The notes beneath the pieces were generated by a model. It searched no databases, had not been told where the DNA came from, and saw only the letters and a list, made by a program, of their open reading frames with translations. Position numbers and translations under genes: made by a program. A stretch of 42,129 nt of DNA, taken from the NCBI GenBank assembly GCA_002110465.1, contig NEED01000072.1, positions 1-42,129 on the forward strand, written 5' to 3'. Every line of letters starts with the position of its first letter. The first letter of the stretch is position 1. Source of the DNA: an unicellular cyanobacterium SU2 (lineage in GTDB: Bacteria > Cyanobacteriota > Cyanobacteriia > Cyanobacteriales > Microcystaceae). Positions 1-42,129 of this stretch are shown here, in pieces.

Positions 1-188
1 AACGAGTGCATGAATGTTCTAACTGCGGTTTTGTAACTGATAGGGACGTTGCGGCTGCGATGATTGTAGAGCAACGTGGACTTGCAGCCCTCGGACTGGG
101 GGTCAAGCTGCCTGTGGAGGAAGAGGTGATCGGGGATGTCCGTAAAAAGACATCTAGAGCCTCCCGTAGAAACAGGAAAACCTCATAG
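1..188 (+). pseudogene. tnpB: TnpB (IS200/IS605-type OrfB) C-terminal end, cut by window edge
   Basis: About 60 residues of the C-terminus of an RNA-guided TnpB-type nuclease; the reading frame is open to the window edge, so whether the gene is intact upstream cannot be judged. Visible are the second half of the zinc finger (C-S-N-C-G) and, directly after it, the RuvC-III signature T-D-R-D-V-A-A-A with its catalytic Asp. The tail is basic and Arg/Ser-rich. The stop TAG at 186-188 is followed at once by a structured right end (202-232), the usual arrangement in which the TnpB 3' end overlaps the guide RNA scaffold. The family assignment is firm; the GTG at position 6 is internal, not a start. 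Confidence 0.85.
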
Positions 189-201
189 TGATGTGGGGAA
201 G

Positions 202-243
202 CCCGCGCTGTACCAACTGGATCAGCGTCGGGAGGATGTCACC
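202..243 (+). repeat. Right-end hairpin of the IS605-type element (candidate 3' part of omegaRNA)
   Basis: CCCG-CGCTG (202-210) pairs with CAGCG (223-227) and CGGG (229-232), leaving T228 as a single bulge; AGGATGTCAC follows. The position 13 bases after the TnpB stop fits an IS200/IS605 right end. The same stem plus bulged T recurs with different bases at 34068-34089, which supports a real RNA or ssDNA structure. The exact element end is not determined. Confidence 0.55.
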
Positions 244-331
244 CTTACTATTTTTAATGATTGCATGAAGAATAGAAATCAATTCATTAACCTGAGTAAC
301 GAAATTTTTTATAATGATTTTTTCTAAAGTC

Positions 332-345
332 TAAATTCTAAATTT
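332..345. repeat. Heptamer repeat (TAAATTC), two copies
   Basis: TAAATTC at 332-338 is followed by TAAATTT at 339-345. The same heptamer occurs three times at 5513-5533 and in reverse complement at 27053-27087. This is a short tandemly repeated repetitive (STRR) sequence of the kind common in cyanobacterial intergenic DNA. The rest of 189-502 (314 bases without a gene) holds only the right-end hairpin and AT-rich sequence. Confidence 0.5.
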
Positions 346-502
346 GCCCCACAACATAAATCTTAGACTCAACCTAGCGGGATTAACATATATCTTAATA
401 AAAACTAACCGATTTTTTCCGAAAATCTTCCCGAAAATCTTCCTATTATCTCAGCTATGGTAGTTGTATAAATAACTGGTTAGATTAGGTAAGATTTATA
501 TT

Positions 503-898
503 ATGAATGTCAAAGAAGTTCACAAATTCAAGCAAACAATCGAATCAATTATAACCATTGAGAAAATAAGCGAACAGAAGATCTTGTTATTACTTCAAGA
601 CGGAGACTTAACCTTGGAACAATGTGTTACTCTTGGACGAACCATAAAAAACAATAAATTGACCTGTTTTTCCTTCATCATAAATCAATATCAATCTAAA
701 TTCCAGACACTTTTTAGTCAAATTAAGCAAATAATAGAACAAGAACAAAAAGAGAAATACAAAGTGATTCAAAACCAAGGATTTAGGATGAAAACGTTTA
801 ATCAGATGATGCGGGATTTTCGGAAAAATCCTTCAGCTTTTTTCAAAGAAAACAAAATTAAACAAGAGCTAATGGTAAGGTATTCTCGTTCTAACTAA
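503..898 (+). CDS. Hypothetical protein, 131 aa
   Basis: Not recognised. A 131-residue, Lys/Gln/Ile-rich and probably all-helical protein with no signal peptide or membrane segment. Residues about 65-85 look amphipathic or coiled-coil, and the tail is strongly basic. The ATG at 503 follows an AT-rich leader with only a weak purine stretch (GGTAAG) upstream. Its last codons overlap the 3' end of the minus-strand MscS gene by 8 bases, a tail-to-tail overlap. A leader near the element ending at about 243 could carry transferred DNA, but codon use is not strikingly different by eye. No function is proposed. Confidence 0.55.
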   Translation: MNVKEVHKFKQTIESIITIEKISEQKILLLLQDGDLTLEQCVTLGRTIKNNKLTCFSFIINQYQSKFQTLFSQIKQIIEQEQKEKYKVIQNQGFRMKTFNQMMRDFRKNPSAFFKENKIKQELMVRYSRSN

Positions 899-2555
899 GT
901 GGACGACTATTTTTTCTAGAACCATCACGGGTTAACCAAAGTTTTTGTTGCGGTAAAGGAAGAGGTAAACCTTGGCGATCAAAAGCCACTTTTAATCGGC
1001 GGCGAAACTCTCGTGACACATCCCACTGTTTAAGGGGTTTCGTTTTAATCCAAACACGAATAATTAACCCCCTCTCTTCAAAATTATCTACCCCTAAAAT
1101 TTCTGGATTTTCTAAAATATTCGTTTTCCAAAAGTTATCTTGAATCATCTCTTGAGCAACTTCATGAATTATTTTTAAGGCTTTATCGATATCAATTTCA
1201 TAAGCAACAGGGATGAGCAAATCTGCTCTTGACCAATTACTAGAAAGATTAGCAACAATTTTGACTTCACTATTAGGAATCGTAACTAATCTTCCGGCGG
1301 GATCACGAAGTTGAGTAATTCTTAGATTAATATTTTCGACAAATCCAGCAAACTGCCCAACCTCAATAACATCTCCTACCGCATATTGATCTTCAATGAT
1401 GATAAAAAATCCATTAATAGCATCCCTAATTAGGTTTTGAGAGGCTAAAGAAACACCAACCCCTAGAATTCCAACCCCTGCCAATAGGGGAGCAATATTA
1501 ACCCCAATAGCTGATAAAGCGACAATAATTCCTATTCCTATCAAAATAATAGTAATAATGCTCCGAGCGACCAGAGAAATTGTTGTTAATCTTAATTGTA
1601 ATCTTTGGTTAGATTCAAGTGATAGTAAATGTTGGTTAAATAAAACAGACGTCACTTTAGCAATTAAGGCATAACTTAAACGAATGAATAAATAAGTTCC
1701 TAACCCAACAATTCCTATTCTAACGGGAATCCTCAGAAAGGTTATTAACCAAATTTGTCCAATGCGGGTATAGGGAAATAGCCCAATGATTATTAAAAGT
1801 CCACCTAACCAGATTCCCCCTTGAATCATCTGCAAAAGTCTATATTGAACTTCCTTGATATTCCATTGTTCTCGCCGAATCAAAAGAGTAGAAATAGGTT
1901 GACCAAGTCTAGATTCTGAGACTCTATCTTTAGAAACTCTCAAGCGTTTTATCTGACGGATTAGAAGAAAATTAGCAATTAGTAAGACACCGGCAATAGC
2001 TAAGGAAATCAATCCTTTTTGAATCAAAGAAATATATTGTCGTTCTTGTCTTCCTCGTTCTAATCCCGCTTTTAATTGTTCAATAATATAACTAGCTTTT
2101 GTTTCTAAACCAATCCCCTCATTTTGGACATCTAAAGTGGTAACAGTCATCAGACGAATTTCTTGACCCTCAATGGTTACATTGATATTGGGTAAATTAT
2201 TGATAGTTTGTGTGTCGATTTGAAGTTGAGGCTCTTCTTGATAAAAATAAATTTTACTAATTTTGTTCAAGCGATCTTCAATCAGTCTTACTCGTTCAGA
2301 AATGTCGGATTTCGGTGCGGCAACTTTAAACAAACAAATTCCATCAAGTCTGATACAAGCAGACACTTCAGAATTATCATCCGATTGAGGTAGCCAACTA
2401 TTAGTATTCGTTAAATCAGGAAAAATAATCCCTTGGGCGTTAACTGGTAATGCCACTAAAAAAATAGTTAAACTAATCAAAAAAAAGCTAATTAGTCGTT
2501 TGATTAAACTGGTTTTGAATACGTTGACTGACTTTCTTGTTGGCTCTAAACTCAT
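891..2555 (-). CDS. MscS-family small-conductance mechanosensitive channel, 554 aa
   Basis: A membrane channel opened by membrane tension, expected to release ions in hypo-osmotic shock. Residues 15-41 look like a signal peptide ending V-N-A before Q-G, followed by an extracytoplasmic region of about 140 residues containing Cys67 and Cys74. Membrane segments lie at about 181-200, 245-262, 268-295 and 327-350. The Gly/Ala-rich pore helix (353-385) contains the family signature A-S-Q-N-L-I-R-D near 371-378, followed by the beta domain (I-E-V-G-x-F-A-G, 397-404). At 554 aa it is longer than E. coli MscS (286 aa) because of the N-terminal module, as in many cyanobacterial homologues. It stands alone, divergent from hemE. 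The family is secure; gating properties are not visible. Confidence 0.93.
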   Translation of the reverse strand: MSLEPTRKSVNVFKTSLIKRLISFFLISLTIFLVALPVNAQGIIFPDLTNTNSWLPQSDDNSEVSACIRLDGICLFKVAAPKSDISERVRLIEDRLNKISKIYFYQEEPQLQIDTQTINNLPNINVTIEGQEIRLMTVTTLDVQNEGIGLETKASYIIEQLKAGLERGRQERQYISLIQKGLISLAIAGVLLIANFLLIRQIKRLRVSKDRVSESRLGQPISTLLIRREQWNIKEVQYRLLQMIQGGIWLGGLLIIIGLFPYTRIGQIWLITFLRIPVRIGIVGLGTYLFIRLSYALIAKVTSVLFNQHLLSLESNQRLQLRLTTISLVARSIITIILIGIGIIVALSAIGVNIAPLLAGVGILGVGVSLASQNLIRDAINGFFIIIEDQYAVGDVIEVGQFAGFVENINLRITQLRDPAGRLVTIPNSEVKIVANLSSNWSRADLLIPVAYEIDIDKALKIIHEVAQEMIQDNFWKTNILENPEILGVDNFEERGLIIRVWIKTKPLKQWDVSREFRRRLKVAFDRQGLPLPLPQQKLWLTRDGSRKNSRPLS

Positions 2556-2882
2556 ATTAATAAACTCATTAAAAATTAGTATGTTAGTGAGTAAGTAAGA
2601 TTAGATAATTTTCCTGCACTACTCTATCATTACAAGCAAAAATGGTAAATCGTTACAAAAATCATTTTCTAAGTGTTTTAAAATGATTTGAGTCATTAGA
2701 TTACACAAGCTTTTCTATTCTTACAAAAATGTATGTCTTCAAAAAATATTATTCTAGGTTCGGTTAAACTTCAGTATCTGCACTAACGTTCCTAAAGATA
2801 AATATTCATGAATCATCATTATAAGGACTCCACCCTAGAATGATAAGCTAACAAATGCACCAGAATTATTAGAGAAGCTACG
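2556..2882. other. AT-rich divergent intergenic region between MscS gene and hemE
   Basis: 327 bases without a gene. It must hold the promoters of both flanking genes, but no -35/-10 pair with good spacing stands out. TAGAAT at 2836-2841 is a possible hemE -10 without a convincing -35. AGAGAAG ahead of the hemE ATG may serve as its ribosome-binding site. No repeat or RNA gene was seen. Confidence 0.4.
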
Positions 2883-3947
2883 ATGACTCAAGCAACAGAA
2901 ATCCCCTATTTGCTCCGTGCGGCGCGGGGCGAGGTGTTAGAACGTCCTCCTGTGTGGATGATGCGACAAGCAGGGCGTTATATGAAAGTTTATCGGGACT
3001 TACGGGAGAAATACCCTAGTTTTCGTGATAGATCAGAAAATGCTGAGTTAGCGATTGAAATTTCCCTACAACCTTGGCGAGCATTTCAACCCGATGGGGT
3101 CATCATGTTCTCTGATATTTTAACCCCTCTCCCTGGATTAGGGATTCCTTTCGAGATTCCTGAAAGCAAAGGGCCAATTATTGATCCTCCTATTCGCACT
3201 CAACAACAAGTCGATAACCTCCGTCCTCTCGATCCTGAGGCCTCTCTTCCTTTCATTAAAACCATTTTGCAAACCCTACGACAAGAAGTAGGTAATCAAT
3301 CAACGGTTTTGGGATTTGTGGGCGCACCTTGGACGTTAGCCGCCTATGCAATTGAAGGGAAAAGCTCTAAAAATTATGCCATCATCAAGGCGATGGCTTT
3401 TTCGGAACCATCTATCCTCCATCAATTTTTGAGTAAATTGGCTGACGCGATCGCGGTTTATATTCGTTATCAAATCGACTGTGGGGCGCAGGTAGTGCAA
3501 TTGTTCGACTCTTGGGCTGGACAATTAACTCCTCAAGATTATGAAGTATTTGCCCTCCCCTATCAACAACAGGTGATCCGCCAAGTTAAAGAAACCCATC
3601 CTGACACTCCTCTAATTCTTTACATTAGCGGTAGTGCTGGCGTTCTCGAACGAATGGGACAATCGGGAGTAGATATGGTGAGTGTGGACTGGACGGTTGA
3701 TATGGCAGAAGCCAGACAACGGTTAGGGTCTAACATGATGGTACAGGGGAATATTGATCCTGGGGTTTTATTTGGCTCGAAGGAATTTATCCGCGATCGC
3801 ATCCTTGATACAGTTCGTAAAGCTGGAAAAGGTGGCCATATCCTGAATTTAGGTCATGGGGTTTTGGTGGGAACTCCCGAAGATAATGTGCGTTATTTCT
3901 TTGAAACCGCTAAACAAGTTGATCAGTTACTCGCTGTTTCTGTGTAG
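2883..3947 (+). CDS. hemE: Uroporphyrinogen-III decarboxylase HemE, 354 aa
   Basis: Cytoplasmic enzyme that removes four carboxyl groups from uroporphyrinogen III to give coproporphyrinogen III, a shared step toward haem, chlorophyll and phycobilins. The N-terminal signature [14 protein letters not shown] at residues 21-34 supplies the substrate-binding Arg residues. The metal-free catalytic Asp is D78 in F-S-D-I-L. G-F-x-G-A-P-W-T follows near 145-152, and the C-terminal N-L-G-H-G motif is present. The length of 354 aa is normal. It is a stand-alone gene; a palindromic repeat (3998-4065) follows the stop and may act as transcription end. Two HIP1 octamers lie inside the gene. Confidence 0.98.
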
Positions 3948-3997
3948 AGGTTTGGCGGTAAGTTAAGTAGGCATAGTTATTAAATGTCAACCATAAT

Positions 3998-4065
3998 AGT
4001 TTGTAGTTGGGACTTTAGTCCTGATAAAATCAGGATTTTTAGCCCTAAAGGACTTACTACAAACT
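3998..4065. repeat. Dispersed palindromic repeat, copy A
   Basis: Perfect 10-bp terminal inverted repeats AGTTTGTAGT (3998-4007) and ACTACAAACT (4056-4065) enclose GGACTTTAGTCC, a GTCCTGAT/ATCAGGAT stem and C-C-C-TAAAG. Related copies lie at 9281-9350, 14414-14487 and (half) 41137-41163. The 68-bp unit can fold end to end. It sits just after hemE and could end its transcript. Confidence 0.75.
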
Positions 4066-4144
4066 TAGCTGTATTTTTGTCCATCTACTTAGTGGGCTAA
4101 AACTTAGACAAACCTAGGTTTAAGGAACTATGATAGGTCGTATT

Positions 4145-4161
4145 GGTGGGTATTACCCACC
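4145..4161. repeat. Small hairpin GGTGGGT-ATT-ACCCACC
   Basis: A perfect 7-bp stem with a 3-base loop, followed by CTAC, 34 bases upstream of the epimerase start. It resembles the GTAGGGTGGGCA.TGCCCACCCTAC palindromes found in many cyanobacterial intergenic regions; relatives are at 23008-23034 and, as half copies, near 5176 and 32421. Confidence 0.5.
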
Positions 4162-4194
4162 CTACTGACTACTTACTAATTTTCACAGTATCTA

Positions 4195-5151
4195 ATGAAA
4201 CGAATTTTTTTAACGGGGGCGAGTGGTTGTATTGGTCATTATATGACGGAAGCTTTGATCCAAGAAACGGATCATGAGCTTTTTTTATTAGTAAGAAATC
4301 CGGCTAAACTACAATTTGATTACAATGCCCGTTCTAATATTCATATTTTGCAGGGTGACTTACAAAATATTGACCAATTTAAAGACTTATTAAAAACCAT
4401 TAATGTTGCCATTTTAGCTGCAACCAGTTGGGGTGGTATTCAAGAATCTTATGAGATTAATGTTATCAAAATGTTGGAATTAATTAACTCATTTGATGTC
4501 GAAATATGTGAACAAATTATTTATTTTTCTACGGCAAGTATTTTAGACAAAAATAATCAACCTCTTCCTGAAGCTGGGGAATTAGGAACCAATTATATTA
4601 GTACAAAATACACTTGTTACACTAAAATTTTTGACTTACCCATTGCCAATAAGATCACGACAGTCTTTCCGACTTTGGTCTTTGGGGGAGAAGAAAATAA
4701 ACCCTATTCTCATTTATCTGGGGGATTTTCTGATGTTATTAAATGGGTTGACTTAATTCGTTGGTTCAAAGCTGATGGAAGTTTTCACTATATTCATGGG
4801 AAAGATATTGCCCAAGTCATTAAATATTTAGTAGATCATCCTCCAAAAGAGTCAGATACCAGACAATTAGTATTAGGAAATAAAGCAACGACGGTTGATG
4901 AAGCAGTTGCTCAAATTTGTGCTTATCTCAATAAAAGAATTTATTTTCGCATTCCTTTGTATATTGCTTTAGTGAATTTCTTTATTGCGGTTTTTCGCTT
5001 AAGAATGGAAGCTTGGGATTATTTTTCAATTAATTATCGCCATTTTGTTTATAAAGATCCTGTCACTCCGGCAACGTTTGGGTTAGAAAATTATTGTTCA
5101 ACTATCGATGATGTTTTGAGATTAAATGGCATTCCTAAAAAGAGGAATTAA
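4195..5151 (+). CDS. NAD(P)-dependent epimerase/dehydratase (extended SDR), 318 aa
   Basis: Rossmann-fold nucleotide-sugar epimerase/dehydratase-like oxidoreductase; the substrate cannot be deduced. The N-terminal dinucleotide motif T-G-A-S-G-C-I-G is at residues 7-14, an acidic turn (G-D-L) follows the third strand near 54-56, and the catalytic pair Y134-x3-K138 is present with S/T residues just before it (F-S-T-A-S, 111-115). The length of 318 aa is normal. The ATG at 4195 is the first in frame and follows an AT-rich leader without a clear Shine-Dalgarno. Base composition is notably AT-rich. It could act in cell-wall or exopolysaccharide sugar metabolism, but no glycosyltransferase neighbours support a specific role. 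Confidence 0.85.
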   Translation: MKRIFLTGASGCIGHYMTEALIQETDHELFLLVRNPAKLQFDYNARSNIHILQGDLQNIDQFKDLLKTINVAILAATSWGGIQESYEINVIKMLELINSFDVEICEQIIYFSTASILDKNNQPLPEAGELGTNYISTKYTCYTKIFDLPIANKITTVFPTLVFGGEENKPYSHLSGGFSDVIKWVDLIRWFKADGSFHYIHGKDIAQVIKYLVDHPPKESDTRQLVLGNKATTVDEAVAQICAYLNKRIYFRIPLYIALVNFFIAVFRLRMEAWDYFSINYRHFVYKDPVTPATFGLENYCSTIDDVLRLNGIPKKRN

Positions 5152-5540
5152 TATATAGAAATAAGTTAATAGACCGTAGGGTGAGCAAATACGATAGCTA
5201 TTTTGATTCATTATATATCGCCCAACTTTTGCCCAATCTACAAGGAGATGGATTAAAAATTAGAACGGAGAATAAAGAATGAAGAAAAAATACTTGTTAG
5301 ATCTTTTGAACCAAGAAATAGGCTAAAATATTAATAAATTAGAAAATAATTAATAAAAGACTAAATTAATAGAGAATATATTTCCAATTCTAAGTAGTCG
5401 GACATAAATAAACAGCACTATATTAAATTATGTTAACAAGGGGAGAATCCTTCCCTGTTACCTGTTCCCTAACCTCACAGTTAACTTTACTTGTGACCAA
5501 CTACTTAAATGCTAAATTCTAAATTCTAAATTCCTCCAAA
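5152..5540. other. AT-rich intergenic region ending in STRR heptamers
   Basis: 389 bases without a gene. A half copy of the GTAGGGTG repeat lies near 5176, the middle is very AT-rich, and three TAAATTC heptamers directly precede the GTPase start. No terminator or clear promoter was seen. Confidence 0.4.
5513..5533. repeat. STRR: three exact TAAATTC heptamers
   Basis: TAAATTC occurs at 5513-5519, 5520-5526 and 5527-5533, ending 7 bases before the ATG of the GTPase gene. The repeat fills the place where a Shine-Dalgarno sequence would lie, and no purine-rich site is present, so translation initiation must be leader-independent or use other contacts. Confidence 0.7.
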
Positions 5541-6986
5541 ATGTCCCAACCCAACTTTGACACTTATTGGAATCCTGATGACTTAGATCAAGCCATTCTC
5601 AGCTTTGAAGAAATTCAGGAAGAAATTAACTATAAACAAGCCCAAGATGCCCTAAGAGGGTTAGTAAATCATCTTGATTTAACGAAATCTGAACAAGTGG
5701 GGTTAGAAACTGAATTAGATCATCTAACAGCAATGTTAGAAAAGTTAGATCAGTCAGTGGTTCAAATAGCCGCCTTTGGGATGGTGGGACGGGGAAAATC
5801 TTCGGTTTTAAATGCCCTTTTAGGTCAATCAATCTTTGAAACAGGGCCTTTACATGGAGTAACACGAACTGTTGATATGGCTAACTGGCAATTAAACCCT
5901 GATGACACCTATGAGGGAGTTCAACGACTGGAATTATCAGGGTGGGGTAATTCCCAAATACAGTTAATTGATACCCCTGGAATTGATGAGGTGGATGGCC
6001 AAACCCGTGAAGCATTAGCCCATGAGATGGCTAGACAGGTAGATTTAATTTTATTTATTATCGCTGGCGATATGACCAAAGTCGAATATGAAGCCCTGTC
6101 CCAATTGCGAGAAGCGGGAAAACCGATGATTTTGGTCTTTAATAAAATTGATCAGTATCCTGAAACCGATCGCCTGGCCATTTACCAAAAAATACGCGAT
6201 GATCGGGTCAAAGAGTTGTTATCCCCTGATGAAATTGTGATGGTGGCTGCTTCTCCTTTAGTTACACAGGTGATGCGTGATCAAGGGGGAAACTTAAAAC
6301 AGCAACGCAGGCGAGGCAAACCGCAAGTTGAATCCCTGAAATTGAAAATTCTTGAAATTTTGCATCGAGAGGGAAAGTCCTTAGTAGCCCTCAATACCAT
6401 GCTTTACGCTTCGGAAGTCAATGAACAAATTGTGGAACGGAAGCTGAGCATTCGAGAAGAGGCGGCTAATCAATTGATTCAGAAAGCAGTGATGGCTAAA
6501 GCAGTGGCGATCGCCCTTAACCCTGTGACGGTGGTGGATTTATTGACGGGGGCGGTGGTGGATGTGGCGATGATTTTGGCTTTGTCTCGGTTGTATGGAA
6601 TGGATATGACTCAACAAGGGGCGATCGCTTTGTTACAAAAAATTGGCGTGAGTATGGGGGGGATTACGGGAAGTGAATTTATGGCTTCTTTTGGCTTGAG
6701 TTCTCTGAAAGGTTTATTAGGACTAGCTACACCTATCACAGGAGGGACTTCTTTGCTTCCCTATGTTTCTGTAGCGATTACTCAAGGGGGCGTGGCCGGG
6801 GTTTCTTGTTATGCTATTGGACAAGTAACCAAACGCTATTTAGCGAATGGGGCTTCGTGGGGGCCCGAAGGTCCCAAGACAGTGGTTAAAAGTATTTTAT
6901 CTTCTTTAGATCAGACTTCTATTTTGAATCGAATTAAATGGGAATTAGGGGCAAAATTGAGACCTCGGTCATCATCCCATCTTTGA
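5541..6986 (+). CDS. P-loop GTPase with C-terminal DUF697-type membrane domain, 481 aa
   Basis: Small TRAFAC-type GTPase. G1 P-loop G80-x4-G-K-S87, a G2 Thr region around T107/T110, G3 D144-T-P-G147 and G4 N201-K-I-D204 are all intact. The N-terminal 75 residues form a predicted helical or coiled region. From about residue 300 the protein is rich in Gly/Ala/Val hydrophobic stretches (about 315-345, 365-430), matching the DUF697-containing GTPases of cyanobacteria and chloroplasts, which are thought to act at membranes. The precise role is unknown. It is convergent with the sufA-like gene, and a hairpin at 7006-7032 separates them. Confidence 0.88.
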   Translation: MSQPNFDTYWNPDDLDQAILSFEEIQEEINYKQAQDALRGLVNHLDLTKSEQVGLETELDHLTAMLEKLDQSVVQIAAFGMVGRGKSSVLNALLGQSIFETGPLHGVTRTVDMANWQLNPDDTYEGVQRLELSGWGNSQIQLIDTPGIDEVDGQTREALAHEMARQVDLILFIIAGDMTKVEYEALSQLREAGKPMILVFNKIDQYPETDRLAIYQKIRDDRVKELLSPDEIVMVAASPLVTQVMRDQGGNLKQQRRRGKPQVESLKLKILEILHREGKSLVALNTMLYASEVNEQIVERKLSIREEAANQLIQKAVMAKAVAIALNPVTVVDLLTGAVVDVAMILALSRLYGMDMTQQGAIALLQKIGVSMGGITGSEFMASFGLSSLKGLLGLATPITGGTSLLPYVSVAITQGGVAGVSCYAIGQVTKRYLANGASWGPEGPKTVVKSILSSLDQTSILNRIKWELGAKLRPRSSSHL

Positions 6987-7000
6987 CCCTTCAGATTGAT

Positions 7001-7032
7001 AAAAAGGAGACTAGGAAGGCCTTCCTATCTCC
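7001..7032 (-). terminator. Rho-independent terminator of the sufA-like gene
   Basis: GGAGA-(C)-TAGGAAGG (7006-7019) pairs with CCTTCCTA-TCTCC (7020-7032); the core AGGAAGGCCTTCCT is a perfect palindrome. Read on the minus strand the hairpin is followed by TTTTT (the complement of 7001-7005), as expected for the gene ending at 7057. The plus strand lacks a T-run. Confidence 0.75.
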
Positions 7033-7056
7033 ATGACGAAATCTAAGACAATAATT

Positions 7057-7413
7057 TTAGACAGCAAAAGAAGTGCCGCAACCGCAGGTTTGACTAGCGT
7101 TGGGGTTAGTAAATTGAAACCCACCACCAATCATGGCATTGCTGTAGTCAAGAACAAGTCCATAGAGGTAGAGGATACTTTTGCGATCGCAAACTATTTT
7201 AAATCCTTCGTAATCAAACACTTCATCGTGTTCATTGATTTTGCTTTCGTCTTCAAAGTCCATCATGTAGGACATTCCCGAACATCCTCCTTGACGGACA
7301 CCAACCCGTAAGCACAGATCTGTTCCTTGTTGTTTGCGCAACATTAGAACGTGCTTCAGAGCGTTGTCTGTTAATTGAATTCCTTTTGATTGGGTTTGAG
7401 TTGCTTGTGTCAT
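7057..7413 (-). CDS. sufA: A-type iron-sulfur carrier (SufA/IscA family), 118 aa
   Basis: Cytoplasmic carrier that binds a [2Fe-2S] cluster or iron and hands it to apoproteins. All three conserved ligand cysteines are present: C44 in G-G-C-S-G-M-S-Y and C110/C112 in the C-terminal C-G-C-G. The 118-aa length and the N-terminal T-Q-A-T-x-T-Q start resemble the cyanobacterial protein usually called SufA; cyanobacteria also carry an IscA paralogue, so the symbol is less certain than the family. It is not next to sufBCD, as is normal in this group. Terminator at 7001-7032. Confidence 0.93.
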   Translation of the reverse strand: MTQATQTQSKGIQLTDNALKHVLMLRKQQGTDLCLRVGVRQGGCSGMSYMMDFEDESKINEHDEVFDYEGFKIVCDRKSILYLYGLVLDYSNAMIGGGFQFTNPNASQTCGCGTSFAV

Positions 7414-7518
7414 CTGTGATGGTGACTCCTAAAAGCTATAAGTTTTGCAAGCTTTCCAACCTCTATGATAACGAGTTATCGTCCTAAGTTTGGTGCTGAT
7501 TGATGACTTTAAAATTAA

Positions 7519-8280
7519 TTAACTAATTGCTGCTTTAAGTTCTGGTCGGGTATACCAACTGTAGGGGCCATCTAAAACAGGTTTAATATTTAACATTTGT
7601 CGCCATTCATCTAAGGGACGTTCTAGGTTTTCTTCCCACTTGATAGGAAACAATGGTTTAGCGTCTTCTCCCATATCAAGTCCCTTGGAAACAAGATCAA
7701 AAGCATATTTGAGGGTGCGAGCTTTGTCTTGAGGACTCATTTGCTCATTATAAAGTTGGTCATTCATGAAAAAGTGGAGCATAAAAGAGGTTAAATCGAG
7801 AAAAATAAACCCTGGATAGCCAATTTGACCAGCCGTAACCGAAATTACTCCTAATTCCCCTAAATCATCCAGACTAAAACCGGTCAAAATATGATGAAGA
7901 TCATGGGTTTTATAAACTCGAAACGTCACATAATCAGCATCAGTTTTAAATTCTGCTGGAATGCGATAGAACTGTGGGTCGTAACCCAGGGTACTCAAAA
8001 CCTTAGCATAAGTCCAACCGAGAGACCCCTTTGGCATTTTCAACATCTTATCCAAGTCGTACAAAGGTCCAACATATCGTTCTTGGAGGATTTTGGCACT
8101 TTCAGGCTCTTTTTGAATGGCCTGAAGACAAATTTTCATCGGGTTGCTTTCATGGAGTTTTTCACTCAAATCAAAAGCATTATTAACATCTTTTCCCGCT
8201 CCTGCAGCCATATCTAGCAGTTCTAAAAATTGCTCAATATTTTGCTGACTGGCGATCTGATTAATATATTTGAAACTCAT
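7519..8280 (-). CDS. COQ4-family protein with intact HDxxH-x11-E metal motif, 253 aa
   Basis: Homologue of the COQ4 family, which in mitochondria and proteobacteria acts at the ring C1 decarboxylation/hydroxylation stage of ubiquinone synthesis. The diagnostic motif is complete: H126-D127-L-H-H130 followed by exactly 11 residues and E142. No signal peptide or clear transmembrane helix; aromatic-rich hydrophobic stretches (about 150-170) suit membrane association. Cyanobacteria make plastoquinone, not ubiquinone, so the substrate is open. It is divergent from the HAD gene; a TATAAT on the minus strand (8342-8347) may be its -10. The family call is from the motif and overall similarity and is quite sure; the reaction is inference. 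Confidence 0.82.
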   Translation of the reverse strand: MSFKYINQIASQQNIEQFLELLDMAAGAGKDVNNAFDLSEKLHESNPMKICLQAIQKEPESAKILQERYVGPLYDLDKMLKMPKGSLGWTYAKVLSTLGYDPQFYRIPAEFKTDADYVTFRVYKTHDLHHILTGFSLDDLGELGVISVTAGQIGYPGFIFLDLTSFMLHFFMNDQLYNEQMSPQDKARTLKYAFDLVSKGLDMGEDAKPLFPIKWEENLERPLDEWRQMLNIKPVLDGPYSWYTRPELKAAIS

Positions 8281-8380
8281 AAACCCGTTTTTCCTTTGAT
8301 ATTTTAACCAATTCTTAAGAATTAAATTACCTTTAAAAATGATTATACTATAGGGCTTGTCCTATTTCTCTTCCTAAAAT

Positions 8381-8400
8381 ATGTCATGATATGTCATGAT
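8381..8400. repeat. Exact tandem 10-mer ATGTCATGAT x2 in a divergent promoter region
   Basis: Two exact copies, one helical turn apart, each containing TCATGA, lie 40 bases before the HAD gene and between divergent genes. The placement suits an operator, but no regulator is known for it. Confidence 0.45.
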
Positions 8401-8439
8401 AAAAAGTGAAGTTTTTTAACGAAAAGTGGACAACTGCCA

Positions 8440-9231
8440 ATGAATATCTCGGTTGACCCCGATATCTTAGCCTTGGATTTTGATGGCGTTATTTGTGATG
8501 GATTGTTGGAATATTTTCAAACAACTAAACGCACTTATCTGAAGATTTGGAATGATGATTCCTCTCATGTTCTTGATAAGTTTGCAGATAGTTTTTATCG
8601 ATTACGTCCTGTGATTGAAACAGGATGGGAAATGCCTGTTTTATTAAGAGCTTTAGTGCTAGATTTTGATGAGAATCAGATTGAAAATAATTGGTCATCC
8701 TTTTGTCAAAAAATTTTAGAAGAAGATAACTTAAATAAACAAGATCTTATGATGCAACTCGATGGAGTTAGAGACCATTGGATTAATTCTGATTTAGAAG
8801 GCTGGTTGCAATTACATCGATTTTATCCTGGGGTAATTGAAAAAATAGGTCAAATTCTTAACTCTTCTACTTCTTTATATATTGTTACTACCAAAGAAGG
8901 TCGGTTTGTTCAACAATTATTAAAACAGCAGGGAGTAGAATTACCTAAAGAAAATATTTTAGGCAAAGAAGTTAAACAACCAAAATCTGAAACCTTGCGT
9001 CAATTAATTCAAAAAAATTCTCTATTTCCTGAGCAATTATGGTTTGTAGAAGACTTGTTAAAAAGCTTACAGAAAGTTCAGCAACAAGAGGATTTGAAAG
9101 CGGTTAAATTGTTTTTGGCTGACTGGGGATATAATACGGAAACAAGTCATAGTTTAGTTGAAACTAATCCAGATATTCAGTTACTTTCCTTGGAAAGGTT
9201 TAATAATAATTATTCCTCTTGGCTTAGCTAA
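8440..9231 (+). CDS. HAD-superfamily hydrolase, 263 aa
   Basis: Haloacid-dehalogenase-type phosphatase, related in layout to phosphoglycolate phosphatases. Motif I is D13-F-D15-G-V (nucleophile and acid/base), motif II is the Thr of I-V-T-T-K near residues 147-151, and motif III Lys lies in the K-Q-P-K-S segment near 184-189. Motif IV F-V-E-D-L-L-K-S-L near 207-215 has E-D where many members have G-D. A large helical cap occupies residues 20-130. The substrate cannot be told. It is followed by a dispersed palindrome (9281-9350). Confidence 0.88.
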   Translation: MNISVDPDILALDFDGVICDGLLEYFQTTKRTYLKIWNDDSSHVLDKFADSFYRLRPVIETGWEMPVLLRALVLDFDENQIENNWSSFCQKILEEDNLNKQDLMMQLDGVRDHWINSDLEGWLQLHRFYPGVIEKIGQILNSSTSLYIVTTKEGRFVQQLLKQQGVELPKENILGKEVKQPKSETLRQLIQKNSLFPEQLWFVEDLLKSLQKVQQQEDLKAVKLFLADWGYNTETSHSLVETNPDIQLLSLERFNNNYSSWLS

Positions 9232-9280
9232 TTAGGCTCGATATAAGTATTATGAAAAACTATTTATGTATTTTTTAAAA

Positions 9281-9350
9281 GTTCGTAGTGAGAGCTTTAG
9301 CCCTTCTTATTCAACCAGGATTTCTAAGCCCTAAAGGGTTTACTACAAAC
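9281..9350. repeat. Dispersed palindromic repeat, copy B
   Basis: GTTCGTAGT (9281-9289) and ACTACAAAC (9342-9350) are terminal inverted repeats with one mismatch. Inside are GAGCTTTAGCCC and AAGCCCTAAAGGGTTT. Same family as copies A and C. It lies after the HAD stop and just before the RibD-C gene. Confidence 0.7.
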
Positions 9351-9369
9351 CTAAAATGAATGAATAGTA

Positions 9370-10062
9370 ATGATTCAAAAACGATTCCAAACTACGGTTA
9401 TTTTAGCCATGACAGCCGATGGCAAAATTGCAGATTTCCAACGAACCCCTTCACGATTTGGTTCTCAGGCGGATAAAGCCCATTTAGAGGAGCAAATTTC
9501 CTTAGTAGATGGGGTTCTCTTCGGGGCAGGAACTTTAAGGGCTTATGGAACAACTTTACCGATTAGCAACCCTAAATTATTAGAAGCTAGAAAACAAAAA
9601 AAACAACCCCTACAACCAATACAAATAGTAGTATCTGGATCGGGTGAGATAGATCCTAATTTTCGTTTTTTTTCTCAATCAATTCCTCGTTGGTTAATCA
9701 CAACAACAGCCGGGGCTAATACCTGGAATAAACAATCTCATCAGGGATTTGACAAGTTAATTATCACTGATGTTAATCAACCGTTAACGATTGATTGGGA
9801 CAAAGCCTTTGAAAAATTATATCAATTCGGGCTAAGAAAATTGGCTATTCTAGGAGGAGGAACCCTAGTTGCGTCACTTTTAGAAGCGAATTTAATTGAT
9901 GAATTGTGGTTAACTATCTGTCCTTTTATTCTTGGTGGGGTCACATCTCCTACCCCGGTTGAAGGAACAGGATTTATGTCCCATCAAGGAAAACCCTTAG
10001 AATTATTGACAGTCAAACACATTGAACAGGAAATTTTTTTACATTATCGGCTGCATTCTTAA
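9370..10062 (+). CDS. RibD C-terminal (dihydrofolate-reductase-fold) reductase, 230 aa
   Basis: Stand-alone member of the RibD-C family, NAD(P)H-dependent reductases that in riboflavin synthesis reduce the ribosyl-aminopyrimidine. The N-terminal strand with M-T-A-D-G-K-I-A-D (residues 13-21), the G-V-L-F-G-A-G-T-L-R cofactor segment (about 50-59) and the glycine loop I-L-G-G-G-T-L-V-A-S-L-L (about 158-169) are family hallmarks. The deaminase domain of bifunctional RibD is absent, so it is either the separate reductase or a relative with another pterin/flavin-like substrate. The ATG at 9370 is chosen as first in frame. Confidence 0.85.
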   Translation: MIQKRFQTTVILAMTADGKIADFQRTPSRFGSQADKAHLEEQISLVDGVLFGAGTLRAYGTTLPISNPKLLEARKQKKQPLQPIQIVVSGSGEIDPNFRFFSQSIPRWLITTTAGANTWNKQSHQGFDKLIITDVNQPLTIDWDKAFEKLYQFGLRKLAILGGGTLVASLLEANLIDELWLTICPFILGGVTSPTPVEGTGFMSHQGKPLELLTVKHIEQEIFLHYRLHS

Positions 10063-10116
10063 AAAATATTTATTACCCTATAAAAGACAAACTCTTTTCT
10101 CTTCACGCGATCGCCC

Positions 10117-11310
10117 ATGGTTGAACAAATAAAACCCCAATATTCCATCGCCTGGATCGAAAAAATCGCTGAAATTCCGAAACCTGTCTGGGATGAACTT
10201 GCTCAACCCCTAAAAACACCCTTTTTAGAATGGGAATGGCTCAATAATATCGAAACATCGAGAAGTGTTACCCCACGGACTGGATGGCAACCGAGTCATT
10301 TAACCGTATGGCGAGATAAACAACTGATTGCAGCAGCCCCCCTTTATATTAAAGGTCATAGTTATGGAGAATTTGTCTTTGACCATCAATGGGCAGATTT
10401 ATCCCATCGTTTGGGCATTCCTTATTATCCCAAATTGTTAGGAATGACTCCTTTTACTCCTGCGGTAGGATATCGTTTTTTAATTGCACCAGGAGAAGAT
10501 GAAGCAGAAATTACCCAACTAATGGTAGCCGCTATTGATCATTTTTGCGATCGCAATAAACTATCGGGTTGTCATTTCTTATTCGTTGATCCCGACTGGC
10601 AACAATTGATGGAAAATAATGGGTTTAGTCGTTGGCTTCATCATAGTTACATTTGGTCGAATAAAGGATTTAATAGTTTTGATGATTATTTAGCAGTTTT
10701 TAATGCTAATCAACGCCGTAATATTAAGCGAGAGCGCAAGGCAGTCACTAAGGCCGGACTAGAAGTAAAAACCTTTATAGGGGATGAAATTCCCCATCAT
10801 TTATTCCCTTTGATTTATAAATTTTATAGCAGCACTTGTGAGAAATTTTATTGGGGAAGTAAGTATTTAACTCGTAAGTTTTTTGAACAGCTTTATCCTC
10901 ATTATCGTCATCGAGTTGTTTTGGTAGCTGCTTATTCAGAAGATAATGATAAAAGTCCCGTGGGAATGTCTTTTTGCTTACGCAAAGGTGACAATTTATA
11001 TGGGCGTTATTGGGGCTGTTTTGAAGAATATGACTGCCTTCATTTTGAAGCTTGTTACTATCAACCCATTCAATGGGCAATTGAACAAGGAATATCTATG
11101 TTTGACCCAGGGGCAGGAGGAAGACATAAGCGACGCAGAGGTTTTCCGGCAACTCCTAACCACAGTTTACATCGCTTTTATGATCAAAAAATGAGTCAGA
11201 TTCTTCGGCATTATATTGGGGAAGTCAATGAGATGGAACAGCAAGAAATTGATGCCATTAACCAAGATTTACCTTTTAGTAAGCAGGAGATTCAATTTAC
11301 TGATTACTGA
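10117..11310 (+). CDS. FemAB-like/DUF482 (PF04339) acyltransferase-fold protein, 397 aa
   Basis: Member of the family annotated as peptidogalycan/peptidoglycan biosynthesis protein (FemAB_like, GNAT fold); its real reaction is unproven. Family marks are the N-R-R-N-I-K-R-E-R segment near residues 200-208, the N-L-Y-G-R-Y-W-G-C region near 290-300, and the highly conserved C-terminal block around F-D-P-G-A-G-G-R-H-K-R-R-R-G-F (about 331-345). No signal peptide. The length is normal for the family. The start ATG lies right after a HIP1 octamer (GCGATCGC), with no good Shine-Dalgarno. Probably its own transcript. Confidence 0.85.
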   Translation: MVEQIKPQYSIAWIEKIAEIPKPVWDELAQPLKTPFLEWEWLNNIETSRSVTPRTGWQPSHLTVWRDKQLIAAAPLYIKGHSYGEFVFDHQWADLSHRLGIPYYPKLLGMTPFTPAVGYRFLIAPGEDEAEITQLMVAAIDHFCDRNKLSGCHFLFVDPDWQQLMENNGFSRWLHHSYIWSNKGFNSFDDYLAVFNANQRRNIKRERKAVTKAGLEVKTFIGDEIPHHLFPLIYKFYSSTCEKFYWGSKYLTRKFFEQLYPHYRHRVVLVAAYSEDNDKSPVGMSFCLRKGDNLYGRYWGCFEEYDCLHFEACYYQPIQWAIEQGISMFDPGAGGRHKRRRGFPATPNHSLHRFYDQKMSQILRHYIGEVNEMEQQEIDAINQDLPFSKQEIQFTDY

Positions 11311-11381
11311 TTGCTATATATCTTAGTCGCGGAAATAAGGGATTAATTCGGGAAGTTTTCGGTAAGAAAAATCAGTGATTT

Positions 11382-11409
11382 TTGATACAAAATATGAAAA
11401 TCTGATAAT
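11382..11409 (+). promoter_or_regulatory. Putative promoter for the 91-aa HTH-like gene
   Basis: TTGATA (11382-11387), a 16-base spacer, then GATAAT (11404-11409), 110 bases upstream of the ATG. A preceding AAAAATCA-G-TGATTTTT palindrome (about 11367-11383) overlaps the -35. Sequence match only. Confidence 0.35.
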
Positions 11410-11518
11410 TAAAGAAAAACTCGCTATGATGAGGAATAGTAAGATTTATCCAATCTTATGTACCTAAATCACCATTTGTTTAGATCAAGATCACACAAGA
11501 TTTGTAATTCATACCATT

Positions 11519-11794
11519 ATGATTGAATCATCTGTCAATACCCTCGACGAAATACAGTTAACTCGCGAAGAAAGAGTTGTTGAAATTCAGAACCTAATAG
11601 AAACCCTTCGTATTGCTGATGAAATCTCCAGTAGAGGATATTTAATTACTAGCTCAGAATTGGCTGATTTAATGGATATCAACGCTAGTGCTGTCACCAG
11701 TCGAGGTGATCATTGGTCTTGGCGCAATTGGGTTGTATCACGGGTTCGGCGAGAAGGTAATCAAATTCTCTGGCAACTTGAACGAATTGATTAG
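11519..11794 (+). CDS. Small conserved cyanobacterial protein with helix-turn-helix-like core, 91 aa
   Basis: Soluble 91-aa protein. Residues about 10-30 form an acidic helix. Then S-S-E-L-A-D-L-M-D-I-N-A-S-A-V-T-S (about 45-61) has the spacing of a helix-turn-helix recognition unit, and the C-terminal part is Trp/Arg-rich (W-S-W-R-N-W-V-V-S-R-V-R-R). It looks like a compact DNA- or RNA-binding protein and I recall similar short proteins across cyanobacteria, but no named family is claimed. Monocistronic: promoter candidate at 11382-11409, hairpin at 11923-11950 downstream. Confidence 0.7.
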   Translation: MIESSVNTLDEIQLTREERVVEIQNLIETLRIADEISSRGYLITSSELADLMDINASAVTSRGDHWSWRNWVVSRVRREGNQILWQLERID

Positions 11795-12310
11795 ATTAAG
11801 GGCAGATATTGCTCCATATTGAGGACTTGGAAGTAACCTCGCCATTCTTCATTCCCTAACGATATTTGATTTGATCCCTTCTGTAATAATTAAACAGAAT
11901 TAAGTTTTCCTCTGTTTTAGGGAGCAACGGTTTAAATAGCCGTTGCTTTCAATTATTTATTGATGGCCTTCCATTCATTATAATACAAATTGGTAACCAT
12001 TCATCATAGGCTATGGATTGTTTTTACAAGCAAAATTTAATGATTTAATGAGAGTGGGAATATCCCAAAGTTGACAATTGCTATTAACGCTAAACAACTT
12101 ATCCCAATTCTCAAAAGTGACTGGAGACTTAATTAATATTTTTCTCCCTCTGCTTCTCTCACGAACAATCTCTCTTGTTGGATAATGAGAACTGGTATTA
12201 TTTCCCCCTCTATCCCCTTGTATATGACGAAGATAATGTTTTGACAAAAATGGAATACTCTCACGGGAGTCCTTTAGCAAAAATTCAAGTAGGATTAAGG
12301 AAATTAATTA
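11795..12310. other. 516-base stretch without a clear gene; possible gene remnants
   Basis: Besides the hairpin at 11923-11950, this stretch holds a minus-strand open frame (12011-12280) that can only start at TTG. Its C-terminal half (rich in F, W, N, K) reads like protein, while its N-terminal half does not. The plus strand at 12175-12310 also has a protein-like frame, but it has no proper start or stop of its own and runs into hyuA out of frame. Decayed gene pieces are possible; no family was recognised. Confidence 0.3.
11923..11950 (+). terminator. Possible terminator hairpin after the 91-aa gene
   Basis: AGCAACGG (11923-11930) pairs with CCGTTGCT (11940-11947), extendable inward by two pairs, followed by TTTC. 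The stem is good but the T-tail is short and the hairpin is 129 bases after the stop. Confidence 0.45.
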
Positions 12311-14407
12311 ATGTTCAAAGTATTTGTAGATCGAGGTGGAACCTTTACCGATGTCATTGCCGTAACTGATGATCAAGAAATCATCAATAATATTTCAACA
12401 GATAATCAACGGTTTTGTATTTTCACACTTCCTAATCAACGATGGATTATTTTGTATAAACTTCTATCAGAAAATCCTGAAAGATATCAAGATGCAGTCA
12501 TCCAAGGTATTCGAGATATCATGGGAGTCAACAGTTACGAATTACTTGATACAAAACAATTAGAAGTAATCAAAATGGGGACAACTGTAGCAACTAATGC
12601 CTTACTTGAACGAAAGGGCGATCGCACAGTTCTCCTAATTACCAAGGGATTTAAAGATGCTCTCAGAATTGGCTATCAAAATCGTCCCAATCTTTTTGAT
12701 CTCAATATTATTTTACCTTCAATGTTATATGAATCTGTTATCGAAGTAGCGGAAAGATATGATGTCAACGGCCATGAATTGAAAGCCGTTAATACAGAAC
12801 AAGTTTGTCAAGACTTAAAACAAGTTTATGACCAGGGAATTAAAAGCTGCGCTATTGTTTTTATGCACAGTTTTCGTTATCCTGATCATGAAAATAAAGT
12901 TAGAAAAATTGCTGAAAATATTGGCTTTACTCAAGTTTCTGTTTCCCATCAAGTGAGTCCTTTAATGAAACTGGTAGCTAGAGGTGATACGACAGTTGTT
13001 GATGCTTATTTATCTCCTATTTTAAAACGTTATATTGACCAGGTTTTAAGTCAATTACCCGATGTTAGATTAATGTTTATGAAATCTGATGGAGGATTGG
13101 CTGACGCTCATGAATTCCACGGAAAAGATAGTATTTTATCAGGACCTGCGGGGGGAATTGTTGGAGCCGTTCAAACCAGTTTAAGGGCAGGTTTTAAGGA
13201 GATAATTACCTTTGATATGGGGGGAACTTCTACCGATGTTGCTCACTTTAATGGGGAGTATGAAAGACAGATTGATAATGAAATTGCAGGGACAAGAATT
13301 CGGGTTCCTATGTTAAGTATTCATACTGTCGCTGCAGGTGGTGGGTCAATCTTGTTTTTTGATGGGTTTAGTTTTCGCGTAGGTCCCGAATCTGCTGGTG
13401 CAAACCCAGGTCCTGCTTGTTATCGTCGCGGTGGACCTTTAACAGTAACCGATGCTAATGTGATGGTAGGAAAAATTCGCCCTAGTTATTTTCCTGCTAT
13501 CTTTGGAAACCAAGAAAATTTACCGTTAGATCAAGAAATTGTTAATCAAAAGTTTACTCAATTAGCCCAAGACGTTTCTAGGGTTACGGGGAATTTAACG
13601 ACTCCTGAAAAAGTGGCTGATGGCTTTATTTTAATTGCTGTTCAAAATATGGCTAATGCGATCAAAAAAGTCTCCTTGCAAAAAGGCTATGATGTGACTC
13701 AATATGCTTTAACTAGCTTTGGCGGTGCAGGGGGTCAAGTATGCTGTTTAATTGCCGATATTTTAGGAATTAAAACGATTTTTCTCCATCCCTATGCTGG
13801 AGTTTTAAGTGCTTATGGAATGGGATTAGCTGATATTTGCGTTATCCAAGAAAAAGCCATTGAACAGTTGTTAACTCAAGATTTGATACCCCAGTTAGAT
13901 GATTCAATTATCGAGTTAGAAACTCAAGGTAAACATAAACTTAATTCTAATGGTTCAGGGTTACAAGAGAAGGTTAATAAAAAAGTGAATTTAAAATATC
14001 AAGGGACAGATTCAACGTTATTAATTGACTTTGCAGATGATCCAGAAACTATGATTAAAGCATTTGAAACAGAACATCGATCGCGCTACGGTTTTATTCA
14101 ATCGAATAAATCTTTAATTGTAGAATCAATTTCTGTTGAAGTTATTCAACAAATGGAAACCCCTGAAGAAGCTTTAATCAGTCGTAATCGTCCCCTCAAT
14201 GAGCCTCCTAAACCCTTAGAAACTGTGCCAATTTTTACTCATGATAGTTGGCAAAATACTCCTATTTATCAACGGGAAGATTTACAACCTCAAGACAAGA
14301 TTGAAGGACCGGCTATTATTGTCGAAAAAATTAGTACCATTATCGTTGAACCTAACTGGAATGCAACGTTAACTAAATATAATCATTTAATTTTGCAACG
14401 GAGTTAA
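12311..14407 (+). CDS. HyuA-type hydantoinase/5-oxoprolinase subunit A, 698 aa, without its B partner
   Basis: ATP-dependent amidohydrolase A subunit (hydantoinase A/oxoprolinase family), which cleaves 5-oxoproline or hydantoin-type rings together with a HyuB subunit. The actin-like ATPase motif R8-G-G-T-F-T-D14 opens the protein; A-R-G-D-T-T-V-V-D-A-Y is near 230, F-D-M-G-G-T-S-T-D-V near 301, and the C-terminal G-P-A-I-I-V-E motif near 670. Residues about 20-44 look like an insertion compared with the compact bacterial N-terminus (K-L-L-S-E-N-P resumes at 48). Length is right for a complete A subunit; many cyanobacteria fuse A and B into about 1,200 aa. No hyuB follows: the next gene is convergent aspS. 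AAGGAA precedes the ATG. Confidence 0.87.
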   Translation: MFKVFVDRGGTFTDVIAVTDDQEIINNISTDNQRFCIFTLPNQRWIILYKLLSENPERYQDAVIQGIRDIMGVNSYELLDTKQLEVIKMGTTVATNALLERKGDRTVLLITKGFKDALRIGYQNRPNLFDLNIILPSMLYESVIEVAERYDVNGHELKAVNTEQVCQDLKQVYDQGIKSCAIVFMHSFRYPDHENKVRKIAENIGFTQVSVSHQVSPLMKLVARGDTTVVDAYLSPILKRYIDQVLSQLPDVRLMFMKSDGGLADAHEFHGKDSILSGPAGGIVGAVQTSLRAGFKEIITFDMGGTSTDVAHFNGEYERQIDNEIAGTRIRVPMLSIHTVAAGGGSILFFDGFSFRVGPESAGANPGPACYRRGGPLTVTDANVMVGKIRPSYFPAIFGNQENLPLDQEIVNQKFTQLAQDVSRVTGNLTTPEKVADGFILIAVQNMANAIKKVSLQKGYDVTQYALTSFGGAGGQVCCLIADILGIKTIFLHPYAGVLSAYGMGLADICVIQEKAIEQLLTQDLIPQLDDSIIELETQGKHKLNSNGSGLQEKVNKKVNLKYQGTDSTLLIDFADDPETMIKAFETEHRSRYGFIQSNKSLIVESISVEVIQQMETPEEALISRNRPLNEPPKPLETVPIFTHDSWQNTPIYQREDLQPQDKIEGPAIIVEKISTIIVEPNWNATLTKYNHLILQRS

Positions 14408-14413
14408 TTAATA

Positions 14414-14487
14414 AAAGTTCGTAGTTGGGGCTTTAGCCCTCCCCCATGGAAAAGCCTTTTTACTCTAAAGAGTTCACTACCAACTTT
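14414..14487. repeat. Dispersed palindromic repeat, copy C (probable bidirectional terminator)
   Basis: AAAGTTCGTAGT (14414-14425) and ACTACCAACTTT (14476-14487) are terminal inverted repeats with one mismatch; inside are GGGGCTTTAGCCC and CTCTAAAGAG. T-runs flank it on both strands (CAACTTTTTG plus, AACTTTTATT minus). It lies between the convergent hyuA and aspS stops, the place for a shared terminator. Confidence 0.7.
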
Positions 14488-14529
14488 TTGACAAAATTGA
14501 AATCCATGAGTTCTTGAATTTCTTTGTAA

Positions 14530-16326
14530 TTATTCAGATTTAGATTTAGGTTTATAGGTTGATTTAACCTGCAATTCCTTTAACTGTTGTTCATCAACGT
14601 TAGCGGGGGCTTCTGTGAGTAAACAACTTGCTTGTTGCGTCTTCGGAAAGGCGATCACATCTCGTATCGAATCTTCTCCTGCTAACAGCATAACCAACCG
14701 ATCTAACCCATAGGCAATACCACCATGAGGGGGAGTGCCATATTCAAAAGCTTCTAATAAAAATCCAAATTTATTATAGGCTTCCTCCATCGATAAGCCA
14801 ATAGTTTCAAAGACTTTTTCTTGAACTTCTTTCTGATAAATCCTGAGACTTCCGCCCCCAATTTCAATCCCATTAAACACAATGTCATACGCTTGCGCTC
14901 TAGCGGTTTTTAGATCATCTAAATCTTCTGGGTTGGGTGCAGTAAAGGGGTGATGTAAAGCCTCTAAACGCTTCTCATCTGCATTCCATTCAAACATAGG
15001 AAATTCAGTGATCCAAAGTAGATTAACCTGATCAGAATCTATTAATCCCAATTGCTCCCCAATGACTAACCGTAACCGAGACAAAGATTTATTAACGGTA
15101 TCCGTATCTCCCGCACCAAATAATAATAAATCTCCTGGTTTTGCTCCTGTTCTAGCTAACAACTCGGCTTTTTGTTCTTGATTTAAGTTATCTTTAATTG
15201 CCCCAATAGTATCGAGTTTATTGTTATCCTTAACCCGAATGTAGGCAATTCCTTTTGCGCCGGCTTCAGTCGCTTCTTTAAATAAATCTCCCCCTGGTTT
15301 AATCCGTACATTTGAGATAGCTTCATTGCCCCCAGGAATCGGCAAAACTTTTACTTTTCCGCCACTTTTCACCGCTCCAGAAAACACTTTGAAGCCGCTA
15401 TCTTTAACAATATCTGAAACATCAACTAAGGTTAAATCAAAACGAGTATCAGGGCGATCTGTCCCATACTTTTCCATGGCTTCTGCATAGGTTAAACGGG
15501 GAAAGGGACGAGGTATTTCAAGATTTTTGATAGTTTTGAAGATATAGCACACTAACCCTTCATTAAGAGCTAAAATCTCGTTTTCAGACATGAAACTCAT
15601 TTCCATGTCTAGTTGAGTAAATTCTGGTTGTCTATCAGCCCGTAAGTCTTCATCGCGGAAACAACGAGCAATTTGATAATAGCGATCGCATCCCGATACC
15701 ATCAATAATTGCTTAAATAATTGAGGAGACTGGGGTAACGCATACCATTGACCTGGGTTAACACGGGAGGGAACTAAATAATCCCTGGCACCTTCTGGAG
15801 TGGAACGGGTGAGAATAGGCGTTTCTATCTCCATAAATTGCTGTTGATCTTCGAGATAACGACGCATTGCTTTAACGACAGCGTGGCGTAATTGTAAGTT
15901 TTTGGCCATGCGATCGCGTCTTAAGTCTAAATAACGATACTTGAGACGGACATCTTCTCGGACTAATTCTGCTTCTAAACTCGATATGACAAAGGGAAGT
16001 TGCTTGTTAACTCCATTGAGTAATTCGATGGTATCGGCGTATATTTCCACTTCTCCGGTGGGTAATTTAGGGTTGAGAGACTCTGGAGGACGCTGACTCA
16101 CACGACCTACTATTTTAACCACGTATTCATTGCGTAGGTTTTCTGCATCTGGGTAGGAGTCGGGGGTTCGTTGGGGGTCACTGACGATCTGGACTATTCC
16201 TGTGCGATCGCGTAAGTCAATAAAAATCACCCCTCCATGATCTCGTCGGCGATCAACCCAACCAAATAGGGTAACAGTTTGATCAATATCAGTTGCTCGG
16301 AGGTCGCCGCAATAATGAGTTCGCAT
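14530..16326 (-). CDS. aspS: Aspartyl-tRNA synthetase AspS, 598 aa
   Basis: Class II synthetase that charges tRNA-Asp (or Asp/Asn non-discriminatingly where no AsnRS exists). From the chosen ATG the protein begins [10 protein letters not shown], the usual bacterial start, then an OB-fold anticodon-binding domain ([11 protein letters not shown] near 22-32). The catalytic core has motif 2 [16 protein letters not shown] and C-terminal motif 3 G-L-D-R, with the bacterial GAD insertion between. The frame extends 21 codons upstream to a TTG at 16389, and an ATG at 16353 is also possible; the 16326 start matches family length best. Convergent with hyuA, separated by repeat copy C. Confidence 0.96.
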
Positions 16327-16549
16327 CGGAATTAATCGTAGTTTTGTCGTCATATGAAGGGTTGCGTACTCTGTGTTTAGCTTGGCCAATCATGAGACGC
16401 ATTGCCCATTATCACTCATTTAGCTTATCCTGCGTGTCTTTTTTTAGATCGAGTTAAGATTTTCTTACAGGGTAGGGGCTTACGAGAAATATCATTAAAT
16501 TTTTGAATAAGTTCAACTATTTTCCCTAATTTAGTTTTAATTAAAATCC

Positions 16550-17014
16550 TTAGCCATTCCAATCTTGATCCGTATCACATAAAAACCGATTGTCAATTAA
16601 TTGTTCAAAAGCATAGGGTAAAGTGTCAGGAAAAGTTCGTAACGGTAATTCGGTTTCTCGTAATGCTAAATCAATTCCTGCTTCATAGCCGTCAATTATG
16701 GCATCTTCTAGACGAGATTTTAAACTGGGGTTATGGCGTAGATGCCGTTGAATTGCTCTTCGTTGTTCTCGAATAGTAAGGAACCAACTTCGTGAGCGTT
16801 TTTCTGGCTTATATTCCCATTTTAATAAATGACCGATCAGCACGGATAAACGACTGACTAATTCTCGATATTCCTGTCTTCCCAAGCTTTGAATTTCCTC
16901 TTGAAGGTGCCTCCAGTCTAAGTCTAATATTTTCTTTTCTTCGAGGGCTTTAGCTTGTTGTTGAGTCCAACCATAAAAGTCACTATCGTATAAAGAATAA
17001 CTATTCATAATCAT
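16550..17014 (-). CDS. DUF29 family protein, 154 aa
   Basis: Cyanobacteria-rich family of unknown function. Diagnostic features are the N-terminal L-Y-D-S-D-F-Y-G-W-T-Q-Q-Q-A (about 8-21), D-W-x-x-L-x-E-E-I-x-S-L-G (about 33-45) and the H-L-L-K-W-E-Y-K-P-E-K-R-S-R-S-W block (about 62-77), the most conserved part of DUF29. The protein is helical with no membrane segment. The start may be Met1 or Met3 (17008). Many cyanobacteria carry several copies, often near mobile DNA; here the neighbour is a recombinase-like relic. Confidence 0.87.
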   Translation of the reverse strand: MIMNSYSLYDSDFYGWTQQQAKALEEKKILDLDWRHLQEEIQSLGRQEYRELVSRLSVLIGHLLKWEYKPEKRSRSWFLTIREQRRAIQRHLRHNPSLKSRLEDAIIDGYEAGIDLALRETELPLRTFPDTLPYAFEQLIDNRFLCDTDQDWNG

Positions 17015-17066
17015 ATTCCCGTCCCTGTTACTGTTAATTTAAGTTGATCAATTAAATTGACAACAA

Positions 17067-17465
17067 TTAACGAAGAACAAATAAATAGACCTCTGGGAGA
17101 TTAATTTGAGCAGCTATTAAGTTAAGAACCCGAAAAACTGTCCAACTTTTCAAGGGGTGTCCATGGGAATCAGAAAAAAGAAACCCTGATTTTTCTCTAT
17201 TAATTCCATTCATATAAATCGTTAAATAAGGTCTTAGCAAAGGAGTAATAGGAACTAACTTATAAGATTTAGATTCTGTTTGACTAATCTGTATTTGATT
17301 GGGGTAAATATCACTTGTTTTTAGGGAGATAATGTCACTAATTTTTGATGACGTGAAATAGGCGATCGCTACCATGGTTCTGTAGGGAAGAGGCAAAGTC
17401 GCCAGATATTCTCTCAACAGGGACTCTTGAGTTGTGTTACTCAAAGGAGAATTAGACTGATACAT
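17067..17465 (-). CDS. Truncated tyrosine-recombinase-like protein lacking catalytic residues, 132 aa
   Basis: Resembles the N-terminal part of the XerC/XerD-type catalytic domain: a helix, then S-S-K-I-S-D-I-I-S-L-K-T-S-D-I where active enzymes have G-x-R-I-S-E-L-L-x-L-x-W-x-D-I, a beta-hairpin, K-L-V-P-I-T-P-L-L-R-P-Y-L, and L-F-S-D-x-x-G-x-P-L. The first catalytic Arg is Lys here, and the protein stops before the H-x-x-R box and Tyr nucleophile. It is therefore not a recombinase; either decay or a repurposed DNA-binding fold. The SAM-like N-terminal arm-binding domain is also missing. Minus strand, 52 bases downstream of it lies the DUF29 gene. Confidence 0.5.
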   Translation of the reverse strand: MYQSNSPLSNTTQESLLREYLATLPLPYRTMVAIAYFTSSKISDIISLKTSDIYPNQIQISQTESKSYKLVPITPLLRPYLTIYMNGINREKSGFLFSDSHGHPLKSWTVFRVLNLIAAQINLPEVYLFVLR

Positions 17466-17765
17466 TTGTTTTAAATTGATGGGAGTGGTTGAGACCGGAG
17501 AAAAAATATAAAGAAAAACTTAATATATAAATGCTAACAAATTCTTTTAGAGTAAAGTAGGAAAATTGTATTTAAAAAGACAACCTAGAGTTAGTTAAGG
17601 TATTGCATTACTTGTGCTGAAAAGTGCTAACATTAGAGCAATGAGAGTTTGAGTATCGGTTTTGAGTTTGTTATTAGCATTGACTGGTTTTTCCCGTTTT
17701 GTCTTGGCAAGATGCTCTCCGAGATCTAAATCTCTACACACATTCACTATCAATGGAGACAATCT
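17466..17765. other. Divergent intergenic region / long leader of the RRM gene
   Basis: 300 bases without an open frame. The RRM gene must have a leader of up to about 150 bases here; long leaders are known for cold-induced cyanobacterial RNA-binding protein genes, but no specific element was identified and no promoter with proper spacing is claimed. Confidence 0.35.
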
Positions 17766-18059
17766 ATGTCCATTTATGTAGGCAACCTTTCTTACGATGT
17801 TACAGAAGATGATCTCAATTCAGTGTTCGCTGAATATGGGTCAGTCAAACGAGTATATGTCCCCACTGACCGCGAAACAGGTCGGATGCGTGGCTTTGCT
17901 TTTGTTGAAATGAACTCTGTTGCGGAAGAAGACAAAGCGATCGAGACTCTTGATGGAGCCGAGTGGATGGGGCGTACCCTCAAAGTTAATAAAGCCAGAG
18001 AGCGTGAACAACGAGGTGGTGGCGGTTATGGTGGTGGACGCGGACGTAACCGCTTCTAA
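17766..18059 (+). CDS. RRM-domain RNA-binding protein (Rbp family), 97 aa
   Basis: Single RNA-recognition-motif protein with a short Gly/Arg tail, typical of the cyanobacterial Rbp proteins, several of which are induced by cold or direct mRNA location. RNP2 I-Y-V-G-N-L is at residues 3-8 and RNP1 R-G-F-A-F-V-E-M at 42-49, both with their RNA-stacking aromatics (Tyr4, Phe43, Phe45 region). The tail from about 82 is R/G-rich (G-G-G-G-Y-G-G-G-R-G-R), like RbpA-type members and unlike the tail-less Rbp3 type. Strong terminator at 18090-18118; monocistronic. Confidence 0.95.
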   Translation: MSIYVGNLSYDVTEDDLNSVFAEYGSVKRVYVPTDRETGRMRGFAFVEMNSVAEEDKAIETLDGAEWMGRTLKVNKAREREQRGGGGYGGGRGRNRF

Positions 18060-18089
18060 ATTCATTCACCTAATGCTTCCAATCATTAG

Positions 18090-18118
18090 CCACACTTGAA
18101 AGCAGTGTGGTGTTTTTT
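18090..18118 (+). terminator. Rho-independent terminator of the RRM gene
   Basis: CCACACT (18090-18096), a 7-base loop, AGTGTGG (18104-18110), then TGTTTTTT. A perfect 7-bp stem with a T-run, 31 bases after the stop. Confidence 0.85.
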
Positions 18119-18337
18119 GCAGGTTGGCATTTTTTCTGATAAATCGAATTATATAGTTTTTTTTTGTAGAGATGTTGCCCTCAACGTCTCTATTCTCAGT
18201 TTTAGGGTTCATTGACTTAATTTTTTTATTCGATCCACAAACTTGTAATTTTTTGTGTGTTTTTTTACATTTATTTATATAAAATTTTGTTAAGATATAT
18301 TCAAAGAATTAGGTAGTGTGAAGTAAGAATAAGAAAA

Positions 18338-18790
18338 ATGGGATTAGTTAGCAGAATTTCGACGAGAAAACTGGAATCAATTCAAGGGGGAATGTCACAA
18401 TTTTATACCCCTCAAACAAGTGATGAGACCATGCTAGTGCAAATTCCTGCGGGAAATATAGATGAGATTTTTGTCCATCATTTTCAGACCGATCAATTAT
18501 TAGTTGTTAGGGGAAGTTTTGTTCTAGTTGCTTTACAAAATGGTCACTATGAATACATCTTTTTAAGCGAAGATAACCCTCAAGTATTAACCATTCCTCC
18601 TGGAATTCCCCACGGTGCGATTAACTTAAGTTCTCAACCTTGTTTGCTAGTAAATGCAGTTTTACGTCATGGAGAGTCTCATCCTTTAGATTATAGACCG
18701 ATGAAACCACCTTTTGCTTATGACTTGGAGAAAGTCGAAGATATTTTAGCTCAGAAAACAGTTAAAACCCCAGCATTGAGTCATCATTAA
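18338..18790 (+). CDS. Cupin / dTDP-4-dehydrorhamnose 3,5-epimerase-related protein, 150 aa
   Basis: Single-domain beta-barrel protein. Visible cupin features are H-H-F-Q-T-D-Q-L-L-V-V-R-G (about 46-58), corresponding to the first motif, and I-P-P-G-I-P-H-G (about 87-94), corresponding to the second motif with its His. The pattern is nearest to cyanobacterial cupins annotated as dTDP-4-dehydrorhamnose epimerase-related, but the catalytic His/Tyr set of RmlC cannot be confirmed, so enzymatic activity is uncertain. The start ATG is preceded by a very AT-rich stretch. It stands alone between the RRM gene and a transferase gene. Confidence 0.7.
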   Translation: MGLVSRISTRKLESIQGGMSQFYTPQTSDETMLVQIPAGNIDEIFVHHFQTDQLLVVRGSFVLVALQNGHYEYIFLSEDNPQVLTIPPGIPHGAINLSSQPCLLVNAVLRHGESHPLDYRPMKPPFAYDLEKVEDILAQKTVKTPALSHH

Positions 18791-18937
18791 TGCTCAATTT
18801 TTTAATGCTTGTTTAGATAACAATTATCCATCATTAATTACTTAATCAGTTGATGATACAGAGGATAGGTTTAAGATTAAAATAATTCCTATCCTCTATT
18901 ATATTAAGGTTGAATTTGTTGATAATGAGTTAGTAAA

Positions 18938-19552
18938 ATGACCAATAAAAACTACTACCGCTTAATTATTTTTACTCGTTATCCTGAACCTGGAAAAACC
19001 AAAACCCGTCTCATTCCCGCTTTAGGTGCAGAAGGTGCAGCAGAGTTACAGCGTCAACTTACAGAACACACAGTCATAGAAGCAAGAAAGTTACTGAAAG
19101 AAATTTCTATCGCCATATACTATACAGGAAGTCCTCAAAAAGTTATGGAGAGTTGGTTGGGGAATGACTTAAATTATTTTCCTCAAAGTAGTGGAGATTT
19201 AGGAAATCGAATGAAGTCTGCTTTTACAGAGTCTTTTGAGTTAGAATTTTCTAGAGTGGTTATTATTGGAATTGATTGTCCTGATCTGAATATAGAAATA
19301 ATTAGAAAGGGGTTTGAGTCGTTAGATAAAAATGATTTAGTGTTAGGAGAAGCGTCCGACGGTGGTTACTATTTAATCGGGCTAGAAAAAGTTATTCCTG
19401 AGTTATTTCAAAATATTTCTTGGGGAACCAATGAAGTGTTATCTAAAACAAAAATTATTGCTCAACAACTGAAATTAAATACTGTTATTCTTCCTGTTTT
19501 ATCCGATATAGATCGCCCTGAAGATTTGTCAATTTGGAGAAAAGATCCCTGA
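18938..19552 (+). CDS. TIGR04282 family transferase (DUF2064), 204 aa
   Basis: GT-A-fold sugar or nucleotidyl transferase-like protein of the family named for arsenosugar biosynthesis or selenodomain-associated transferases. The N-terminal signature F-T-R-Y-P-E-P-G-K-T-K-T-R-L-I-P (about 11-26) is the nucleotide-binding loop, and I-G-I-D-C-P-D (about 107-113) carries the metal-binding Asp pair. E-A-S-D-G-G-Y-Y-L-I-G-L (about 132-143) and the C-terminal L-P-V-L-S-D-I-D-R-P-E-D (about 187-198) are also typical. Full length. No arsenosugar or rSAM partner genes adjoin, so the substrate is open. Confidence 0.88.
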   Translation: MTNKNYYRLIIFTRYPEPGKTKTRLIPALGAEGAAELQRQLTEHTVIEARKLLKEISIAIYYTGSPQKVMESWLGNDLNYFPQSSGDLGNRMKSAFTESFELEFSRVVIIGIDCPDLNIEIIRKGFESLDKNDLVLGEASDGGYYLIGLEKVIPELFQNISWGTNEVLSKTKIIAQQLKLNTVILPVLSDIDRPEDLSIWRKDP

Positions 19553-19661
19553 AAATCATTATATTAGAGTAATCCCGCATGATTCATCCTCTAACGAGAG
19601 CCACCCTTTTCTGGTTAATACTTCGGGCGATTTTCATAGTTTTGGAACTGTTGAAGGTAGA

Positions 19662-19689
19662 TTGTAACATTACCGAACTGACATATTAT
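19662..19689 (+). promoter_or_regulatory. Putative promoter of the coupled unknown gene pair
   Basis: TTGTAA (19662-19667), 16-base spacer, TATTAT (19684-19689), about 90 bases before the ATG at 19778. A second weaker set lies nearer the start (TTAAGC, 17 bases, TAAACT). Sequence match only. Confidence 0.3.
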
Positions 19690-19777
19690 GTTAAGATTAT
19701 AAGTTGAAAGTTAAAAACCTAAGGTATTTTAAGCGATAATCTAAAGTAGTGTAAACTAGACAAAAAAATTTATCGTT

Positions 19778-20113
19778 ATGGTCTCTCTTCTTAAACGCTT
19801 TACACGACCACGTGATGGCTCTAATCATCCAAAAACATCCCTCTATGATAAGCCAATCAACACCCAGGGGATGAAAGATCTCTCCATGTATTTAACTCAA
19901 GCCATAAAAAATGGTGATAAATTTTATGTTCAAAAAGAAAAACAGGAATTGAAGTCCCTGAACATCAGTCCTAGCAGGATTGATCTAAGACTGGTTCAAT
20001 ATTTATTAGAACTTGAAGACAGTGGAGCTAAAATTTACGTCAAGAAGCCGGGTTTATCTGAACTTTGGAAAGTTTCTTTTCGGAAATGGTTTAGGTTAAG
20101 TAGATCTGCATGA
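19778..20113 (+). CDS. Unknown small basic protein, first gene of a coupled pair, 111 aa
   Basis: Not recognised. A 111-aa soluble basic protein with no signal peptide or membrane helix. The N-terminus is Arg/Lys-rich (L-L-K-R-F-T-R-P-R). A middle part (about 31-65) alternates helix-like and charged segments, and W-K-V-S-F-R-K-W-F-R-L-S-R-S at the end is strongly cationic and amphipathic, so the C-terminus might touch a membrane or nucleic acid. Its stop overlaps the start of the next gene as ATGA (20110-20113), so the two are translationally coupled and probably work together. Promoter candidates are listed upstream. Confidence 0.6.
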   Translation: MVSLLKRFTRPRDGSNHPKTSLYDKPINTQGMKDLSMYLTQAIKNGDKFYVQKEKQELKSLNISPSRIDLRLVQYLLELEDSGAKIYVKKPGLSELWKVSFRKWFRLSRSA

Positions 20114-20610
20114 CACTAGGAACTCCTGACCCTAATCAATCAGGAACTCCTGACCCTGATCAATCAGGAACTCCTGACCCTGATCAATCAGAAACTCCTG
20201 ACCCTAATCAATCAGACATTACCGCCTTTGAAGAGATTGAAGGTCAGATTATAAGACCTCTTAAAGAGAAAGAGAAAAAAGATTTAGATATTGGGCAACA
20301 ACGAGAAACTACCCGCTCATCTCTAGCTTTGTGGTTAATCAGGATTTTTGCAGGAACCTATGTGTTTTGCTTCATATTGATAACTATACTTACATTCCCC
20401 TGGGAAGAAAAGAACTCCCCGAATGTTAGTGAAGTGGATGACAAACTGGAAAATATAAAAAAAGAAAAGAGGCAGGAAAGGTATACCTACTCAAAAGACA
20501 TGATCACGATTTTACTTACAACTCAAACAGGGATAATTGGAACAGCTTTAGGTTTTTACTTTGGTAGCAAAGAAGATAATAAAAAGGAAAATAAGAACAA
20601 TAATAATTAA
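20110..20610 (+). CDS. Unknown two-TM membrane protein with octapeptide repeats, 166 aa
   Basis: Not recognised as a named family. Residues 4-35 are four copies of G/E-T-P-D-P-N/D-Q-S, a proline-rich flexible spacer. Residues 36-70 are charged and soluble. Transmembrane helix 1 is about 72-95, then a charged linker (96-129), then helix 2 about 130-152, ending G-F-Y-F-G-S before a K/N/E-rich tail. The G-T-A-L-G-F-Y-F-G ending resembles the second helix of various small two-helix modules fused to signalling or effector domains. Start overlaps the upstream stop (ATGA). The nearby AKR gene is convergent. Confidence 0.65.
   Translation: MTLGTPDPNQSGTPDPDQSGTPDPDQSETPDPNQSDITAFEEIEGQIIRPLKEKEKKDLDIGQQRETTRSSLALWLIRIFAGTYVFCFILITILTFPWEEKNSPNVSEVDDKLENIKKEKRQERYTYSKDMITILLTTQTGIIGTALGFYFGSKEDNKKENKNNNN
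20118..20213. repeat. In-frame 24-bp tandem repeat, four copies
   Basis: Units at 20118-20141, 20142-20165, 20166-20189 and 20190-20213 differ at only a few positions (AAT versus GAT, GGA versus GAA), so the array is young. Each unit encodes one octapeptide. CCTGAT-CA-ATCAGG at unit junctions is a small palindrome that may promote slippage. Confidence 0.92.
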
Positions 20611-20617
20611 AGGGGAA

Positions 20618-21748
20618 TCATTCCCACAAACGCCGACGAGGAGAACCATTAAGTCGTTGATGGGTATCTTTTAACAATCTAGGAATGTCTAATTGTTCAG
20701 GACAACGGGGAAGACACTCACCGCATTGCGTACAGTGATTACCTTTGTTTCCTGGGAACCAATGACCCGCATTTTCAAACATCCGATAACGGTATTGACC
20801 AAAATCAGTCATATTATAGGCGACGGCTAAATTGCGTAACCGTAAGACTTCAGGAATATTAATTATTTCAGGACAGGGAAGACATTGATAACATTGGCTA
20901 CAGCGATCGCTTCCTAAAGTCGTTTCTATGTGGGTTTCTAAGCGTTGGAAGACCTGTATTTCCTCTGGAATAAGGGGGAAGTCATGATCTCCTAACCCTA
21001 AAGGATAGGCTAATTCTTCGGGGGTTGCTGCCCCCACACTCAAAGTGGTTATACGGCGATCGCTCAACAAAAATCGATAGGTTAATTCCAAGGGAGAAAA
21101 CGGCTTACACAGCGTTTTTAAGGAGACTGGTGGCGTATAAAGACGACCTCCTTTATCCCCTGGAGAAATAATAAATATTCCCAGATCTTTCTGAGATGCT
21201 AGGGCGATCGCTGGGGCATTACGTTGGAAAAAATAATAATAATGAAGATTAACAAATTCAAATAAATCTGTTTTAATCGTTTCTAAAATTAAGTCTAAAG
21301 TGCCGTGGCTTGAAAACCCGAGATGACGAACTCTTCCATCGTCTAACGCTTCTTGTAAGCTTATCCAACATCCATTAGATTGAGTAAGCCAACGAAAATG
21401 ATCCCAGGTATTAATTCCATGAATGGCTAAACAGTCGAGGTAGTCCACTTGTAGACGTTGTAGACAGCCATTAAGCCATTGGCGCATTTGATCGGGGTCA
21501 GGAGTAGGCGGTAACTTCGTTGTAATATAAAGTTTCTCTCGTAAAATGGAGGATTGCTGACCGAGAAATTGACCTAAATAACCTTCACTGTTCCCGTAAC
21601 CTTTTGCCGTTTCGAGATGATTAATTCCCAAAGCGATCGCTTGTTCAATGGTTTGTCTAAAGATGGTTTCAGAAGACAAACAGCGCATGGTTCCTAGGGA
21701 AAAAATGGAGAGAAATAAATTAGTTTTACCGAAACGTCGATAGCGCAT
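20618..21748 (-). CDS. Aldo/keto reductase with C-terminal 4Fe-4S ferredoxin-like domain, 376 aa
   Basis: NAD(P)H-type AKR barrel fused to a dicluster ferredoxin-like tail. Tetrad positions are E46 (in H-L-E-T-A, where most AKRs have Asp), Y51, K78 and H110 in L-A-I-H-G. Cys set one is C-S-Q-C-Y-Q-C-L-P-C-P (spacings 2,2,2) and set two C-T-Q-C-G-E-C-L-P-R-C-P (spacings 2,2,3). Such AKR-ferredoxin fusions are widespread in cyanobacteria and archaea; substrate and electron partner are unknown. It ends 8 bases from the convergent unknown membrane gene with no visible terminator between. Confidence 0.9.
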   Translation of the reverse strand: MRYRRFGKTNLFLSIFSLGTMRCLSSETIFRQTIEQAIALGINHLETAKGYGNSEGYLGQFLGQQSSILREKLYITTKLPPTPDPDQMRQWLNGCLQRLQVDYLDCLAIHGINTWDHFRWLTQSNGCWISLQEALDDGRVRHLGFSSHGTLDLILETIKTDLFEFVNLHYYYFFQRNAPAIALASQKDLGIFIISPGDKGGRLYTPPVSLKTLCKPFSPLELTYRFLLSDRRITTLSVGAATPEELAYPLGLGDHDFPLIPEEIQVFQRLETHIETTLGSDRCSQCYQCLPCPEIINIPEVLRLRNLAVAYNMTDFGQYRYRMFENAGHWFPGNKGNHCTQCGECLPRCPEQLDIPRLLKDTHQRLNGSPRRRLWE

Positions 21749-21802
21749 AACATCGCTTTAGTAAAAAGCACCAAGCCAAGAATAAGTATCATAAACAATT
21801 AT

Positions 21803-22324
21803 CTATTGTTGCTCATGCTCATTATTATCTTCGGGAACCTCCCCCCGTCGTTGAATCAGATCCTCTGGGCGCAATTTTTCGACGAACTCACGAAAAGCGC
21901 GGCGTTCTTCCTCATCCGCATCCCGATCAACCGGAATCGACGCATCAGCGATCACCTCTTCCATTACCCAGATAGGACTCCCTGTCCGTAAGGCAATGGA
22001 AATGGCATCTGAGGGACGACAATCAATTTCTTTTTTCGTATCTCCTTGGCGTAGGCAAAGTACGGCGTAAAAGGTATTATCTTGGAGAGAATGAATAATA
22101 ATACGGTCTAATTCCATTCCCCATGCTTGAAATAGATTGACAATCAAATCATGGGTTAAAGGACGAGGGGGGATCTGGTTTTCTAAAGCCCCAATAATCG
22201 ATTTTGCCTGATCTTGCCCAATAAAAATCGGAAGGGCGCGACGTTCAGATCCGTCTTTGAGTAGCACAATAGGACTTCGGGTGACGGCATCTAAAGCGAT
22301 TCCAGCAACATTCATTTCAATCAT
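21803..22324 (-). CDS. DUF151 bifunctional nuclease-domain protein, 173 aa
   Basis: Member of the BFN/DUF151 family, whose plant members show DNase and RNase activity. The core runs from M-N-V-A-G-I-A-L-D (about 4-12) through L-P-I-F-I-G-Q-D-Q-A-K-S-I (about 31-43), P-R-P-L-T-H-D-L (about 53-60) and the C-R-P-S-D-A-I-S-I-A-L-R (about 102-113) signature. The C-terminus holds an acidic linker (D-R-D-A-D-E-E-E-R) as in UVR-like extensions. Cytoplasmic, no signal peptide. Divergent from gloA and upstream of the AKR gene by 54 bases, so the two may be cotranscribed. Confidence 0.93.
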   Translation of the reverse strand: MIEMNVAGIALDAVTRSPIVLLKDGSERRALPIFIGQDQAKSIIGALENQIPPRPLTHDLIVNLFQAWGMELDRIIIHSLQDNTFYAVLCLRQGDTKKEIDCRPSDAISIALRTGSPIWVMEEVIADASIPVDRDADEEERRAFREFVEKLRPEDLIQRRGEVPEDNNEHEQQ

Positions 22325-22544
22325 TTGCCGATCCTCTTTAATATAGTTGAACTTGCAATATTTTCCCTATGTTATTCAACTTTAGAGAAAACCAGATTCT
22401 TTGAGTCAAGCTACTTACATATTGTATCCCGTAACCGATAGAACATTTGACCGGTGGTATCACCGAGGTTTTCTTGTTAGTCGATTGTTATCTCACAGTA
22501 AGATAGAAACGAGGACACATCAAACAAAGGAGTATCAATTACCC

Positions 22545-22976
22545 ATGCGGATGTTACACACCATGCTACGGGTTAATAACCTAGACGAATCCCTCAAGTT
22601 TTATTGCGATGTTTTAGGGATGAAATTACTACGCCAGAAGGATTATCCAGGGGGTGAATTTACCTTAGCCTTTGTCGGGTATGGAGATGAGTCCGACACA
22701 ACAGTCATTGAATTAACCTACAATTGGGGTGTGGATTCCTACGAGATCGGAAATGCCTATGGACACATTGCTTTAGGCGTAGATGATATTTATCAAACCT
22801 GTGAGAAAATTCGGGAACTTGGGGGGAAGATTACCCGTGAACCTGGACCGATGAAACATGGTTCAACGGTTATTGCTTTTGTCGATGATCCTAATGGTTA
22901 TAAAATCGAATTAATTCAATTAAGTTCCCACAGTTCCACTCAAAAAGAAACTGCTGTCGCAGGGGCTAATGCTTAA
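22545..22976 (+). CDS. gloA: Lactoylglutathione lyase (glyoxalase I) GloA, 143 aa
   Basis: Converts the methylglyoxal-glutathione hemithioacetal to S-lactoylglutathione. Metal ligands are H5 (M-L-H-T-M-L-R-V), the Glu of V-I-E-L-T-Y-N-W, the His of Y-G-H-I-A-L-G and the Glu of Y-K-I-E-L-I-Q-L. Substrate-loop residues G-M-K-L-L-R are at the usual place. The frame is open 48 codons upstream to a TTG at 22401, but the ATG at 22545 matches family starts and has AAAGGAG about 12 bases upstream. A CGGTG-GTAT-CACCG hairpin (22452-22465) lies in the leader; a terminator follows at 23008-23038. Confidence 0.96.
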
Positions 22977-23007
22977 TAGCAATCGATAACTTATCTTTAG
23001 TTTTTTG

Positions 23008-23038
23008 AGTAAGGTGGGCATTGTCCACCCTACTTTTT
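23008..23038 (+). terminator. Terminator of gloA, built from a dispersed GTAGGGTGG-type palindrome
   Basis: AGTA-A-GGTGGGC (23008-23019) pairs with GTCCACC-C-TACT (23023-23034) with one A/C mismatch and one wobble, followed by TTTT. It overlaps the stop codon of the convergent minus-strand gene. The minus strand has no T-run after it. Confidence 0.75.
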
Positions 23039-23503
23039 ATCAGGTAGGGGTGTTCCTAAGATTCCTTCTTGTTCAGACACTCTTTCAATTTTAAAGTCTT
23101 CAATATTATCTTCAAAGCGACTGAAAATAATTCTAATTTCATCGTAAGTAACGGCAATAGATGTTCCCCCTGATTGAGAACATTTAACCCGCATTAGACT
23201 TAAAAACCCGCCTGATTCTTGATTCAAATAAAAGGTTCGGGTACAAGTAGGATTGACAAACCCTTCAATCGCTAATTGATTTAACGCGGCAATTCCTAAG
23301 GGACTATTTAGGATATATTGCCACGTTTGTTCTTCCTCCTCATCCGTCATTAAACGCCAGGAACTGGCATTAATCTGCTTATTATTCCCTAATAAAAAAG
23401 GTAAATTGTTCGCTTCTATTGGTCTTGGTAAAGCCCCTATTACGAATAATCCTGTTCCTAGAAAAAAAGACAAGATCTTAGCTTTTTGTAAACAATTAAA
23501 CAC
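23030..23503 (-). CDS. Unknown exported protein, 157 aa
   Basis: Not recognised. An N-terminal hydrophobic stretch after Lys residues (I-L-S-F-F-L-G-T-G-L-F-V-I-G-A-L) reads as a signal peptide or anchor, with possible cleavage at I-E-A before N-N. The mature part contains two cysteines (in P-T-C-T-R and V-K-C-S-Q) that could form a disulfide and an acidic C-terminal half. Start is uncertain: TTG at 23533 would overlap the upstream gene by 26 bases, whereas GTG at 23503 starts 4 bases after that gene's stop. I chose GTG. It is the last of a three-gene minus-strand cluster. Confidence 0.6.
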   Translation of the reverse strand: MFNCLQKAKILSFFLGTGLFVIGALPRPIEANNLPFLLGNNKQINASSWRLMTDEEEEQTWQYILNSPLGIAALNQLAIEGFVNPTCTRTFYLNQESGGFLSLMRVKCSQSGGTSIAVTYDEIRIIFSRFEDNIEDFKIERVSEQEGILGTPLPDKK

Positions 23504-23507
23504 TTGA

Positions 23508-23816
23508 TTATTGATTTCGTTGATATTCTTCAAGCAATTCGATGAGACTCGTCTGACATTGTATCGGTAACAATTCTAAGAGAGACACTTCTAGTTTTCC
23601 TCCTCCCAATGGAACCTTAATGCTACGAAGAATCGATAATATTTCATCTTCGCTTAATTCATCGTTTTCTATCAGAGGATAGACCTGTTCAGCTACTTTG
23701 GTATGAAGATGGGCTTCTGTTAAGTAGAGATGCCATTTAGCGACATCAATATAGATATTTTCGCCAATTTCAGCAGCAAGCGTTTCAATTTCTCGGGTTG
23801 TATTGGAGTTAGCCAT
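23508..23816 (-). CDS. DUF3181 family cyanobacterial protein, 102 aa
   Basis: Short soluble helical protein conserved in cyanobacteria, function unknown. It starts M-A-N-S-N-T-T-R-E-I-E-T-L-A-A-E-I-G, then D-V-A-K-W-H-L-Y-L-x-E-A-H-L-H-T (about 25-40) and V-P-L-G-G-G-K (about 69-75), which are the recognisable family segments. An upstream extension of 11 codons begins only with TTG (23849), so the ATG at 23816 is preferred. It overlaps the end of the 2TM gene by 8 bases and sits directly before the exported-protein gene, so the three are likely one operon. Confidence 0.82.
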   Translation of the reverse strand: MANSNTTREIETLAAEIGENIYIDVAKWHLYLTEAHLHTKVAEQVYPLIENDELSEDEILSILRSIKVPLGGGKLEVSLLELLPIQCQTSLIELLEEYQRNQ

Positions 23817-24060
23817 GAGATTTTTGGGAATAGTCTGCGATCGCCCCAATATAAATGAGATGACCTAGTAATATTATCGCCCAGATTCCAGTCAACCAAG
23901 TAATCCAAGTCCAGTCAGCTTGTTTAATATTGTGAACAAACCAGATACCGGAGTTAGAAGCCAGAAAAATTCCCACATGAACCGCAAAATTCATGCGATC
24001 ATCGAGACGACGGAATTCAGGATCAGCGCGATCGGGTTTACGAGGCCAACGAGGAGGCAT
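23809..24060 (-). CDS. 2TM-domain membrane protein, 83 aa
   Basis: Small membrane protein of the 2TM-domain type. After a basic N-terminus (P-P-R-W-P-R-K-P-D-R) come two hydrophobic helices, about 24-44 (with F-A-V-H-V-G-I-F-L-A-S-N) and 50-72 (W-T-W-I-T-W-L-T-G-I-W-A-I-I-L-L-G-H), joined by a short loop. In other proteins this module is fused to histidine kinases or stands alone. First gene of the overlapping three-gene cluster; two HIP1-like CGATCG sites lie within the coding region. Confidence 0.8.
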   Translation of the reverse strand: MPPRWPRKPDRADPEFRRLDDRMNFAVHVGIFLASNSGIWFVHNIKQADWTWITWLTGIWAIILLGHLIYIGAIADYSQKSHG

Positions 24061-24175
24061 AGAAAATAATTAAATGATTGGGTTATGATAATTAGTCTAC
24101 CAAAAATCCTGGGCTAAAGTTCTTCACCTTTAAGCTTTACTGTTTCCTCTGACTATTTTAGTCTGTTGTCATCTT

Positions 24176-24766
24176 TTAAACAGTCCCAATTCGCTGAAAA
24201 GGAAAGAACCTAAAAACTGCATGACCAATGACGTTTTTTTGCGGTAAAAATCCCCACACATGGGAATCATTACTATTATTTCGATTATCTCCCATGACAA
24301 ATAATTGACCATCAGGAATAGTAAGAGGTTTAAGATTATAGTGAGGAGATTCTAAGGTATAACCTTCTGATAAGGGTTGGTCATTAATATAGACCTTTCC
24401 ATCAACAACCGCGACTGTTTCCCCTCCTATTCCAATCACTCTTTTAATGAATGCTTGTTCTTTTTTATATCCCTGTAATCTTAATTGGATCGGAGGTTCA
24501 AATACTATTAAATCACCTCTTTGGGGAGAATGAAAATAATAAGATACCTTTTCTACTACTAAGCGATCGCCTTCTTCTAAGGTGGGTAACATTGACTCAG
24601 ACGGAATATAACGGGGTTCGGCAATAAAAGTCCGAATCACCAAGGCTAAAACTAAAGCAATAATAACGATTTGGAGGTTTTCCCAAATTCCTTTCCAGAC
24701 TTGATTTTTTGTCTCTTTTAACGGAGAAGAAGCGGAAAAATTTAATTTATTTTTGTCCAAAGTCAT
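24176..24766 (-). CDS. lepB: Signal peptidase I LepB, 196 aa
   Basis: Membrane-bound Ser/Lys peptidase that removes signal peptides from exported preproteins. One N-terminal transmembrane helix (about 31-48). Box B is P-S-E-S58-M with the nucleophile S58 before Met. Box D has the general base K108 in F-I-K-R-V-I-G with G-G-E-T-V after it. Box E is G-D-N-R-N-N-S-N-D-S-H near 158-168. Length fits the one-TM cyanobacterial or thylakoid type. It is 30 bases after mazG on the same strand, so cotranscription is likely. Cyanobacteria often carry two lepB genes; which one this is cannot be told. Confidence 0.96.
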   Translation of the reverse strand: MTLDKNKLNFSASSPLKETKNQVWKGIWENLQIVIIALVLALVIRTFIAEPRYIPSESMLPTLEEGDRLVVEKVSYYFHSPQRGDLIVFEPPIQLRLQGYKKEQAFIKRVIGIGGETVAVVDGKVYINDQPLSEGYTLESPHYNLKPLTIPDGQLFVMGDNRNNSNDSHVWGFLPQKNVIGHAVFRFFPFQRIGTV

Positions 24767-24796
24767 AAAAGTCTCAATAGTAGTTACAAAAATTAT

Positions 24797-25627
24797 CTAT
24801 TCTAAGAGTTTTTTCGCCTGTTGCCACAAGGTTTCTAACTCATTTAGAGTATAATCTGTTAGGGGGCGAGCGGCAAAAGTTTCCATTTTTGACAATCGTT
24901 GAATAAACCTTTCATTCGTTCCCTGTAATGCTGCTGATGGGTCTAATCCATACCATCGGGCAATATTAATTAACGTAAAAAGTAAGTCCCCTAATTCTGC
25001 TTCTTGATGGGCTTTATCTTCCGCTTCTAAAGCTTGTTTAAATTCACCTAATTCTTCAGTGAATTTTTCCCAAACACCGTCTACTGTTTCCCATTCAAAC
25101 CCAGCCGAGGCAGCTTTAACTGACATTTTACTACTCGCCATTAAAGGCGGTAAAGTCCTATGATAGCGGCTAAGTTTTCGACTCAATAATTGAGCGGTTT
25201 CTAGGGTTTCTCCCTTCTCTTGGGCTTTAATTTTTTCCCAATTTTGGTGAACTTCCTCTTGATTGGCAACCTCTACATCCCCAAAAACGTGAGGATGACG
25301 GCGGATTAGTTTTTCTGTAATCCCCTGGGCCACTTCTTTCAAGCTAAACTGTCCCTCATCACTAGCAATTTGCGCCTGTAATACTACTTGTAATAGTAAA
25401 TCTCCCAATTCCTCAGCAATGGCTTGAGGGTCTTCAGTTTTAATCGCATGAACCACTTCATAAGCTTCTTCAATCACATAAGGAATGAGAGTTTGGGGGG
25501 TTTGGGCAAGATCCCAGGGACACCCACCGTCAGGCGATCGCAGTTTAGCCACCACTTCAATCAGATGATTTAACGCTTCTAAGATGGCATCATACGTCTG
25601 ATTGGCAGCTTGTTGAGAGTTGGACAT
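24797..25627 (-). CDS. mazG: Nucleoside triphosphate pyrophosphohydrolase MazG, 276 aa
   Basis: House-cleaning enzyme that hydrolyses (d)NTPs to monophosphate and pyrophosphate. The first MazG domain has C-P-W-D (36-39) and the metal set E53-E54-x2-E57 with E73-x2-D76. The second domain has G-E-F-x-Q-A-L-E-A-E near 189-198 and E-L-G-D-L-L-F near 207-213, as in the full-length two-domain E. coli type. Length is normal. It appears to lead the mazG-lepB unit. The linked unknown 52-aa gene lies upstream on the same strand, 212 bases away. Confidence 0.95.
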   Translation of the reverse strand: MSNSQQAANQTYDAILEALNHLIEVVAKLRSPDGGCPWDLAQTPQTLIPYVIEEAYEVVHAIKTEDPQAIAEELGDLLLQVVLQAQIASDEGQFSLKEVAQGITEKLIRRHPHVFGDVEVANQEEVHQNWEKIKAQEKGETLETAQLLSRKLSRYHRTLPPLMASSKMSVKAASAGFEWETVDGVWEKFTEELGEFKQALEAEDKAHQEAELGDLLFTLINIARWYGLDPSAALQGTNERFIQRLSKMETFAARPLTDYTLNELETLWQQAKKLLE

Positions 25628-25839
25628 AAATGGTGGTGATAAGTAACCTCTTATCTATTCTTATCTTGATTTTTCCCTTTTGTAAATGTCGGGTGTCTCT
25701 AAAAAAGATTATAAACTCTCAAAAAACGGACGGTTTTTTTAGCTTTAACCATCCGCTTTAGTTCACTAATACAAAACCCTCAAAATCCTTGATAACTTAA
25801 ACTCCTAAAATAATTTTAAGTAACAATAATAATTGTTGC

Positions 25840-25998
25840 TCAAAAATGTAGGTAAGCTGCTTCTGCTTTTAATTGATGAATTAATTTTTCGTTCCCTGAA
25901 GCCCTCGCCACCTCTAGACGATGTTGTAAACGTCTACGAAGATTTTCTCGATGGGTTTGAGCGGCTTGTGTTATATTTTTATAACTTATTTTGTTCAT
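25840..25998 (-). CDS. Small conserved-looking cyanobacterial protein, 52 aa
   Basis: Below the usual 60-residue cutoff. It translates cleanly from ATG (25998) to TGA and starts M-N-K-I-S-Y-K-N-I-T-Q-A-A. The middle is highly basic (R-E-N-L-R-R-R-L-Q-H-R-L-E-V-A-R-A), and it ends K-A-E-A-A-Y-L-H-F. A good Shine-Dalgarno (GAAAGGA) lies upstream. I recall very similar short proteins in other cyanobacteria with the same R-R-R-L-Q-H-R core and A-E-A-A-Y-L-H end; this is memory, not a search. Helical, soluble, possibly nucleic-acid or ribosome associated. No function claimed. Confidence 0.72.
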   Translation of the reverse strand: MNKISYKNITQAAQTHRENLRRRLQHRLEVARASGNEKLIHQLKAEAAYLHF

Positions 25999-26088
25999 AA
26001 TAAACAGTTTTTTCCTTTCTTTTGTGTGTCCATACTTCTAAACTAACATTTGCCGACTATTTTGTAGTATTTGTTACCAAATCTTCAC

Positions 26089-26886
26089 ATGAATAACAAA
26101 ACAACTGCCATCGCCTTAGTGACTGACTTTGGCTTACAAGATGGTTATGTCGGGATCATGAAAGGGGCGATCGCCAGCATCAACCCCCATTTGACGGTAA
26201 TCGATATTACCCATGAGATCCCGCCCCAAAATATTGCCGCCGGACGATTTTGTCTGATGAATGCTTATCCCTATTTTCCCGATGGGACGGTGTATGTTGC
26301 CGTTATTGATCCAGGGGTAGGAAGTCAACGAAGAGGGGTTGCTATCCAATTTGCCCAGGGATATTTAGTTGGTCCTGATAATGGGTTATTTAGCGGTATT
26401 CTCAGATTATCTGAAGCGATCGCAGCCGTAGAGTTGACCAATACTAATTATTGGCGAGTTCAAGATCCTAGTTCAACCTTTCATGGACGGGATATTTTTG
26501 CCCCTGTGGGGGCGCATTTAGCAAGTGGAGTTCCTCTCAATGCTTTAGGGACTTCTATTTGTTGTGATAGTTTAGTTAAGTTTCCCCTTCGAGAAGTTAC
26601 CATAACAGATAATAAGATCAACGGTTGTATTCAATATATCGATCATTTTGGCAACATTATTACTAATATTTCACGGGAGTTAATTAGATATAAAAATTGG
26701 TCAGTTGAAATAGGACAAAAACAAATTAAAAAAGGATTAACCTATGGTGACGTAGATACAGGAGAATTAGTTGGTTTAATTGGTAGTCATGGTTGGGTAG
26801 AAATTGCTGTCAATGGAGGAAATGCCCAACAAAAGTTACAAGTTAATTGGGGTGATCTCGTTACTGTTACAGTAGGTTTAACTTAA
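26089..26886 (+). CDS. SAM hydroxide adenosyltransferase (DUF62) family protein, 265 aa
   Basis: Family enzyme that cleaves S-adenosylmethionine with hydroxide to adenosine and methionine; relatives are fluorinase and chlorinase. N-terminal L-V-T-D-F-G-L-Q-D-G-Y-V-G holds the SAM-ribose Asp. Further conserved blocks are I-D-P-G-V-G (about 73-78), V-G-P-D-N-G-L-F-S-G (about 93-102) and F-H-G-R-D-I-F-A-P-V-G (about 133-143), with the D-R/H-G set of the hydroxide-type enzymes. The frame extends six codons to a TTG at 26071; ATG at 26089 is preferred. Stand-alone. Confidence 0.92.
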   Translation: MNNKTTAIALVTDFGLQDGYVGIMKGAIASINPHLTVIDITHEIPPQNIAAGRFCLMNAYPYFPDGTVYVAVIDPGVGSQRRGVAIQFAQGYLVGPDNGLFSGILRLSEAIAAVELTNTNYWRVQDPSSTFHGRDIFAPVGAHLASGVPLNALGTSICCDSLVKFPLREVTITDNKINGCIQYIDHFGNIITNISRELIRYKNWSVEIGQKQIKKGLTYGDVDTGELVGLIGSHGWVEIAVNGGNAQQKLQVNWGDLVTVTVGLT

Positions 26887-27219
26887 CATCAAAGTGTCTT
26901 TGTAATAAGGGCTTTAGCTATTATTCGCTTAAGTTTTCCATCACTAATTCCTAAAGTAAAGGTTAATAGCCAAGAAATTCTCCTTTAGCTCGACTAACCT
27001 AAATTGATTTTTTTGAGAGAGTTAGAAAGCAGTTTTTCTAGTGTTTATAGCAGAATGTAGAATTTAGAATGCAGAATTTAGAATGAAAAACCTTGTCGTG
27101 AGTAAGTTTGATGGGTTCGAGTTGTTCTAACCTTAATGCGTAGTGCTATAAGTGGGAAAATGGTTTCAATCTCGGAAATTAATGTTTACAATGAACAATG
27201 ATAAGAATTGTAAAGAACT
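26887..27219. other. Intergenic region with degenerate palindrome and STRR heptamers
   Basis: 333 bases without a gene. AAGGGCTTTAGC near 26907 is a decayed piece of the GTTTGTAGT-type palindrome family, and 27053-27087 is an STRR array. No convincing promoter was found. Confidence 0.4.
27053..27087. repeat. STRR: five GAATNNA heptamers
   Basis: GAATGTA, GAATTTA, GAATGCA, GAATTTA and GAATGAA follow without gaps from 27053. GAATTTA is the reverse complement of TAAATTC found at 332 and 5513. Confidence 0.75.
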
Positions 27220-27930
27220 ATGCCAGGTAAAGTTATCGTCATTGTTGGTGCGACAGGAGGAATTGGCTCAGTTTTAGGACAAAAACTAGCTCAATCAGGC
27301 AATAAGCTTGTTTTAGCGTCTCGTAACACCCAAAGGTTAACTGAATTAACCAGTCAATTATCGGCCACGAGTTCAGTTATTGGTATTCCCACAGACATTA
27401 CTAGCCCCCAACAAGTAGAAACTCTGATAGAAAAAACGGTGACGCAGTTTGGCAAAATTGATGTTCTGGTTAATGCGGCAGGAGTAGGGATCATCAAACC
27501 ATACAATCAACTAACCCCCGAAGACTTAGAGGCTATGATTGATGTTAATCTCAAAGGAAGTTGTTATACCACTCAAGCAGCAGCAAATGTAATGAAAGAT
27601 CAGCGATCAGGTCACATTTGTAATATAGTTGGGATTTTAGGTAAACATTCCATGAATATGGCTTCTGCTTACTGTGCATCTAAGTTTGGGGTAGTTGGAT
27701 TTAGTAAATGTATGGCTGAGGAATTAAAGCGTTACGGAATTAAAATTACCCTTTTTTATTTTGGGGGAGTCGATACTCCTTTCTGGGACACAATTAACCT
27801 CAAAGTGGATCGCAAAAAAATGTTAACCCCTGAAACCTGTGCTAATGCTATTTTATTTGCCTTAAATTCAGAACGCCAAGCAGTTCCGATGGAGATTAAT
27901 ATTCAACCAGATAGTTATTTCTTTTTGTAA
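27220..27930 (+). CDS. Short-chain dehydrogenase/reductase lacking the catalytic Ser, 236 aa
   Basis: Classical SDR fold: cofactor motif G10-A-T-G-G-I-G16, N-A-A-G (85-88), D-V-N near 108-110, and Y151-x3-K155 in S-A-Y-C-A-S-K. The catalytic Ser normally found 13 residues before the Tyr is Gly138 here (N-I-V-G-I-L-G in place of N-I-S-S-x-x-G), so the usual Ser-Tyr-Lys triad is incomplete. It may use Ser144 or be impaired. Substrate unknown. Stand-alone, 171 bases before hppD on the same strand. Confidence 0.87.
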   Translation: MPGKVIVIVGATGGIGSVLGQKLAQSGNKLVLASRNTQRLTELTSQLSATSSVIGIPTDITSPQQVETLIEKTVTQFGKIDVLVNAAGVGIIKPYNQLTPEDLEAMIDVNLKGSCYTTQAAANVMKDQRSGHICNIVGILGKHSMNMASAYCASKFGVVGFSKCMAEELKRYGIKITLFYFGGVDTPFWDTINLKVDRKKMLTPETCANAILFALNSERQAVPMEINIQPDSYFFL

Positions 27931-28101
27931 TCAGTCAATAATTAATTGCTAGAATAATTTTATTTATTATCTATAGCTGACTTGAGGAGAAATGGCAAAA
28001 ATAATTTATTCCTTAAATAATCTAATTTTAACGTTATTACCATCATTCTCTAGTGGAATTTTTGTTAAAGTTTAATTGTTGTTAAAAGTCTAGATTTAAG
28101 T

Positions 28102-29208
28102 ATGCGTATCGATCACGTTCATTTTTATGTTGAAGATGCAAATAAATGGCGAGATTGGTTCGTCAATGTAATGGGGTTTCAGTCCCTTGGTGGGGGAGAA
28201 AATAATCACACCCAGACAGAAATTGTCATCAATGGAACGTCAACTAATCCTATCGTTTTTGTTCTTTCTTCCCCTCTTTTAAGTAACAGTCCAGTTGCCC
28301 AATTTTTACAAATTCATCCCCCTGGTGTAGCAGATGTTGCTTTTGCCGTTGATGATTTATCAACCACCATTAAACAACTTACTTCTACGGGGACAAAACT
28401 TAAACAATCTCCTGAGAAATATTACTTCTCTGATGGAAATTTATACTGGACTCAAATTGTTAGCTATCCAGGGTTAGTTCATACCTTAGTTGAACGTCAC
28501 GGACAAACTCCGATTTTGCCCTATGATTGGGTTAAAGAACGAAAATTAGCTGTGTATAAACAGAATAAATTAACTGACATTGATCATATTGTTTTAAATG
28601 TTGCTGTGGGTGAATTAGAAGCAACGGCCAATTGGTATGAACAATGTTTAGGATTTGAAAAAAAGCAGACATTTACGATTGAAACTAAACAATCTGGTTT
28701 ATATTCTCAAGTAATGGTTCATCCCAGGAATGGGATACAATTTCCTATTAATGAATCGTTATCTAATAATTCTCAAATTCAAGAATTTTTAGAGATTAAT
28801 AGAGGGGCAGGGATTCAACATATCGCTTTAAAGACTAATGATATTGTAGGATTGACTGGTCAATTAAGCACATTAGAAATATCTTTTTTGAATGTTCCTG
28901 ATACCTATTATCAAAACTTATTTGAGCAAAATAGAGAATTAAAATCATCTCTCCCTAATTGGAAAGAAATCATTAAGCAAAAGATTTTACTAGATTTTGA
29001 AGAGCAATCCAATCAAGAAAAATTAGATAAAAAAGAACAAATTTTATTACAAATTTTTACCCAACCAATTTTTGAGAAGCCAACTTTCTTTTTTGAATTA
29101 ATTGAAAGAAGAGAACGGGTTAAAGGATTTGGTGAAAGGAATTTTAGGGCTTTGTTTGAAGCCATAGAACAAGAACAAATTAAACGAGGAACTTTAGTAA
29201 TGGACTAG
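28102..29208 (+). CDS. hppD: 4-Hydroxyphenylpyruvate dioxygenase, 368 aa
   Basis: Non-haem Fe(II) dioxygenase converting 4-hydroxyphenylpyruvate to homogentisate, in cyanobacteria the route to tocopherol. Two vicinal-oxygen-chelate domains: the N-terminal one starts R-I-D-H-V-H-F-Y-V, and the catalytic one contributes ligands H162 (D-H-I-V-L-N-V), H240 (I-Q-H-I-A-L) and E332 (F-F-F-E-L-I). The C-terminal G-F-G-E-R-N-F-R-A-L-F-E-A-I-E is the helix gating the active site. Length is normal. It ends 24 bases from the convergent moaA stop. Confidence 0.95.
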   Translation: MRIDHVHFYVEDANKWRDWFVNVMGFQSLGGGENNHTQTEIVINGTSTNPIVFVLSSPLLSNSPVAQFLQIHPPGVADVAFAVDDLSTTIKQLTSTGTKLKQSPEKYYFSDGNLYWTQIVSYPGLVHTLVERHGQTPILPYDWVKERKLAVYKQNKLTDIDHIVLNVAVGELEATANWYEQCLGFEKKQTFTIETKQSGLYSQVMVHPRNGIQFPINESLSNNSQIQEFLEINRGAGIQHIALKTNDIVGLTGQLSTLEISFLNVPDTYYQNLFEQNRELKSSLPNWKEIIKQKILLDFEEQSNQEKLDKKEQILLQIFTQPIFEKPTFFFELIERRERVKGFGERNFRALFEAIEQEQIKRGTLVMD

Positions 29209-29232
29209 GATTTCTTCCCCTAAATACCTTGA

Positions 29233-30222
29233 TTATCCGCCAATCTGAGACATAGTACGGTTATAAACTGCATTTTCTGTTCCTGACTCTCTTTGTTTAA
29301 AATTAATCTCTGGTTTAATTTCCAATAATTGTTTAACTTGTTCTCTCAACTCGGATGTTTTTATGCCTTGACGTAAAGCAATTTTTAAATTAATTTGTCC
29401 CGTTTCATTTAATAAACAAGGCCGTAACCAACCATCCGCAGCAAGACGCATTCGGTTGCAGCGATCGCAAAAACATTCTGACATTTGACTAATAAATCCT
29501 AGGGTTCCTTTTGCCCCTGGAATTTGAAAAACATCTGCTGGACCATTTCCTTGAATACTCGATTCAATTAAGCCCCATTTTTGACGAATTCGTTGTCTAA
29601 TTTCTTCTGATGGAACCCAAGCGCGATGACTAAATAATTGAGCATTTCCGATAGGCATAAATTCAATAAAACGAACGTGCCAACGGCGATCAATCGTTAA
29701 CTGGGCTAAATCTTCTATTTCATTTTCATTAACCCCTGGAATCATCACAACATTTAATTTTAACGGATCAAAACCCACCTGATAAGCAGTTTGAATTCCC
29801 TCCCAAGTTTGTTGCCAACGACTGCGGCCAAAAGTACCAATAATCTGATCAAATGTCTCTTGATTAAGGGAATCTAAACTAATATTAATCCTTCGTAATC
29901 CTGCCTGATAAAGATCGTGCGCCATTGACTTCAATAAAAAGCCATTAGTCGTCATGGATAAATCCTGGGTTTGGGGTAAACTAGCAATTTCTCTCACTAA
30001 TTCAACTACCCTAGGTCGTAACAAAGGTTCTCCCCCTGTCAGGCGAAATTTACTAAATCCCAAGGGAATAAATACTTCTTTCAGCAGGATTAGTAATTCG
30101 TCATAAGTAAGAAGTTCTTGACGTAAAATATAATCAAGTTCTGTCTCTTCGGGCATACAATATTGACATCGGAAATTACAACGATCAATCAGACTGATAC
30201 GAAGATAGTCAACTCGATTCAT
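29233..30222 (-). CDS. moaA: GTP 3',8-cyclase MoaA, 329 aa
   Basis: Radical-SAM enzyme for the first step of molybdenum cofactor synthesis, making 3',8-cyclo-7,8-dihydro-GTP from GTP. N-terminal cluster C15-x3-C19-x2-C22, SAM-binding G-G-E-P near 61-66, and a second C-terminal cluster set C-x2-C with a third Cys 14 residues on (C-D-R-C ... R-P-C). The C-terminal G-G that reaches into the active site is present as the last two residues. The other moa genes are not adjacent. Five heptamer repeats (30231-30265) lie just upstream. Confidence 0.97.
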
Positions 30223-30230
30223 AAGCTCAA

Positions 30231-30265
30231 TAGTGAATAATTAATAGTGAGTAGTGAATAGTTAA
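30231..30265. repeat. STRR: five heptamers upstream of moaA
   Basis: ATAGTGA, ATAATTA, ATAGTGA, GTAGTGA and ATAGTTA run without gaps, 9 bases upstream of the moaA start on its leader. A different heptamer from the TAAATTC family but the same 7-bp periodicity. Confidence 0.75.
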
Positions 30266-30340
30266 TGGGTTTTTGATGAATACTTTTTCTTACCTTAACA
30301 AAAATATTATTTTGATGGATGATATTTACTACGTTTACTG

Positions 30341-30889
30341 TTAACTTTTAAGCTGCCATTGTCGCCAAGCAGTAGAACTGCGAAGGGCTAACCACAAGAG
30401 CATTAGAGCGATAAAACCGCCATTTACTGGGGCTTTAAAGGCAAAAAGAACTAAAACCACACAAATAAAATCTTCAAGACAAACCACCCATAAAGGAAGT
30501 CCTCCTAAGCGAAAAAACCATCCCACCTCGACTAATTTCAAAACTCCTGCTAACAACCCTCCTACCAACCCAGTAAACCACAAAGGAAGAGGAGCTATGA
30601 AAATTCCCCCCTTAACCACTGTAATCCCTAGGAATCCTCCCACTAGAGGACTACAAATAAGCTGAATGATTTGTAAAACCCTTTGTCCAAGTAATTTTTT
30701 TGAACCCAATAATTCAAATAAAGACCAACTGGTAAGAATCCCTAATAATAAGGGTGGTGGAATTATAGACAATAAAGGGACTTCAGACCATAAATCCCCA
30801 CGTACTAAGCCAATAATAAGTAATGGAAGAGCAATTCTTAGACCAGCTGCGGCGGAAGCCGAAAGGATTGCTAAAATACCAATGAGCAT
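30341..30889 (-). CDS. DUF4126 family membrane protein, 182 aa
   Basis: Integral membrane protein with about five to six hydrophobic helices. It begins with L-S-A-S-A-A-A-G-L-R-I-A-L-P-L-L (about 8-23), the Gly/Ala/Arg signature typical of DUF4126, and has further helices about 44-60, 75-95, 98-120 and 135-178. Function unknown in the family. It lies between moaA (same strand, 118 bases downstream) and divergent petH. Confidence 0.85.
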   Translation of the reverse strand: MLIGILAILSASAAAGLRIALPLLIIGLVRGDLWSEVPLLSIIPPPLLLGILTSWSLFELLGSKKLLGQRVLQIIQLICSPLVGGFLGITVVKGGIFIAPLPLWFTGLVGGLLAGVLKLVEVGWFFRLGGLPLWVVCLEDFICVVLVLFAFKAPVNGGFIALMLLWLALRSSTAWRQWQLKS

Positions 30890-31080
30890 AAACTTAATAG
30901 ATCTGAAAATTCCGATTGAGTCTTAACTTCAGTTTAGAGGGTTAATGCCCTTGCTTTTTGCCTTGCTTGAATTTGCTCTGGTTGCATGAAAGTTTTTCCT
31001 AAAAAAACCTTAAACTGACACAAGGTTGACAGTTTTTAACATTAGAATTGGTTAGTCTCAACTTACGATCTGGTCTGGGT

Positions 31081-32400
<1,320 letters not shown>

Positions 32401-32453
32401 ATTTTGGGACTTTAACTGAGTAGGGTGGGCAATGCCTTCCTTTATTTATTTGG

Positions 32454-32477
32454 GGGTCAACAGTGGTTGACCCTTTT
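32454..32477 (+). terminator. Rho-independent terminator of petH
   Basis: GGGTCAAC (32454-32461), loop AGTG, GTTGACCC (32466-32473), then TTTT. A perfect 8-bp stem 54 bases after the stop and just before the end of convergent map. A half copy of the GTAGGGTGGGCA repeat lies upstream at about 32420. Confidence 0.88.
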
Positions 32478-32489
32478 CTGATTAAATGG

Positions 32490-33353
32490 CTAAATAACAG
32501 TACGATCGGTTAAGATTTCGTACCCTGTTTGTGTGACTAACACCGTATGTTCAAATTGTGCGGATAGGGAATTATCTACGGTTACTACTGTCCAGCGATC
32601 GCGCAACGTCCGAGTATATTTTGACCCTTTGTTGACAATGGGTTCAATTGCTAATGTCATTCCTGCCCGTAACTTAACATTGGGCAACTCCTTAGTGCGA
32701 TAATTAAAAACATGAGGATCTTCATGGAGATTACGCCCCACCCCATGACCCGTATAATCTTCTACCACACTATAACCATACTCCTTAACCTTATCTTCGA
32801 TCGCCCCCGCAATATCTAATAAATAATTCCCTGCTTTGACCTGTTCAATTCCTGCATACAATGCCTCTTCTGCACCACGAATTAAACGGGAGGTTTTCGA
32901 CGAAACTTTTCCCACCGCGATAGTAATACAAGAATCTCCATGATAGCCTTCAAAGTAAGCTCCTGTATCCACTTTTAGCACATCTCCAGCACGAATCTTC
33001 CGTTTAGGACTAGGAATGCCATGAACCACTTCCTGGTTAATAGAGGCACAAATAGAAGCAGGAAACCCATGATAACCTTTAAAACTAGGGGTTGCTCCCA
33101 TTTCTCTAATTCTGCGTTCAGCATAACTATCCAAATCTCCTGTTGTCATCCCTGGTTCTGCAATCATCTCGATTTCTTTGAGAACCGTAGCGACAATTTG
33201 GGATGATTGACGCATAATAGCAATTTCTTGCGGTGATTTAGTTTGTACTCCTCGACGACTGCTTTTCATCCGAGGGAGTCCTGTCTGCTGTTTCTTTTGG
33301 GGAGTTTTTTGAGATTTACTAGAAGGAGAAAAGAGGTTAGTCAAGATATTCAT
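32490..33353 (-). CDS. map: Type I methionine aminopeptidase, 287 aa
   Basis: Removes the initiator Met from nascent proteins. Metal ligands: the two Asp of [15 protein letters not shown], His in [10 protein letters not shown], Glu in I-E-P-I and Glu in Q-F-E-H-T-V-L. About 35 N-terminal residues are a basic Ser/Lys/Gln-rich extension beyond the E. coli-like core, of the linker type and without zinc-finger cysteines. Cyanobacteria usually have several map genes. The truncated TnpB element lies in its upstream region (from about 33419), leaving a leader and promoter space of only about 65 bases before foreign DNA. Confidence 0.96.
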
Positions 33354-33418
33354 TAATATAACTGAGAATATTAAGAGCTAATTATGTATTCTAGACGAAA
33401 TGGCCAGTCCTGTCTTAA

Positions 33419-33937
33419 AATTTTGCTCCATATCGTAAAGCAGAAAAACGTCTTAATAAACTTACCAGAAAAAAATCTAAAAAGTTTAGGAAGAGACAGA
33501 AGCATTCTAAAAACTACATTAAAGCTAGAAAAAAGTACGCCAAGGGACATTTAAAAGTAAGTAGACAACGAAAAGCGTTGGCTAAGAGACTAGCACTCCG
33601 TTTAATTCAGTCAAACGACTTGATAGTCTATGAAGATTTAAAGGTCAAAAACCTTGTGCGTAACCAGAAACTAGCTAAGAGTATTAATGATTCTGGTTGG
33701 TCACAATTAAGAAAATCGATTGAGTATTTTGGGCTTAAATATGGGCGATCGACTATTGCGGTGAATCCTGCATATACTAGCCAAGAATGCTTTAATTGTG
33801 GTCAATTAATTAAAAAGTCTCTATCAGTTAGAACTCATGTTTGTTCATGTGGATACACTGAAGACAGAGATAAAATGGCAGCATTAAACATACTTAGAAA
33901 AGCGCACCGCCCGCGCCGAGGTTTCCTCAGCGTATAG
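33419..33937 (+). pseudogene. tnpB: 5'-truncated TnpB (IS200/IS605-type OrfB), C-terminal ~172 codons
   Basis: The open frame runs from just after an in-frame TAA (33416-33418) to the stop at 33937, well upstream of any ATG/GTG that would make sense. It starts A-P-Y-R-K-A-E-K-R-L-N-K-L, the typical mid-protein segment, then a Lys-rich helix. RuvC-II L-I-V-Y-E-D-L, the zinc finger C-F-N-C-G ... C-S-C-G and RuvC-III E-D-R-D follow. The N-terminal WED/REC half and RuvC-I are missing, so no active nuclease is expected. Its right end is intact (hairpin 34068-34089). Lies between map and phoU. Confidence 0.87.
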
Positions 33938-34097
33938 GACGGAGCAAGAAGCTACGATAGGGCATATCGGCAGTTGGTCTGAAGACCTAAACGCTTGGGG
34001 AGATTTAAGCTCTATTTTGGTTGGTAGCAATACCTGTCAAGACAACTTGAGTCAGTGAACCAAGAATCCCCCGAATTTTATTCGTGGGGAGTGTCAA
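33938..34097 (+). ncRNA. Right-end region of the TnpB element, candidate omegaRNA scaffold
   Basis: 160 bases downstream of the TnpB stop, ending in hairpin CCCC-CGAAT (34068-34076) / ATTCG-GGGG (34080-34084, 34086-34089) with bulged T85 and loop TTT, then AGTGTCAA. In active elements this zone encodes the 3' scaffold of the guide RNA, with guide sequence taken from the flank after the element end (here phoU leader DNA). Expression cannot be judged. Confidence 0.45.
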
Positions 34098-34148
34098 TTC
34101 TGATACTATAGTTAAAAGTTATGCCGGGGGATAGATCCAGATTCATCA

Positions 34149-34817
34149 GTGAACCTATCACGTTATCAGAATCATCCTGAACGGAGATACTTTGAGCGAT
34201 CGCTTAAGCGTCTCGAGCAAGAAGTGTTGCGAATGGGAACTTTAGTCGAAGAATCCTTTCGTCTGAGTCACCAAGCCCTATTTAAGCAGAATATCGATGC
34301 AGTTCAAAAAATTATTAAACTTGATAAACAGATTGATCAATACTACCGACAAATAGAACTAGATTGTGCTACCTTAATGACCCTACAATCTCCCGTTGCT
34401 CAAGATTTAAGACTTTTGAGTGCTTTCATGCAATTAATTAGAGACTTAGAAAGAATTGGTGATTACGCTAAAGATTTGGGGGAAATATCTCTTAAATTAC
34501 TTCCCTATTCTCCCCATCCTATCATGGATGAAGTAGCTGCTATGTCTCATCATGCTCAAATGATGTTAGCGACCAGTTTAGTTGCCCTAGTAGAACTTGA
34601 TGGTAACGCAGGACAACAGGTTAAAGAATTAGACAATACCGTCGATGATGCCTACGAAAAACTTTATCAAATCTTAGCCTGTCAACGAGATATTAAGGGG
34701 GTCATTGAACCTTTTCTTTTATTAGCGTTAGTGATCCGTCATCTCGAAAGAATGGCAGACCATTCTACCAATATTGCTCAGCGAGTCTCCTATATTGTAA
34801 CTGGACATCGAGGTTAA
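34149..34817 (+). CDS. phoU: Phosphate signalling protein PhoU, 222 aa
   Basis: Negative regulator linking the Pst phosphate transporter to the two-component phosphate response. Two PhoU repeats of three helices, each with the metal-binding E/D-x3-D type pattern: R-D-L-E-R-I-G-D-Y-A-K-D near 97-108 and R-H-L-E-R-M-A-D-H-S-T-N-I-A near 198-211. GTG at 34149 is chosen because the first repeat's conserved N-terminal helix would be cut by the next Met (residue 30). No pst genes adjoin and no clear Pho box is visible. Only about 50 bases separate it from the TnpB right end, which may supply or disrupt its promoter. Confidence 0.95.
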   Translation: MNLSRYQNHPERRYFERSLKRLEQEVLRMGTLVEESFRLSHQALFKQNIDAVQKIIKLDKQIDQYYRQIELDCATLMTLQSPVAQDLRLLSAFMQLIRDLERIGDYAKDLGEISLKLLPYSPHPIMDEVAAMSHHAQMMLATSLVALVELDGNAGQQVKELDNTVDDAYEKLYQILACQRDIKGVIEPFLLLALVIRHLERMADHSTNIAQRVSYIVTGHRG

Positions 34818-34868
34818 ATTAAGTGTCAACTATCGCGATCAAGGAGAAAATTGAGCAGTTATAGTTAA

Positions 34869-34877
34869 GTGCGAGGA
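34869..34877 (+). promoter_or_regulatory. Porin 1 ribosome-binding site, imperfect Yfr1-complement
   Basis: GTGCGAGGA differs by one base from the GTGTGAGGA found before porin 2. GAGGA ends 8 bases before TTG 34886 but only 2 bases before the GTG at 34880, which supports the TTG start. Confidence 0.45.
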
Positions 34878-34885
34878 TTGTGAGG

Positions 34886-36637
34886 TTGAAACAACTATTT
34901 TGGCAAATCAGAAAAACCATACCAGCAGGACTAGGAATTTGGTTATTAGTTAGCCAAGGGACAATGGCATCTCCTAAAGAAAAAATAACTCAGGGTAGTG
35001 ACCTAAATAACCCTGAGACCATCTCTCCCACAGAAGCATTAAGCATTCTTCGTAACCGTCCCCAACCCCCCAATCCCCTTAACCGTGGAACCAGCAAAAA
35101 GTTTACGACTTCAACGTCCCAAGTTACCAGCGTTTCAGAATTACAAGATATATCCCCCACTGACTGGGCCTATGAAGCGTTGCGGAGTTTGGTAGAACGA
35201 TATGGTTGTATTGTCGGTTATCCAGATCGGACTTTTCGAGGAAATCGCCCCACCAGTCGTTGGGAATTTGCCGCCGGATTAAATGCTTGTCTAAATACTA
35301 TTGAAAGACTTTTACAGGAAAATATAGCGGTTTTACGGGAAGATCTTGAAAAACTCAAGAAACTGGCTCAAGAATTTGAACAGGAACTTATTGCTTTAGG
35401 CGCAAGGGTAGATAACTTAGAAAATCGGGTGACTTATCTCGAAGATCATTTATTTTCTACCACCACGAAATTAAACGGAGAAGTGTTGTTTACGACCTCT
35501 GCTGCTTGGGGAGAACGGGCGATCGATTCCCATGAACAGGACTTATTCAATCAAGGATTACTTAATTCAGACGAAAGACGACGGATTGATGACAATGCTA
35601 CTCTAGGTTATCGGGCGCGTCTTAATTTAGATACCAGTTTTACTGAAAAAGACCGCTTGAGAACTCGGCTCGAAACAGGAACCATTATTAACTATTCCAA
35701 CTTTACGGGAACAGATATGGCTCGTTTGGGACACGATATCAATCGAGATTCTAATCTCAGGATCGGAGATTTATATTACCGTTTCTCGGTCAACAATCTA
35801 ACCACTTGGTTTGGTGCGAGTTCCCTAGATATTGATGATATTTTTGATGTGGGAACTCCCTTTTTAGCTAGTTCGGGAACGGGGGCTTTATCGCGGTTTA
35901 TCCGTCGCAATCCCTTAGTTTTTCGTGGACCAGAGGGAATTGGTGGTGGTTTCGCCTATCAATTATTCGATAATCTCCTAAGCGTTAGAGGACTTTATCT
36001 AGCTGACCAAGGGGTTGGTAATGATCCTGCTCTCGGAAAAGGATTATTTAATGGTAACTTTAGCACAGGAGCTCAGTTAGGACTTTATCCTGCCGACAAC
36101 CTTGATTTTACCTTCACCTATCTCCATTCTTATTTTGTCGAGGATGATGTTAATGTCACGTCTAGCAACGGTAGTCAGGTTGCTAAAGATTCCTTTTTAG
36201 AATCTCCGACCCTTCGCGATAGCTATGGTATTCAGGGAGACTGGCGCATTAATGATCGGTTCCACTTGACAGCTTGGGGCGGTTATGCGTTGGCTAGAGC
36301 GCAAGGACTTGATGAGGATGGTAATAGTCGTCGCGGTTTCGGGGCTGATCTTTGGACTTGGAGTGCGGCTCTTTCGGTTATAGACTTAGGAAAAGAGGGG
36401 GCTGTTTTTTCTGTTGGTGGGGGTCAATATGTCACCGCAAGGCGCATTGATTCTTTAGCAGGAGATTTAACTGTTCCTGACCAGGATACTCCTTATATTA
36501 TTGAAACCCAATATAAGTATCCCCTTAATGATAATATTCTCTTAACCCCTGGCTTTTACGTTGTTCTTCGTCCTGAAGCTAATCAACGAATCAATAGTAT
36601 TTGGGTTGGTGCGTTGCGGACTACCTTTAAATTTTAA
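34886..36637 (+). CDS. Iron-uptake porin (SLH/OprB-type, Som-like) 1, 583 aa
   Basis: Outer-membrane channel of the cyanobacterial SLH-porin family. A signal peptide (about 3-29, ending T-M-A) precedes a Pro-rich linker and an SLH domain (about 90-140, with W-A-Y-E-A-L and G-Y-P-D-R-T-F-R-G) that anchors to peptidoglycan. A coiled coil (about 145-185) and a beta-barrel ending T-T-F-K-F follow. Start: GTG 34880 sits only 2 bases after GAGGA, but TTG 34886 gives M-K-Q-L-F-W-Q-I, aligning with M-S-Q-L-F-S-H-I of the downstream paralogue, with an 8-base spacer. I chose TTG. Next to phoU and porin 2. Confidence 0.92.
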   Translation: MKQLFWQIRKTIPAGLGIWLLVSQGTMASPKEKITQGSDLNNPETISPTEALSILRNRPQPPNPLNRGTSKKFTTSTSQVTSVSELQDISPTDWAYEALRSLVERYGCIVGYPDRTFRGNRPTSRWEFAAGLNACLNTIERLLQENIAVLREDLEKLKKLAQEFEQELIALGARVDNLENRVTYLEDHLFSTTTKLNGEVLFTTSAAWGERAIDSHEQDLFNQGLLNSDERRRIDDNATLGYRARLNLDTSFTEKDRLRTRLETGTIINYSNFTGTDMARLGHDINRDSNLRIGDLYYRFSVNNLTTWFGASSLDIDDIFDVGTPFLASSGTGALSRFIRRNPLVFRGPEGIGGGFAYQLFDNLLSVRGLYLADQGVGNDPALGKGLFNGNFSTGAQLGLYPADNLDFTFTYLHSYFVEDDVNVTSSNGSQVAKDSFLESPTLRDSYGIQGDWRINDRFHLTAWGGYALARAQGLDEDGNSRRGFGADLWTWSAALSVIDLGKEGAVFSVGGGQYVTARRIDSLAGDLTVPDQDTPYIIETQYKYPLNDNILLTPGFYVVLRPEANQRINSIWVGALRTTFKF

Positions 36638-36799
36638 CCCTAAGTGCTGTTGGGAAAAAAATCATGCTTCTTAACGTCGTCTTAAATCACTAACAGTATC
36701 CTAGCTAGGGGGAGTTTGTTCATTTAAAGATAACCAAAATATCCGATTCCTTTGGCAATCTAAATATTATCTAAACTTGTAAAAGAACCAAACTGGCTT

Positions 36800-36829
36800 T
36801 TGCTCAAAAATTGATACATCTTGTATAAT
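36800..36829 (+). promoter_or_regulatory. Putative sigma-70-type promoter of porin 2
   Basis: TTGCTC (36800-36805), 18-base spacer, TATAAT (36824-36829), followed by about 100 bases of leader. The perfect -10 between the paralogues suggests porin 2 has its own promoter. No Fur box was recognised in 36638-36936, which otherwise is AT-rich. Confidence 0.5.
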
Positions 36830-36918
36830 TAACCTGTTATATTAGAAGTTGAAAATTAGGGTCAATTGAGTATGAAAAAAACTCTATAGGCTCAATAGCT
36901 TTGATTCCTATTATTCAG

Positions 36919-36927
36919 GTGTGAGGA
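36919..36927 (+). promoter_or_regulatory. Porin 2 ribosome-binding site matching the complement of the Yfr1 core
   Basis: GTGTGAGGA contains the Shine-Dalgarno GAGGA, 9 bases before the ATG, and is complementary to 9 of 11 bases of the conserved Yfr1 sRNA core ACUCCUCACAC. Yfr1 is known to repress som porin mRNAs in Prochlorococcus. Confidence 0.5.
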
Positions 36928-36936
36928 TTATTCCCA

Positions 36937-38706
36937 ATGTCACAATTATTTAGTCATATTCTCAAAGCAACCCCAGGGGTCTTGGGAGTTCTATGTTTGG
37001 TTGCTCAAGGAGCGATCGCTCAAAGCGCGCCTCCGGCGATCGCATCTCCTAAAACCGAGACAGAAGCAAATAGTCTCGAGACGATTAACCCAACAGAAGC
37101 TTTAGGAATTCTACGCAACCGTCCCCAACTAGAAAACCCTGTCAATCGTACTTCTAAGCAGAAGTTTAATACCTCTGCTTCCCAGGTAACTAGCGTTTCA
37201 GAGTTACAAGATGTATCCCCTACTGACTGGGCTTATGAAGCTCTACGGAGTCTCGTTGAACGCTACGGTTGTATTGTAGGTTATCCGGATCGGACTTTCC
37301 GAGGCAACCGCGCCACCAGTCGTTGGGAATTTGCCGCAGGGTTAAACGCCTGTTTGAATACCATTGAACGACTCTTACAGGAAAATGTCGCCGTTTTACG
37401 GGAAGATATCGAAAAACTCAAACGATTAGCCCAAGAATTTGAACAAGAATTGATTGCTTTAGGGGCAAGGGTTGACAACCTTGAAAGTCGGGTAGCTTTT
37501 CTTGAAGATCATCAATTCTCTACCACCACCAAGTTAAAAGGGGAAGTTTTATTTACGGTTTCCTCTGCCTCTGGGGAACGAGCGTTAGATTCGCGCGAAC
37601 TAGATGTGTATAACCAAGACTTGCAAAACGGAAGATACACAGACGCACGGCGACGAATTGATGATAATGCTACTCTTGGTTACAGGGCGCGTCTTAACTT
37701 GAATACAAGTTTCAGTGGGAAGGATCGATTAACCACTCGTCTTCAAGCAGGAACGATTATTAACTACAATAATCCCACCGGAACCAACATGGCAAGGTTG
37801 GGACACGATTCTAACAGTAACTCTGATCTCAACATTGATAACCTATTCTACCGCTTTCCTATCGGGAACCTAACGGCTTATGTTGGGGGTGATTCTCTAG
37901 ATATTGATGACATCTTTGATGTCGGGAACCCCTTCGGTGCGAGTTCTGGAAGTGGGGCTTTATCACGGTTTATGCGTTACGATCCTCTGACGATGCGGGG
38001 TGAGGAAGGCATTGGTGCTGGTTTTGCTTACAAGTTAAGTGATATGTTCACCGTTCGCGGGCTTTATCTAACCCCTGATAATGAAGGTAGTAATCCTCAA
38101 CTCGGAAACGGTTTATTTAATGGTAACTTCAGTGCAGGGGGTCAACTTGGATTTTATCCAGCGGATAACTTGGCGTTCAATTTCCAATTTGTACACACTT
38201 ACTATAAGTTTGATGATGTTAACATCACAGAGAGTACCGGTAGTGCTTTAGCCAGTGATCCTTTCTTAGGTGCGCCGACTATTCGGGATAGCTATGGTGC
38301 AAATGGTAACTGGCGCATCAATGATACCTTTAACCTAACCGGTTTTGTTGGTTATGCCCTCGCTCGCGCCCAAGGACTTGATGAAGATGGCGTAAGTCGT
38401 CGCGGTTTTGGGTCTGATACCTGGTCTTGGATGGCTGCCCTGAACGTTGTTGACGTTTTTAAAGAAGGATCTGTGTTTACCATTGGTGGTGGTGCCTTGA
38501 GCCATACTCAACGGGTTGATGCCATTACTGGAGATTTGCAGGTTCCTGACCAAGATACTCCCTACATCATCGAAGCTCAATATAAGTATCCTCTGAGCAA
38601 AAACATTCTCCTAACCCCTGGTTTTTATGTCATTCTTCAACCTGAAGGCAACAATGACAATAACAGTATTTGGGTTGGGGCGTTACGGACTACCTTCAAA
38701 TTCTAA
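36937..38706 (+). CDS. Iron-uptake porin (SLH/OprB-type, Som-like) 2, 589 aa
   Basis: Tandem paralogue of the preceding porin with the same plan: signal peptide ending A-I-A before Q-S, S-P-T-D-W-A-Y-E-A-L SLH domain, coiled coil, 16-strand-type barrel and terminal aromatic T-T-F-K-F. The SLH and coil regions are nearly identical between the two, while barrel loops differ (for example the stretch after G-E-R-A). That suggests duplication with divergence or gene conversion at the 5' half. HIP1 octamers sit in the signal-peptide coding region. Own promoter (36800-36829), strong terminator (38750-38795). Confidence 0.95.
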   Translation: MSQLFSHILKATPGVLGVLCLVAQGAIAQSAPPAIASPKTETEANSLETINPTEALGILRNRPQLENPVNRTSKQKFNTSASQVTSVSELQDVSPTDWAYEALRSLVERYGCIVGYPDRTFRGNRATSRWEFAAGLNACLNTIERLLQENVAVLREDIEKLKRLAQEFEQELIALGARVDNLESRVAFLEDHQFSTTTKLKGEVLFTVSSASGERALDSRELDVYNQDLQNGRYTDARRRIDDNATLGYRARLNLNTSFSGKDRLTTRLQAGTIINYNNPTGTNMARLGHDSNSNSDLNIDNLFYRFPIGNLTAYVGGDSLDIDDIFDVGNPFGASSGSGALSRFMRYDPLTMRGEEGIGAGFAYKLSDMFTVRGLYLTPDNEGSNPQLGNGLFNGNFSAGGQLGFYPADNLAFNFQFVHTYYKFDDVNITESTGSALASDPFLGAPTIRDSYGANGNWRINDTFNLTGFVGYALARAQGLDEDGVSRRGFGSDTWSWMAALNVVDVFKEGSVFTIGGGALSHTQRVDAITGDLQVPDQDTPYIIEAQYKYPLSKNILLTPGFYVILQPEGNNDNNSIWVGALRTTFKF

Positions 38707-38749
38707 ACTCAGTTAATCTGATTGATTTAATCTGATTTAATAGAATTAT

Positions 38750-38795
38750 TTCCCTAGTTCAGTGACTATTATCTCTGAATTGGGGAAGTTTTTTT
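38750..38795 (+). terminator. Strong Rho-independent terminator after porin 2
   Basis: TTCCCTAGTTCAG (38750-38762) pairs along its whole length with CTGAATTGGGGAA (38775-38787), counting G-T wobbles, with a 12-base loop, then G and TTTTTTT. A 13-bp stem with ideal T-run. Confidence 0.9.
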
Positions 38796-38922
38796 AAGGT
38801 TAGGATATTTCAAGATATAGTAGTCGAAGCATAGGTTAGGACAAACCTTATCCTTTAAACCTAGTTAGGAAGTAGCTTTCCCTTCTGCTATAAATTTACA
38901 AATTCCCCCCACACCCGACACC

Positions 38923-39909
38923 CTACACCCAAAAAGCAAAAGCGGCTAATCCCACAAACGAAACAGGAACCAACCATCGTAGGGTTTCATCTAAGCCTAA
39001 AGCTAACAAAGGATACCCCTCAGAAACTAAATTAATGCTTGTCACTGACTCTACCAAAGCGATAAAGACTAATAACATTGCCCCGACAATCACCTTATCC
39101 TCTGCGGTTAAATAGTCCATACGGGGTAACTCTTGGCGCAACACAAATTGATAAGTAATTAAACTAACCATCGTGGCCGTGGCTAGGGTAATTTGAGGAA
39201 TCACTTGGGAAGGGTCTAACCAAAATACCAAGTCAGACATAAAAACAATCAGAGCAACCGGAAACAGCACTCGCCACGCATAAAAACTCGAATACCGTTT
39301 AACTTGAATGCCATAATCAAAACGGGCATAATATCGCTGTTCTGGCTTAATATATTGGGAGTGACTCTCAGTCGTAATCCCTTCAATTGACCAATTGACC
39401 AACGAAACCTCTTCCCCAATTCCATTGAGATGTTCCCCCGCCACAAAGGTGATTTCTTTTGGGGAATAAGAAAAAGACATAATTTCAAGTTTGAGCAGTT
39501 GTTCATCAAAAGGAAATCTTTTTAAATCAAGATGAGCCGCAAATTCTCCATGAAACCGTTGTCGATATGTCACCATTCCCTCAGAATTAATTTCCACGAT
39601 TTCTTTAAATTCTTTGGTCAATTGACGTTGGTTAATAATGTGGATATTGGGATGCCACACCTCATCAAGCTGTTGTTGACAAGAGTTGAGATGGCGATCG
39701 CACATTAATTGAGCCAGTCGGGGATCATACCATTGCAATCCTAAATAAAAATCAATAATAACGCTTTGCTCAACTTCATTAATTTTGGCAATGTCAAGGG
39801 TATAGATTCCTACAGAAATCTCGGTCGGTTCTTGATTTTGGTTAGGTCGGGGGATAGTTCTAACACGGGGAATAACCCAATGGTTAGTCTTGTCTTGGGT
39901 GAGATCCAT
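38923..39909 (-). CDS. Prokaryotic pentameric ligand-gated ion channel (GLIC/ELIC-like Cys-loop receptor family), 328 aa
   Basis: Homologue of the proton- or amine-gated channels GLIC and ELIC. The extracellular beta domain (1-205) has W60-x-D62-x-R64-L65, V-W-H-P-N-I (84-89, GLIC I-W-I-P-E-I) and the Pro-loop R-F-P-F-D-E-Q (131-137) without the eukaryotic Cys pair. Four helices follow: M1 211-231, M2 236-257 (T/S/V-rich pore), M3 272-292, M4 308-327. C70 and C77 are unusual. No signal peptide is visible and the frame closes 7 codons upstream, which is odd because this domain must be exported. Ligand unknown. Divergent from the synthase-like gene. Confidence 0.88.
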   Translation of the reverse strand: MDLTQDKTNHWVIPRVRTIPRPNQNQEPTEISVGIYTLDIAKINEVEQSVIIDFYLGLQWYDPRLAQLMCDRHLNSCQQQLDEVWHPNIHIINQRQLTKEFKEIVEINSEGMVTYRQRFHGEFAAHLDLKRFPFDEQLLKLEIMSFSYSPKEITFVAGEHLNGIGEEVSLVNWSIEGITTESHSQYIKPEQRYYARFDYGIQVKRYSSFYAWRVLFPVALIVFMSDLVFWLDPSQVIPQITLATATMVSLITYQFVLRQELPRMDYLTAEDKVIVGAMLLVFIALVESVTSINLVSEGYPLLALGLDETLRWLVPVSFVGLAAFAFWV

Positions 39910-40188
39910 TGGTATGGTGAGTAACGATTACATTTTCAGAGTTTGTTGACTTTTAATTTCATTGGGGACAACGAGTTATCGTGATCTTAATTAGATCGAC
40001 TCAATCCCCCGAAAATATCTACTTAAGGCAATTTTTGTTTAACCGTAATACAATAGACAGCATCTTTATGTAATGGCCATCTTCGTTATATCTAACATGA
40101 TAAATACCAATTTTTCCGTTAGTCAGGAACTTCATAATAGTTTAGTGGGATCTCTCAGATAAGTAGGTGTATGCTATTGCTTAAATCG

Positions 40189-40199
40189 GTGTGAGGAGT
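40189..40199 (+). promoter_or_regulatory. Ribosome-binding site identical to the full complement of the Yfr1 core
   Basis: GTGTGAGGAGT is the exact complement of the 11-base Yfr1 core ACUCCUCACAC and contains the Shine-Dalgarno GAGGAG, 8 bases before the ATG at 40207. A chance 11-base match is expected about once per 4 million positions per strand, although Shine-Dalgarno enrichment raises that. Confidence 0.5.
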
Positions 40200-40206
40200 T
40201 AAATGA

Positions 40207-41019
40207 ATGAATTTACGAAATAATGCCTTAAAGATTCTCAAGGAAACCAGTCGAACGTTCTACATTCCCATTAGTCGCCTTCCAGACAGACTACAAGAGG
40301 CCGTTGCCTCGGCCTATCTGTGTATGCGGGCGATTGATGAAGTTGAAGATCATCCCGAACTGGATAACTTTACTAAAGCCAAGCTCTTGCGCCGCATGAG
40401 TCTCAATTTACAGTCGGGGACGGAAAATGCCAGGATCGACGATTTTTCAGTGGGACTAATGCCCTATAATGCTGTCTTACCTGATGTCACCTTACGCATG
40501 GGAGAATGGGCTTTATTGGCTCCTGACTCTATTGCTCCTCGTGTTTGGGATGCCACAGCAGCGATGGCTGATCGCATGGCTTATTGGGCTGAGAATAATT
40601 GGACGATTCGCACTGAAGCCCATTTAGATCAATATACCTTTAGTGTGGCTGGCGCGGTAGGGTTACTGTTGTCTGATTTGTGGACTTGGTATGATGGAAC
40701 CCAAACAAACCGAACTTATGCCATTGGCTTTGGTCGAGGGCTACAAGCGGTTAATATTGTTCGTAATCATCGTGAAGATCTGCGGCGTGGGGTGAATTTC
40801 TTGCCCCAGGGATGGCGAGAACAAGATGTCCACCAATATGCTCGCCGTAACCTTAAGTTGGCTGATTATTATACTAAGTCCTTGCCCCCAGGACCTGCTT
40901 TAGATTTCTGCAAAATTCCTTTAGCTTTGGCTTATGGAACCCTAGAGGTTATGGCTTTGGGTAAGGAAAAACTCAGCCGTAGTGATGTTATTGCTTTAGT
41001 ACAGCAAGTCACTCGTTAA
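40207..41019 (+). CDS. Squalene/phytoene synthase-family protein with altered second Asp motif, 270 aa
   Basis: Head-to-head prenyl synthase fold. The first motif R-A-I-D44-E-V-E-D48 is intact. The second, normally D-x3-D, reads N187-H-R-E-D191 within N-I-V-R-N-H-R-E-D-L-R-R-G, so one Mg-binding Asp is Asn. The R-R-G-V-N-F-L-P-Q-G-W block is as in family members. At 270 aa it is shorter than typical CrtB (about 310). It may be a squalene or hopanoid-type or other prenyl synthase rather than phytoene synthase. An overlapping short out-of-frame ATG (40203) precedes the start; the UUCG-loop terminator follows at 41056-41085. Confidence 0.85.
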   Translation: MNLRNNALKILKETSRTFYIPISRLPDRLQEAVASAYLCMRAIDEVEDHPELDNFTKAKLLRRMSLNLQSGTENARIDDFSVGLMPYNAVLPDVTLRMGEWALLAPDSIAPRVWDATAAMADRMAYWAENNWTIRTEAHLDQYTFSVAGAVGLLLSDLWTWYDGTQTNRTYAIGFGRGLQAVNIVRNHREDLRRGVNFLPQGWREQDVHQYARRNLKLADYYTKSLPPGPALDFCKIPLALAYGTLEVMALGKEKLSRSDVIALVQQVTR

Positions 41020-41055
41020 AGCTATTTGTTCAATACTTAATCATTGAGTTTACTC

Positions 41056-41085
41056 AGTCTCTCTTCGGAGAGATTATTTTTTTAT
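41056..41085 (+). terminator. UUCG-tetraloop terminator after the synthase-like gene
   Basis: AGTCTCTC-TTCG-GAGAGATT (41056-41075, outermost pairs A-T and G-T) then ATTTTTTTATTTTTA. Strong stem, stable tetraloop and T-run 36 bases after the stop. Confidence 0.9.
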
Positions 41086-41136
41086 TTTTATTACCACATT
41101 TATTTTACTTTGTCAATTTTTTATCTATTTTTTCGG

Positions 41137-41163
41137 GTTTGTAGTGAGGGCTTTAGCCCTTTA
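41137..41163. repeat. Dispersed palindromic repeat, copy D (left half)
   Basis: GGTTTGTAGTGAGGGCTTTAG plus CCCTTTA matches the left half of copies A-C; the right terminal repeat is missing. A degenerate full-length relative may lie at about 41470-41532 (GTTGGTAGT ... TAAAGGCTAAAGCC ... GACAACT). Confidence 0.55.
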
Positions 41164-41185
41164 CTGTTCGTAAATAAAAAATGAA

Positions 41186-41297
41186 GTAGGGTGCGTTAGG
41201 TAAACGACAGTTTTTTGGGTAATTTCTCTCCTTTTTTTCTGCCGTAACGCACCAAAATAGTTTTGTTGGTGTATTACGCTATGCTAATACACCCTAC
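41186..41297. repeat. Nested double-hairpin repeat (GTAGGGTG...CACCCTAC)
   Basis: The outer stem GTAGGGTG (41186-41193)/CACCCTAC (41290-41297) encloses GGTGCGTTA (41190-41198)/TAACGCACC (41245-41253) and GGTGTATTA (41268-41276)/TAATACACC (41285-41293). The inner and outer stems overlap, so alternative folds compete. It resembles the GTAGGGTGCGTTA...TAACGCACCCTAC palindromes common in cyanobacteria. Confidence 0.65.
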
Positions 41298-41320
41298 AGT
41301 TCTGTTAATATTTCCTTTAT

Positions 41321-41431
41321 AAACAGTCTTTAACTCTGAAGAGTTAAGCTATATAAACAAAGATTGCCCACTCTCTCTATTAATTTAGTCTGCGACGGAG
41401 GACTTTGTTTTTGTAGAGTTAGAAACTGTTT
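41321..41431. repeat. Possible MITE-like element with 16-bp near-perfect inverted ends
   Basis: AAACAGTCTTTAACTC (41321-41336) and GAGTTAGAAACTGTTT (41416-41431) are inverted repeats with two differences. A small TAACTC-TGAA-GAGTTA hairpin (41331-41346) overlaps the left end. No coding potential and no clear target duplication. Lies in the 625-base gene-free stretch 41020-41644. Confidence 0.35.
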
Positions 41432-41644
41432 GTAAATAAAACATTAAGTTGATTTTAGTAGTCTTATCGGTTGGTAGTCAACTCTTTAGGATTGATTTCT
41501 AAAGGCTAAAGCCTTTACCATTCATGACAACTTAAGAAAATCAAGCAAATTTAAAGAGAAGGTTTAAGGCGAAAGTGGACGGATGGAAAAGGAAAGACAG
41601 ATTTTATTCTAAAATCAGAGAGTATAAACCATGATTAACTTTTA

Positions 41645-42058
41645 ATGAGCCGAAAAACCAACCGTGACCACGCCAAAAGACAACAACGCCCCATGATGGA
41701 AGATGAGGCAATTTCGGCGCAAATATCTGCTTTATTAACTCCAGCACTGGCAAAACAGAAAAAATATTGCCGTCAGTTGGGTTTGCGAGACAGAATATTA
41801 ACACTGCCCTTGATGGTGGCCGCCGTATTAACGATGTTGTGGCGAGACGTAGCAGGGGTTAGAGAATTAACAAGAATGTCAGCGAGGGAAGGGTTTTTAT
41901 GGTGTGACCGTTTAGAAGTTTCTCAACAAGCTTTATCAAAAAGATTTCTAACTTTTCCAGCAGATTTATTTCAAAGAGTTTTCTCAGAAATACTACCCTT
42001 ATTAGTGGGACTTAAACAAAAATCAACCCCAAATAAATCCGAAACTCGCTTTGTGTAA
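41645..42058 (+). pseudogene. N-terminal fragment of an IS4-type DDE transposase, 137 codons
   Basis: Resembles the N-terminal helical DNA-binding domain of IS4-family transposases: L-R-D-R-I-L-T-L-P-L-M-V-A-A-V-L-T-M-L-W (about 46-66), V-R-E-L-T-R-M-S-A-R-E-G-F-L-W-C (about 71-87) and V-S-Q-Q-A-L-S-K-R-F-L-T-F-P-A (about 91-105). A full enzyme of this kind is around 400 aa; here the DDE core is absent and the frame turns unfamiliar after L-L-P-L-L (about residue 122), ending in TAA. So it is a relic cut by deletion or a second insertion at about 42015. Confidence 0.8.
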
Positions 42059-42127
42059 AGCAAACACATCCCTATTTTCAGTCAACCAATCAAAGAATCG
42101 AAAAGACATGGCTGTACGGAATGCTTC
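42023..42127 (-). other. Open frame entering from the right window edge (possible gene 3' end)
   Basis: A minus-strand frame of about 34 codons is open to the edge and ends in TGA at 42023-42025, right where the IS4 relic stops resembling a transposase. Its residues (A-F-R-T-A-M-S-F-R-F-F-D-W-L-T-E-N) look protein-like but were not recognised. Could be the end of a neighbouring gene or chance. Confidence 0.25.
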
Positions 42128-42129
42128 CA

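Follow-up and report, generated by a model that had tools for sequence, protein, structure and literature searches.

The mRNA of a squalene synthase gene (sqs) is very probably targeted, directly and across many genera, by the small RNA Yfr1, which would block ribosome binding to it as part of an envelope regulon. The gene and the predicted pairing site were found in the window, i.e., the whole stretch of 42,129 nt analyzed here:

40188-40199, + strand: 12-nt stretch GGTGTGAGGAGT, predicted to pair with Yfr1 and including the Shine-Dalgarno AGGAG (40194-40198)
40207-41019, + strand: sqs, squalene synthase of Sll0513 type, 270 aa, PF00494; predicted target

The window holds a single copy of the 11-mer GTGTGAGGAGT, at + strand positions 40189-40199, and it appeared in none of 100 dinucleotide shuffles. 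An earlier note on this DNA had described it as an 11-nt complement of the Yfr1 core, and this was borne out and even extended, since the G at 40188 lengthens the match to 12 nt, all complementary to the home yfr1 (ACTCCTCACACC) and located where translation initiates. The note had also placed the Shine-Dalgarno of the downstream gene within the match, and AGGAG is indeed found there, ending 8 nt 5' of the ATG at 40207 that opens the 270-aa ORF. The 82 contigs of the home genome (5.24 Mb) hold 11 copies of GTGTGAGGAGT, versus one copy of the reversed pattern. One of the 11 is yfr1 itself, and among the other 10 a start codon within 20 nt downstream (ORF longer than 40 aa) was observed only for sqs and a rodA-like gene. 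The extended pattern GGYGTGAGGAG-N4-11-ATG has a single occurrence in this genome, before sqs. The copies at L009 and L011, near position 1501, are followed by a common TTGGNGTCGAAAC, with no long ORF downstream.

The product of the target gene matched PF00494 (Pfam SQS_PSY) with 88.7 bits against a cut-off of 26. Among six families, TIGR01559 squalene synthase was the best, though its score of 74.4 bits was under the NCBIfam equivalog cut-off of 286.75. The naming as sqs is thus based on orthology to the Synechocystis gene and not on TIGR01559, and by this orthology we assign 40207-41019 to the squalene synthases of the Synechocystis Sll0513 type. The earlier reading as prenyl-synthase-like can thus be made more precise. 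Orthologs from the genus Synechocystis showed 71-77% identity to the home product, a comparison made at the level of the genus. In Synechocystis sp. PCC 6803, sll0513 encodes a squalene synthase of 277 aa, a length in agreement with the 270 aa found here, and the deletion strain had no detectable squalene, according to the portions of PMC3953072 consulted. The home genome holds two PF00494 genes, sqs and a second one read as CrtB-like, together with a squalene-hopene cyclase gene, making a hopanoid route plausible; the leader of the cyclase gene had no strong Yfr1 match (−13.4 kcal/mol). In this squalene synthase family, the second Asp-rich motif opens with N (NIVRNHRED), where the human enzyme has D; the N was present in 114 of 114 matched loci, with duplicates counted and no match obtained at 11 of 125 loci. 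Divergent from sqs, at 38923-39909 on the − strand, lies a homologue of pentameric ligand-gated ion channels (Neur_chan_LBD and Neur_chan_memb).

The earlier note had proposed locating yfr1 with its core in the same genome, and one full-length Rfam match was found, with 56.1 bits against a gathering score of 38, upstream of a thioredoxin gene. Among 59 genomes searched, the home genome being one of them, 58 had a yfr1 match, 56 of these above the cut-off, and ACTCCTCACACCA was conserved in all 51 copies read and TTCACTCCTCACACCAC in 49 of these. The same pairing stretch was present in the Yfr1 of all eight Nostocaceae genomes queried. The Microcystis-like genome G012 (99% complete) yielded no yfr1 by two model searches or an exact 20-mer, and the core was present in four genomes of its genus. 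A two-strand fold predicted that the 12-bp duplex forms while both Yfr1 hairpins stay intact.

The pairing with the leader, suggested in the same note as a calculation, gave −23.9 kcal/mol for the 12-bp duplex and an opening cost of +4.2, for a total of −19.7. A change of CCUC in Yfr1, made in silico, left the home duplex with −9.7. Genes were then ranked by duplex plus opening energy, always with the home Yfr1 stretch and with Yfr2 competition outside the energies, in samples covering 0.44 of 5.24 Mb for the home genome, with 0.2 Mb taken from every other one. In the home sample sqs was first, with none of 338 genes as good. Similar results were obtained with three genomes carrying the same Yfr1 stretch: the Nostocaceae G377 (sqs −15.2, 0 of 125 sampled genes as good), G018 of the genus Synechocystis (−13.7, 0 of 136, with one gene better by duplex alone) and G043 (−16.9, 0 of 149). 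In G012, sqs reached −14.8 and one of 152 genes was as good, and this rank was left out as support because no yfr1 was found there. This first ranking admitted GTG and TTG starts, so false starts are possible; when it was repeated in the home genome with ATG only (353 genes), the same first four genes were obtained, in the order sqs (−19.7), AMIN-amidase (−16.4), M23 peptidase (−14.1) and OprB porin (−12.2). The following ranks, at −11.5 and weaker, showed no clear gap and included genes with no evident envelope role, e.g., a short-chain dehydrogenase. When sqs leaders from outside Nostocaceae were compared with shuffled ones, 45 of 73 lay below the 1% quantile and 28 did not.

Orthologs of sqs were found in 49 of 59 genomes at E ≤0.001 (G036 and G051 weakly) and, in a phylum-wide draw, in 79 of 386 genomes at 1e-50. 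Leaders were read from 81 genomes, covering the 79 phylum hits in part and Nostocaceae with eight genomes and the named loci. In the home family, GTGAGGAG was observed within 30 nt of the sqs start in 12 of 13 genera, or 32 of 37 genomes; for the remaining families outside Nostocaceae the figures were 15 of 26 genera and 20 of 36 genomes. This makes 52 of 73 genomes and 27 of 39 genera outside Nostocaceae, counts that are inflated by the relatedness of the genomes; the remaining 12 genera lack it before sqs. In many outlying orthologs GGAG is kept and the extension is absent. The genus Synechocystis has GTCAGGAG instead of GTGAGGAG, and its leaders carry a different single internal mismatch to Yfr1, GGTGTCAGGAGT, in four of four genomes; G190 has lost the stretch kept by its genus-mates.

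A column analysis anchored on AGGAG covered 34 of the 39 genera, as five without AGGAG were dropped. Information content was 1.3, 1.1 and 1.6 bits in the three columns 5' of AGGAG and 0.8 and 0.6 bits in G columns −6 and −5, while the distal columns from −22 to −12 were near random (0.0-0.3 bits). Further raised columns were −11, −10 and −8 upstream and +5, +7 and +8 downstream, the last with 1.3 bits. Collectively, these data showed that the sqs site is conserved in orthologs beyond the Shine-Dalgarno, with the exceptions given above. The column opposite the A of Yfr1 is C in 16 of the 34 genera and T in 14, and a C there means an internal mismatch in the duplex for about half of the genera. 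This split is the main result against a simple Yfr1 reading. The exact 11-mer is often replaced by GGCGTGAGGAG, with one A-C mismatch to Yfr1. Eighteen of 21 relatives of this form carry that 11-mer once only on either strand, at sqs; a further copy, as a sign of another perfectly complementary RNA, was not found in these 18, and no other perfectly matching RNA is therefore apparent. G014, G015 and G016 had one additional copy each. The form was also kept before sqs in G012. In the sections of the Prochlorococcus literature consulted, a UCCU change in the Yfr1 core abolished the footprint on ppa, which fits with GAGG being near-invariant and the mismatch position being tolerated at sqs.

In Nostocaceae, GTGAGGAG was found before sqs in none of eight genomes. 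RNAduplex on these leaders gave two blocks instead, an upstream GTGGTG(TGA) and a GGAGTGA over the Shine-Dalgarno, which pair with adjacent Yfr1 stretches and leave an mRNA loop of about 11 nt between them. The duplex reached −21.8 or lower in seven of the eight genomes and only −11.8 in G359. Among 57 named loci (L066-L122, for the most part Nostocaceae), both GTGGTG and GGAGTGA were present in 38, always with a spacing of 14 nt (38 of 38); four carried GTGAGGAG, and 15 had neither arrangement, four of these pairing weaker than −12. These loci are close relatives, and the counts overstate their independence. Conservation of the 11-mer beyond GAGGAG, another point of the earlier note, thus held across many genera, against distal flanks that are not conserved; the exact 11-mer, however, is often replaced by GGCGTGAGGAG, and Nostocaceae have a split site.

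The motif could be just a strong Shine-Dalgarno, with the Yfr1 match as a by-product of the anti-Shine-Dalgarno likeness of the core. AGGAG itself is conserved and well spaced, GGAG stands without the extension in many outlying orthologs, and G012 retains the motif with no yfr1 found, all in agreement with this explanation. Yet conservation includes the GTG and GG that precede AGGAG, bases with which the 16S tail, the anti-Shine-Dalgarno, does not pair. In addition, among 910 sampled ORFs from five genomes, AGGAG was placed 4-12 nt before ATG in only 37 and extended with GTG to GTGAGGAG in three, sqs being one of these. Control leaders of the same genomes were mostly without the motif: AGGAG or GTGAGGAG was found in none of 28 trxA leaders (31 loci given, 28 read), and for rodA, which had a match in 48 genomes with 30 loci fetched, GTGAGGAG was seen at two of 30 loci (home and L286), as judged by eye from the leaders. 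The Shine-Dalgarno-anchored columns and both controls make a plain Shine-Dalgarno insufficient, and we regard this explanation as unlikely. The home rodA-like gene, with its perfect 11-mer, had been considered as a second target and was set aside, with GTGAGGAG kept at only those two rodA loci.

Another RNA, a protein or a DNA element below the promoter might read the motif, its commonest form GGCGTGAGGAG then being the true consensus. The C/T split opposite the A of Yfr1 and the motif of G012 would suit such a reader. Against it are the sole genomic copy of GGCGTGAGGAG at sqs in most relatives of that form, the fixed place relative to the start codon, and the Yfr1 complementarity that most Nostocaceae retain in a different arrangement, so that we consider it very improbable. 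It is even harder to believe that the sqs mRNA acts as a sponge that titrates Yfr1 while sqs itself is hardly affected. The perfect 12-bp duplex is strong, and Yfr2 is described as sequestering Yfr1 via a nearly complementary motif (PMC6778093, in part), but the Yfr1 array signal in Synechocystis is high, beside that of the SRP RNA, in the part of PMC3516471 consulted, and an enzyme mRNA would be unlikely to reach such abundance.

Under the preferred reading, direct targeting of sqs by Yfr1, the single-stranded core (ACUCCUCACACC, between two stem-loops) would pair with GGUGUGAGGAGU of the sqs leader, cover the Shine-Dalgarno and exclude the ribosome. Reduced sqs translation would then repress the synthesis of squalene and hopanoid precursors within the Yfr1 envelope regulon, and Yfr2 would relieve this, as for published Yfr1 targets. 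The presence of yfr1 and the conservation of the site support the block of translation put forward in the earlier note; that both RNAs meet in the cell and that the effect is repression is inferred. The site should also be part of the transcript, and a candidate promoter element was found upstream:

40170-40175, + strand: TATGCT, candidate −10 element

Of the 27 genus representatives having GTGAGGAG, 12 have a TATGCT whose end lies 15-17 nt upstream of it, and the TATGCT of the window would start an RNA near 40183, about 5 nt before the pairing site. A scan for sigma-70 consensus promoters gave nothing on the + strand and did not list this element.

Further candidate Yfr1 sites were found before other envelope genes, among them a tandem pair of porins in the window:

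34880-36637, + strand: first SLH-OprB porin of the tandem pair, weaker site GTGCGAGGA before start
36937-38706, + strand: second SLH-OprB porin of the pair, GGTGTGAGGA before start, ranked fourth among 353 home genes

Together with sqs, this makes three predicted Yfr1 sites within about 6 kb. The AMIN-amidase gene (L264:16070-17086, − strand) and the M23 peptidase gene (L260:2046-2681, + strand) have strong Yfr1 complements before their starts and are further candidate targets. In G012, where no yfr1 was found, a SpoIID-domain gene (L328:9856-10992, − strand) has TGTGTGAGGAGT before its start. The ranking is blind to function, yet ranks 2-4 resemble the target classes published for Nostoc and Prochlorococcus, as far as described in the portions of PMC6974561 and PMC6778093 consulted. 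Tentatively, Yfr1 may be an envelope-wide coordinator in Cyanobacteriales, acting on hopanoid precursors, peptidoglycan remodelling and porins. The sqs pairing would have survived a switch in site layout: most genera have one contiguous site spanning the Shine-Dalgarno, and most Nostocaceae a split site whose halves pair with neighbouring stretches of Yfr1 around a looped-out mRNA spacer.

Yfr1 belongs to the small set of sRNAs that almost all cyanobacteria retain (PMC6778093, PMC2190773), and its chief role is still being worked out. We found no literature linking it to squalene, hopanoids or isoprenoids, in line with the earlier note, which knew of no link to an isoprenoid gene. The terms squalene, phytoene, hopan-, isoprenoid and terpen- are absent from the main text of PMC6974561 (Table S1 lay outside this search), as are squalene, phytoene, isoprenoid and prenyl from that of PMC6778093. 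The parts of PMC3953072 consulted mention no sRNA regulation of sll0513, and partly consulted literature naming both Yfr1 and phytoene draws no link between them. The sll0513 and Yfr1 literature did not overlap in our search; a listing by locus tag is possible in the Nostoc target table or the 2010 target paper. Most likely, sqs adds a new target to those of this known sRNA. If true, this would tie Yfr1 to membrane lipids, beyond the cell wall and porins, and offer a testable sRNA link to squalene and hopanoid levels that would be useful for terpenoid engineering in cyanobacteria.

The proposed pairing can be compared with known systems, the sources being taken in part. In Nostoc sp. PCC 7120, Yfr1 targets include mraY, murC, the OprB-like alr4550, the Omp85 gene alr2269, amiC2 and others, and 10 of 11 tested targets were repressed (PMC6974561). 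As at sqs, the invariant Yfr1 core pairs there mostly just upstream of the start codon, and envelope genes are common to that target set and the top home ranks. In Prochlorococcus MED4, the targets are the porins PMM1119 and PMM1121, and ppa; a PMM1121 5'UTR reporter was repressed by Yfr1, with Yfr2 as antagonist (PMC6778093), so the same core acts there on different target genes. The sqs of Synechocystis PCC 6803 (sll0513) is likewise a short squalene synthase, beside crtB in the gene set (PMC3953072), and the Synechocystis-genus leaders, unlike the home one, have one internal mismatch to Yfr1.
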